A stretch of DNA of 64,000 bases, from positions 15,727,118-15,791,117 of the forward strand of contig CM026431.1 in assembly GCA_014871385.1 (NCBI GenBank), given 5' to 3'. The translations under genes were made by a program, and so were the position numbers. The notes below the pieces were generated by a model. It saw nothing but the letters and a program-made list of their open reading frames with translations, had not been told where the DNA came from and searched no databases. Below are positions 1 to 64,000 of this stretch, in pieces. Position 1 is the stretch's first letter. Each line of letters opens with the position of its first letter. The stretch comes from Ceratodon purpureus. Taxonomy: Eukaryota; Streptophyta; Bryopsida; Pseudoditrichales; Ditrichaceae.

Positions 1-149
1 CCACCCATGGACGAAGGGTGTTAGTAGAGCAAGGGTGCTCTAGGAAGTTGTTGGCCTGTCGTCCATCCTTGCTCATATTCCACCATTTTAACCACTGTTG
101 TTTGTACTTGGGCGGAACTTTAGCCATCGCTAACAATTGAAGTTTCTGA

Positions 150-910
150 GGGAGCATCTCTGGTTTTGACAAGTTGTAGTTGTAATGGGTAATAATCTGT
201 CCAATAATAAGAAAAAATCAATATTTGTTGCAATTTCTTCCAGAGAGATCATTTTAATTAGAAAATTTCTTAAATATACGTAAATATCTTGTAAACATCA
301 GGATTTAGTGTTGTTTGTTAAGAACTAGAGGAAAAAAGGCCGTACTCCAGAAGTACTCTCGGATCCGAAAGTACATTATACTGTCTATACATTCTGCTAT
401 GCCGTTAGCTATGCCGTACTGAATAGATGAATTGCTAGTACTACAGAAGTACTCTCGGATCCGAAGTACATCGTATTGTATAGACATTTTGCTAAAGATA
501 AAAGCATTAACGTACCTCATTGATGAATCCCTCGCCATTTGCAGGGTCAGCAATGGCAAGCAATTGGTCCATATTGGTGTGCAGGCCTTTCTTGCAAATT
601 GCAACAACTTTGTAATGGTGTATAATTTGTCCAAAAACAGAAAGAGTTCAGGATTTGTAACCATTTCATGCGCCAGAAAAGCATGTTTAATCATAGAGCA
701 AGTTAAATTTATCCAAACATTCTTTAAATATCTTGATTTTATGCTGCAAATTGAAAGATGGAGGAAAAAAGCAGGTACTACGAGGTACTTTCCGATCCGA
801 AAGTACACTTTACGGTGTAAATAATTTTCTAAATAATTAGTAAAGTCATACGTCATTGATGAATCCCTCGCCATTTGTAGTGTCGGCGATGGCAAGCATT
901 CATACATCCG
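150..910. repeat. Diverged duplicated repeat block with GGATCC palindromes
   Basis: Segments recur in direct orientation. A stretch around 436-570 (palindromic TCGGATCCGA core, then a block reading 'gatgaatccctcgccatttg') is found again at 776-906, and another copy of the palindromic part lies at 345-390. The palindrome sits inside a larger near-palindrome of the form GTACTCTCGGATCCGAAAGTAC. Open frames exist on both strands here (200 and 130 codons), but they are repetitive, match no family I know, and are probably chance. The block looks like degraded foldback or tandem repeat DNA. Confidence 0.6.
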
Positions 911-1141
911 TCATTGCCACCATCCTACACAATGTAATATCCATCTCCCTAATAGGAGCCTCTACTAATTGGTTTAGGATCATGTGTAACTTGCCAACAC
1001 AATTCTTCCGCAGTTTCTCCACTGCCACGTGAACTCCAGGGTCTTTTGCTGGTTCTTCATCTTCGAGAGCTCTCTTGATATCCATGGGGATGTATTAAGA
1101 CTCATGAAGTATCAATAAACACAACATAAAAATGTCATTTT

Positions 1142-1640
1142 ACCATTTCTATTCAATTCAAAATTCAGTACATATAATCTGCCTAAAACCTTTGGTAGAT
1201 CGCAAGGTCATTTTATTCATTCATATATATTTTTTATTAAAAATGTACATCCTCAAAAGGGTATCTCAGATCCGAAAGTCCCTTGAGGTGAGACTCAATT
1301 TTGCTCATGGTTTAGAATCTGGATGAAAAATGACCTTTTTTTTCTTTCCTTCAAGATATGGCTTGTTATATGTTTTTGGAAAGCTCTCATTTAAGGCTTT
1401 CCAAAAACATATAACAAGCCATATTTTGAAGAAAAAAAAAATTATGTCATTTTTCATCCAGATTCTAAACCATGAACAAAATTGAGTCCCACCTCAAGGG
1501 ATTTTCGGATCCGAGATACCCTTTTGAGGATGTACATTTTTAATAAAAAAAAAATATATGAATGAATAAAATGACCTTGCGATCTACCAAAGGTTTTAGG
1601 CAGATTATATGCACTGAATTTTGAATTGAATAGAAATGGT
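1142..1640. repeat. Long near-perfect inverted repeat (hairpin), about 243-bp arms
   Basis: Left arm 1142-1384 and right arm 1396-1640 are reverse complements with only scattered mismatches and small indels, separated by an 11-base loop (1385-1395). The outer ends read ACCATTTCTATTCAATTC and its complement. Each arm contains a copy of the GGATCC-centred palindrome (about 1266 and 1506). No protein frame spans it. It fits a foldback or MITE-type element, and if transcribed it would give a long double-stranded RNA. I could not find a convincing target-site duplication at its edges. Confidence 0.85.
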
Positions 1641-1931
1641 CTTGGAATCTAAGGAGGGGTCAAGTCTTGTAAATATTTTTGAAAAATAGTGGAGATGAAG
1701 ATTCAGGCCTTTGGATTTCAATGGAATAATGGCATAAATGATTTTAGATCTTTAGAAGTGTGAAGGTATCTTAAGTGTGATGATATTTAAAGTATGTTGT
1801 TATATGTTCTTGATGTTGGTAATAGACACAAAGATTTTCTACATGATATTATCTCACACGCATTCTCTTGATTGCCTATACAGAACCTATCGCTAGACAA
1901 GAGAGCGGACATGCCGTCCTACAACCTAACA

Positions 1932-3702
1932 CACTACAAGAAAAAGGGGTCTGTAGCAACCCCCTGGCGGTTGCTACATACACTAGGAAGGCCTTTTTTC
2001 TATACCCCGAAAGGTTGCTAAGGCCCTAGCCGGGACATAACTTTGACTAGATGACCCCTAAGGTGGTCTTTTTGCAACCCTCTATAGGGAACGTCTCCAG
2101 AAGGGGAACCGCGGACAAAACTTGCTGGTGGTCGGGCCCACTGTAGTTGTTTTCATGGCTTGAATTTTACCGTCCTTGATTTTACGCCGAACTTTCACTC
2201 CCATCAATTTGAGGATGAAAGTTGTATGGCAATCGCAATTTCCATCAACAGAACTGAATTTTGTTTTGTGTGATTGCAGCCTGTGTCTGTGAGACACATG
2301 GCAGACAAATACAGCTAAAATAGTAAATCTCATTCATTGTAGATTGGTTCATAATTGGGAATTTCTATTTTTTAATTTATTTTTTGACGCAATGATTGAG
2401 AATTTCTACAGTGGTAGAATGTGGGTGTCACTAGAAGAGTGCCATGTCATGGAATTGTACCAATACCATGGAGGATAAATTGTAATTTCAGAATTTTGAT
2501 TTTGTATTTCTTTCCTTCAAAACACCAGTTCAACACGGCCACATTCAATGTTCACCAACACAAAGCTTAGATACATGACGATGCTAGTAAGCTAATAAAC
2601 CCTAACCCTTGCATGTAATAGTCACCCTTAATGCTCTAAAAAAATGATCCATTTCACTATCCAATCTCTTCATCAGGACGTTCTCTAAAGCAATTGATGT
2701 GTATCAAAATGGCAAAAACCAGGCACTCGTCTTCTCTTACGATCAAACAAGCTGAAGATTCATTTTAACCCCAAAACACCACTTTTACAAAAAAATCAAT
2801 ACAAGTTCCTCCTGATTCAGTCATCATTATAGTCACCACAAAACCCTAAACTGGTTTGCCTACATAATTGTTAGGGTTTGTCTCTCAGATGTTCACAACC
2901 ATCGTAACAACAACACTTCACGAAACTTTCTTCCTCAAAACCAAATCATTGATCAACTTCCTCATAGACCTTCAAATCACCACGAGACCCACACCAAGTA
3001 TAAACCACAATACAACAATAGAAACAAGATTTCCAACACCAATCATCCACCAAACAAGGAACCGAAACTCCTTGCCAGGAGACTGCTGAGACAGCATTTT
3101 GAGAGCCTTGTTCGCTATCTAGAACCTACTGGCAGTAGTGCGGATATTTGTGAGATTGGCCTGCAGAACTAACACCTCTCCATCGACTTGCTCCTTCACT
3201 TGACGCAGTTGGTCCACGCTCAGCTTGCCTACACCTGAATCTGAAGAAAGCAACCCTTGGTCGGTTATTGCGCTCCAAGGGGAATCAAACGAGAGAGAGA
3301 GAGAGATAGAGAGCTGGTGAACTTAGAACCGTTGCTTTTCACCGCATTATTGTAAGAGCCACACATAAATAGACACATCGCTTACATAAGGGCATATTTT
3401 AATCTATGTAAGAAAGTCTCCGTCTACAATGTACTGTGTTGATAGCAGCAGCAAACTTTGCAGTCCACTATTACACTGTTTTACCCTGGAACAGAAAAGA
3501 AGGCAGGAGGCCCACCACAATGGGGGGTTTTAGTGACTAGTACAAGTGAGAACGTCAATGGAACGCTCCGTAGATGCCGGAGCCATGGGAACGTTGCTAA
3601 GTTCATCGAATTTCACATTTTCCGAGTTTGAGCCTCCAAACGTTGCTTTCTTGCCAGACGTTGCTTTCCAGACGTTGCTACGAACCCCCTTTTCTTGAAG
3701 TG
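1932..3702. mobile_element. Non-autonomous CACTA (En/Spm-type) transposon
   Basis: The left end begins CACTACAAGAAAAAGGGG and the right end, read in complement, begins CACTTCAAGAAAAGGGGG. These are the canonical plant CACTA termini. Both are followed by related GTAGCAAC sequence, and GTTGCTA-type subterminal repeats recur near both ends (about 1963, 2014, 3590, 3640, 3675). The 3-bp target duplication ACA is at 1929-1931 and 3703-3705. At 1771 bp it is too short for the element's own transposase genes and none is visible. Part of its interior is derived from a host prefoldin gene, listed separately. Confidence 0.88.
3063..3245 (-). pseudogene. Captured prefoldin subunit 5 fragment inside the CACTA element
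   Basis: Reading the minus strand from about 3240 downwards gives LSVDQLRQVKEQVDGEV, then a segment ending NLTNIRTTASRF, a TAG stop, and IANKALKMLSQQSPGK. This follows the N-terminal helix of plant prefoldin subunit 5 (the PFD5 pattern SVEQLKxxKEQ...L..SLNNIRTAT), a subunit of the hexameric co-chaperone that delivers actin and tubulin to CCT. Only the N-terminal part of the family is present and the frame is broken by the stop, so it is non-functional. A GA-rich stretch next to it (about 3289-3310) may be captured 5' UTR. The family call rests on remembered family sequence. Confidence 0.65.
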
Positions 3703-3810
3703 ACAGAGACTATACATAACAAGTGGCTTCAACAGTCCGGAAACATGGGCGAATGTCTATACGCTGCAACTGTGAACGACATGATGCATGCGTTCATGGA
3801 GATCACTTAA

Positions 3811-4897
3811 CCCCTAAAGTATTTGGCCATAAAATCCCAAATTCTGCCTCAATTCTGCCCTGTTTTAGTTCAAAGTAGAATTATGCAGATTTAAATGTAT
3901 TTAGAAGAATCTAACCGTAGGATCTAGTACCTAACTTGTACATGTATGTGTACACAAAATTTTAGACTGTAAATCTTCACCGTTTGGAAGATCATAAGGT
4001 TTGAACTTGAGTGAAAAGTTTGTTTTGGTCCTGCCTGGCAGGGACAACCAGACTTCGGAGAATAAAACAGTCCATTTTTGATGATCGCATGGGTGGAGGC
4101 TCTTCAGTTTTGGATTCTAAAGTGAGTTGGGAATATGTCCAAAAAAATTGAAGACAATACAACACACAAAAGCATTGGAAAACCACATTTCTAGTGACGA
4201 GAGTCGAATGAAATGCATATATACTAGGTCTTTTTCCACACTACAAATGCCTAAGAAGATCATCACTTTTTGGGAATCCGAACGGTGTATACATGCATTT
4301 GTATGGAAAAGAAATTGTAGAGGAAAAAAATCTAAAAAAAAAAAAAAATCCAAAATAGATATGAATTTTACAGCATATACTGTGGTTTAGGAGGAGAAAA
4401 TGGTGAAGGGAAAATGGGTGACGAAGGTGACCCAATCACTGTTGATCTGTCTTGACAGTTTTTATAAAACTTGAAACTTTGACTGAATATATCTCAAGAT
4501 CTGTACGGTCAAAGTTTACAAAACTTGGTACGTAGACTAATTGGATGGCTTTAAACAAGATCCTACGGTTGGATTTTTCAAAATCAAATTTAAAAAAAAA
4601 TTATGAAACAATTTCAGAAAGGATCATTTGGAAGTCACTGTAGATTGTCACAGATTTGGTACACCACTCCCATCGGCCACAAACCTGCCCGAGCTGCCCT
4701 GAATTGAATTTTGATCTTTAAACACCAATTATTTCTAAACTACGGGCCCGATGGAAGTAAAATTTGGTCTTGCTAGAAAAATATGACAATTTTCCATGTT
4801 GTGCCAAAGTTACAGCCACATCTGATAAATTTTGACTCATAAGGAGCCTGACCGGACCCTAAATCATACCAAAACTGTTGAGTTGATACTTTAGGGG
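3811..4897. mobile_element. TTAA-flanked element with CCCCTAAAGTAT terminal repeats (copy 1)
   Basis: The left end CCCCTAAAGTAT at 3811 is matched in complement at 4886-4897. TTAA lies immediately outside both ends (3807-3810 and 4898-4901). No transposase is visible; the interior is AT-rich with long A runs (about 4325-4350). A TTAA target site and CCC...GGG ends are what the piggyBac superfamily shows, but piggyBac is rare in plants, so the superfamily assignment is open. Interior motifs such as a 'CCGTAGGATCTAGTACC' stretch near 3916 recur in other copies in this window. Confidence 0.7.
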
Positions 4898-5781
4898 TTA
4901 ATATAGAAGGTATCTAAAGGGAGGGAGGAAAGGCAAAGGACTAGACAAGGCAGAGCTCCGCCTCCGTCAAGCACAACGGAGCTTAGATCCGGAAATGATA
5001 GTTGAGGTGATGAAGGCGTATCTCAAAGCTGCGGACGTGTTAACGAAGGAGAAGGGACTTGAGGGAGCAGAGCTTTTTGGCTCTATGAAGAGGAAGCTTG
5101 ATCTTCCTCTTGGTTCAACCCATGACTTTCACCGCTTTGATAAGGTCAATTATTCCATTCCTACGATGGGGAATCGGTCAATAAGGGTGCGGATCCAGGA
5201 GGCTCTTTCGGATCCAACGTGCCGTGTATAGCACACCACGTCCATTCAGGAATCGGAGTGCGATCCATCCAAGTGGCAGATTGCTTGCCTTTCAAACCGA
5301 TCCAGGCAAAAATGTCAGGCACTTCATGCATAGACTCGTACGAAGTGCAACGCTAAGATCTCGAAGAGAGCTCGGAGCACAGCGGCCTCTACTTATTCCG
5401 GACAAAAGAAGGATTTTCACACCAGTCGCTTGACAGCTGCGGAATTCTGGTTCTGCGTTGATGATATCAACTGGTGCGTGAAGGAAGGTCAAAAGTCATT
5501 TGTTGTGGATTGGCCAGAAATTCCTATTGTATGGCCAGTCAAAATTGGAACCAATCTCACTTGATAGGAGGTACTCTCTCTGGAAGAAGCAGGCTTCCAG
5601 TTGCAACACCATGGCACTCTATTACCATGCCGCCAATTCCAAGCAGCTTCTAAGTGGCCTCTTTTGAGATCCCATTTCAAGGCACCAGCGGATCCTAATG
5701 CACACCCTACGCTCCGGGGTGGGTATTCCATTTGCAGGAACTCTGATGCCCCAACTATGAACCACCGTAACAAGTGGGAAA

Positions 5782-6114
5782 TTGCCGCTTTCATGGACCA
5801 GTCACCATTGCGATATAATATGGATAACGACTATTCCGTATCCTGGATATGGTTGCGTCGTTATTCTTAACACGGGAAGGGACAAGCTATACCGCATCAC
5901 CATTGAGAGCTTTCCAGAATGCACTTATCTAGATTTCATTAAGATGCTTTTGGAGACTCTAAGAAAGAATAAGCAATGGAAATACTGCAAACATATATAT
6001 TATGTTACTCGATACATGTGCAAGATGGATCCTAAGGAGGACTCCTTCATGCATACTTTGAATTATAGTTTCAATGAGGTTATGGAAATCCTTGAACGAA
6101 TGGGTGCCTTTTGA
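5782..6114 (+). pseudogene. SWIM-like zinc-finger transposon relic
   Basis: The frame closes at 6114 and contains GYGCVVILN, then a Y-x-ITIESFPECTYLDF segment, then WKYCKHIYYV. This is the layout of a SWIM finger (a Cys pair, then CxH), common in MULE-type transposases and their derivatives, but the second Cys of the first pair appears replaced. The sequence upstream (about 4980-5780) also looks once-coding in short pieces in different frames and is broken. No intact gene can be built. I read the whole 4.98-6.11 kb stretch as a decayed transposon-derived gene; family assignment is tentative. Confidence 0.4.
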
Positions 6115-6389
6115 AGAACTGATCAATTTATAACGTACAAGGAGCCTCCTAAGGGACGATAGGCTACTATAATAGCAGTGTTTTGTTCTAGATTGGATTT
6201 GTCTTGATTTGAACTGCGTAAAATATAGATGATTTTTTTGTATGCCATTATGTACAATCAAATTAGGTGAGTTTTTTTCTACAACAAAATAGAATTCTCT
6301 CTCTATCCTTCATGCCTATTACAAACACCTCCAAATTTTGGGTGAAGGTAGGGGCAGAAAAGCAGAGAAGGAAACGTTTTTTTTTGCAA

Positions 6390-6500
6390 AATATCTGTCC
6401 TGTGGAGGTGTATCTCGGATCCGAAGGTCCACCACATTCAACACCTTGGGGACTCTCCGATCCGAGATACACCTCCAGAGACAAGAAGTTTTTTGAAAAA
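6390..6500. repeat. Short foldback repeat with GGATCC palindromes
   Basis: TGGAGGTGTATCTCGGATCC at about 6400 is repeated in inverse orientation ending near 6476, with about 35-40-bp arms around a short loop that reads CACATTCAACACC. Each arm has the same GTATCTCGGATCCGA core seen in the 1.1-1.6 kb hairpin and in the 0.3-0.9 kb repeats, so these are probably related foldback elements. Confidence 0.65.
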
Positions 6501-6509
6501 AAACTGTAA

Positions 6510-7233
6510 ATTATACTCGGAAATTACAACGGTCTTCATCAAAGAAGGGGAGAAAATCATTTTTAACCTATTTCTCTAAAAATTTAAAGAACATGTGACC
6601 CAAATTTATAACATTTCTAAATTTAGCATTTTTAGTCTAAAATCTTCCAAAACCACAAAAATCCACAAGAATAGGTCATTTACTAAATTTAGTAACATTT
6701 CTTGATTTACGTCAAAAACTTCCAAAATTTTCAAAAATTCTCTAAAAACCAAAGCGTTTTCCTAAAAAAAAAGAATTTTTTTGTCAAAAAAGCCTCCACT
6801 ACTCTCTGCTCCTGCTCTCTCATGAGAAGATTGCTTCGCTGGCACTAAGACGACTCAAGGCTTCAAGTGGATGATTTTAATATACTTTTTACCCTAAAAG
6901 CTTCTCCAATCGACATAGTTTGGGCTAGAAATGTGATGCTTCTCTTCTCGACTTTGGCCCAGTTTGAACCGGCCCTCAAACTTTATAATGCATTCAACTA
7001 ATTTTACAAACAAAGCCCACATGCAATGGGCAATGCAAGTTCCAATGCTAAAGTGATTGAATGTATTGAGGCATCTACAAAGATTCCTAGAAAGAGGGAG
7101 ATGGTGTGAGGTGGTTTTTTCTCTGAATTGATTGATCGCAATGGCAGATCAACAGAGATTACCGAGAAGAGGTAGAAGAGGACATTAAGGGGTATCTCAT
7201 CACTTATTTCCATAGCCATAAGTTTTGGTACTT
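6510..7233. other. No gene seen
   Basis: AT-rich sequence with many A and T runs and no credible coding exon on either strand. Repetitive 'tctaaaa' and 'ccaaaa' motifs suggest old transposon sequence. Confidence 0.5.
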
Positions 7234-7237
7234 TTAA

Positions 7238-7788
7238 CCCCTAAGCGTCCTCACCCATGTCCATTTTAGGCAGTTTTATAAAGATGCATTATAAAATGCA
7301 ATCAATATGAATATTTAGAACTTGATGTATAAATACATCTTGAATTTTAGATTCCATCTCTACGGTTAGATCTATGACTGCTTTTATTAATCTTTTTATA
7401 TAGATTTTGAAACATAAAATAAAAAAATATTTTGAAATTCAATTACAAATAAGATATTGACAATAAGTGGATGAAATTTGTTGTGATGGGTTATAATGTA
7501 GTACTTTAGGTGTACTGATTTTTGGAGATTTTTTGGATGCTCAATTTTATGAGTTTATTTTTTCAAGAACACTTTTAGACTAAAATCTTCAAAATTTTGG
7601 GTGGAACACTGCAAGACAAAATGAAGCATAATTTCTTCAAAAATTGTTTCCTTTTCGATCGAATGACACATACGAGAAGCTAGCTTCCCATAGAAAATTC
7701 AATAAAAAAATCACACCACAAAAAGTGCATGACGGATGAGATAATGCGGATGGAATCTGTGCATCAGGCCTGCTTAGGCAGTTAGGGG
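7238..7788. mobile_element. TTAA-flanked CCCCTAA element (copy 2, short)
   Basis: Starts CCCCTAAGC and ends in the complement of CCCCTAACTGCC, with TTAA on both sides (7234-7237 and 7789-7792). It is 551 bp with no coding potential. The flanks outside the TTAA also resemble each other ('catagccataagttttgg' on the left, a similar phrase on the right at about 7797-7817), so either the target was itself duplicated or the element has moved within a repeat. The terminal match is only about 7 bp, so the assignment leans on similarity to the better copies in this window. Confidence 0.5.
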
Positions 7789-7792
7789 TTAA

Positions 7793-8762
7793 TATTTCAT
7801 AGCCATAAGTTTTCCATGAAATACTAAGTACCATAAAATATTTGAGGTAGTTGTTGCCAATAAAATCACCTAAGCCAGAAGAATCATAACTATTTTCCCA
7901 TTTGATTAGCTACCATCTTCTATCTAGTTGTAGAAGCTCCCTCCCCTCTTTATATTTCAAGTATGAAGTAAAAGTTGTAGATTTCTCGTAAAGATTTGTA
8001 GCACTTAAGGCCCAACTATGTGGCACCAATTTTGACATTACGCTCAACGCCCTTCTCCAATTTTCCAACACCTCCTTGAATCTTTTTCTATCTAAATTTG
8101 GAAAATTTCCAAATATAGAATGTACTTGTTTGAATTGGTTTTGTAGGTGGAAGGAAAAGACCGAATGAGATTTTGACGACACACTTGTGAGAAGTAGCAT
8201 TGGAAAATCATAAGAAGTCCATGGCATGCCATGTTTTATAGGACATTTCAACATTGATAGTAGCTAGATTATAAATCAAACAACTGCATTAATTTTAAAG
8301 ATTACAAATGTGATAAGTAGAAATTTCTTTCAATGGAAGATTAGTGTAGAAATGTCCGTTTCAATTTGTAGGTCGTTGAGTGCTATATCCATGGCATTAC
8401 AATTTAAGAGATGGACATGAAGGGATTCATTTGTTATGACCTTAAGGGAGCAATAGAAATTGTAAGGTACTTGTTTCTAATTGGACATCTATCTACATAA
8501 ATGAAATTATGACACTTTTATGAAGTGATAAGTCTCATAGAAAGAAAAGTTTGAATTTGACCAAAATACTACCAAGACTTATGCAGAAGATTGTTTATGA
8601 ATTTTCTAAGTACAAAATTGATCTTATATTGATATGCAGAGTCCATTCTTTATAGATTCTATTTCATATTATAGTTGGACAATTCTTGAAGCAAAGATAA
8701 TGTTGATGTATGTGCCAAAGTCAATGTTCTATAAGGAAATAGAACCTATAACTTATACTACT
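7793..8762. other. No gene seen
   Basis: AT-rich. A 114-codon frame on the minus strand (7910-8254) has no recognisable domain and nothing beside it to extend it. I do not annotate it as a gene. Confidence 0.45.
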
Positions 8763-8766
8763 TTAA

Positions 8767-9200
8767 CCCTTAAAATCAAAATGCCTCAACAGTGCTAAAA
8801 ACGTTCAAAACTAGCATTTTTCAATACAAGGTGTAAGTTTTTAAGTTTTGATGTGTCTTGGGGGGAAATAACCGTAGGATATAGTATCTTACTTCTACAT
8901 CTACATGTACTCCAAATCTTAGATTCAAAATCCTTCTTGTTTCTGAGATCGTAATGTTCAAAGTTGGAAAAAAAGTTTTTTCCATTGTTGCAAAATAGGT
9001 TTGAAGTGTTGCGTGAGCCAAAAAAACCAATTTCAAAAGTAATTTTTGACTTAAGGCTCTTCAAATTTTTGTTTCTAGATAGGTTAGGAATATCTCCATG
9101 CACTTTTTACATTTATAGGACCTATAAAACCTAAAGAAATGCTTGATTTTTCACATGGAGCTATGCTGAAATTCAAATTCAAAGGCTTGTCAAATTTTAT
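8767..9200. mobile_element. TTAA/CCCTTAA element end (copy 3, truncated)
   Basis: TTAA at 8763-8766 is followed by CCCTTAAAATC. The next 430 bases closely match the reverse complement of the right part of the element at 49869-51416: the shared landmarks are 'caatacaaggtgtaag', 'ccgtaggatatagtatctta' and 'gcttgatttttcacatgg'. The partner end was not found, so this copy is truncated or diverged beyond recognition after about 9200. Confidence 0.55.
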
Positions 9201-9935
9201 GTAAAAAAAACAAAACTTGGAAAAAAGTAATATCTCAATTTTTGGTGAATTTTTGAAATTCTGGTGATTTAATTAGATTTGGGCAGATATTGAGGATAAA
9301 TGAGCATATTCTGCAATTTTGGGCAAATTTCAGCATGCCCTAATAGTATTCTGAAACTTTGACTACAAATATCTCCTGAAGCATGAAGAATTTAAAAGCA
9401 TGAATGGTCTTGTTGGAAAGGCGTGGAAAAACTTCACTATCTGCAAAAAAAATTCAACTTCATGCAATCTATATTTAACAATTGAAAGCGTGACCAAAGT
9501 CAAATGAACCTTGTTAGAGCTCTTTTCAACTTTAGGGATTGGAGGTTCAACCAATTGTTATCCTAGGATATCTAATTTAAAGTGTTTAGCTTATAAATGA
9601 AATTTTGTAGCTCCATCATTTTTTTGAAGCAATTCTATTCTAACTTTGTAAAAGTCATGAAATTATTTCTTTCATCAAGTCAATTTGGTACCTTTGCAAC
9701 CAATAATGTAATTTTATGTATTTCTTTAAGATCTTAAAAAATTAAAATTATTATGGATTATAATGATAATTATTATTATAAGGATAACGATCACAACCAT
9801 GATAAATTACAGTAAGAAAGTGCAATTAAACTATCTAAAATTCAATTTGAAGATATTAAGATCACATCATTTGACATTATTTAGCCTACATTCAATTTAC
9901 AAACATCTATAAATACAAATATTTTCAAATGCTCA
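9200..9935. other. No gene seen
   Basis: AT-rich spacer, possibly continuing old transposon sequence at its left side. It contains poly-A and TTATTATTA-type low-complexity stretches near 9740-9790 and no credible exon. Confidence 0.5.
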
Positions 9936-10277
9936 TTGCTCAAGGGTGATGGTCCGCTTGGGGTATCCCCCAACGGACTGGGATACCCACAGGAACGGAA
10001 ACAAATTGGCAGGCTTCAGCAACTCGCCGCCCTTCCCACATCACCAAGTTTCCTGGACCGGACTCCCAAGGAGGCGGCAGATTTGAACTTGGACATGTGT
10101 ACTATTTGCTCGCTGAGTGGCGCTCCGATTTTGGCGCCAGGCTCCCAGGTTGGCAGCTGTGTCCCGCCATTTTCGTGGTCCTCTCATCCTCGCGCTTTTC
10201 CTGTGTCGCCACTTGAGTTTAGAAGCTGTCAGTGAAGTTCTTGGTGGAGTTATTGCTGTCCCATCGCTTTTCATGCA

Positions 10278-13200
10278 ATGGAGTCTCCGCGTTTTCTGTG
10301 CGACGGCCTTCCCACGGGCGACGTCATTGTAGGCGATATCCGCGAGGACATTCCTGAGTCTATGGTGTGTAGCTATTTTGGCAAGAAATCTTCGAAGTCT
10401 GGGTGGGACTACAGAGGACACACCTCCGTTCCAGAGCAGAGAGCGATCAAGGACCTCTACTTCCACGTTTATGACCAGCATGAGCCTCCAAATAGAGAGA
10501 TCACCCTTGCGTTTGCGAGGGGTTTGATTTCCATGTCTTTAGGTAATCAAGTGAACTGGGCTCAATTCTCTGCTGAGCGACGGAAGGTGAGGGAAGCTTT
10601 GAAGCTGAAAGCAGAGGCGAGGAAAGAGAAGAGACTAAGAGAGAGCGAGAATGCTGATGAGGAGGCTCCTACCGTGATAGGAAAGAGACGAATGTCTGCT
10701 GGCTGTCCGCAGTCAAGCTTCCCAGAGACATTGTGTTTGAGGCCCAAGTCGGAGGAGGCGCTGGAAGAAGCGGCCATGGCCAAGAAGTCCCAAAGCAGGG
10801 CGGGAAAGCATGGTGTGGCTCCAAGATGGGGGCCAGAGGAGGTAGACGGCTTAGCGAGGGTAATTTCAAGTACCAAGGTGAAGTTGCAGGAGGCTACGGT
10901 TTGCTTGGAGCAAGGTGGTGAGCAGCTTGTGTCCGTTGTGGACAGGCTGCGCAGGAGTTTGCTACTGCGTAGTGACCGCCAGGCAATGCTGAGTGAAAGC
11001 AAAGCCCACCTAACAAGCCTGGGTGAGCAGGAAAGAGAGTTGAGATGTAGCTTAGAGCTGAAAGAAGCAGTTCTTAGAGAGTTGGAGTTGCGAGGTGACC
11101 CCTGTAGTCGTGAGGAACACAAGCCGGTTGCTGCTGAGGTCTTGAGAGTGAACGCCGAGATTGAGTCTGTTGTGTTCAAGAGGGGCTTAGAGGAGAGTGC
11201 CATTCGCATGTACGTCACGGCCATTGCTGGGTGTGAGGATACTGTCGCTGAGATGGAAGCCAAGAAGTTCACGATGTCAGCGTCTCAAGCAGCCGTCGAG
11301 AGTAGGGTTTCAGGGTTGAAGTTGATCATATCGGCTATGGAGGAGCAGATGTGCCGCATGCGAAATGGTGATGGAGCAGCTTTCTTTCCTTTGCCAGTGG
11401 AGGGTTGCCCGGAGTCGCCTGTGGCTGTCACTCATAACTTGAATGCTTGCCCAGTATGTTCCTTGTGGTATACTTGTTATGATTACTCCACCCTTTCCTG
11501 TGGCCACACCTACCATCCATACTGTTTGTATGAGCATGCGTAGAGAGCCAGCACATGTGCAGTTGCTGTCTGTGGATTGCCATTTGGAGATCAGAGTTTG
11601 CATGCGATTGGGATACGACCTGCTCCAGCCACAGTTGTCTTGAAACCGAAAATTGAGAAACCGAGAAGTCAGTCAAGTAACGATCTCGAACTATCAGGTA
11701 CCGCATCTTGAGCATACAGCTTTATTTTCTCACTTCTTTACCTTTAGAAGGAGCTTGGTGTTTAAGCTACGGTCTTGATACCTGTTGAGTTTCCCGCATA
11801 AGTGCTTAGGGTTAATGGTTGGTCGTTTATTTTGAAAGCAAGGTGTCTTACGTTGTTCCTGTGATATAGCGAGAGAGTGGAGGTAGAAGGATTTTCAAAG
11901 GTCCTGGATCACTAATCCGGACTATCCTTTCCTCGGTCCGGGGAACATGGTTTAGGCTTGAGACAGGGCAGAGGTACACAACTTCGTTGTGACTGCCGGA
12001 TTGTGGAAGTGCAAGACTTCCACATCCCTTCCTGGTCCGTTGTTTAGTACGGGAGGAGTCCATAGTAATCCGGCCCATTCCTGATACAGGAAGAGACCAT
12101 TTCCTGTCGCATGGAGGGTGTGGCCAGAGTGTGTTCTAGAATCCTGGACCATTTCCGGACATTGAGTTTACTATCCTGCATTTCCCGGAATGTCATGTAC
12201 AATTCCGGGCCCGGACTCCCAGGAGAGTATGTTCCTGTGACGAAGGGAGTGGTTCCTGCGAGAGTACATGCCTGCCTCCTGTGCTGGATCCTTTCCTGCC
12301 ACGAAGTGGCCAATCCTGAACCGGAGAGGTAGAATCTGGTCCGGGGTATTAGACACATTCCGGTGTGTTAGACTTAGGGTTTAGCTTCTGTTTCTTAGTT
12401 TAGGGTGTATGTGCAAAGTTCTAATTTCTTTAATGGAACCAGTAACAGGATCCGGATGCGATCCCACATCCTCCTGGGAGAAGGAGGCGCCCATCCAGGC
12501 GTCCCAAGAATCGTCACAGAAACCCAAACCTGCGAAGTCAGTACCGATCAACAACACCAGGGAAGAGTTGCACACGGTTGAAGCAACCGCATCTGAAGAC
12601 CAGTCAAGAAAGAAATGCACCGTGTGTCGACAGAAGGAAGCGGCTGTCTACGTAAAGGTAATCATCTAAACTTTGCTAAGACAGAAGGTAGCTAATTTAG
12701 GGGTTACACATTGGTGGTCAATCCATGTTTTAAAACACATTGACTGTGATTTTTGCCATGTTCCTTCTATAAAATGGACACAATTGACGTGAATGTGCTT
12801 GTTTTCTTGGCAGCCATGCGGCCACGATGTCGTCTGCTTTGGATGCACGCAGAATTTACTCTATTGCAACATCTGTGATGTGAAAGTGGAGGGGTGGGGA
12901 GCAATAAAGAAAAGGAGCACCCTAAACCCTTTCCTTCCTGCCGGTAGGATTTCCCAGATTGCCCCCTCCGAAATTCCTGTAAGGAGTGCATCGCTGGGGT
13001 GCGAGGGTTTGAAGTCTTTAGTGGAGGATGCTTCGAAGGAGCAAGATACGGAGGCAGCTGATCAGGTGGAGTACAGCAGTAGTGACGGCGAGGAGGGCAC
13101 AAGGACATGGTGTTCTGATGATGTCTTCATGCAAGGGGGGGGGCGCGAACTCAGGAGGAAGGACTTGTAGCATTGACGGTGGAGCCTAGTGCGTTTTCTG

Positions 13201-13592
13201 TTGGAGAGGAGCACATTCTGACACAGGGTGAAGATCAAACGGAGGATGAAGAGGAGGTTCCTTACCATATTGAACAGCCTTCAATCAATAAGTCACTAAA
13301 GCGTTTCGCTGCAGTGTCGGACCTTTTGTCTCCCGAGCCTACGTCATCTGCAACAAAACGCCGGAATGTCCCAGCAGTTGCTGGCGCACCAAAGAAGGCC
13401 CTCCTGGATTGTGAAGAGTTTCCGAAGAAGAGAGCCGTGGGTCGCCCTGCAGGAAAAGCAGGTTCTCGGTTGAAGACAGGACCTCGAGCTTCTACATCAT
13501 CGAAGGATGTATCTACAGCCCGAAGTCATGCGATGCGGCATGGAGGAAGGAAGCGTGACCTGAAGGATCTCATGCCGGCTAAATTTAGGTAG
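10278..13592 (+). CDS. Coiled-coil protein with two RING-type zinc modules, damaged
   Basis: Proposed exons are 10278-11697, about 12428 (or 12449)-12657, and 12814-13592. Exon 1 encodes a charged, probably coiled-coil region (roughly residues 90-370), then a RING-like cluster: CPVC near residue 391 followed by LSCGHTYHPYC. A TAG at 11541 stops the frame inside this cluster, yet the same frame stays open to the splice donor at 11697 and supplies further Cys residues. Exons 2-3 encode a classic C3HC4 RING: CTVC, PCGHDVVC, FGC, CNIC, with the intron cutting between CTVC and PCGH. Exon 3 shifts frame at a run of nine G (13135-13143), after which coding resumes to 13592 in a Lys/Arg-rich tail. 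Exon phases agree across both introns, so this is probably one gene. RING proteins are usually ubiquitin ligases. With a nonsense codon and a frameshift it is a pseudogene, or the assembly has errors. Confidence 0.6.
11880..12360. repeat. CCGGA/CCTGG-rich imperfect repeat in the intron
   Basis: Short motifs of the form TCCGG, CCGGA, TCCTGG and TTCCTG recur about every 15-30 bases across this intron of the RING gene, for example near 11900, 11935, 12035, 12140, 12190, 12210, 12280, 12340 and 12358. They do not form a clean tandem array. Very similar sequence lies in the intron at 21590-22080 and in the minisatellite at 15106-15296. Confidence 0.55.
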
Positions 13593-14750
13593 GTATAGGT
13601 TCAATTTCCATGGATCTAGGGTAACTTGCATTTATGTGACCATTAGAGCTCTAGATCTTGCACTGAGAGACTAGTAAATTGTTGCTACTGAATGAGCAGA
13701 AATCACATTCCTAACTTGATGACGGCAGAGCATATGGGAACAGTGCGTTTTGAGAACCTTGTTTTTTCAGAATTCAGCGTCGGGTGTCTCTGTTTCTGTT
13801 ATTTGCCACTGGAGTGTGAATGAGTGTTATTCTTCTATAGTGGTTTGGAAATTGGTGTTGTTGGTGTTTTCTTGCACTGTGATCATGGGTTGTGAAGTTT
13901 TTAAGTTAGGTTGGGATCGCAGGTCTTAGTTTGGCGCTTGATGTGAACGTTCTGTAATTAATTGCCGTTTAGGTTGTCTTTGTGTATAGGAGATGGTCGG
14001 TTTGTTCATATGAAGTGAGCTCTGAGAGTTTTTGGTCGAGGGGGTTTTGTCGGAGGCGTACAGTTTCATTGATATCCCTTTGATTCCGTTTTCTAAGTGA
14101 TAGAAGAGAATGGGGTTGTGTATCAGATGTCGTCGTTCATGAATGCTATGTATCTTGTTCCAGTTGTGATATGACTGAGTCAATCTCCTGCAACTCTGTT
14201 TGCATGTTCTGTAACGACTGTTATTTCTACATTCTCACTTGATCCTCGGCTGAAAATATTCAGAATTAAACACAAGTATTCTAAGATTTGAAGTTTGTTA
14301 TTTTTATCACAAAACTGCTTCGGATAATTAATCACTAGACGCTCTAATTGCACATTACATGTAATTTTTGGGGGGTAAAGAGAACATATCTCAACATATT
14401 ATTTCTTGCTACTTCGAGAATTGGTGATGCAATGTCAAAAGATTTACAATCAAGGATTCACTTTCGAATGGGTCTTCTTGTACCTTAAAATTGGGTCTGC
14501 ACAAGAGTGCGTCTACTCTCAGACTTGGTGCTGGAATATCATGATGCCTCCTGGATCACATTATCCATTGTCTCAGTCTTAGCCCATGTAGTTCCTCACA
14601 ACACTTAGCTACCTTTACTTCGGTGCTTATTTAGTATTTTCCAACACCGATCGCCGAGGTAGCAGTGTAGAAACTAGCGACACATACACCAAGTCACGTG
14701 CCGCGAGAAAATTATTGCCTCACTCATATTCTTATGGATTTTCGCAGAAA
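13593..14750. other. No further gene seen downstream of the RING gene
   Basis: Probably the 3' UTR of the RING gene at the start, then spacer. No convincing exon, tRNA or transposon end was found. Confidence 0.45.
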
Positions 14751-14769
14751 AAAAATTCCAACCGTTCAA

Positions 14770-15010
14770 CTCGTCAAGCGGAAGCGTGGTGGGGTGGGGT
14801 GAGTGTAGGAGGGTGGTATGAGGCCCGGCACAAGCCCCCGGAGGGTGGCACGGCAGCCTCATACCCCAGCCTCCGATCACCAAGCCACCAAGGCTTTAAC
14901 TGGAAGAAAGGTTATGCGTTCTGCTATTTATATCGAACCTCTCTGTGAATGGCAAACGATATGGGATATGTCAGTTTCTGCTTTCCATTGGATCAACAAC
15001 CCCCGTATTA
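14770..15010. repeat. Dispersed repeat copy A (SINE-like)
   Basis: This stretch and 15470-15715 are direct repeats. Both contain a phrase reading 'ggcccggcacaagccccc', then 'cctccgatcaccaagccacc', then 'aaggctttaactggaagaa', a stretch leading to 'tatcgaacct', and 'ggcaaacgatatggg'. On the minus strand the second copy contains GGTTCGAGGC, which resembles an RNA polymerase III B box, so a tRNA-derived SINE is possible. The A box is not convincing. Two copies in one window indicate a family. Confidence 0.5.
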
Positions 15011-15105
15011 CTCTGACTTTGTCTCAAGTGGGTAGGAGCAACAGACGTGTAGGAGTTTCGCAAACTTCAGCAAATGAATCAAGCGTTTCTTGAAAACAGG
15101 ATAAT

Positions 15106-15296
15106 GAGTCCGGAACCCAGGAACCCGAGACCAGGAGGATGGAACATGTTAGAGTCCGGAACCCAGGAACCCGAGACCAGGAGCATGGAACATGTTAGAG
15201 TCCGGAACTAGGATCATGGACCAGGAACATGAAACATGTTAGAGTCCGGAACCAGGAACAAGAAACATCTTAGAGTCCAGAACCAGGAACATGTTA
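15106..15296. repeat. Minisatellite with shrinking units (46, 46, 44, 31, 24 bp)
   Basis: Units begin GAGTCCGGAAC (the last GAGTCCAGAAC) at 15106, 15152, 15198, 15242 and 15273, and end ACATGTTA or ACATCTTA. Later units are shorter through internal deletions of the 'cccaggaacccgagaccagg' part. Confidence 0.85.
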
Positions 15297-15455
15297 GAGC
15301 TAGTGTCAAGTAGAAGGAACAAGTTGCAAGGAAATAAAACAATTTCGCTAGAGCTAGTGTCGACTGGAAGAAACAAGTTGCAAGGAAATAAAAAAAATTC
15401 CAAAGAGCCAGTGTCGACTGCCAGGAACTGAGCTTCAAGGAATTAAAAAAAATTC
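15297..15455. repeat. 54-bp tandem repeat, three copies
   Basis: Units start GAGCTAGTGTC at 15297 and 15351 and GAGCCAGTGTC at 15405. Each contains a 'ggaacaagttgcaaggaa' type core and an A-rich tail. It follows directly on the 46-bp minisatellite and shares its unit start, so both probably grew from the same seed. Confidence 0.85.
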
Positions 15456-15469
15456 TCATCCTTCAACTG

Positions 15470-15715
15470 GGTGATCGGTAAGCGTGGTGGGGTGGGTGTC
15501 GGAGGGGGGGGTGCGAGGCCCGGCACAAGCCCCCAGAGGGTGCCACGGCAGCCTCGAACCCAAGCCTCCGATCACCAAGCCACCAAGGCTTTAACTGGAA
15601 GAAGTTCTCTCTGTTTTCCAATATATATCGAACTTCTCCCTGGTTGGCAAACGATATGGGGTATATATAATATGGCAAACACTGCTTTCCACTGGCTTCT
15701 CATATCTGTGCTCAC
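15470..15715. repeat. Dispersed repeat copy B (SINE-like)
   Basis: Direct-orientation partner of the repeat at 14770-15010, diverged by substitutions and small indels. See that entry for shared landmarks. The two copies bracket the minisatellites at 15106-15455. Confidence 0.5.
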
Positions 15716-16442
15716 CGAGAAGCCTTCGATTAAAAGTTAGTTCACTCGAGTCTTTGCCCATGCGAGCACTTTGTAGGCGTAGGAAAACATGTGGAGGATC
15801 ATCGAATTCATTGAATGTTATTGTTTCGGTGGAGAAACTGTGATAATATACTGCTTGTTATAGAACCAATGAAGTAAACACTACTAACAATCTGACACCC
15901 TTCAGATTGTCCTTGGCATCAGCAATCCTAAGACCACAGCATTTACAACACAAACCACAAACTACAATGTTGAATGCAGGGAGTCTTTCAAACACACGTT
16001 ATGAGGTATCGCAATTGCAAGAGCACCACTTAATAGGAACCAGAATGTTCCCTTCATTTCTGATGGCTGAACTACGAAAGAGATGCAACAGACTACAGAA
16101 AACGCAATCATTCACACATATCGAAGAACAAGTTTTGCCCAAGGACCAGCATTCACTGCCAAAGAGAACTCTTCACAAAAAACTTAGGTACATGGTGACT
16201 TCTGAACGATGTGCATTTGTACCTCATTAAACATAAGAAGTGAGTGCAGTTTCTCAAAACAAACCACGGCTACAGTTCAAAGCATTCACGCTGATCCTGA
16301 TAACTACGTTTACTGTTCCGAGAGGGAAAATAACATTCCAAACGCATATTGAAAACCCGAAACTTACCTGACCAGTACTAACAAGATTACGACATAGGAC
16401 TGAGGCCTATATATCAGCATAACCTGTAAAGAACCCGAGACA
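15716..16442. other. Spacer and probable 3' region of the B3 gene
   Basis: A 107-codon plus-strand frame (15907-16230) shows no domain and lies antisense to the likely 3' UTR of the minus-strand B3 gene. I do not call it. Confidence 0.4.
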
Positions 16443-17907
16443 TCACTCACTCCTGCGATCCACGTTGAACTCCTGCGTCCCCACTGCAGCGAATGTAAGG
16501 GTATCACCAACTTTGAAGTCGTTCATGGCCACAAAATCCGACCAGCCCTTACTGAGGTAGACAAATGTCTGCTTTGGGTTGACATAGACACAACTCTTCA
16601 CACGTACTGCCCTCGATGGCCCCGAAAGAGTGAAGTAGGTATCTTTGAAGTGGTCCGCACCGTATTCACGCCAGTAGGCTATTGGAAAGTCCTGTGAAAA
16701 AAACCCAGATTGTAATACCAGAGAATTAGCAGTTTCATTGAAGACCTTCTAATGAGGATTAAGGACCCAAAACAAATAATGAAAAAAACCTGAATGTAGC
16801 ACTGGGTAATGGGTAGACTAACCAGTCTTGACGCGTGTCCTTGCCGCACGTGACTTGCCTTCAGAGTCTTCTGGAAGACTGGGCCATGAGCCTTTCTTCG
16901 GTTTGACTGTTCTCCTCCCACGTCTTCAATTTTCCTCGGGCGATCAGGGTGGTATATAGTCACCGCTAAGGAAGTGGCGTCCACAAATTCAAATATCAGA
17001 AGACTCCCTTGCGCCACTTCTTGATCCTGGAGAAATGACGTCCAGCCATGGCCGACGCTCGAGGCAGTGCGGGCACCGCCACTGGCTTGAACAATGGAAA
17101 ACAGAATGGGCCACTCCTTCTGAGCATTGCTCGACATGACAAGGGTGCAATCAGGCTTTCGAGGCCACCCGGTCTTCTCCGTAAAAGCGGGAGGGATGTC
17201 CTGCATGAAATTTAAACAGGTTAGATTCTGTTACAACACACAGAGAACCTGAATGTAGCATTGGAAGGGAGCACGTACCAGGGTTCCACGGTGCGTCTTC
17301 GTCAACATCTTCAGGGTGAAATACAGGTCGCGTACGTCCTCGAGGTCATCCACGTTGCTTTCCTCTAAGTCTGGGCGTAAAGGCTTACTTCGGTCTGACT
17401 GTTCTCCCTCCACTACAAGCTCCCTCGGGCGATCAGGGTGGTACATAGACACCACTAAGCAAGAGGGGTCCACAAATTCGAAGACCAGAAGACTCCCTTG
17501 CGTCACTTTTTGATTCTCGAGAAACGACGTCCAGCCATGGCCAACGCTCGAGGCAGTGCGTGCTCTGCCAGTAGCTCGAACGATAGAGAATTCAAGGGGC
17601 CACTCCACCTGTGATCTGCCCACCGTGACGAGGGTGCAATTACGATTCCCAGGCCACCTATGCTTCTCCGCAAACGCGGGAGGGATGTCCTACATGAATT
17701 CCAAATACATTAAGAGTGAGTTAATGTGTAATGGAGTTTAAAGGAAAAACATGCATATGGATCCGCATGTGTCCATGCAACGTGGTAAACTGCATACGTA
17801 GCACGTACCAGGGTTCCAGGGTGCGTCTTGGATTGTATCTTCACCGTGAAATAGCGGGCGCCGACTTCCTCGAGCTCATCCACGACCCTTTTGTCTAAGG
17901 CGTCCAT
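16443..17907 (-). CDS. Protein with three B3 DNA-binding domains
   Basis: Four phase-0 exons: 17907-17809, 17689-17279, 17200-16823, 16691-16443; 378 residues, no lesions. B3 domains recognised by pattern: domain 1 at residues about 18-105 (YFTVKIQ... then DIPPAFAEK... GHGWTSF... GSLLVFEF...), domain 2 at about 153-245 (YFTLKML, DIPPAFTEK, GHGWTSF, GSLLIFEF), and a more diverged domain 3 at about 280-370 (DFPIAY, LSKGWSDFVAMNDF, VGDTLTF). Each intron cuts its B3 domain at the same place, just before the DIPPAF loop, so the gene grew by exon-unit duplication. B3 proteins bind DNA in the nucleus. The repeated, diverged arrangement is most like the REM branch, but I did not test this. The start at 17907 is the first ATG of the open first exon; an upstream exon is possible. 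Confidence 0.8.
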
Positions 17908-18893
17908 GACCCAAGATGAGCAGCGAGTAATAGTCGACTCTACCTACGCAATCAGGATGTGAAGATCGTCTTGAATTCTCTGGCAAGTGAGTGCGTGGCC
18001 TTCGCTGCCGGAGAAGTCCCGTTAGAGCAGGAACTGAGCTGCCCCATGCACAATAGCCTGAACCATGAATTAGTACGCAATGAAGTGAGTCGCCGGCAAG
18101 TAATTAATTCAGAAGTTTAATGAGCCCTAGCCTAACATGTCAAATCCGTAATGATTACCACTGTAAAAATCCAATAACATACAATGCAATCAATTGTACC
18201 TCAATTGTATGAGAAGGTCCGACAGCTGTGAAGGAAAAACAACTCTGAAGAGGTGAGAAGTTCATGTTCTTAAAAACACGGCCATTAGATCATTAGTGCG
18301 AAAATGCAGCTGCAACTTTGGTGAAACTATGGAAAACTTCAAAATGTAGGGAGACCTCAATTTCACATTTGAGGTGTTGAAATTGAGAGTGGACAGAAGA
18401 CCTGCGCCATGGATCCCCGTTACGTAATTAGTTAACTGGAAATTCATTAAACTCCGTAAATTCAAAACAATTAAGGAACCTTAAGTGAACCCATTCCAAT
18501 TCCCTGGTCCTACATTTCGAATGAGAACCCGTCCCCGAATTGACTCCATTCAACTGAACAGACCAGACATACAAACACTGACCTCTTCAGTTACGTGAGT
18601 TCTGAAGTGATAACCTTCAACAGTTAAAACATATCAAAGGATAAGAAAACAATTAGGTAGATTGGTTGAGGTAAGTACCGGAAAGGACTTGTGTAGACGT
18701 GTATTAAACCACCGGCATCTATTAGCACATGACGCACAACAAAATCAGTATATTAGGAACTCATTAGCATGTAAAGATTCATACTAAAATGGTCCAAAAG
18801 AATCACTCGTGATACTAAAGAAAATTAAACTGGTGCTGGAATTGACGTCATACTGGATACTCTGAAACATGAAAATAGTTACCTGTGTCAACG
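17908..18893. other. Spacer between B3 gene and transposase relic
   Basis: No credible coding exon. It would contain the promoter of the B3 gene (right to left) and the 3' end of the transposase gene. Short AT-rich stretches only. Confidence 0.45.
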
Positions 18894-21800
18894 CTACTCC
18901 GAATCCATGTCTTCGTCGGACTCAGCATCTGGATCCTCGTGATCTGTGTCAATGTCGTCTCCTTCAGAGTCATCCTGTTCCAAGTCCTCCACGGTGGCCC
19001 TTCTACGAAGTACAGCCTCAATCTTCGCCAAAGCTTCATCACTGATCTTGTACACTGAAGTTCCCCCCTTCTGCCTGTGTTTCTGGAGTCTCATAGTGAA
19101 CTGACTCGCAACCACCAAGTGCGACAGGATCCTTGTCGGCCCTGGTCCATCCAGCAGAACATAGGAGTTCTGTTTTTTACCCCGTTGGTGGTAATACAAA
19201 CCTTCAACTACTTCGTCCGAACGTTCTACAGTCCCACCCCATCCATCAGTAGTCTGGCCGTCTTCTACGACATACAACTTTCTCGTGCAGATCAGTACAA
19301 AAAAGTGAGCTCCTTGAGAGTGCGGATCCTCAGGGTCGGCCTTGATTGCGAAATGGTCTCCAATTTCTAACGACATGGCGAGGTCGTTGCAGTCTGGCTC
19401 CACCAGCCAGTCCTGCTCCAGATCTTCATCTTCCTGTACAGCATCAGTGGCCTGCGTTGGCTCCAGGGTGACTACTCTCCACGGTGAAACGTGGGCACTG
19501 CTACGGCATTCTCCTCCTGCGCCCCGAACGCACACTGAACAGAAGCAAGAGTAATTCCGAACCTGCAACAGAACATTGTTGGCAGCACCGACACTACGAA
19601 CAGAATGCATGGCTCTACTCCCATCAACAGTCTTGCACGACATGGACTGCTTCCTATTGACCTCAGTTTTTCCAATTAACACGAAGTGGCGTTCCACGAC
19701 CCTTTTAGCGCCAGCGTAGGCAGCATGAGGCCGATCCATGGCTGTCTTGAGGTAGTTGACTACATCCGCGGCGTCTTGCAACCTACGACTCCCAGGGCAA
19801 AGCTGCTCTTTCCGAATACACTGCTTCAAACACGCACCGGCACCGTCATGGGGGCCTTTCCCATGGCCGGTGCCCCAAAAGTGCCAATCTAATGAGCAGC
19901 CATTAGGCAGTTGCTCGCAAACTGTCAGCGACGGGTACCTGCATGGAAGGCTGTATTTCATAAATACATGCAGTGATATAAAGTCATCTTTCAGACATAG
20001 AACACGGAGAATAGCAAAGCTGCAAACAGCAAGGACTAAGCACCAAGAACGAAGCTCTGAACAGCAATCAAGAATAGAACACGAACCAAGCTTCATCACT
20101 AAACCATGACTGAACATCAATGACCATAAACGAAATACCAAGCCGGAAACAGCAATGACTAAACATGAAGAACAGAGCCTAAAAATAAACCATTACTAAG
20201 CAGCACAAACTAAATACAGACCCATTACTAGCCATGACTAAGAACAACATGAAGAAACAGCAATGAACTGAGCTTAAAATTGAACAAGCGAAGGGATTAC
20301 TTGGTCCTTCCAATCCATACTTAAATTGAACACTGATAAAACTGAACAGTAATTTAAATCTAAGCCTGCCGATAAACAATCCACCGTCGAAGCTAAAGGA
20401 AAACAGTCCAATCAGTAAGCACGAAAGGAAAACAGCCATGCAAACTGTAGCAAACAGTAGCTTCGGAACAAAAGAAATTCAGCATTCGATGAACCGGAGT
20501 AAGAGTCATACCTGGCCACAAAAAACCATGCCGTTGACCCCTTGAACTGGGCTGCACAGCCGTCGCTCCAGATGACATGCCTCGAAGGTGTCATCCCTGT
20601 TGCTAACAATCCTCTCCAGTGCAACATTAAACAATGTTGGACAAATAAAGAGTCATGTTTCCTATCATCTGAGACGTAGTAATAGTACGTGGTATTCAAC
20701 CGCCTAGATTTAGGGTCATCTAAATTGAAAGACGGATTTACACTGTACATTATATGAACCAGAATAGTGATCTGAAAATTAAACCAGTGCTCCGATTGAA
20801 TTTCGTTTTGAGCTTTGAAAGAGTAATTTTCTGCATAGTCTATAAGCGACATCACCTCCCCCTCCTGTAGTGTCTCCAGGCACCTCTTGAACTCTGTATC
20901 TTGCCATCTGGCTGTGTGCTGATGGAGAACAAATACGGGCATCTTCAATGCAGCATAGTCCAGAAATTCTCTGGCCCTAGTATGCTTATACTCCAAGCGT
21001 ACGACCCTCTTCGGATCACCCTCCTTGTTCGCACCGGCACTGACTAGCTTGAACCTCCTCCACTCCAACTGAGTTTGATTATCTGCATCGAACTCATTGT
21101 CACACAGGGGAATCAAGTGAAAACCGCATGTGGAACACTCTCCTCTTACACAGTTGAGATTGTGCCAGTCACTTCCCTCGGGCCGTGGGCATAAGCTCTG
21201 CTCCCACAACTCGCTTGTCCTCTTGTAGACGTGCTGCCTCACCTGGCATGCAACAACTCCTGTGGCCTCACCGTCTCCACCTATGTTACAGCACACAGAT
21301 TCGCAACCGCAAGTGCACGTTGCTTCTCCTCCCTGGAAATGAAACTTCGCAGATCTCATGTTATTGAACCCGACGACAATTTCTTGCATCTCCATGTGGT
21401 ACCGACAGCAGCAACTGTTAAAATCCTTGAGGCGCCTCACAAAAAATGGACGCAGTCTCCGGAATGAAATGAAGGAAACTTTGACTTGATCATGCGTTGC
21501 CTTGAAGCTGCTGTAGAAATCAAGCTGAATATACACAGAACAGAATCAGTTACGTATTATGAAGCCTACAACATGCATCAGGTTGTCCTAAACCTATGAT
21601 CCGGAAAGGACCCAAGCCATTCAGGACCGTAGACCTATACACTCAGGAACCACCTCTTCCGGAGCAGGAAAGCAACCAGACATGTCCGGAGAACCGTACA
21701 GACAACAGGAAAAGGACATGGATACAGGAACCAGAGACTTCTGTAAGGGATGAAGACTACTTCTTCAATCACCGTCCTTTCCTGAGCAGGAACCTCTCCA

Positions 21801-23114
21801 TTACAGGTAGAGCAGCGTTTCCTTTTCCTTATCAAGGACTCAGGACTCTCCTTTCCTCCAGGATCCTTGGCATCAGCAAGGATCTGCTATATTTCAAGCC
21901 CATTTTTCCGTCTCTTGAGCAGGACAAGGACTGCCTAAAGCAGGACACTGTCTCCGATACTGGAACAGAAATATACTAGAACTGGAAGAAAAAGCAGGCC
22001 TAAAAATCCACAGGAATTAGGTTACAGAACTAGAACCAGAGTATCCTGAGCAGGAACTGAAGCATCCCTTATAGGAGCAGCGTAGAAGCAAACAAGAAAC
22101 TTCACAAGCAAACGACAATGTAAAGGAACACTTGCGTCTTAACAGGACCATCCCAACACCGCAACCGAGACACCGACCTACAACCCTAAACATAATCTGA
22201 TTAATTCAAAGCAAGGCTAATGTCAAGACCTACTCTTCGAAACAATGAACAAACCAATCTCCCGAAACCCGTGTAACAAAATGAAATAACTGTAACGCAT
22301 GAAGATCACAGTTAGAAACCTTACCTGGCTTTCTTCTAACTAGTGGCCTGCATGCTCGATGAATTTGTTCACGCCGACTCTCTTTCGCCTAACATCCTTC
22401 TTCTGAGGGCTCACCCGCGTCTCCTCTGTCCACCAGGATATCACAACATCAAGTACCGCTTGTGTCAAGGCGTCCTTTCTCTTCCTTTGGTCCCCCTTTG
22501 CCCAAACAACACCGTGCAACCCGATTCTGTAAGAGTTGCCGCCGTTGGAGACCCCTTCTGATTGTCCTTCTGTTCATGCCGATGCACTCAGCGGCTGCTT
22601 GCCAAGCCTTCTCATCTCGCACCGAAATCACCGCCGCCTCAATCACGTTTCTTGCCAGGTACTTGTCCCTCCCGAATCCAAATTTTAACTCTCTCCACGC
22701 GTCTGCAATTCCATTGCACACTACTCTACAGTGCTCAGTCTCTCGGCGCTGGACCACAAATTCTGGTAACGCACGTTCAAGAAGTGGATGCGATAAGAAC
22801 CTGTCCAGCACCGCTCGCTGATACTCTAAACCCCTCCCAGACGTTATTTCATTAACAGTAAAGGCTAATTCCCTTGCATCTCGAGCAACGCTGGACCCAA
22901 GCTCCGACACTCTTCTACCACATAACACTGGCGCAGTTCCACTAGAAGTTTCGGAGGCAGTAGACCTCTGCTGCGAAAGAGCATTCGCTAAACGCTCACA
23001 CTCGGCAGCCCTATTTCTTGCTCTTACTGTCCTACTCCTTTTTCTTTCTCGCCTCACTCGAAGTGCCTCCACGCTCAATTGCCGCTTTGCCCACTCCGAC
23101 CTCGATCGTGCCAT
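18894..23114 (-). pseudogene. DDE-type transposase gene, frameshifted
   Basis: Exons: 23114-22325, 21526-20512, 19938-18894. Exon 1 has a basic N-terminus, a helix-turn-helix-like stretch (AAECIGMNRRTIRRGL), and after a one-base shift near 22472-22475 a segment with TRVSPQKKDVRRKRVGV, then a TAG at 22340-22342 just before the splice donor. Exon 2 carries CCCRYHMEMQ, a Cys-rich zinc region (CTCGCESVCC; LCPRPEG; CVRGECSTCG), LIDYAENYS and WSDGCAAQFK. Exon 3 continues with GTGHGKGPHDGAGACLK and ends in a very acidic tail. The Asp residues in IDYAENYS, WSDGC and KGPHDG fit an RNase H-fold DDE centre. I recall this family as unnamed transposase-like proteins in mosses and animals. Two lesions in exon 1 mean it is probably inactive, though exons 2 and 3 are open. 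I did not find terminal repeats. Confidence 0.7.
21590..22080. repeat. CCGGA/CAGGA-rich repeat in the transposase intron
   Basis: Motifs such as ATCCGGAAAGGAC, TCAGGACC, TCCGGAGCAGGAA, CCGGAGAACC, GAGCAGGAAC and AGCAGGACAAGGAC recur through this intron. It is the same loose CCGGA-plus-AGGA composition as the intron at 11880-12360. Confidence 0.55.
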
Positions 23115-23384
23115 GTTTCCAAAAATCTATGAGGTAATTCAAAGCCTTGCCCAATACAGACACAGACCTCGGCTATGGAAAACTCGGAGTGCATGGGAAT
23201 ACAGAAACCCAGAACTCCAAAAGGCACGGCCCTCGAGGTGCGAGACAGACCCAGCACCGTTGATGCCAGCCTCATCCAACGGCTTCCCTTCGTCACTTTC
23301 AAAAATCCAAAAACCAGCCCTTGATCGAGCTCGCGGGAACCGCACCTACCCGGCGGCTGCGTGGTTGATACCCTGCACCGAGAA

Positions 23385-23490
23385 CCCAACAAGTTATCTC
23401 CAAACCCTGAAGATGGTACGGAAACCCTGAATATTCTCCCCAAACCCTGAAGATGCTATGTAAACCCTTAAGATGCTTTCCAGACCCTGC
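23385..23490. repeat. AAACCCTGAAGATG tandem repeat
   Basis: Four to five copies of AAACCCTGAAGATGxTA or variants, about 28 bp apart, lie just upstream of the transposase start. The core resembles the plant telomere unit AAACCCT, but the array is not telomeric. Confidence 0.7.
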
Positions 23491-23609
23491 ATAATCCATG
23501 TATGCCGTGAAGATTCATATTGGGTATTTGTTGAAATTTATCCTGAAGTTAATACTCGTTTTAATATGTCTTCAAGGTGATGGAATATTATTGACTACGT
23601 TAATCAATG

Positions 23610-24590
23610 AGATCAATACCCAAAGCCCGAAACCAAAAATAACAAAATCCATAATAAGGTCAAAACCCATAATGAAGTCAAAAACCCATAACCCATAATG
23701 AAGTCAAAACACATAAACCATTCAAATAAAAATAAAAACATAAAACAAATCCAATTAAATACAAATATAATTTACTTCAGCTACACCATGATTTGAGGAA
23801 TGAATTAAAAATAATAGAACCTACAACCCGTAACCAAAAATAATAAAATTCAAATCCAAAAATACAAATACAATTTACTTACGCTACACCATGATTTGAA
23901 CCACGAATTAAAAATATTAGAACTCATAACCCGTAATCAAAAAATGTTATATTCCACTTTATATTCAAGCTCTATGTTCAATTAAGCTTTATTATTAATT
24001 CCATCTTCTCCTATGTTTAATTCCCTTTCCACGCTATTATAAACCCTTTTTCTTTAATTTGTATTTCTCACTTGTACTTATTCCACATTCCCGTCTCTAC
24101 CGTAAAGGTAATACCCTCGTCCTTTCATTGACTCCGCAAACCCTTTCTAATTTCCAGTATCCTATCCTTTTATTTTTAACAGCCTTTTTATTTTATTTCT
24201 ACATTCTCACTTCCACGTGCCTCTTCTTTTTTAAATACCTTTTCTCTAGCATTTGAATCTTATTTCTTTTAATTTCTATCTCCTTTTATTTCATGTTTAA
24301 TTCAGTTCTTTTCCATTTGTAATACCCTTTTCTTTTGTTCTTATTTTATTGGCTTACATTAATAAATGAAGTCAAATAATAAAATTTATTGGCTTACAGT
24401 AATCAATGAAGTCAAAACCCGTAATCTAGGACCCAAAAATAATAAAACCCATAATCAAGTCGAAACTCATACTGAAGTCAAAACCCATAACCCATAATGA
24501 AGTCAAAGGCCATAATCAAGTCAAAACCCATAACCCATAATGAAGTCAAAACTCATAACCGATAACCAAAGATAATAAAACTCATGATTC
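23610..24590. repeat. AT-rich tract with scattered AACCCATAATGAAGTCAAA repeats
   Basis: Clusters of 'cccataatgaagtcaaaa' occur at about 23650-23720 and again at 24400-24560, separated by T-rich sequence. Two copies of a block with 'aatacaatttacttacgctacaccatgatttgaacc'-type sequence lie at 23770-23800 and 23870-23905. No coding exon. Confidence 0.65.
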
Positions 24591-24619
24591 ATTTCTTACT
24601 TCCATTTATTCCACATTCC

Positions 24620-25250
24620 CTTTTTTATGTACCCTCCCAACCACATTTGAATCTGATTTCTTTTATTTTCTATTTCTTTTTATTTCATTTTTAATTCCCT
24701 TCTTCCCATTTGTAACTAGTACTTCTATCTTTTGTTCTTATCTATTTTTTTATTTTCTTTTATGTACCCTTCCTAATACATTTGAATATAATTTCTTTTA
24801 TTTTCTATTTCTTTTTATTTCATTTTTAATTCCCTTCTTCCCATTTGTAACTAGTACTTCTATCTTTTGTTCTTATCTATTTTTTTATTTTGTTTTATGT
24901 ACCCTTCCTAATACATTTGAATATGATTTCTTTTATTTTCTATTTCTTTTTATTTCATTTTTAATTCCCTTCTTACCCATTTGTAACTAGTACTCCTATC
25001 TTTTCTTCTTATCTTTTTTTTTTATTTTGTTTTATGTACCCTTCCTACTACATTTGAATCTTATTTCTTTTAAATTCTATGTCTTTTTATTTCATTTTTA
25101 ATTCCCTTCTTACCCATTTGTAGTACCGTTTTCTTTTGTTCTCATTTATGTATTTATTTATTTTAGTACCCTTTCTACAACACTTGAATCTTATTTCTTT
25201 TATTATCCATTTCCTTGTCTTTCATTTTTTATTCTTTTCCTTTTATTATT
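24620..25250. repeat. About 135-bp T-rich tandem repeat, five units
   Basis: Units are anchored by TATGTACCCT (last unit AGTACCCT) at 24626, 24761, 24896, 25033 and about 25164. They share 'catttgaat', 'tttcttttattttct' and 'tttcatttttaattccctt' in the same order. Adjacent units 2 and 3 are nearly identical; the outer units are more diverged. Confidence 0.85.
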
Positions 25251-25355
25251 AATTTCCTCTCTTAAATAAAAACATCAAAAAAATCCTTTGCAATACCCAC
25301 ATTATTTATTGGTACATTTAAATAACTCCGAGATTTTCATACCAATGATATTCTA

Positions 25356-27899
25356 CTCCCTCTGTTTCTGAAAGAAATGGTGTTTTCTACAAAGTCTTTG
25401 TTTCACAAAGAAACAATGGTTTCATGTCGTAGCACGGTGGTAACGTATTCAGTTAAATAACCTAAATAACGCGTAACACGCTAAAACCGCGCCAAGTTCG
25501 TTCCCACGAAGAACCTGCGGTTGTAAACACGACTGAGAGAAGAGATAATCTAAAAGAAACACATAAAAATCCCCAAACACAAACCCAAGAAACACCCAAG
25601 GCCACAAAATCTAAGGGATAGAGAAATCCCGGATACTACCTATCACGGAAACTTCCACTATCCAAAGGTGGAAAGTGGAACACTATCTACCCCCAAAGAC
25701 TACAAGAAACATACCTTATCTTAACACAATCTACAGGCCCAGAATTCCGATCCTAGAGCCCATCACTATGTACACAGAAACACCCCAGAAGACCCATCGT
25801 AGTTAGCTACTCTATGACAGCATCTCCGGGATTACTAGTGGAATCTTCACTGCTGCTCCACCTTTCCGTCACCAACCGACTTCCGTACCCGGAATAGTTC
25901 TAGCGGTTTAAGCTAGAATGCTCAAAGAGACTTTGTAGTTATTTCCGGGGATTTCGCCCACTGATTTGTCAGGGTTTTCTCCCTACTTCACGTACTCCTA
26001 CACTAATACTCCCTCCGCCTGGTGTTTCGATGGGGGCAGCCTTCTCGCGGAAAACTGTCCCACTCAAGTCTCGTACCACTCCCCCAGAAGGGGTGGAAAT
26101 GCGGAAATGGGCCACTACCCTCACAACGGGTACAATGCTGTGTTCCGCAGGTCACACAGAGTAGGGCCACGTTTCCACGTTTCCGATGTTGGGGTGGATT
26201 GTGGAAATGGTGAAGCTCAAATCCTTGTACCGAAGTACCCCCTTCGAATCCCCAAGTATCCTCGAGCCGGAGTACACCCTCCGCACCCAAGTCTGGTATC
26301 TGCCACTTCCACTTTCCGCCCTCTCCTCCTTTCCACCCTTAGTGTTCCTCCGTCTAGCACCTTCCGCACAGGGGGTGATACCGAACCGATTAAGCAAGTA
26401 CACCAATCCTAAACAGAGGCGGCTGCTAGCTCACCAAGTACCCCCTTGCATGAGAGCAACGGCTTGAATTAGGGATGTTTTAAAACTTGCTTAATAGAGG
26501 CTCACAGCCCATACTGACCTAACACGGAATACTAGCCTAACTAACCTACACAGCGTTTATGGGGACCGGTGCAAACTCGGAAACAGCAAGAATGGGAAGG
26601 AGGGACCACTCACTTTGCTCATGCACTCAAGAAAACAACTCAAGACAAATGTGGAGTAAAACATAAAGCCTGAATTGAACAAAAGAACACAAACATCGCA
26701 AAATGGTGAGAGAAAACCCCAAGGGTTCTCCCTTTTAAACTACTGAGCCACGGACCGCGTGATCAAAATCACGGGCCACGTGGCAGCAGGCTGACTCTCC
26801 ACTACCCGAAGAGCCAAGGCCCGAAACTAGGAAAAAGACAAAAACAATAAAGTCTAACTAATCTTAACTACCTGCCTCAACAACTTGCACCTAAACCTAA
26901 CTAGAATCCTAAGTACTACCCCTCTTCTTTCGCTCCTTGGCCTCCATCTTCTTCAGCCGCCGCCTTTCCTTGCGGCCCAGCGCCGTCAGTGGAGCAAGTG
27001 GAGTCGCCACCGGCCTAGTCTCGACACGTGTCCCGAGTTCTTCGCCGGACCGACCCACGACCTCCGCATTCTCCGTCACCGAGGGAGTGGTCAACTTGCT
27101 GTCGTGCCCAAGGTCCGCGGCAATTGCGGCACGTGGCCGCCCACCTGGCCCGCCATCCGAAGAAAGTGGCGGCGGTCAACTGACTGCCGTCCGGCTTCCG
27201 CGGGACACGTGGCAGTTCCACCGGTCCACTTTCTGAAAAAGGTGGCGGCGGTTCCCGGGAAACAACCTGGAAGGTTGATGGAGTTAAACCCTAGCCGCCT
27301 TTCCAATATCCCGGTTGAAACCCTAAAAAGGAGAGAGTCGGATCCTGCCTGGTCCGGTTATCAACCTCCCCACTTTCCGCTTTCCTTGTTGATCGTGCTC
27401 CACCATGGCAAAGCTCCTCTACTCCTTGATGCGGCCCACTCTCCCAGTTTCCGCCACTTTTGCCTTGAGATTTCCACCTTTAGGGGAGTTCTAACACAAT
27501 ACTAATTAAGTGTTTTTAACTAATTTAACACTTTTTATTTTTCCTCTATTTCTATTTCTAACATTCTAACCTAATGTCTACAATAACTTCTAACTAACCT
27601 ATAACATCTATCCTATTTACTACTTTTAATCTAAAAACGAAGTCAAAACTAAAATTCACGGAAAGTCGTGACACAACATTTCATCATTACCAGGAAGTCC
27701 ACCGTCAAGAATTTAAAGGAGGAACCTGCCATGAACCTGAAATCAGCAAGGTGACACCAGCTCATTGAATTTCAGAAAGTTTATTTTAATGGCAGCTTAG
27801 CAGGTTGGCAGCTGATGCATTTACAGAGTCAAGGCGGCGTCACTGTACTTAATCCCGGCCTAAAATGGAAAACACCATTTCTTTTAGAAACAGAGGGAG
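25356..27899. mobile_element. Mariner/Stowaway-like MITE, interrupted by an LTR element
   Basis: Left end CTCCCTCTGTTTCTGAAAG... and right end (complement) CTCCCTCTGTTTCTAAAAG... match for about 32 bases with one difference. TA lies outside both ends (25354-25355, 27900-27901). CTCCCTCYG termini with TA target sites are typical of plant mariner-like elements. After removing the inserted element at 25425-27678 the MITE is about 285 bp, normal for this class. Confidence 0.82.
25425..27678. mobile_element. LTR element (solo LTR or LARD-like) nested in the MITE
   Basis: Starts TGTCGTAGCACGG and ends GTCGTGACACAACA (TG...CA), flanked by the 5-bp direct duplication TTTCA at 25420-25424 and 27679-27683, which falls inside the mariner-like MITE. 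It is 2254 bp with higher GC in its centre, and no gag, protease, reverse transcriptase or integrase motif. Frames at 26885-27505 (+) and 25966-26412 (+) have no recognisable domain. I did not find internal direct repeats that would mark two short LTRs, so a long solo LTR is favoured. Orientation is uncertain; the minus-strand end TGTTGTGTCACGAC resembles gypsy LTR starts. Confidence 0.7.
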
Positions 27900-27939
27900 T
27901 AATTTACATCCTCCCTCTCACGTGATTTGGCCAACCAAA

Positions 27940-28200
27940 CAACCTCCCTCTCTATCCCTCCACCTCATAGTTCCACATGTCCAATCATACGGATTCCTCC
28001 CATTTCCCTCCACCTCAAAGTCCCACATATCCAATCGGTTACATTCCCTCCCTTTCCGTCCACCTCAAACCTCCACATCATGTCCAATCATGTACATTCC
28101 CTCCCATTCCCTCCCATTCCCTCCACCTTGAATGCACTCATTATCCTTGACTTGGGATTTCCCTCCCATTCCTCCATCACTTAAATCATCATGAGTCCCA
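27940..28200. repeat. CT-rich tandem repeat of about 55 bp
   Basis: Phrases 'ccacctcatagttccacat', 'ccacctcaaagtcccacat' and 'ccacctcaaacctccacat' recur at about 27960, 28010 and 28060, each followed by 'gtccaatc' (or 'atccaatc') and 'cattccctccc'. Degenerate copies continue to about 28200. Non-coding. Confidence 0.75.
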
Positions 28201-28259
28201 AGAACCCAAGTTCCCTCCTTACACTCATCCCTTTTCACACCCAAGTGGGGATCCGGATT

Positions 28260-29368
28260 GCCTCAATCCTTTTGCTTTCCTTTTCCGGACTAAATTAAGT
28301 TGTGACTACATATTATGATTTTTAGCTTATTTGGAAATTTGGCAATTATGAGCACCTACGTATGGTAGTTTTTGTATGTTCTTGCAAAAAAAAATCACTC
28401 AAAGTTGTATTTTCATAAGCAATATCAATTGTGTGAATTAAGCTGAAAAAACCGACTTTAGAAAATTCCTAGTGATGCACTAATTTGGAAAAAGAACTTC
28501 GCATTCGTAAAAGTATGTCCATTATACATTCATTTACCACCACAACAAATTTCGCGGAGGTTGCATATGAAGAATTTGTCCATATCCGTCCTTTAAGCCA
28601 TTTTTCTAAACTGGGACAGTTCCGGATATATTGTTAACAGGACGGATACGAAATAGTAGATGATCAATAAATAAATTTTTTTTTTTTTAAAACTAATCTA
28701 CACGAATAGATGCAATTACTTTTCATAAGTCACACATTGAAATCATGTAGAAAGGTTATGGTATTGTGGTCCAAATGTTGGGGGGAAGGGAATTTCTCAC
28801 TGGGACAGTCCTATTGGACACCCCAATAGGACCACCGCCCTCAACATAGTAACAAACTCAATGCAAATGTTTTTGTACTATACAAGATAAAGTAATTTCA
28901 GAACTCAAGACAAATACTTACTCTTCTAGAAAGTACAATAGTATTTTCCAACATAGAATCTATATGGCTAAAATATATGTCATAATAAGCACTGATGCTA
29001 TTAAATAAGTTTGCAAAAACTCAAAGCCCAGTAAATTACACACTCACGGTAACATCCATACAAAAAAACATTCCATGTATTCATATAAAACACTGAATTT
29101 ATAGATCTTTAAACAAGCTTCACAATTACATTGAGAGCAAAAGCTCTTCATTCGAAAAGTAGAAGTGGAAGGTTCAAAACATAGTCTACAGTCCAAGACC
29201 TCTGAAACAGTCTCGTATCAGAGTCTTGATACTTTATCAACAAACCTATACAACACAAACAACTCTAAACACTGTAACATAAACAATCCTCAACTCAATA
29301 CTTGAGCAGGAAACACATCAACAACTAAACTCCACTTCTAGCTGCGAGACATGGGTCTCAAAAAGACC
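28260..29368. other. AT-rich spacer downstream of the repeat-domain gene
   Basis: No coding exon. A small hairpin GTCCTATTGG/CCAATAGGAC lies at about 28807-28831. The region includes the presumed 3' UTR of the minus-strand gene ending at 29369. Confidence 0.45.
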
Positions 29369-32300
29369 TCAATACGCGAAGTTCAACTTGTGAAATCTAA
29401 ATCCTGAGCCTCCTGGAAACATTGACATGGCACCCGACCGTTTACGGGTAAATGTATCATTGAGGAGATCACGGCGACCCGCAAGCAGCTTGACGTCCGT
29501 TGGAATCTCAAACCTCTGCAATCTTCCTTCTTTGGCCATCTGCAAATAGAAAAGTCCAACCGTATAAATATATGTGCAACAACTGCTAGTGTCTTATGAG
29601 TCGGGCAAATTGTGCCGTCGAAACGTAAAGATTGGCGACTAATCAAGAAATTGGGAAATGCTGAACTTGGCTACACCGATGCTTTACTCACCTGGCTCAC
29701 TGAAGCGAGAACCTCCCTGCGTGCCTCAGACTTTGAGCACAAGTCGGCAAAGCTGCTGAAAATGATACCAGATGCCGTAGCCCATTGTTCAAGTGCTGAC
29801 TGGTTGGCCACTACGAGCGCAACATACTTGCCACTGACGGGGTCCAGGTGAAGAATGACATTGTCCACATAAGGACTTCTTACCAGCACGGTCTCCACCT
29901 GCATGGCATTCAAAGTCAACAGTTAGACCGAAAAATCGCCAGATATCGGACAAGAGGGGCAATTTGCAACGTAAGTGCGATATGGCGACACATCAGGGGG
30001 GGACCTGGAGTTTTGAAGAGGTGGAGAGCATTACCTTGCCAAGTGAGCCATATCCACCAGCTTCCAGATTTACAATGTGCATCACGTTGTCTAGCACTTT
30101 CCCATCACCACTTTCCTTCTCCTCTGCATTCAAGCTGGAGAATCGCGAATACAAATCATCTCCACGTTGCCTTAGTATCGTCATCTGGGAGCGCGACATG
30201 GCATCATCGAGGAGATCACGACGACCCGCTAGCAGCTTGACGTCCATTGGAATCTCAAAACTTTGCAATCTTCCTTCTTTCGCCACCTGCCAATCGAAAA
30301 ACGATCGTATGAAGATATGTGAAAAACATGCCGACGTGTCTTATAATCTTGATAGAAATTGTGATAACGAACGAAACTTGCATTTTGTAAGGTTTCTGAT
30401 TGGCGATTCAAAAAATCGGAAATGCTTGAGCACCTTGATTTCACCGATGAATTACTCACCTTCCTCACTGAAGCGAGTACCTCCTTGCGTGCTTCTGGCT
30501 TTGAGCACAAGTCACCAAAGCTGCTGAAACTGATACCAGATGTCTTAGCCCACTGTTCAAGTGCAGCCTGGTTGACCACTGCGAGCGCAGCACACTGGCC
30601 ATTGATGGGGTCCAGGTGTAGCATGACATTGTCCACGTAAGGGCTTCTTACCAGCACGGCCTCCACCTGCAGGACAGCCAGATTCAAGAATCAGCCCAGA
30701 CAAGTCGTGATTAGACGTGCAAGGAAGACAACTTACAACGTCAGTGCAACATGGAGACAAATCGGGTAGGTCTGGAGTTTTAGATAGGTGGAGAGCAATA
30801 CCTTTCCAAGCGAGGAATATTCATCGGCTTCATGGTTTTCAAAATGCAGCACGTTGTCCAGTACACTCCCGTCATCGCTCTCCTTCTCCTCGTCATTCAA
30901 ATTGGAGAATCGCGAATACAAAATGTCTGAACGCTGCTTCAATTTCTTCATCTGGATTAGCACCATTATAGCATTGAGGAGATCACGGCGACCCGCTAGC
31001 AGCTTGACGTCCATTGGGATCTCAAACCTTTGCAATTTTCCTTCTCTCGCCACCTACCAGTCAAGAAACCAACCATACATAAAGATATGCGCAACAAATG
31101 CCAGATGTGTCATGCGAAACTCGTACAAATTGTGCCGGCGAAACGAAACGCGCATTTTTGAAGGCTTGTCATTGGCGACACCATAACTCGGAAAATGCTC
31201 AATCTGAAAGCACCGATGCTTTACTCACCTGAGTCACTGAATGGAGAACCTCCTTGCGTGCCTCCGGATTTGAACATAAGTCGGCAAAGCTAAGGTATTT
31301 GATACCAGATTTCTTAGCCCATTGTTCAAGTGCAGCCTGTTTGGTTACTATGAGCGCAGCACACTGACCATTGATAGGGTCCAGGTGAAGCATGATATTG
31401 TCCACATAAGGACTTCTTGCCAGCACGGCCTCCACCTGTAGGGCATTCAAAATCAAGAATCAGCCCAGACAAGTCACCAGCCATTGTATGAGGGAGCCAA
31501 CATGGATATACATCAGGTGGGTATGGAGTTTTGAAGACTCAGTGGAGCGCAATACCTTTCCAAGCGAGCCATATGCACCAGCTTCGAAATTTTCAATATC
31601 CAGCACGTTTTCCAGCACATTCACGTCATTACTTTCCTTCTCCTGCCCGGTCAAGTTGGAGAATCGCGAAAACAAATTGTCTGTACGCTGCTTCAATGTT
31701 GTCATCTGAGTAAGCACCACTGTCGCATTGAGGAGGTCACGGCGACCTGTTAGCAGTTTAATGTCCGTTGGGATCTCAAAACTTTGCAAATTCTCTTCTC
31801 TCGCCACCTGCCATTCAAAAAACCAAACCATATGTGAAGATAAGTGCTATTGCCAGATGTGTCTTGAGACGTACCTATTGTGACGACAAGATGTAACGAG
31901 CATTTTGAAAGAATTATGATTGGCATCAGCATAAGCAAGGAAACCCTGACTTGGTTGCACCGATGCTTTACTCACCTCGCTCACTGAACGGAGGACCTCC
32001 TTGCGTACTTCTGACTTTGAGCACAAGTCAGCAAAACTGTGGTAATTGACACTAGCTGCCTTAGCCCATTGTTCAAGTGCAGCCTGGTTGACCACTACGA
32101 GCGCAGCACAATGGCCGTTGATGGGGTCCAGGTGAAGCATAACGTTGTCCACATAAGGACTTCTTGTCAGCACGGCCTCTACCTGCAGGGCATTTAGAAT
32201 CAAGAATCAGCCCAGATAAGTCACCAGACAACGTACGAGGAGCGAATTTGCAACGTAAAAGCGTTATAAACGCCCATCTGTTGAGTCAGGAGTTTTGAAT

Positions 32301-35123
32301 AGGTGGAGAGCAATACCCTGCCAATCGAGGAATATTCACCAGCTTCCAGGTTTTCAAAATGAAGCACTCTGTCAAGCACATTCCCTTCATCACTTTCCTT
32401 CTCCTCTGCATTCAAGTTCGAAAATCGCGAATACATTTCGTCTGCACGCTGCTTATATTTCGTCATCTGGTAAAGCCTCACGATAGCATTGAGGAGATCA
32501 CGGCGACCCGCTACCAGCTTGACATCCATTGGGATCTCAAACCTTTGCAAATTTCCTTCTCTCGCCACCTGCCAATTGAAAAACTTAACCGTATGAAGAT
32601 ACGTGAATAACACGCAAAATGTATCTTGCGAAACTCGCATATACTGTGCCGGCGAAACGTAATGACTGGGAACTCAATAACTCGGGAAATACTCAAGTTA
32701 CTTTCACCGACGCTTTACTCACCTGGGTCACTGAATGGAGGACCTCCCTGCGTGCCTCCATCTTTGAGCACAGGTCGGCAAAGCTATTGAAACTGATACC
32801 AGTTGTCCTAGCCCATTGTTCAAGTGCAGCCTGGTTGACTACTACGAGCGCAACACATTGGCCATGGACGGGGTCCAGGTGAAGAATGACATTGTCCACG
32901 TAAGGGCTTCTTACCAGCACGGCCTCCACCTGCAGGGCATTCACAATCAAGACTTAGACCGGAAAGTCGCCGGACATCGTTCAAAAGAGACAATTTCAAA
33001 CGTAGGTGCGTTCTGAGGACTCATCAGGTAGAGAGCAATACCTTTCCAAGCGTGGAATATTCACTAGATTCCAGGTTTTCAATGTGCAGCAGGCTGTCCA
33101 GCACGTGGTCCAGCACGTCATCACTTTCCCTCTCCTGCACCGTCAATTTGGAGTATCGCGAGTAAAACTCGTCTATACGTTGCTTGAGTTTAGTTATCTG
33201 GTTCAGCACTAAAGCATTGATGTGACCATGGGGGTGTAGCGTGATCGCGAGGGCAGGTCGAGTGTATGAGTCATCATTGTCTTCAATGACATTCTCTATC
33301 CATCTGAAGCATATCAATGAACAGTTAGTATTCACTTACAGCAGTGCACGCACATCTAGTATTGCCTTGAAACCCCAACCTAGTACTTCATATTTCATAC
33401 AGCACGGGGTTGTTTTATTCTATTGCAGAGAATACAAACCACTGAGAAAGATCTGCATCAAATAAGCCCCTTTTGAAAATCATGTAGACAAGATCATGCT
33501 CGGAACATGGAAGCAGTACTTACTTTCCGGTGGGAACTTGAACCAGGACTTTTACTGGCACTTGTTTTATCACAGGTACTCTTATCTCCACATCTTCGTC
33601 CACCTTACTAACCCGAGGAATCTTGACCATTGTGCTTCGCCTTACATACTCAATTACAGGCTCCTTATAGGTATGGTTACGCTGTTCCTTGTGTATCCTG
33701 GAAACCCCAGTACAGACATCATTTGAGATTTAAACTCGGCATCTCACAAGTTGCGAGGGCCGTAATCTAATATAAACTGAGAAATGAACGGAAGAATATG
33801 ATAATCTGCGCTTACCTGTAGACTTTGATTTTCTTCATCTTTTTCACCTCCTTGATGACGGGCACCTTTACAATCTCCTCCACATCCACCATGACAACTC
33901 TGTTTTTGGTCACCAAGGTGAGGCGCTCCTCATAAAACAACTTGGGGACCATGGTTGTCTCCTGGACATATTTTACCTCAGGAGTTTTCTGGTAAATTCT
34001 AATCTTGCTCTTGTAGTTCTTGGCCTGCACCAGAACATTAATCATATCCGACCCTTCGCATTAGTACTTTTCCATCAGAGACGTTTACATGAACAACTGC
34101 TCCACATGTTCAACCAAGAAAGTGGAAATCATTCGCATAATGTTCACTTACAAAGTGCAGGTGCTGGTGCTGGTGTTGAGAGCTCTGAATGGTTTCGATG
34201 GCTTTAGCATTATCATCGACCATCGTGACACAAAGGTCGCACTTGCACCCGTGACCGTGAAGGTTCTCATAGTCGATCTGCTGAAGTGCTCCGGTGCTTG
34301 TAACGATTTGGTGCTCGATGTTGTGATGTAATGATCCGGTGCTGTGAACGCCTTCATTATAATTGTAAGCACCGTTGTGGAGTAGGGATCCGGTGACGTA
34401 AACGCCGTCATTGAAACGGGGGCCCTCAGTGATGTAGCGTCCGGTGTTGATTTGCTGTAGGGATCCGGAGTTGATATGCTGTAATGATCCGGTGCTCTGT
34501 TGTAGTGATCCGGTGCTGTAAACGCCTCCGGTGCTATAAGCGCCTCCGGTGCTGTAAACGCCTCCGGTGTTGTAAACGCCTCCGGTGTTGTAAACGCCTC
34601 CGGTGTTGTAAACGCCTCCAACATTGTAATAGGGATCAATGTTCTGCTGCAGTGATCCGGTGCTATAAATGCCTTCATTGTAATAGGGCTCAAAGTTCTG
34701 CTGTAGCGATCCGGTGCTGTAAACGCCGTCATTGTAACTTTGCTCATTGAGCAGTGATCCGGTGCTCTGCTGTCGTGATCCGGGGCTGTAAGTTACGCCA
34801 TCGTTGAAATGAGACATAAGATTGCGCTGTAGTGTCGATCCGGTACTCTGACCGCCTTCAGCTTGATGATGTACACCATTGCCGCCGTCTGATCCATAAT
34901 GGTCCACATCGTTGTGGCCATTGCCATTTGAGCCATTCACTGCTGAGTTGAGAACGACATTCGACACACCTTGGGAAGACTTGGACTCCAAGCTGCCTAA
35001 ACTTTCGTGTCCTTCCTTTGTTGAGATGAATCTGGTATCCGTCGACAGCGGCGTTGTTGCCGTCGTGGCTAAAACTGGGGACATCTTTGGCGCGGCACCA
35101 GTGGCCATATCATCTATCTGCAT
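29369..35123 (-). CDS. Filament-like protein with five acyl-CoA-synthetase C-terminal repeats
   Basis: My model has 14 exons and 1276 residues with no lesion. Exon 1 (35123-34152) is a low-complexity head with STGSLQQ and GVYNTGG repeats. Exons 2-3 (34024-33816, 33697-33524) are Val/Pro/charged segments such as EIVKVPVIKEVKK and EIRVPVIKQVPVKV, like articulin or alveolin repeats. Exon 4 is 33303-33042. Then 207-nt and 252-nt exons alternate: 32929-32723, 32568-32317, 32182-31976, 31807-31556, 31435-31229, 31053-30802, 30666-30460, 30286-30035, 29898-29692, and a last exon 29539-29369. Each 153-residue pair (residues about 540-1276) follows the C-terminal domain of long-chain acyl-CoA synthetases: VEAVLVRSPYVDNV, LEQWAK, FADLCSKPEARKEVL, AREGNLQRFEIPMDVK, GRRDLL, then a LYSR tail. 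The family's LLTPTxKxKR catalytic segment is altered and no N-domain is present, so enzyme activity is unlikely. A structural scaffold is my inference. Confidence 0.85.
29692..32929 (-). repeat. Genomic tandem array of the synthetase-lid module
   Basis: The repeat unit comprises a 207-nt exon, an intron, a 252-nt exon and an intron. Unit starts are 32929, 32182, 31435, 30666 and 29898, giving periods of 747, 747, 769 and 768 bp. Introns are also recognisably alike, for example a shared 'ttgtgccggcgaaacg' stretch in several of them. All intron phases in the array are 0, so whole units can be added or removed without breaking the frame. The fifth unit has the 207-nt exon and a shortened final exon with the stop. 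Confidence 0.88.
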
Positions 35124-35740
35124 TGTCGAAGTTACAGACTACTTGAAGGCAAGTAACTGAAAGTTTTTGGGGCCAGTTTCCGGAGAAAATTATCGGGCTC
35201 CCCTGCCTTCAATTTCTGCCAAGAATATGACGAAGAAACTGATGAGTTCAGATTCATTCTGCATGAAATGAAATTCCAGGCGCTATTCTAGTTCCCCACC
35301 AATTAATTCCAACTCTGACCAGAGACACAGAAACTTCTAAAATGACACTGGAACTTCTAATCACAGACATGGAAGCCGATCCTGGGTTGGATATGAAACT
35401 TTACCATAGCCTAAGACATGGTCATGCAAATTATGCAATGTACATTCTCTCTGTCCAATCTAGCTTGACACTCTCTATGCCTGTACTCAGAAAGGGTGGT
35501 CTGACGGAAAAGAAGAATCAATCTCATCTAACAACATACAATGTACAATTTGTTGAGGGCCACAAACAAGCCTCCAATATTAATGGAAGCCACACTACAA
35601 CCACTCCAATCCTCGACGGAATATGATTGGAAACATTCATACAAGTAGGAAAGATAGCTTGTTATGGAAGGCCTACCTCAAGCTTGCAGGTCCGAACAGT
35701 CGCTTGAATTGATGAACTTCAGTGCTCACAACAGGTTCTT
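35124..35740. other. Upstream region of the repeat-domain gene
   Basis: Presumed promoter and 5' UTR of the minus-strand gene starting at 35123. A 94-codon plus-strand frame (35342-35626) has no domain and is not called. Confidence 0.4.
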
Positions 35741-35744
35741 ATAA

Positions 35745-36410
35745 ACGGTAACGTAATGGCCTGGAGAAGAATCACGTGATGAACCGTATGTAGAGTGCCT
35801 CTAGAGTACTCCACTCACCTCGAAAGTCATGAATATTCACATGCAATTCTCATGACATGCTCCTATCCGGAGCTAGGTAGCCTAGTCGGTGTCATATTCG
35901 AGATCGAGTCCAAGACCTTCCACGAGGAATGTGTGGGCGAGCATATCCTTTCAATGACAACCGACATCCGGATGTACAACATCTTTTGACTCCATCATCA
36001 AGGAGCAGGATAGGTTACACATTAATCAATAAATCACGAGACTCTCGCTGGTCTTTGGCTACAGGAACCCACACGTGATGAGCAGAGAATAACGTGATAT
36101 TGGACCGTAGAGAACTTTCGTCTAGAGTAACCGGACTCTAGATAGTTACTTCGGAGGTCAATTTGCACATGCAGCATCTTCACATGCAATTCACGTGTGC
36201 TCCTACGTCCCAAAGATAGCTACTCTAGACGAGGTCGCATCCGAGACCTTCCACGAGGAATTGGTGTTCAATCGTGGGGGCCGATAATTTCCTTTAATAG
36301 CAATCGACATCAGAATGGACAGTGTCTTCTGACTCCATCATCAAGGAGTATGATAGATAGCACATTATTCAATTAATTCATGAGACTCTCGCTGTTCTTG
36401 GTGCAAAAGT
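35745..36410. repeat. Diverged tandem duplication, about 330 bp, two copies
   Basis: Copy 1 (about 35745-36065) and copy 2 (about 36085-36410) share in order: a CTCTAGAGTA-type block, 'cacatgcaattc', 'gagaccttccacgaggaat', 'tgactccatcatcaaggag', and 'gagactctcgctg'. They are diverged by many substitutions. No coding function is seen. Confidence 0.75.
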
Positions 36411-36689
36411 AAGCCACCCGTGGAGTTCTCCCAAGCACTCATTCTCTCGATGTGAAGTCCACATAATCCGCAACATGCAATTAATGCTGATATATCCGGA
36501 ATCGACTTGGCGACAATTGGGTCACTGAGTTCCGTAGCTGTGAAGAACACGATAGATATTCTTCACCTACAGCACCTGCTGTATTAGCTAAATTGTCTAG
36601 TCATTGATGCCAAGCTGTTAGGTAATTAATTATTCACGCTTTTTCAACGCCAATTGAATTCCTTGAAAGTTTCAACCCAGGTGGCCACG

Positions 36690-37045
36690 AAAACGTCCTC
36701 CTGGAGCCGGTGCAGACATCTGGCCCTCCTTGTGCCGGTGCAGACATCTGGGCTGCAAAGTGCCTCAGAGCATGCAGCCTTCGGAGCATCAAAAAGAGCA
36801 GACTCGCCAATTCTCGTGTAGCTAGTTGTTGCATCAATCATTCAATATCGATGTTGCACTAATTTTGAAGGACGTCCTCCGGTAGATATTTCACTTTTTC
36901 TTATTAGGCACAGGCTGTGTCATTTGTTGACCACCTTATCCTGGGACTGCGTCCAAGTATCCACTCGTGGTAGATACAGGTAGCTGTGTCACTCATTGAC
37001 CACCTTATCCTCGGTCTGCGTCCAAGCAACGTCTCGTTGTAGTGA
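36690..37045. repeat. Two short tandem duplications
   Basis: GCCGGTGCAGACATCTGG is repeated about 30 bp apart (about 36707 and 36735). A 65-bp block with 'ttgaccaccttatcct' and 'ctgcgtccaag' is repeated at about 36905-36975 and 36975-37045. Both lie in the intergenic interval between the two filament-like genes. Confidence 0.7.
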
Positions 37046-37970
37046 GCTATTAGAGATAAAACGAGATAATGACCGGAGTGTCTTCTGGACAAGAAGTACC
37101 AGCTTGGTTGTTTAATTTGCAAAAAGTCGTGACCATTCAATTCATGCAGAAGAATATTACATGCATCTTGGTTGCCGCTCCAGACTCGGGCAGACTTGCA
37201 GTCAAGGTCGGGCCAAACCAGCCGTCTTGAGTGATACTGTATCCGCACAATATTGCAGCAAACGAAGGTGCAATACCAGTGATGAATGTGGACAGCGAAA
37301 AGAGTTAGAGTCTAGTTTTGATGACTACCCTCCCATGTTGGGTACAACTATTTTCCTAAACTTTAAAGCAAACAGTCGGTCTGTAACAAGCTAGAAGGGT
37401 ATGCGAACGAACTCGAGATATATTTGTGTTTGAAATTATGGGTTTTGGAATAAATCAAAGCTGGGAGAGAGTTTGCAATTTGGTGGTGAACTGGAGCACA
37501 ATTAAGGACAGGTTCACTTTAGCGACTGAGCGAAGTACTTGAATAGAAAATAAAAAAATTCAATTTCGATCTTGATCGTAATGAAAAAATGAGCAGAATT
37601 TGCTTGCGACTTTTTAGCTTTTCAACAAGAATTCATAGCAGTACGGTTCGAAAGTGGTCGATGCTGAGACAAGACATTTCCTGCCAATGCGAAGCACTCA
37701 TAAACAAATTACTGTAACTGTTTATTTATGGATCACCAGCAACAGCCAGTGCTTAACACATGTTGTGGAGTACGGGCTTCTGATCAACAGCCCCTCACCC
37801 ATGAAAACTCACAAGTTCCTCTCCTATACTCAGTATCACTTCATAAAAACACATATTTCAGAATCTAATATAAACATATGGCAATAATCGGAGCACTTCG
37901 ACCTTAATCAAAACCATTACGCTGCAAGTCTCCAGCTAATTTTCGTGCTCTCTTCCAAATTCATGCTTTT
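37046..37970. other. Intergenic, no gene seen
   Basis: No credible exon. It includes the 3' side of the smaller filament-like gene that ends at 37971. Confidence 0.4.
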
Positions 37971-39574
37971 TCATGGTATAATAGAAGGAAGCGGGTTCAT
38001 TTTCGTGGTGGCTTCCAATTTCGAATGCCTCGAATCGTTATCGTCGTAGCTGGCATGACTAAATGAAGGCGAATTAACACCCGACATCTGTCGATGAGGA
38101 CTGTTCGCAATGGCGTCGGTGAAGTTGCCAGGATCTTCATACTCTTCAATCAGTTTATCACTGTGTCTGCAAAAAATTCAAGTCCACATTGAAGCAGTTA
38201 AAAATTTGTTACCAATAAACTTTACCAAGACCTGCTGCAAGACGAAGAATGAACTCGAATTCGTGCTTGACTAGTGAGAGATTTGCATGTCTTACTTTCC
38301 GGTAAACACTTTCTTCATCCTCGTCACTGGCACTTCCCTCACAACAGGAACCCGGATTATCTCTTCAATGTCTTCGGCTACAAACCTGGGCTCCTGCCTA
38401 GTCACGGAAACTTCTTCATATGCAAGCACTTGCTCCATTACCGGAACCTCGCTCTCCTCCTCTAGCACACTGCAAATTCATCACCAGATCAGAAAGTGAT
38501 TAAATCAGAAGCACTCCAAAAAGTTCGGATATTTTCAGATAGAAACTCTATAATACGTGAATTGCTGGGGTTGCCTGGGGTTAGACGGGTCATTACTGGT
38601 AGTAAACCTCCGGTTTCGACTTGGTTATGTACTTCACCTCAGCCACAAGCTCAATATGCTCCACTTCATCATAATGAATCACAGCTTTGGGCTCCGGGAC
38701 AAGCCGTGTCTCCCAAGAAACCTTCGGTTTGTAACGCGTCTCCTCCTCCACTTTCATCTCAGGCACCTTCTCGAAGACCTTCCAGCGGGTCTCATACTGC
38801 TTCGGCTGTTGAACACAGATCACATGCTCATTGAAGGTGATTCATGGCGCAAACGTTTTGCAATGCATTGGTCCCAAACCAAATTCAATGACGCAAATTT
38901 TCCCTGCCGCAATGATTACTTACCAGTTCTTCTTCGTTATGGCTGGCGATGTAGGAAGATCCCATTGACGTGAGCTCATAGTTTACCGATTTTTGTCTCT
39001 CGAACTCAATCTGTTGGTCCAACTGCGATTGCGCGACAATGATCGCCTGTTTCGCAGCAGATATCGCCTGCAATCCCGACGTCTGATGGCCGAACGACGC
39101 AGAATGAAATCCCTGCAGTCCCGTCGTCTGATGGCCGAACGACGCACCAGAGATCCCCTGCAGTCCCGTCGTCTGATGGCCCAACGACGAGACAGAGATC
39201 CCCTGCAGTCCCGACGTCTGATGACCCAACGACGCAGCAGAGATCCCCTGCAGTCCCGACGTCTGATGGCCCAACGACGCAGCAGAGATCCCCTGCAGTC
39301 CCGACGCCTGACCGCTCAAATATGCAGACTGCTGTTGGCCTGATGACGCCGCCGATAACGTCTGTTGGCCGGAATATATCTCCCGGCCCTGATTACCAAG
39401 ACTTGTCACAAAGCCACCAGAGGAATACGGCCGAGTCACGAAGCCATTGCCGGAGTACGGCCTAGTCACAAAGCCGTTGCCGGTATACGCACTAGTAACC
39501 TCTGGATGCAAGGACTGGGAACCACCATAGATATGTGACTCAATCTCAGGCGAGGAAGCAACAGCTGCCGCCAT
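37971..39574 (-). CDS. Filament-like Val/Pro/charged-repeat protein, paralogue of the neighbour
   Basis: Four exons: 39574-38924, 38805-38597, 38469-38296, 38166-37971; 409 residues. Exon 1 has GNGFVTRPYS repeats and about six copies of a 14-residue unit like SGLQGISAASLGHQ (residues about 75-165), then a short helical Gln/Glu-rich part. Exons 2 and 3 encode EVKYITKSKPEVYY, VEHIELVAEV, EEIIRVPVVREVPVTRMKK and similar Val/Pro/charged segments, which recall articulins and alveolins. Exons 2 and 3 are 209 and 174 nt, the same as in the neighbouring gene, with the same phases. The exon-3 ends FTGK and PTGK also match. The C-terminus is a short acidic-Ser tail instead of the synthetase repeats. 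The two genes are therefore tandem paralogues. Function is unknown; a cytoskeletal or membrane-skeleton role is inferred from the repeats only. Confidence 0.8.
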
Positions 39575-39594
39575 GACTGCTCACGACAGCCTAA

Positions 39595-41745
39595 AACGCG
39601 AAGCGCTCAAGAGCAGAATGTGCGAAGATCTGGAAGTGATCGATGTGTGGAGAGTTAAAGGTAAGCTTGGTCTGACGACAAGTAGACGACTTGGTTGTAG
39701 CACAGAGGTGGGTTTATAAGAAAGGATCCCGGTAGAGGATGGGTACATGATCGCAGGATGGGTACATGATCACGTGGTCCAGTGGAGAATGAATATTATA
39801 TTCTGACACGAATTTCTCGTTCAGCATGGGCTCGGCAACGAGACAAAGAAAGTCGCCCAGCATTCGGGGACCGGGAGTCGGTCACGTTCCGACAGGCCTA
39901 ATCACTACAACATATACATGAAACTCTCGTGGGTCAAACACCGGCTCGGGCACGCCAGATGAGCCGTAGATCATCCCTTCAACTTAATCCACGGTAGTGA
40001 GAGTTCGTGCATGCATGGTCGTGCATTAATATAAGAAACGTGCATGGGCTGACTACGTCAGAATATGATGATGACTGTCAGGTCAAAAAGCTCGGTGACA
40101 TTCCTGACTTGCGGGTTCGACGCGGATACCAGTGCTGTGGGCGCATGGGGTATCGCCGCATCGGTGGTCGGGCCTGGGACTCGGGAGGGGTGGAACTCGT
40201 GACTCGTGAGCCAAGGCGCGGGGTGGAGTGGGTCGACGTCGGGAGGTCGGGAGTGGGCATCGGGATAGACCAGGTCGCCGTGTCGGCACAACACACGGGC
40301 TCGCTTCGGGACAACACTAAGGGCTCGTTTATGCGAAAGCCCGCATCCGCATTGACAGCTTCGGCGCCATGAGTTACTCGTGTTACTATATACAGTATCG
40401 TTTCCAATTCTAGCTATGAATGAGCCCTCGGGTATCTTGTTTGCTCAACAACCTTTCATAGTTATCCTCATTTGTTTATTAAGTATCCCAAAATAAATTA
40501 AATTATTCTGAGACACCACGATTAACAATCTACTTTACATTATTTTATCAACCTTCAAATCCAAAAAGCTGAATTTTTGTACCATTTCAGATTTGCTACA
40601 GGTATTGAATAATAGAAGATAATTACTAGAACGTCGTGGTTGTAAGAAAAGCTTTTAATTTACTTAGATCCAACATAAATAGTTAAAATTCATGATACAT
40701 ATATTTATAATTTCATGAGGATTTTTATTTTTTTTGGTTTTCTAAATTAAATATTCAAATTTTTGTAAAGTTGTGAAGTAGTAAGAACTTTGATTATGTA
40801 ATACACCATACCATATTAATTAAATTAAGAATTTGGGGTAATTTTAGAACTTCTAGAAACATTCTTTTATTATTTTGGGGATTTTGGAATTCATGTCGAA
40901 GAGTTCAAATTTTGTAGAAGGATTTATAATATACTTCAAATATAATGCAAAATCAAATAAAAAATAAACACTTTATTTGGTTGGAAAAATACTAAAGTTC
41001 ATGCTAAAAAAGATGTCATTTTGGAACCATGGAAATTTCCAAGTTAATGAATTTAGTGTTGTATGTGATTACCTAATTCCATTGGATTTTTAAATTATTT
41101 TATAATATTATAATTTATATCTTCAATCTAAGGATTGAATTGAAGTTGATTCTTTAGATAAAACATATTTTAGATTAAAAATCTTAAGTAGATTTTCTTA
41201 CAAATACATATGTGAAGATAAAACTTGTGTTAGTCCCTCAAGCTCTTTGCAATCCATTTTGGATCATAGCACTATTTGGAATGACTTTTTAAGCATTAAT
41301 TTTCTCTTCCTTGAATTTGTTCTTAAAAGTCTGTTGTTAAATCTAATATCTTTAGAATGAAGTATCTAAAAAGAAGATCAATATACATAGAAATTTAATA
41401 AAATTAGTTGACATTTTAGTTGTGATGCATTTTCAAAGATTTTGGTATTTTGAAAATACCAAAGTCTAAAGATGAATTTTCAAAGATGTATTTTAATAAA
41501 TAATTGACAAAGGATTAAATAAGATTTCTGAAAGTTTTCAACCTTGCAGGTAGTTTCTAAACATCATGATACACATTTCTTAAGAAAAAATGAATTGCAT
41601 TGGAATTATGGTTCAATCATAAATTACAATGTATATCTCAAATTTATCAAATACATAAACAATTACAATAGCGAGTTATTTAAAACCACTAACATTGAGT
41701 CATTGACGTTGTAGACAATGGCCATAACCATTCATTTATTAGGGG
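39595..41745. other. Intergenic, mostly AT-rich
   Basis: 39595-39720 would be the promoter and 5' UTR of the gene starting at 39574. A GC-rich island lies at about 40080-40340 with open frames on both strands but no recognisable domain. 40440-41740 is very AT-rich. At 41742-41749 AGGGGTTAA-type sequence (GGGG followed by TTAA) could be an orphan right end of the TTAA-flanked family; no left partner was found. Confidence 0.45.
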
Positions 41746-41749
41746 TTAA

Positions 41750-44040
41750 AGTCTCTTAAAACATAGTCTATGTACCAAACAATGTAAGTCTATATCCGTG
41801 ACTAATTTGGTAAAGTGACTAGTCTTATTTTTACGGTTTCTAAAATTTAGAATTGTTTTTGGGCGAAGCTGCTAGATGCTCGGACTGTATTCAAGTCTAT
41901 CAAATGTTATGCATTTTCAACTATGGTGTAGGAGATTCTGGCAGTTTAAGTGGAGCATGCACCTCAATACATTCCCCAGCACCAGTCGAATATATCTGGA
42001 TTGGTGTTATTTCGTGTACAATCGTTCTGAGAACATTCTAAATTTTTGTTTCTGAGGATATGGCCATTTGTTTTTATCCATCATTTAATGTATAATATTT
42101 TTTAATGCTTCCTTTGCCTCCATGCAATATTGATATTGAACCACTGCTACAAGCTGAGACAAATTTGTAACATAGTACTAGTACATTGGTTAAATACATA
42201 GGACATGTCGTGACAACTTAAGTACTTGGCTACAAACATTCAATAGAACCGAGGTATTTGTAAATTCATTTGTTTGTAATTTCATTAGAAAGTGCATGAA
42301 TGACCTTTTATGTTTGCGTCAAAACCCAAAACATCTCTTGAATTGAAACATGTGATGGAATGTGCATTGAAATCAAGTGGGTGGAATATCATGGCATGGC
42401 ATTGATGAATGTGCTCCAATCATACATATCAATCAGGTGCAGAATAAGCTAAGATAGAATGCGGCATAACCAAGGTGCTCCGTCTTTTAAGATGGGAGAC
42501 CATGCCCAGTCCACGCTTTAGCAACATGCAATACTCGTTTCGTTTGCAATCGAACGTTGTGCCATTTGGTTCCAGGACGAAAACCACAACATGCAAAACT
42601 CGACGAGGAACAACTTTAGTCACGAAGCCCTTGCTTGCACAAAGCTGACTCATATCCCATCTTTGCACAATTAGCTATACTAGAATATTTCTGTGGTAAT
42701 TATTGCCGCAACTACTTTGTGATTGGGTCGGTGGCTCTATGATCTTTTGCGGTTTCATCATGCAGATGCCGTTCTGGAAGCAGTAAGTACTAACCTTATC
42801 CCGAACGAGTAGGAGGTTGCCTAATCCCGGGCCCCGTCCGTGTCTGCATTGCTGCAATGCTTGGAAGGCGTTCTTCGGGGTAGTCGCTCTGTCGCACAGC
42901 TTTGGTGTTGCCTCAAAGACGAAGTTGTGTAAACTAGATTCCACACATAACAATGTATGGAAGGGAATTCTGAGTCACTGCTCGTTCTGGGATGACGTTC
43001 ATCTTGTCTGCTAAACCCATGACCGTGGTTTCAAAGCATTAATTATTAAATCACAAGTACTTGTATTAGGTCAAGAAACAAAGAACTTCAAGGTACTTTA
43101 GTCGCATCATTCGGACACCACACATGAATGAGTTACGAACTTTTAAAAAGCCAACTGTAGCCTGTAGGTACACCTACTGCTAATCCCTAGGGCCTAACGA
43201 ATAGCTGATGTGCACCACAATTCTCGTGTCTGCTCGTTCGCAAGAATTCCAAGAGTTTGATCGGGAACGGTACTGATGAGTTGTCCTGACTAAGTTCTAT
43301 TTAAACGGCGTTTTGGGTTGTAGGTTCACTACACCTGGTTCGTTCATGCGTTCGGTGCAGTTCGAGTGCACTTGAGTCTGGATTTCAATCTGCTCGTTGC
43401 TGCCTTTGCCTGGAGGGGCCGTTGTGAGGAAAACTTCTGTGCGGGAGCTTCTCGCTGGGGTTAGTGTACTTGGGGGATAGTGTTCGGATAGCGTACGATC
43501 TGCAGAGCATTCTCGGATCTCTCTTGGGGTCTCTACCTTAGCTTCGGCAACGTCGGATTGACTCTTCAGGTAATTCCGTCGGACTTTGCACTTAAACATC
43601 AATAGCTTGTTTTAGGATCTGGTTGATGCTTTCTGTAGCTGAAATCTTGCTCATGCAGAGCTTGCTTTCATACTCCCGAGTGGTCTGTAGGCTGGAATAA
43701 TTTCTTGAATCGTCCTTGTGATTTCTTTTCGACTTTCTGTCCTGATGAGGTGCTCTGCCTATCCTAGTGAGATGCAACGAAATGAATTCTGAAATGATTC
43801 CTTTTGGTTAGGCTTTTCGACGGTGTTCTCTTACTTGAAGATTACAGGCTTTCGTCTTGGCGTGTCAACTCTGGGTGCCAGCTCCTTCATAGAGTATCAG
43901 ATGCTTTCCTTGATTGTGATGAGTATTGATATTTTGGTTGAAGAATGGAGTAAGTGTAACCTTTCAGTACCGTCTGCTAAGTAGTGTTTGTACTGTGATA
44001 ACAGGATAGTCTTGTCTTCGCGGTCCTTACCGACGCGACG
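41750..44040. other. Intergenic, no gene seen
   Basis: Scattered frames of 60-100 codons on both strands (for example 42675-42953 minus) show no domain or linking splice sites. The last several hundred bases, which are less AT-rich, probably contain the promoter and 5' UTR of the gene at 44041. Confidence 0.4.
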
Positions 44041-44946
44041 ATGTCTAACTACGACGATTGCCGAAGTGTGTGGTGCCCTCCCGCGTCGGCAGGTCGCGGA
44101 GGTGATCGGTGCCACCCAGTTAATCCATGTGGAAACTGCAGTTCCTGCAAACCATACTATAGTCATGCTGAGAACGCATTCAACATCAATAACATGGGTC
44201 ACATTTCTTCGAGCGACGCGAACAGATCGATCATTCACCTCGAGAGTATAGAGGTTGCTGTTCCTACCGCGCACCTGTTACAAAAGGCCAAGGCCGTGTT
44301 ACCCGAGAGAGACTTTCCAGAAACTTCGCGCCAGCTCCTCACTGCTAGATTTATGGAAGGGCTCGATGCCAAGAAGATGACATATGCAGTTGCCGCATTG
44401 GGAGAGAGTCTGTCAAGGAAGTTGCCGGAGCACGAAAATATCAAAGGACGAATCGTAGCACTACTCAGGCCATTTGTGCTGTCGGTTCTAGGGGCAGGGA
44501 GATCGGGTGACAGTAGTTCCAATTATCACGCAGTAGCCTTCAGTCTGACTGGCGACGAAGTTACCGAGCTTAACAATGAGGCTGACCATTCGAAAGCCGC
44601 ACAGCGAGAGGGTAAGAAAGTTGTTCAAGAGGATATCGATCTGAGCCACGGGGGTATTCACACAGCGCACTCACCTCCCACGTTTTACCAGATCCTGTTA
44701 ACTGCTGCATACTCTCACAGGGACAGAGTCTTTAACTTTGGCTACTGTTACATACACAGAAAGGATCATACAGTGTCAGAGTTTCTGGGCGACCATCACA
44801 ATAGGGCCAAGAGACTAGCTGCTATGAAGATTGAATGTATCACTCCCCTTGCCCAAGTTCTTAGAGCTATGAGCTTCTCCCGTAACGCAGTCACACTCGT
44901 TCGTAACGACGATAACTACAAAAGCCAAGCTGCACATTTGTTATAG
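44041..44946 (+). CDS. Unrecognised single-exon protein, 301 aa
   Basis: An uninterrupted frame from ATG at 44041 to TAG at 44944. It is the only long frame between 39.6 and 52.3 kb. The first 45 residues are rich in Cys (six, including CGNCSSC) and Pro/Gly. The remainder looks globular with amphipathic helices: LTARFMEGLDAKKMTYAVAA, then KGRIVALLRPFVLSVLGAG, and a C-terminal region with FYQILLTAAYSHRDRVFNF and RAKRLAAMKIECI. No transmembrane segment or signal peptide is evident. Base composition is distinctly higher in GC than the surrounding AT-rich DNA. I do not recognise the family. A lineage-specific gene or a domesticated mobile or viral gene are both possible, and I have no evidence to choose. 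Confidence 0.55.
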   Translation: MSNYDDCRSVWCPPASAGRGGDRCHPVNPCGNCSSCKPYYSHAENAFNINNMGHISSSDANRSIIHLESIEVAVPTAHLLQKAKAVLPERDFPETSRQLLTARFMEGLDAKKMTYAVAALGESLSRKLPEHENIKGRIVALLRPFVLSVLGAGRSGDSSSNYHAVAFSLTGDEVTELNNEADHSKAAQREGKKVVQEDIDLSHGGIHTAHSPPTFYQILLTAAYSHRDRVFNFGYCYIHRKDHTVSEFLGDHHNRAKRLAAMKIECITPLAQVLRAMSFSRNAVTLVRNDDNYKSQAAHLL

Positions 44947-47902
44947 TATGCACCTTGTCGATGATGTATGTGTTTGGTAAAATGAAGTAACAAGTTAAAA
45001 TTTCTAAGTAATGTATATATATGTGTGTGTGCCCATTGTCACACTGGACCACTGGTGAAGAAGTTGTGCGGGATAGTTAAGGTGAGCTTCAGCACCAGGG
45101 GTGGTCCGGTTAAGCTACGTTGGACAAAGAGGGATACAAGGAGACGGCCGTACAGTCAACAGACCAAGCTAGAAGGTCTGGGAGGAGACTACGGCATCAG
45201 CATTCTGCTAAATAAGGGTAGAAAGACTGGCTGCAGGGCTAGTCAGTAATAGAGCATTGAGTGGCAGTTACAAGTGATAAGCTAGGAAAAGGACTTAGGC
45301 TGGAGTGTGAAGGAGGGGTACCAGTGAGGGAGAGAGGCGACTCAAGAGTAAGGCTTTCACGTATGTACTCTTCATCTGGTATAAAGGAGAAGTGATTATT
45401 GGAACTGCGGTGTCTGAGCAGCTTGTGTGAAACTTCATTGCATTATCAATTTGTCAAATATGCTGGTGAAGATTGAGTTAAAGAATTTGGATCTAGTTGC
45501 CTTGGCACGTGTAATTCTAGCTCACAGTCCAATTAAAAGTTTTCGTAGAAATACCAGTTACAGGGTGACAGTGACTTTTGTATGTGGATGCAACGATTAG
45601 GAGTAGTTGGTCAGGGGAACCACGAAGAGTTTCAGCTGAAGTAAGACACGTTTAAAAAGGAGGTCTGAAAGATGGGTAGGTTCAGACAATTAATGCCATA
45701 TTCAAGGATCTGGTAGTTTCAGGAAATCGGTCTCAAATCTGCAAATCCGCAGTGCAAGATCTGTGTATGACTGAGAACAAAGAGCCAACATTTACAAGGG
45801 CAGTTGTGCCTTTGTAATTGTTTCAGAGTTCCTCGGTATAAATATTTTTTGTTCTGAATACGGTATGCAAATAACAAATATGAAGTTGGCAGCACTAGAA
45901 ACCGCGGGCCTTCACCATTTGGCATTGACAAGGAAAAAGTTCTTACACATTTGGGTCTTGTACAGTTACTTCAGATATTTAGACTCTCAATGTATTTATT
46001 AAATATTTAAATTTAACAATATATGTTATAACATTCTTTAATCATTACAATTAGTTTATATTTGCCATATATTGGAGTGTATAATGTTGTTTAATAAATA
46101 AGTGAAATTGATGGCCCGGTGGCTCCAGGAATCATGGCTAATTTCAATCTTTAATTAAACAGTAAACTGGGTCCTGGCTTATATGCTAGAACTATACCAT
46201 TGGAATATGGAATGATCCTTTGGGAAGAACATGTACAAAAGAATAGTTGAAAAAATCTTCAATTTGACAACTTGTGCTAATGTTTTTAAATTATATACAT
46301 AATATGTAAATTATTTCAAAGTTTTGTAAATTATTCCTATAAAGTATTAATTGTGTTGAATCAAGCATAATTTAGAAATTCTTCATTAATTTCCATTCTC
46401 AGGCTGTAACAACACAACTTTGAAATTCATTAATACAAAAGTAAAATTCCACATCCCTGAATACATCTTTGCAAAAATGCTAGTAGTTTTGAAATCACAA
46501 ATTTGAATGTTTATAATCCATGAAATACTAAATAATAAAATAAATATAAAATATTAAAACATTCTATACTAAAACAAAGCAACGTACTTCTTTGCTTTGA
46601 TACAAAGATATTAATTTTTCTTAAAAGAAAAACATCCAACACTATTTATAATTTATAAAATAATAAGGAAATAAAATATAATTTATTGGACACCTGCTAA
46701 ATTCAATGATTTTTTTATTGAAACTAAAAGATATACCTTCATCTTGGAGGATACTACTTCATTGTTATGAAAACCATGCATAATTGGAAGATATTACGGT
46801 ACTCAATAATTTATATATTTCATATAAACTTTAGGATTACAACCAAAGCCATATGTTCACCAATACATTTTCTGAAAATAAGATATTCTAAATTTTTACC
46901 ATACAACTTCTCATTGTATGTGTAACCATCTTTAATTGGATTATGTTATTCTAGAGTAGTTTATAACTGATGTCATTAATTTAAAATTTAAAGAAGAAAT
47001 AAAAATATTTCTTATGAAAATTTTGAAGATTTGAAATTTTAACACGATCACAATCAAAGTAGCAATTATCCATAGCATTATTGATCTCATTCATCAAGCT
47101 TCATGTTCTACCAATTTCTTTGAATTTTACTCTGATTTTATTTACTGCATTCTTGTGCATCCTTCCTCAGTTTATCAATATTTGAATACACGCCTGCATT
47201 TAATAGAACTGGCTCCAATCGCTTATTACTGAGACATACCATAACCCTTAAAGGACATATGCTTTCTTCATACCACACCCAAAATCTCTTTTAAACTCCA
47301 TTTTAAGCATGATTGTGTTTATAATTTACAGTGGCTCTATTCTAAAGAAGTGTAGATCTCTTTAAGGTGTTCCTTTTGGCATTCTCAAAAACCCCATTTG
47401 ATGCAATGGAGTATAATTTATGAACAAGATTCTCCAAAAATAAAACCAAGCTCTTAGGGCTTGCATTGTCGTTTGAGGATTAATAACTAAATGCTATAAG
47501 ACATTGTTTGGGTATTTAAAAACTTCTAACCTCTCTAAAAAATTCTAGATGCTAGGCGCATCTTAATGAATGCATGTACTTTTAATAACAACTTAGGATA
47601 AAACACTCTGTGCTTGACTTGTACTGAGACATACCATAGCCACTTTAATGTTGGATTTAAATTAGACATCCTTCAATGTAAATGAATTCCCATACCCAAA
47701 TGCATTCCTTATAAATTTAAACTTATTGAATTCAAATGAAGCATTAATATGTTTTATATTGGAAACTTAGGACCTCCAAAGCTAAGATTGATAAGTACTA
47801 GCCACTTATCAACATGGCAATGCTAAAGGATGAAAATTTGATCCACTCAAAATCACCAGAGCTAAAGCAAGAAGAACTATATACATTTTTTTAAATGAAA
47901 TA
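44947..47902. other. AT-rich spacer
   Basis: After about 45.9 kb the sequence is very AT-rich with no credible exon or transposon termini. 44947-45400 is likely the 3' UTR and flank of the upstream gene, with a short TA/TG microsatellite near 45014-45030. Confidence 0.45.
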
Positions 47903-47906
47903 TTAA

Positions 47907-48827
47907 CCCCTAAAAATCCAGCCGGTTTTGGAGGTTCCAAAACCCAAAACAACCATTTTTTACCACCTTGTGGGAACGACGGTTTGGACCAAACAGAATT
48001 TCTTTTTTCAGACATCCAACCGTAAGATCTTGTACTTTACCTTCTCAAGAAGTACTAAGAAAATTTTCAGCCGTTGGATGTTTACCATCTTAGAGATTAT
48101 GACATTCAAAGTTGCAGCAAAACTTTTTTTTGGCATTGCTTGAATGACATAGTCAAAATGGTGCAAAGGGAGAGTTGCAGATTTTTACCCCAAATATTTT
48201 GCTCATGTTTTTTCCCAAGTAGTTACCGTAATCAAGTTGGGTACCTCCATGCAAAATTTTAAAGACTCATTCCTATTTTAGGACCTTCATAAAAATTGTT
48301 TTCTAGAAGTAGGTCTAAAAACGTTGATATAGTAAAACATGTATGACGTTACGTATACTTGGTTTCAAAAAAATCTTAACGGTGGTTAGGTGCCTTTATA
48401 AATTTTATATTTTTGGGCAAAATTATTTTTGAGAAATTTCAAAATCTCGAATTTTGACGAATTTTGAAAGAATTAATTCAAATATTTGAAGCTTGTCTTT
48501 GTAATTTTTGGAGGCCGCCCTTGTAAATTGGTATATTTTTTGACTTGGGTCTCTTTGGATTTTGAGTGGTGATTTGGTTATGAACATATTTCAAGAAAAA
48601 AAATTCAAAAAAGCCTAATTTTAAGCTGCCCGTTTTGGACTTGAATCCTAAAATTTCTAGGTGAAGATCTTAAAATTGGAATTTGGCTTTGAAAATTTTA
48701 CCACATACACTTTGCAGTATAGGGAGCGTCCAATAAAAATCTTAGGGAAAAAATATGAATTTTAACACTTCATCTTGGCTGCCCGAAATCGCAAAAAGCC
48801 GATTTGGCTTTCCTGGATTTTTAGGGG
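47907..48827. mobile_element. TTAA-flanked element with CCCCTAAAAATCCAG ends (copy 4)
   Basis: Perfect 15-bp terminal inverted repeats CCCCTAAAAATCCAG, with TTAA immediately outside at 47903-47906 and 48828-48831; 921 bp, no transposase. It is the best preserved member of this family here. The interior includes two 'ccgttggatgtt'/'ccaaccgtaagatct'-type motifs related to sequence in the copy at 3811-4897. Confidence 0.8.
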
Positions 48828-48831
48828 TTAA

Positions 48832-49864
48832 TATTCAATAATTTTCAAACCTAAAAAATTGAGCCCATTGAAAACACCTTGAAAAACATTAGAAATATAA
48901 ACATTCACTTGTCATATCTATACGTCTCCAAAAAGAAGACAACGAAAAAAGAATTGGAATTAAAAAATTAGTGGTTGAGACCACATTATTTTGTTAACCT
49001 TCAAAATACTTGTTTTTAACCACATAGTGGATATATTGGTTGGTTCAACTCTTTCCTACCTAAGGTTGCTCATCCAATATTGCCAAACCACTACATATCA
49101 CATATCTATTCAAATAAATCACCAACTTTTGAATATGCATCAATTAAATGGAAAAAAAAAACGGCAATGTCCAATCAACAATGGATTCATAATTTGGCAA
49201 ACATAACCTCATGAATCAACCATTTACTATAGAGAAACCACTAAAGATGGAAATTTTCTATAGACTACAGAATACTAGCTATGGTTTTGAGCACCAAGTT
49301 TATTAATTATTAATTGTTCTTAGTTGTTTGTTACTGGCCACCAGTTGTTCATTAAAAATGTCTACTCCTGCAAGGGAACAATAGTCCTACACCACTAAAG
49401 GTATGTTCGCACATGGCCTTAGAAGTGGTCTTATAAGGGATCTTACATCCTTAAAAAAAATTGTGTTCCCACCTACATTCTTTAGTAATTACCAATCCTA
49501 CATGGATGTACATATGGTACACCTTTAAGAATGGTATTAGCTAACATTTAGGAGATCAAAAAATAATTGAACAATAGTAGTCAATTGTTAAGGGAGCATC
49601 AAAATAAGAAGTATTCCCTAGTTTTGAACACTAAAGAATGGTCTTAGTTAATGTGGCATTTGAGGGGCCATTATGTAATCCCTCTAATATTGCTAACATC
49701 TTTTTAAACCTCATTGATCACACCTTTCCTATAAAGAAGGTATTTTTTCCAAAATTGTGGGGGTGTTAAATTTTTATCCACAGTCTTTGCAACGACCAAG
49801 TGCGAACGGGCCTTAACATATGATCAAGTAGGGCTTAGAGGACATACTTGGGTGGGGTGGGGCA
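48832..49864. other. No gene seen
   Basis: AT-rich spacer between two TTAA-flanked elements. Short frames only. Confidence 0.45.
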
Positions 49865-49868
49865 TTAA

Positions 49869-51416
49869 TCCCTAAAGTTGAAATGAGCCCTGCCGAGATT
49901 GATTTGACTCTGGTAAAGCTCTTAATTATTAAAAATAGATCATATGAAGTTAATCTTTTTTTGCAAATCATGAAGTTTTTCCAGAGGGGACTACAATAAA
50001 GTGGACCAGAAAAGTACTTAGCTATTTGTTGATTTCAGCCCTTTTGCAAAAATTGGACTATATTGAAGTCAATTTTTTTTGCTAATATAGATTATCAACT
50101 TGTTTTTCTACAATTTAGAAAAGTTTCGTGCAAAGTAGACACTTTAAACTTATTGTATGAGGGCTTCAAATCCAAGCAAAGTGAATGCAGTCATTTGAAA
50201 AAGTGGCTAGAAAAGAGCAAAAAACTATCTAATTGAATTACTTTTGAAGGAGTGGTGCCCTCTGTATGTTTGAAAGGTATTCTAAAATAATCAATTCATA
50301 TACTCAATAATTGGTTTATGGTTCTAAAAGTACCGTAAGGATGTTTTTTAAGAGGATCACTTTTGCGGTACTTTTTGTGAGTTTTCTTTCACCAAACATT
50401 GTTTTTTTAATTGGAAAAAGCATCCTCTAAAGACAATAGACGGCACCAAATGAAGAAATTAAGACTTTTGAAAAGTTAATTTTCATGCCATTAAAACTAG
50501 TGGTCATATTAAGTTTCAATTGAACATGTTCTCTTAATGTAGATACATGTGAGATAACTTATGACACCCTAAAAAGTGACTAAACCAAAATGCTCAAAAC
50601 CGGCTTTGAGCTTTGAAAAACAACACACTTCATATTCACTTCCTAGTGATCACATGTTGCACTTTGTGGACCACTTTATTGTACTCTCTCCCTCCTATAT
50701 CTTTCCGACAAGCCATTCATGCTTCAGAATTCCTTATACTTTAGGAGATATTTGTAGTCACAATTTGAAAACACTATTAGAGCATGCCCAAAATTGCAGT
50801 ATATACTCATTTATCCTCAAAATCTGCCCAAAATTAATTGGGTCACATAAACTTCAAAATTCACCAAAAAGTGAGATTTTACATTTTTCCAAGTGTTATT
50901 TTTTGTACATGTAAATAAACTTTTAAGGCATGGTCTCATTGCTTGGATTTTCAATCCAATATTTCTCCATATGCATATTTAACTATCAAGGATTGGCCTT
51001 TGTATTTGAATTTAGCATACCTCCATGTTAAAAATCAAGCATGTGAAAATTCAAGCATTGCTTTAGGTTTTATATGTTTTATGAGGGTAAAAAGTGCATA
51101 CACATATTCCTAACCCACCTAAGAACAAGAATTTGAAGAGCCTAAGCTCAAATTTACTTATGAAATTGATTTTTTTGGCTAACAAAACACTTCAAATCCA
51201 TTTTGCAACTTGAGAAAAACACTTTTTCTCCAACTTTAGACATTATGATCTCACAAACATTAAGGAGTTTGGGGTACATGTACGTATAAAAGTAAGGTAC
51301 TAGATCCTACGGTTACATCCCTCAGAATACATCAAAATTTGGAAACCTACACCTTGTATTGAAAAAGGCTAGTTTTGAGAGATTTTGGCAATTTTGAGAC
51401 CTTTCAACTACAGGGG
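49869..51416. mobile_element. TTAA-flanked element with imperfect CCCTAAAGTTGAAA ends (copy 5)
   Basis: Left end TCCCTAAAGTTGAAA and right end (complement) CCCCTGTAGTTGAAA match at 12 of 15 positions. TTAA lies outside both (49865-49868 and 51417-51420). At 1548 bp it is the longest copy. Its right 430 bp is homologous, inverted, to 8767-9200. A 112-codon frame (50576-50914, +) has no transposase motif. Confidence 0.7.
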
Positions 51417-51420
51417 TTAA

Positions 51421-52312
51421 ATCCCTGCCCCTACTTTTATGTTGGAATGGAGCCTTACCTAATCTCACATGACCACTATTGGATAATTTGAGGCAGTTAG
51501 CCCCACTGATTTAGCCAGTAATAACAAAACCAAAAAAACCTTTGGAACCCCAAAACGGGCAGGGCCAGAAAAAAAGGACCCAACGAAACCTTTGGTGCAA
51601 CGCTCATTGAGGGAATATAAAGTTCAACATCCTTAGTAAATATAAAATCAAGATAACCAGATCAAACACCGATCACCTAATAGGTGTGATGTTTCTTCTA
51701 CTTGCTCCTCAACTAGTGGAGGCATAGTGACTTTTATTGTCCATAATTTGGTTTGTTCTCTCATTGTGCTTGTAGACTCACGGATTCCCTTGAGTTTTAC
51801 AATAGAGATAAGAGAATCTGCTTCTAGCTAGAGGGTGAAGTCTGTGGCTGCAATAATTTTTATGAGTAAAAAGAAAACAGATGGAGGAGGCTATGCAACA
51901 ATAATCGGCTGAGACTGTTCCGTACCATTACTCTTACCATTGCCTGTTGTTAGATAAGAAGAATGTCGTAACCGTGCATTTCTGAAACAGGAGCAACTCA
52001 GAGTGAAGAACATAGAGTTGTCATATTCATGATATCTATGGTATAATATAGGGAGATAGAGATTTGTGATTTTCTCTATTCCCTACAGGAAAGCTATTAA
52101 AGCAGCGTCAGCTGCAAAGTTGATGCCCAGAACCTTCACATACACTACCTCTAATTCGAATTCACAACACAGGAACTCTACACTGTGAAACTGCAAGAAC
52201 CTCAATTATAACTAGACAGGCAGATAACATTACGCATTATCCTTAGCGAAGCCTTTCTTCGAAGAAGTAAACGCCGACTAAAAATTCATCAAACATAAAT
52301 CAACCTGAGTAA
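51421..52312. other. Spacer downstream of the GTPase gene
   Basis: No coding exon. It contains the probable 3' UTR of the minus-strand GTPase gene that ends at 52313. Confidence 0.45.
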
Positions 52313-55300
52313 TCACTGTTTCAGGGGTGCCTTTTTCTCTCTATCTGCAATTCGCACAGGACCTGTTGTATGCGACTTGAAACGCCCTCTTCCACCCTCT
52401 CCTTCCACTTCCTGCAAATGGGTAACACATAGAAATAAATAACCGTCTTCAACACAGTTGCAGCTATGCTTTAGAGACAGTTACAAGCTCCATCAATTAA
52501 TATGACTATGACCTAGAATGCAAGTGGACACTCCAAGTCACATATGAGAGGACGGTAAGTACCTTCTTCTTCACAATCTGAACAACATCTTCGTCCTGAA
52601 GGGTATGTTGTGTCCCACATCGTTGTGGGTAATGCTTGGCGCTTGTGCCCCACACAAGGACGTACTTGATATCTTTCAGTAAACTGCGATGAATGTGATT
52701 ACAAAAATCTTCCACAGAGCAGCCTCCTCTGTCCTGAAATCAAAACAAAAAAATTGGTTTCAACATTCTGCAATGGCATAACCACGAAACCCAAAATTTC
52801 AAAAATTTGGCTCAATATTCTGAACCTGACAACGATGGAAAGGAAGCTTCCGGAAAGCACGTTCAATCACTGATTAGTTGAAGTATGCTAATATACACAA
52901 AAGGTATAGGAAGTATCTCTTTTCTTTTCTTGTCTAAAATACATCATCCCTCGAAGTTTGACTTAGTGCTACACTAAAGGAATCCATTCCTATGCTTAGA
53001 AGAAAACAAGAAGCAAGAATGACCTGCGAAGTAAAGAGAGTGCAGCTGGGGGGTGATTCTCACCGTGGATAAAACAACCGGTTCTGAGAAATCAGGTTGC
53101 TGGCCTTGAGGCTTGGTGTAAACACGGACAAGTCCCATTTCATCCCACATTCTAGCCAGTAATCTGTCTAGGTTGAGCTACACACAACCGGGAGATAGTA
53201 TAATCGTTAATACGGGAAGATGGTTCCTATTGACAGCAGACATGCACTGTGAAAAATATCTTCGCACATATCATAACAGGTGCCAAAATAAAATGATCTG
53301 CATTCCTCTGATCATTACTTAAATTACCATGATATACAGGTGGGATATTGGTTGTCACCTGAAGATTACAACTGATGACGATTGAATTAGGTTGACGAGC
53401 TAGATGATCGACATCGTCAATACCAACCACGTCAATCTTGTTGTACACATATACACACTTGATGTACTTTCGATTTCCTTCAATCACATCGATCAGATCA
53501 TCCACTGTCGCATCTTCCCTAAATAGCACCTGCAATTTCAGAATTCGCGTAGTTAAACGATAGCATGCAGCAAAACGCTATCACATTAACAACGATAACC
53601 TGCAACATGCTTCTCCAGTGAGAGATCTTGAGGATAATAGCTCCATCATATTATATTAAAACACAACCAAACGTAGAAGATGAGCAGTGAACTATCAAAT
53701 ATAAATACAACACTAAACATGAGACCTCAGATTGACCCTAGCAATGCACAAAATACTTGAGATGTGTTTTAACAGCCTTGCTACGGTTTCTTCATGTGCG
53801 AGTATTCAAATTCCAATGAGAGTATCCGGAAACTACCGTGCATCATTATATTGAATTACTCATTCACCATGTACTGAAATTATAAGTATCTCACAGAATC
53901 CTCAAAGGTCACGAAACTCATGCAATAGTGTTCAATGACGAAAACTACCTCGGCGTTGTGAATTTTGTATTCGTGCAAAATTTGATAGCAGAGCTTCTCA
54001 TCCACATGCGTCAACTGCATGGTGCTGTTGAAAGAAATCCCTCCAGTTTTCTTCCTCTTGAAGTAGATCTGGAAAGAGAAAACATAATCAGCTCTGATCA
54101 AAGATATTTTAATCCCACAAAAAACTGCGACTTGATCTATAACTAAAATGCACGAATCTCAATGAAAAGGTAAATTTTTGTAAATTATAATTTTTCTCGG
54201 GACAATTTACAAACTAAATAATTGATGTCTCTTACAAGGCATCCCCTACTTCCAATCACAGGATTTGGAGCAAATACAAAGCTCTGACTTACAACTGCTA
54301 AGATCTGGAAAGAACGTAAATGATTATTAGAGCTGATTAGCAAACCTGAGGAGGCCTCTTGTTGAGTCGTAGTCCTACAGCTTCCAATTCCCGCGTCAAA
54401 ATCTGCCTATGCCCTTCACTCTATAGCAACAAACAAATGAATGTATTACAACTGATGGCTTTCACGAGTAAATTTTGTAGACTCCTCTTACAGCATATGT
54501 GAGAGAATCTCTATAATTTGCTACAAAGAAAGGAGGACCACGGGATTCAAACACGACCAGAAACTGGGGCTCGACTCGAGAAAGTGCAACATGATGCGAT
54601 GAACCATCTCCAATTTGACACTTCACACGCCATAGCCGCTAATTTGAGTGATTCTAACAGGTATCAGTTTCTAAAACACGATTTACCGACAATCCTAATA
54701 GTTATTTTTTTGAGGCTGAAAAAACTATTACACTCCTTCAGCATGAAAGAATTCCCAAATTCCCACTAGGTGTACAGGTTCTCACGAATCTGAATAGTTG
54801 TGTACCTTGGAAGCGTCAAGAACCATCAACACAACATCGGAAGATTTCGCCACAGCAATAACCTGCAGATCATCAAGTAAAAATCCCAGCAGTGTTATTG
54901 CAAATCATCAGTTCTTCCAACCACATACCCAGAATTCCGACAGAATGAATTCTGTAGAGTAATTGCTCGTGACTAAGGCCTGATCAACCATACATTCTTA
55001 CATTCACCAAGGCACGACTATGGTACTGTCAAAAGCCACTTTATCTCGGGGTTAATGTACATGCCTGCCGCCCACGACCTTTTCCTTCGGAAGCACCTTC
55101 AATAATACCAGGAAGATCGAGAAGCTGAATCTTGGCATCGTTATAATGGATGATACCAGGAATACAAGTCAACGTCGTAAACTCGTATGCGGCAGCCTCT
55201 GATTGTGTGCCCGTTAGAAGAGTCAACAACGTTGATTTTCCTACACTGCAAATCCAGAAACGATGTCTGAGTAGATGAAATCTACCGGTGATAAAACGGA

Positions 55301-56245
55301 ATGGCAGAATCAGTAGTCAAAGATAGCAGGCAATTAACTCATAAGACATAGTGTTTCGCTGCTCAATCCATACTGCGATAAACTGAAACAGACAATGTTG
55401 CGAAGTAAACCTTGGAAAACCAATAAGAGCACATCGACCATGGCCAAATTTTGTAACCTCAAACCCATCTCCAGCTTGACTTGCACCCTACAGATCAAGA
55501 TGTACACACAACATGAAATATGTTCAACTTTAAAATTGCTCCCTCCCAAAATTCTCTCCACGAGAACACTTCATCCAGACACTGAGAGGACTACATAAAC
55601 CCTAGATGAAACATACAGAAGTACAACTAGGTGGGATTAAAACCTTCGGTGGCTCCAGCAACTGAGTCCTGAGCTTGGCAATTTTAGCCTTCAACTGCCC
55701 CAGATGATACTCTGTGAAACAAGCATCCTCAATATCAGCGCCTCTCGTCCCCCCCAAATTACATCTCTACTCCCACATTGGAATCAGAATAGGTCAAAAC
55801 CTACCGCGACAACGCTTTCATATAATCCACAACATGGACAAGTGAAGCACAATGAACGTTCTCCAAGGTATCAGTTAGTCACACATCGTTCCTGCTCCAC
55901 ACTCGTTGAACAACGAATCGCATTGAACTCAATAATGATCTTGTTGCAGGCACATCGAATGCAGAGCAAGCTGAAAACGAGACAGACATCCTCTAGAACC
56001 TCACCACAACGCTGGAACGAGTCCTTACAACTACTCCTTCTCACTCGATTCTCGACCCATGCCAACATCTAACTCAACAACTCACATCCACGCTTCCCCA
56101 CACTGCGCTCAAACACGCTGCAGTCCCAGTTCCTAATTCTTCACCGCTCATTGACATGATAGGAATCAACCCCACCTGTAGCTTTATTCTTCTGAGTTCG
56201 AGCCATCTCGAACTCAATCTCCTTAATCCTCTCGACGATCCCCAT
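52313..56245 (-). CDS. DRG2: Developmentally regulated GTP-binding protein, DRG2 type
   Basis: Eleven exons: 56245-56176, 55711-55644, 55487-55411, 55245-55065, 54862-54806, 54420-54346, 54068-53949, 53529-53359, 53177-53064, 52733-52563, 52411-52313. They give 400 residues, the usual DRG length, starting [20 protein letters not shown]. GTPase motifs are intact: G1 GFPSVGKST (about 69-77), G3 DLPGI (about 115), G4 NKID (246-249). A C-terminal TGS domain follows (about 290-367, including [12 protein letters not shown]), then the basic tail ending [19 protein letters not shown] and [14 protein letters not shown] fit the DRG2 branch (DRG1 differs here). DRGs are translation-associated GTPases that act with DFRP/RWD partners on ribosomes. 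The fourth intron appears to start with GC (CAG|GCATGT). The gene is head-to-head with the polymerase-subunit gene at 56827. Confidence 0.95.
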
Positions 56246-56826
56246 CTTGACGAGCTTCCTTCCCCCACAGGCTTAAACCTCCACGATTTAAGCTCCTCCC
56301 TCACACCTGCAAACACAATTAACCAACGAACCCACCATCAAGATCTCCTCCCCATCCAACAACCCAACTCCACAACCCACTCAACCACCATCCCCTCCAA
56401 GCTCCCCAAACCATCATCTATCACATCTCGTGACTCCAAACCATCAAGTGGGTCCATGAAATGATGTGCACAGCACCTGATGAGTGCATCCGAGGTGAAA
56501 TCTTTCTCAGTTCCACATCCCAGCGATCTCGAGCATGGCTGGGACGATGGCGAGAAAGCTCCCCAGATGACGAAAACGCAGAGTTGTTCCCGCAATTAGG
56601 GTTTGGAGGCGAGAGGGTAACTTCCTACGACCGTGACTTTTTCGCCCTTCTGCCGCGACCTGCCAGTTTTGGAAATCTGGACCGTGATCGTCTCTCTCGC
56701 AAGCTTTTCTGTCGTTGTAACTTGTGGCATTAAGGTTTGGGAGCCCTAGAGTTGGACAACAGAGGAGGCTGGTTGGTTTTGCCTCCTCTGAGTTCAGGGT
56801 GAGATTGGTTTGGTAATCATCTAGAC
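56246..56826. promoter_or_regulatory. Shared divergent promoter interval, DRG2 / RPA43
   Basis: 581 bp separate the two start codons of oppositely oriented housekeeping genes. The interval must hold both 5' UTRs and promoters. An AAACCCTAA-type sequence (complement 'ttagggtttgg' at 56596-56606) is present; such telo-box motifs are common in promoters of plant ribosome-biogenesis genes. I could not place TATA boxes with confidence. Confidence 0.6.
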
Positions 56827-58879
56827 ATGGGCTTGGCCAACAGCCCGCCGCAGATGGAGGGTCTGCGGGAGAAGAAGATGAAGATGGTGGTGCACTTGCA
56901 TCCTTCGCGCGCGTCCAATGTGCAGCAGGGCGTTCGGGAGATTTTAAACTCTTTGCTCGTGAGGTGGGCGTCCAGTTTTTTTATATCCCTAAACCTTGAA
57001 TGGGTATCCATTTGCGTGTGTTTGTCTTTGGTCTGTGGGTTTCATGTTTGTGTTCTGGGCTGGTGCATGTGAACCGTGTAAACTGTGTTGCGTTCTGGTT
57101 CGCTTGGTTGTAGGCTTGTTTTTTTGTATTGTGATGTCATATCTAAGTTCTGAAGGAGGCAATGTGTGGGAGTGTAGTATGAGTTGTTGTTAAACCCTAA
57201 ACCCTGAGCTGCAATAGTGTTTGGAGAAATGCAAATTGTTGATTATGGTGGTCTGCTGTAGTGAGTTTTTGCTTGATGGATTTTACTGCTTTCGGGATTA
57301 CGGATACTCGAGCTGCAGTACTCTTGCTAGTTTTTAGTGAACAAGCTGGAGTAGTTGATGGGTTGAATATTGTGTTAAGACGATGTGGGTGTGGATGCTG
57401 TGCAGGTTCAACGAGCATTTTGATGGATCGGTGTTAGCTCATTCGGACACGAAAATTCAGGGACGCACTGCAGCTATTTTGGAAGGATTATCGCCGTATT
57501 TTTGCGTGCGCTTGACAACCACGCTTCTCCTATTTACTCCCAAAGTTGGTTTCTTTGTAGGTATTATCTATCAAGACTTTTTGTGAAACATTTCGTGAAA
57601 TTATCTTCGTGTGCTCCATTTCTCCTGAATATCAAACATTGTTTTTATGCACTATTTTTTGTTTGAAACTCATCCCGATTTCTGATTCATCTTCTTGTTC
57701 TGATTATGGAGAATCCACCACTGCCTTTCCGTTTATGCATTTCAATTAATGAGATCTAGAAATGGTGTAGTGACTGAATCTTGCTGCTTGCTGCTTGAGA
57801 GTAGAGGGGAAGGTGAACAAAGTGGAAGAAGATTATCTGGGCGTGGTGGTTCTTGGACTTTTCAATGCTGCAATTGGGTCCTCGGACATTCGGAGCGAGC
57901 TTGCCTATTGTGAAGGAGAGGTACGTGCATTAATAATCAACTACAGGAATTGTGGTTCTATTCGCCGCAAAATTATGCACGTTTACACTACAATGGCTAT
58001 TTTTTATATCGGAAAATAACGAGAGGCTTTGGCGGAACAGGATGGAACCAAGGTATGGATGAATGAATCCGATGATCGTCACTGCATTCAAATCGGCAGC
58101 TTAATTCGATTTTCTGTGAAAAGGTAACCCTGACCTTCTACTGTATGAGTTCCTGGTGTCTAAGTCTTTGATAAGATCAAATTACTCTTCATACTATAGT
58201 CAGGTGATCCTCTATTTTATGCGTTTGTTCTGATGATATTCAGTTAAAATCCTGGCATAATTCAGACAATGTCAAAGTCCATGATTGGAACTCATGTTCA
58301 AGGATATAAAAGTTCATGTCTGTTCCCTTACCCCTGCAGCATAGCAATCGCTTCAAGCCATGTCTTGATCATTTCTCAGCATATCAAAGACCTTTGTATC
58401 ATGTCATGAGCTGTTAGCTGACAAGCATTCGCTGCAGTGTTCAGGAGAATGAAGAAATAGTCGACCTCACAGGAGCTCTTCTAGCTCCACAGACAGGCTG
58501 TGTGAAATACCTTGCATTAGAATCCAAGGACAGAGTTAAAGTTGAAAATACGCACAGGTACTGCACTTCTACCTACTCCAAGGGACTCAAACTATCCAGT
58601 GTTTATAGATTCTCTAGGACGCCGAGGTATGTCGCATATAAGGTATATGAAAAGCTTCTAAATACTTTTATCACTTGCTGTTGCTGCAGAATCTCAGATA
58701 ATGGGGAGAAGAGGTCAAAGCATAAAGAAAGCAGAAATGCCGAGGAGAGCATAGTAGCTTCCGAAGGCACAAACGAGCATACACCCAAGAAGAAAAAGAA
58801 GAGGAAAGACAAGAATGAGACTGGAGGCGACAGCAGCGCCAAAAAGAGACGAAAAAGCTTAGACGTTTCTTCTCTCTGA
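56827..58879 (+). CDS. DNA-directed RNA polymerase I subunit RPA43-like
   Basis: Six exons: 56827-56963, 57406-57560, 57805-57920, 58026-58123, 58438-58557, 58690-58879; 271 residues. The N-terminal half follows the RPB7/RPA43 fold: HLHPSRASNVQQGVREILNS, RFNEHFDGSVLAHSD, then FFVEGKVNKVEEDYLGVVVLG with LFNAAI, and an OB-like part (IQIGSLIRFSVKSVQ, IVDLTGALL). The C-terminus is a Lys-rich tail with several KKKKKR-type runs, typical of plant RPA43 and consistent with nucleolar targeting. RPA43 pairs with RPA14 in the stalk of RNA polymerase I and contacts RRN3 at the rDNA promoter. I started at the ATG at 56827, which opens the frame; an internal Met at residue 10 is an alternative. Confidence 0.88.
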
Positions 58880-60017
58880 GTTCATCCTATGTTTCTTAGG
58901 CTTTAGTTATAACATTTAAAATCTTAATACAATCACAACCTCAAAGTGGCTGGTTTGCTTGCCCTGTTGAAATGTAATTTTCTTATCCACTGCATTGCAT
59001 GTTCACCTGCGTATTCTGATCTACGCCTGCCTGATCAACTGTTTGTTGTTCTCATATCCTATATGAGTTGTACTCTGATGCACTCTAAGCCTCATTGATT
59101 ATGGCACAATCTGCTAAATATTAATGTCTAGCATTCGTAAGAGCCTGCTTCCATGTGGATCTTGCTCTCCTACTACCAGTCTTTCTAAGTTTCTAGCGTG
59201 AATTATCATTTTATTGAGTTTCAATTACTTGGAGCACCTTGGTTCTTTTCACTGGCTTATACAAACCAATGCCATAATGTTGTGTATACTCCTGTTCCTT
59301 GAATTTTCAGGCACCAAATACTCAGTGCCTCTGATATGAACCACTTTCCGTATCCAAGGAGATAAACCAATTTCACAATCACTCACCAGTATGACCCAAT
59401 GAGAGTTCCAAGCTAAAACTAGAAATCACACTAGAAATTTCCATAACTTAAACTAGTAACTTCCCATGTGCACCCATGTTGTAGAATAAACTTTCTGCTT
59501 TCTGTTGGTAAATAGAACAACTTTCTTAAAAGTTTCTACTGATTCATTTCATTGCCTGAAACATTTCCTGGACATGCCCAAGTTTTCTTTGAATCACAAA
59601 ATTAGATGCATCCCAGAGTTCACTTCCAGTCATCCTAGAGTTGATTTTCACTCGCAAAAGTTCGGCATGAAGGAACAAGAGATGAGATCTGGGGCATGTT
59701 CCAGAAGAGCACTGAAGAGGAGTGTACAGTAATTGCAAACCTGCACTATTTACGTGATCATAAAAAACATCAGACAATAATAAATCCGAGGCGAGGCGTG
59801 TGCCGGGGGCTTCGTCTTCGTCGTCGTCGTCGTCGTCGTTCTCGTGTTTGCAGCACTCTTGGGTTCCAATCCATCGCGCCATCTTTGAATCTCTCCTCTC
59901 TGCAACCAGGTGGAGCGCCAGGAGGTGCTGCTGGAGGAGAGGACTAACGGAAGACGAGAGGGTTTGATAGCGCTTAGGGTTTGGTAGGAGAGGGAGAAGC
60001 AAGGCCAGAGGAAGGGA

Positions 60018-60055
<38 letters not shown>

Positions 60056-60063
60056 AAGCAAGC
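58880..60063. other. Intergenic; microsatellites before RPN9
   Basis: A CGT/TCG trinucleotide run lies at about 59812-59840 and a GA dinucleotide run at about 60010-60052, the latter inside the presumed RPN9 5' UTR just before its ATG. The 203-codon minus-strand frame 59544-60155 is a by-product of these repeats (poly Asp and Leu-Ser runs) and is not a gene. Confidence 0.6.
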
Positions 60064-62918
60064 ATGGCAGCGTTGCAGTATTTGGAGCGGCAGAGGGCAG
60101 CCCAGCCGGAGCTCGCGGAGTGGTACACCAGCATGGCGGATCTGTACGAGCGCAAGCTCTGGCATCAGCTCACGCTGAAGCTCGACCAGTTCGTGGCGCT
60201 CACTGTGTTCCAGGTATGCGATTGCATGTCGGTTGATGATAATGTTCGCAATCTGCCCATGTGCAGACGCTTGTTTTTGTTCTCCAGGGATTGGTCTTCC
60301 TTAGGGTTCTGTTTCCTGGTTGCTTTCAGTGATCGGTAGTGTTTTGCATTCGGGTGTTTTGGTTCTAGGTTTGATGGTTGGATGATTCTTTCAGGGTTGT
60401 GTGTGTGTGTGTGTATTGGTTCCGGGGTGATTGGGTTTGTGGTAGGTGTGTGTGATCAGGGAGTGTTTTTTTGTTATGCTGGATTTTAGGGTTTTGGTGA
60501 TGAGGGGTTGATGTGGTGGATTTGCAGGCGGGTGATGCGCTCGTGCAGCTGTACCACAACTTCATTTGCGACTTTGAGACGAAGATCAATCTGTTGAAGC
60601 TTGCCCATTTTGCGGTTATTGTATCGAAGCAGTACCCGGAGAAGGAGGCTGCGATTGCGTATCTGGAGGATGTGATTGAGAAGCTTAGGGCGTCCGGGGA
60701 GAGGCGGGTGGAAGAGCCAATTTTGTACGTGAAAATGCAGGTTGCGTCGTTGAAGTTACAGCGTGGGGAGCAGCAGGAGTGTAAGAAATTGCTAGAGGAA
60801 GGGAAGACGACGTTGGATAGTATGACAGATGTGGACCCCTCGGTTCATGCAAGTGTACATTGGGTCTCTTCACAGTACTTTAAGTCTCGACAAGATTTTG
60901 CCGAGTTTTACAAGAGTGCTCTGCTCTACTTGGCTTATACGTCGGTGGAGACTTTGACTGACGACTTCAAGCTGGTTAGTCTTTTTTTCGCTTCTGATCG
61001 TTTGAGCAGTTTAGGAAATGGTGGTTCTGTTCGCTGTTGCTAATTTGGATACTACCTATCGGTCACTCTGCTTGTTGGCTTCACTGAGACTTTACTGCTG
61101 TTTAGTCCTAGCTTCAGTTCATTATGCTTTCCTCGTGTTGTTGAGAATTGCATAAGAGTGATGTTCCGAAAGTGCCCGTTCTGATGACTTGGATTGGCAC
61201 CAGACTATGCCAAAATGTATCACTAACATTATGCGGTTTGTTCAGTCTGGGTTTGACGTCTTGAATTTGAAATGAAGGACGTAGTAGATATTCTTTATGA
61301 ATTAGAGGAATCTTAGGGTCATGTTGTCTCAATAGGCCTGAGTCAGTACTCGTGGCTGGTAGCATTTCAGATTCTCGTGGCACTCACTTCAGATTAACAA
61401 TAAGATATTGTGGCGCAGGATCTAGCGTTTGATCTTTCACTGGCAGCCTTGTTGGGCGACAATATCTATAACTTTGGAGAGCTTCTTGCGCACCCAATTG
61501 TAACTTCTTTATCAATCTCTTCACCTCCCTTTGGTATTTTGGACAATATTCATTTTTATTTATTTTTTGTAACGTGCCATGTGATAGTTGCACTACCCAG
61601 TTTTCTTCTTTTCTGTAGTGCGTTTTGGCAAGTGCTACGTTGTGACCACGAGGCTTGACATCCAACTCAATCATGTAATTTTTTGGGTACGGACTCCCGA
61701 GATTGTATAGTAGTAATGTATACGCCACGTAGACTTGTTCTCATCGTAAACTGTTCTATGATTTTGCAGGTTAAGAGTCTGTTGGGAACAAGTGTAGAAT
61801 GGTTGTATTTTATCTTGCAAGCTTTCAATGCCGGAGATTTGACCAAATATCAAGAGCTTTGTGGTCAATATCAGTCTGCCCTAACCAAGCAACCTGCACT
61901 TGTTGAGAACGAGAAAAAACTATGGGAAAAGATTAATATCCTATGCCTCATGGAGCTGATTTTCAGGTAATTATTCTTCGTTTTTTTTTTCGAGATTAGT
62001 AGTGAGCTGGTGAGCAGAGTGCTTTTAGTATTGATTGTAGTGATCCATGCAAGAGTATGAAAAGAATTAAATGTCGCAAAGAAACCGAGTAAGATATAGA
62101 GGTCTTGATTACCATGAGTCAATCAACAATATATTCCTTGCATGGACTCGCATGATGCACGCTATGGAGCTCAAGGCTTGAGAATTAAGCTATTTTTTTT
62201 TAGTGAGCTGGAATCTCTAATCGCTAGGTTGCTAATTTAACAATCCATGTCAAAATGTTTCTTCTTTACTTCAATTGTCTGACTCATTTCTGTCTTGGCT
62301 TATTTAAACCTCTTTGAGGAGAATCTTGTAGATCCACACATGATGGATTACTTGTTAATGATTTATTCTTATTCCTAGTTGACTGAGGTTGGGCGAATTG
62401 TCTCTACAGCCGCCCATCAGAAGAAAGGACCATTCAACTCAGTTTAATTGCAGAGAAGACAAAGCTGTCAATGGATGAAGTGGAGCACCTTTTGATCAAG
62501 AGCCTCTCCGTATGTATCTAACTTCATCTTCATGATGCGAACTTCTGATTGTTATCTGAGAATGCAAGGAATCTTTCTAGGTTCTTCTGGTTTTTGTAAT
62601 TGCTAGTAGACAGGTTCATACTTTTTTGCACGTTGAATAAAGTCTTCGCTCTGAAGTGATCTTGAATTAGATGTATTATTTGAAACCTCACTAAAGTAAC
62701 GGAGACTTTTGCTCATTCATGTGATTTTGCAGGTACATCTGATAGAGGGAGTTATCGACCAAGTAGATGGTACCGTTAGAGTGTCATGGGTGCAGCCACG
62801 AGTTTTGGGAATTCCACAGATCACTGCATTGAAAGACAGGCTGGACAATTGGCTACAGAAAGTGCATACAACTTTGTTAGCTGTCGAAGCAGAAACCCCT
62901 GACCTAGTAGCTGTTTAA
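60064..62918 (+). CDS. RPN9: 26S proteasome regulatory subunit RPN9 (PSMD13)
   Basis: Six exons: 60064-60213, 60528-60974, 61419-61499, 61770-61966, 62410-62509, 62733-62918; 386 residues, the plant family's usual length. The protein follows plant RPN9 throughout: WHQLTLKLDQFVALTVFQ, YHNFICDFETKINLLKLAHF, KKLLEEGKTTLDSMTDVDPS, SLAALLGDNIYNFGELLAHP, the PCI winged-helix region (ERTIQLSLIAEKTKLSMDEV, VHLIEGVIDQVDGTVRVSWV, QPRVLGIPQI) and a C-terminal helix. RPN9 is a PCI-domain subunit of the proteasome lid, helping to assemble the regulatory particle that feeds ubiquitinated proteins to the 20S core. All splice sites are GT-AG and frames are intact. The start at 60064 is the first ATG after the GA-rich leader. 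Confidence 0.97.
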
Positions 62919-63524
62919 ATTTAGAGTAAATCAGGTGTCGGCTTCTTTGGAGTTGCAATTCTCTTATATATATGTGACGTCAAACAAGAGGACTTGAGAA
63001 TGTACTATTTTTGCCCCTTCTGAGGCACAATCTTGAAGCCTCACAGGTTTGGGTGGAGTTCCGTACTGCATGAAATAAGATGCGTGGTGGCAGGTACTCA
63101 TTCCTTGGTTCACATCAAAACATGTAATTTTATTCATTTTTGTTAATACCTTGCTCTAATCATCGGACGAGCATTGAACTTGGGATCAGCTTGTAGTAGA
63201 TCCCGTTTTTCACATTGATAAGCACTTGAGAAAGACTGGAGACTCTGTTGTTCTAGTTTGGTTTATCAGCATGGAGCTGTGCAGCCTGTGCATACCATCA
63301 ATCTTCAGTTTTCTGGTTAACCAAACTGTCCTTTGTGTTAGGTTGTTCATCGTCGTTTAAGCATCATGAACTATTTTTGGCTTTCTCCTTTTTGGGAAAA
63401 AATTATCGTGTACGTGGAATTCTTCACACAAATTTGTGCAATTTTATTGCGTATATTGAATTCCTAAAAGTTCTCAAAGTATTGAGTCCTTTGCTATCCA
63501 ACATTATCATCATGTAAGGTTGAG
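62919..63524. other. RPN9 3' UTR and spacer
   Basis: No gene seen. Probable 3' UTR of RPN9 at the left, then AT-rich sequence with a short 60-codon frame of no recognisable content. Confidence 0.5.
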
Positions 63525-63792
63525 ACACCCATAGCCGACAAGTGACCAATAGCCGATATATTCTAATTCCTAGATTATGAAAGAACAGATGTACCTCATT
63601 TGTACATATCGGTTATTGGGTTGGAAGTACTTTTCACTTTGAAAAATTGTACAAATTTCAATATTGGGAGATAATTCATGGAAAAATGCTCATTCTTCAT
63701 GAACCTTATTTTCCTACGAACGAAAATTATCTCCTTATCGATAACCCAAGCTCTGATATGCTGAAATGCTTTAAGTTGTCGGTTATAGGTGT
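63525..63792. mobile_element. Possible small MITE with ACACCYATARCCGACAA ends
   Basis: ACACCCATAGCCGACAA at 63525 is matched in complement at about 63776-63792, and a second inner pair ('ccaatagccgatat' and its complement near 63608-63618) lies inside. About 268 bp, no coding potential. I could not confirm a target-site duplication. Confidence 0.4.
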
Positions 63793-64000
63793 TTGTACCT
63801 TAGGTTCTTCTAAAACCAAAGTATGAGAAACTAGTTCTCACTACTAATCATATTCAAACCATTACAGCCCACTCAATGCTTATAGCCCTCTCAATGCTTA
63901 CAGCAGAAGTTTGGGGCCTTGTTGTGCAGAGGTGGAGTTATTTCATTATGTAGTTCAAAAACGATTTGACTCGCATGTGAGAAGATAGAAGAGAGAGTAT

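Follow-up and report, generated by a model that had tools for sequence, protein, structure and literature searches.

The 64,000-nucleotide stretch of Ceratodon purpureus DNA analysed here (the window) contains a predicted chimeric gene, in which an alveolin-like head side is joined to a string of lid modules resembling the C-terminal domain of acyl-CoA synthetases. The most likely reading, to which a probability of about 60% is given, is that the gene is intact, that synthetase lids were captured and amplified, and that these lids would now act as non-catalytic spacer or binding modules. A piece of an enzyme has probably been turned into a repeated building block. We know of no precedent for a synthetase lid domain that has been put to new use as a repeated unit in the absence of the rest of the enzyme. 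The birth of the new gene would be legible, with the donor gene, the acceptor family, the captured introns, the junction exon and the later amplification all present in one genome.

Gene model and features

As read from the sequence, the predicted 14-exon model (Table 1) gives a single spliced frame of 3,831 nt that encodes 1,276 residues and a stop codon. All 13 introns are 112–220 nt long with GT-AG ends and the intron phases match, which confirms the continuous set of compatible exons proposed in the initial annotation. The A exons are all 207 nt (five of five) and the full B exons all 252 nt (four of four), whilst the introns between the module copies differ in length, at 112–136 and 152–175 nt. 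Five modules had been described, each of 153 residues. The number stands, as does the size for four of them; the fifth has 125 residues because exon 14 has a different end (171 nt with the stop codon).

Table 1. Positions of the predicted features in the window.
Feature	Position	Strand	Details
Exon 1: head, 324 residues	34152..35123	-	STGSLQQ/VYNTGG repeats and HGHGCKCDLC motif
Exon 2: first alveolin-like Val/Pro/charged exon	33816..34024	-	209 nt, same as L040
Exon 3: second alveolin-like exon	33524..33697	-	174 nt, same as L040
Exon 4: junction exon	33042..33303	-	3' part is a partial lid B exon copy ending in hinge tail
Lid module 1	32317..32929	-	exon 5 32929-32723; exon 6 32568-32317
Lid module 2	31556..32182	-	exon 7 32182-31976; exon 8 31807-31556
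Lid module 3	30802..31435	-	exon 9 31435-31229; exon 10 31053-30802
Lid module 4	30035..30666	-	exon 11 30666-30460; exon 12 30286-30035
Lid module 5, C-terminal end divergent	29369..29898	-	exon 13 29898-29692; exon 14 29539-29369 with stop
Adjoining alveolin-like gene without lid modules	37974..39577	-	head 39577-~38888
Neighbour gene, open frames after head	38841-38596, 38477-38295, 38177-37974	-	approximate

The alveolin-like side and its junction with the lids

Judged by alignment, the head side (introns 1–3 and 5'UTR) is paralogous to the alveolin-like gene L040 on C4. L040 aligns with this gene in introns 1, 2 and 3 (z 8.0, 5.2 and 3.9; 0/500 each), in the sequence that precedes the start codon (z 5.8, 0/500) and in the start region. 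At least 12 alveolin-like loci are present in the genome. Residues 28–324 of the head return only themselves in a genome search at E <= 0.01.

The alveolin-like segment of 127 residues has 28.3% V+I, 34.6% charged residues, 0.8% G and 0.8% A, and contains VPV motifs. Its net charge is +14, with 6.3% T and four acid-base dyads; three paralogues have net charges of -6, -6 and -1, with 10, 9 and 6 dyads. The alveolin label is used because of this composition (V/I and charge) and the VPV motifs, as the Pfam IMCp domain (PF12314) has no match in the window gene or in the three paralogues. Genome-wide, nothing scored over the IMCp cut-off, with two matches at E 4.9 on another contig; the Caulobacter control was found. 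The earlier description of articulin/alveolin-like exons is therefore retained for composition and motifs, and does not extend to an IMCp match over the cut-off in the genome.

It could be argued that two adjacent genes have been misjoined, exons 1–3 being from an alveolin-like gene and the lid repeats from a separate one. In favour of this, no clear parent was found for the beginning of exon 4, whose first ~27 residues have no significant alignment to the last exon of L040 (45/500 shuffles). Such misjoining is nevertheless highly improbable. Exon 4 is in phase with exon 3 and has lid sequence at its end, and the third introns of this gene and of the C4 paralogue align with each other. No terminal exon turned up between exon 3 and the lids when the L040 and L034 tails were used as queries; the best match in the window (E = 0.15) lay in the neighbour gene. 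The single gene claimed at the outset is supported in the model by this intron 3 alignment and by the synthetase-type end of exon 4 with its splice site.

Origin and residues of the lid modules

On sequence comparison, exon A and the opening 20 residues of exon B are firmly homologous to the C-terminal domain of acyl-CoA synthetases. Exon A is 66% identical to the C5 synthetase gene (E = 8e-24) and 54% identical to the C9 synthetase gene (E = 2e-17), both of which we take to be plant long-chain acyl-CoA synthetases of the LACS8/9 type. In exon B, 11–14 of those 20 residues are identical to C5 (0/1000 shuffles in each of the five modules). The remainder of exon B has weak similarity only (2 to 188 of 1000 shuffles), and the last third of every lid is strongly diverged and barely recognisable. 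The identification of the modules as synthetase C-terminal domains thus holds for the first part of each module and is weak for the rest of exon B.

Four of the five modules match Pfam AMP-binding_C (PF13193) at E <= 1, the best at E 0.013, under the 24.5-bit cut-off; the two true synthetases likewise reach only 15.9 and 13.4 bits. The module profile matches 6oz1 at E 0.00076 over the whole sequence, the best stretch alone giving only 0.098. For exon A by itself (68 aa), structure prediction gave a moderate model (mean pLDDT 78) that matched nothing in the PDB at E <= 0.001; this counts neither way, because half a domain and six aligned rows make a weak test. Weak single-piece matches to Cdc6 winged-helix, IQUB (two of five modules, E 0.0056) and CYK3 Ig-like domains in Pfam, and to thiolase in PDB (E 0.038), were taken as chance.

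The synthetase gene on contig C5 is intact and has an AMP-binding core above the Pfam cut-off. Each of the ten introns in the modules aligns to its C5 counterpart (z 6.9–12.6; 0/200 simple shuffles each), whereas none clearly aligns to those of the C9 paralogue (z -1.6 to 1.6), which was therefore rejected as donor. The TGA stop codon of C5 corresponds to CGA in exons 6, 8, 10 and 12 and in exon 4, where a sixth, partial copy sits. For the spacer, the better-aligned source is the C5 hinge exon (0, 0, 11 and 0 of 500 shuffles); the C5 3'UTR was a weaker candidate (50, 8, 267 and 5 of 500) and was rejected. Unrooted trees split the two synthetase genes from the five modules (ultrafast bootstrap 100 with introns, 93 with exons only), which suggests one capture. 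The order of module duplication has tree supports of 41–64 and no resolved branching. Further weak genome matches, each followed by one tblastn only, are on C4 (8.74 Mb; E 8e-4), C8 (E 0.003) and C2 (E 6.7).

Six pieces of the C5 core, searched against the window for the adenylation core, gave no convincing match, the best (E = 0.07) falling on exon 6's own hinge tail. The claim that there is no AMP-binding N-domain was upheld in this search. The origin of both halves and the missing core are evident in the predicted gene. The module introns align to those of C5 and the head side is paralogous to the C4 gene, which points to exon capture at the DNA level followed by tandem amplification. An alveolin-like gene would have taken in the last synthetase exons without the catalytic core, and the captured unit would have multiplied in tandem to five full copies and one partial copy. 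In the predicted gene the frame reads through the former enzyme end into the following hinge segment, so that each unit spans the C-terminal lid domain, with its last third strongly diverged.

With the adenylation domain absent, the lids cannot catalyse the reaction of the enzyme. This argument is based on the missing core domain and not on the catalytic lysine, which is alignment-dependent in two modules. The position concerned was defined by alignment to position 629 of 5msp, which we take to have the catalytic lysine role, and is R, V, V, S and T in the five modules (MAFFT). No K is found in modules 1, 4 and 5 under any of 48 pairwise alignment settings, whilst in modules 2 and 3 it is present in 9 and absent in 39 of the 48.

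The lids may instead keep the ligand or partner binding of the enzyme, whether as weak acyl-CoA or AMP binding or as docking on the cell's own synthetase core, which would be tethered or regulated at a cortical skeleton. RSPYVDN, LEQWA and FEIP are invariant across the five modules and the hinge Asp is kept in four of them, as this would predict. However, the hinge lysine is replaced by Asn in all five, the PWTPES loop is four residues shorter in the alignment, and these changes, with the mostly absent catalytic lysine, make retained binding quite unlikely. Enzyme-like binding of lipid or CoA metabolites, suggested in the initial annotation, was not borne out.

Constraint, role and comparison with known systems

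The predicted coding sequence has signs of constraint. The dN/dS between modules is 0.30–0.83, with 159, 194 and 266 differences at first, second and third codon positions. As dN/dS is only moderately below 1 and second positions differ more than first, the constraint is weak or relaxed, or is combined with change. When substitutions were placed at random on the consensus to 10% divergence in a simple simulation, five stop-free units arose with a probability of ~0.0003; five units of 153 codons were assumed, although the real fifth unit is shorter. If the gene were a chimeric pseudogene or a by-product that is rarely expressed, with a real capture but a product that does nothing, this would account for the upper dN/dS value, the divergence of the last third of the lids and a head that is unique in the genome. 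It is an unlikely explanation, because the 3.8-kb model has no stop or frameshift, all of its introns keep GT-AG, and the A and full B exons hold their length while the introns vary. Open frames and exons of unvarying length speak against decay.

In the protein encoded by the intact chimeric gene, a low-complexity head would be followed by a filament-type segment rich in Val and Pro, and then by the string of lids. The protein would form filaments at the cell cortex, and most likely the lids at its tail would serve as repeated folded units, either as spacers or for binding other proteins. We infer this spacer or binding role, as we do expression, folding, filament formation and location. The presence of a radial-spoke gene makes flagellated sperm plausible. 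More tentatively, a flagellate land plant may have a multigene alveolin-type membrane-skeleton family, one member of which recruited a synthetase lid as a non-catalytic module repeated five times, possibly to keep the lipid-activating enzyme, or the membrane it belongs to, in place at the cortex or in sperm.

In the open-licence literature nothing was found on alveolin with Marchantia or on articulin with streptophytes, and alveolin with acyl-CoA synthetase led to apicomplexan parasites. The moss gene refashioning in PMC5908804 is unrelated to this gene. PMC6212826 (Goodenough et al. 2018) reports that searching red and green algae with IMCp yielded no alveolins, articulins or epiplastins. Set against this, the alveolin-like loci of a land plant make it directly testable whether such plants build a cortical skeleton of this type. 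The epiplastin medial segment is described there as high in V+I and charge, with G/A near absent, acid-base dyads and neutral or negative charge. The window gene fits this profile in V+I, charge, G and A, and is also like epiplastins in its VPV motifs and low-complexity head; net charge, T and dyads do not fit. It further differs from alveolins, articulins and epiplastins, as far as that survey describes them, in having no IMCp match, a plant host and a tail of enzyme lids.

Carboxylic acid reductases (6oz1, 5msp, 5msc) are the nearest solved structures by sequence to the C-terminal part of C9, and weakly to the modules, but are full bacterial enzymes. The modules are also close to the acyl-CoA synthetases (C5 and C9), with which they share exon boundaries, exon A, the opening 20 residues of exon B and, for C5 only, the introns. 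The window gene differs from these in being without the adenylation domain, in its five tandem copies, in the diverged last third of the lid and in the catalytic lysine, which is missing from three modules and probably from the other two as well.

Gene model and identity of the lid modules

The gene model of the chimera (Table) comprises 14 exons joined by 13 GT-AG introns, with phase continuous and a stop at the end, giving a spliced length of 3,831 nt and 1,276 residues. Exon 1 encodes a head of 324 residues, exons 2 and 3 are Val/Pro-rich and exon 4 is the junction, after which come five lid modules, each an A and B exon pair like the C-terminal lid domain of acyl-CoA synthetases. The A exon is 207 nt in all five cases and the B exon is 252 nt, save the final one, which is 171 nt including the stop. 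Protein identity between modules is 67–80% for the A exons (n = 5) and 63–79% for the full B exons (n = 4), and intron identity is 73–84% over aligned columns. Third codon positions differ most between modules (266), followed by second (194) and first (159), and dN/dS among the copies is 0.30–0.83.

Features of the window and of contig C4
Feature	Location	Strand	Description
Open frame	20415–21545	-	377 codons; by eye, like a fragment of a transposable element
Tandem array	24623–25234		135-bp unit, 4.6 copies; strong GC skew (-0.41 at 24001–26000)
Chimera	29369–35123	-	14-exon gene model
Neighbour gene	37974–39577	-	adjoins the chimera; second alveolin-like family member, without lids; GHQTSGLQGIS repeat head
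Open frame	60504–61040	+	presumably like a proteasome regulatory subunit (by eye)
Gene pair	C4, ~15.452–15.458 Mb		comparable to chimera and neighbour, same order

Module 4, used as a query against the genome (362 Mb, 151 contigs), had 17 matches, 11 of them within the chimera. The top matches beyond it, on contigs C5 (66% identity, E = 8e-24) and C9 (54%, E = 2e-17), both span exon A and belong to acyl-CoA synthetase genes, presumably of the LACS8/9 type, with adenylation-core frames upstream of each. When joined by eye, the 3' parts of these two genes exceed the Pfam AMP-binding cut-off, and the C9 piece, of 246 residues, aligns along its own length to carboxylic acid reductase structures (E = 2e-25). 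What is taken to be a lectin-receptor-kinase-like gene adjoins the C5 synthetase gene. A radial-spoke gene is also present in the genome.

Residues 1–20 of exon B are identical to the C5 gene at 11–14 positions, with 0 of 1000 shuffles in every module; the remainder of the exon matches weakly (48, 2, 188, 17 and 169 of 1000 shuffles for modules 1–5). A five-module profile matches the carboxylic acid reductase structure 6oz1, with an alignment that begins at the hinge and reaches the FEIP region; E is 0.00076 for the whole sequence and 0.098 for that stretch by itself. Pfam AMP-binding_C is sub-threshold for the modules and likewise for the true enzymes. The predicted structure of exon A by itself (mean pLDDT 78), a weak test, had no PDB match at E <= 0.001.

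Origin and shape of the captured unit

The modules share their splice sites with the C5 gene. Each of the 10 module introns aligns to its C5 counterpart (z 6.9–12.6, 0 of 200 simple shuffles), whereas the C9 introns, included as a control, show no such alignment (z -1.6 to 1.6). Intron-containing DNA was therefore captured, its source being the C5 gene or a duplicate of that gene since lost. In unrooted trees both enzymes are separate from all five modules, with ultrafast bootstrap values of 100 with introns and 93 without.

The C5 gene end, TACTCATGA, aligns opposite TCGCGA in exons 6, 8, 10 and 12, and in exon 4; the C5-type stop may have gone by mutation or by a duplication joint. For the residues past TCGCGA, the C5 hinge exon is a better match (0, 0, 11 and 0 of 500 shuffles) than the C5 3'UTR (50, 8, 267 and 5 of 500). 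The unit is therefore a hinge tail followed by exon A and exon B.

Predicted function of the lids

No adenylation core was found within the window, and on this sequence evidence the synthetase reaction is excluded for the chimera. All five modules have N in place of the hinge lysine that aligns with K528 of the carboxylic acid reductase structure 5msp. The position aligned by MAFFT to K629 of 5msp, where the lysine is presumably catalytic, is R, V, V, S and T in modules 1–5; across 48 pairwise settings it is K in none for modules 1, 4 and 5, and in 9 for modules 2 and 3. Best supported is a role in which the lids would fold and serve, without catalysis, as serial spacer or binding units of a filament-type protein.

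The alveolin-like half and a proposed order of events

Exons 2–4 as a query identified a family that a second query raised to at least 12 mostly clustered loci, including the chimera, with at least three on C1, at least three plus two on C4, and at least two each on C10 and C11. Exons 2 and 3 of L040, an alveolin-like paralogue on C4, match those of the chimera in length (209 and 174 nt). Between the two genes, introns 1–3 (z 8.0, 5.2 and 3.9) and the sequence preceding the start codon (z 5.8) also align. At its end L040 has a Pro/Lys-rich tail, to whose exon the 5' end of exon 4 has no significant alignment (45 of 500); the 3' part of exon 4 clearly matches the B exons (scores 133–164).

The same gene order in the C4 pair suggests that the arrangement of chimera and neighbour reflects segment duplication. 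Values of dS, which are rough because the exons are short, are 0.92 and 0.90 for exons 2 and 3 against their L040 counterparts, similar to the 0.82–1.09 of module A exons against the C5 gene, and 0.20–0.59 between modules. The simplest order, given such rough values, would be duplication first, capture at the same time or later, and amplification last.

The Pfam alveolin model IMCp, in a search that found the Caulobacter control, matched the genome just twice, both times below threshold and on a contig other than that of the chimera, and its cut-off is reached by none of the at least 12 loci. The filament-type segment departs from the published epiplastin profile (PMC6212826) in net charge, T and dyads. 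For both reasons the label alveolin-like is used, rather than alveolin. With that profile the segment agrees in V+I, in charged residues and in the near absence of G and A.
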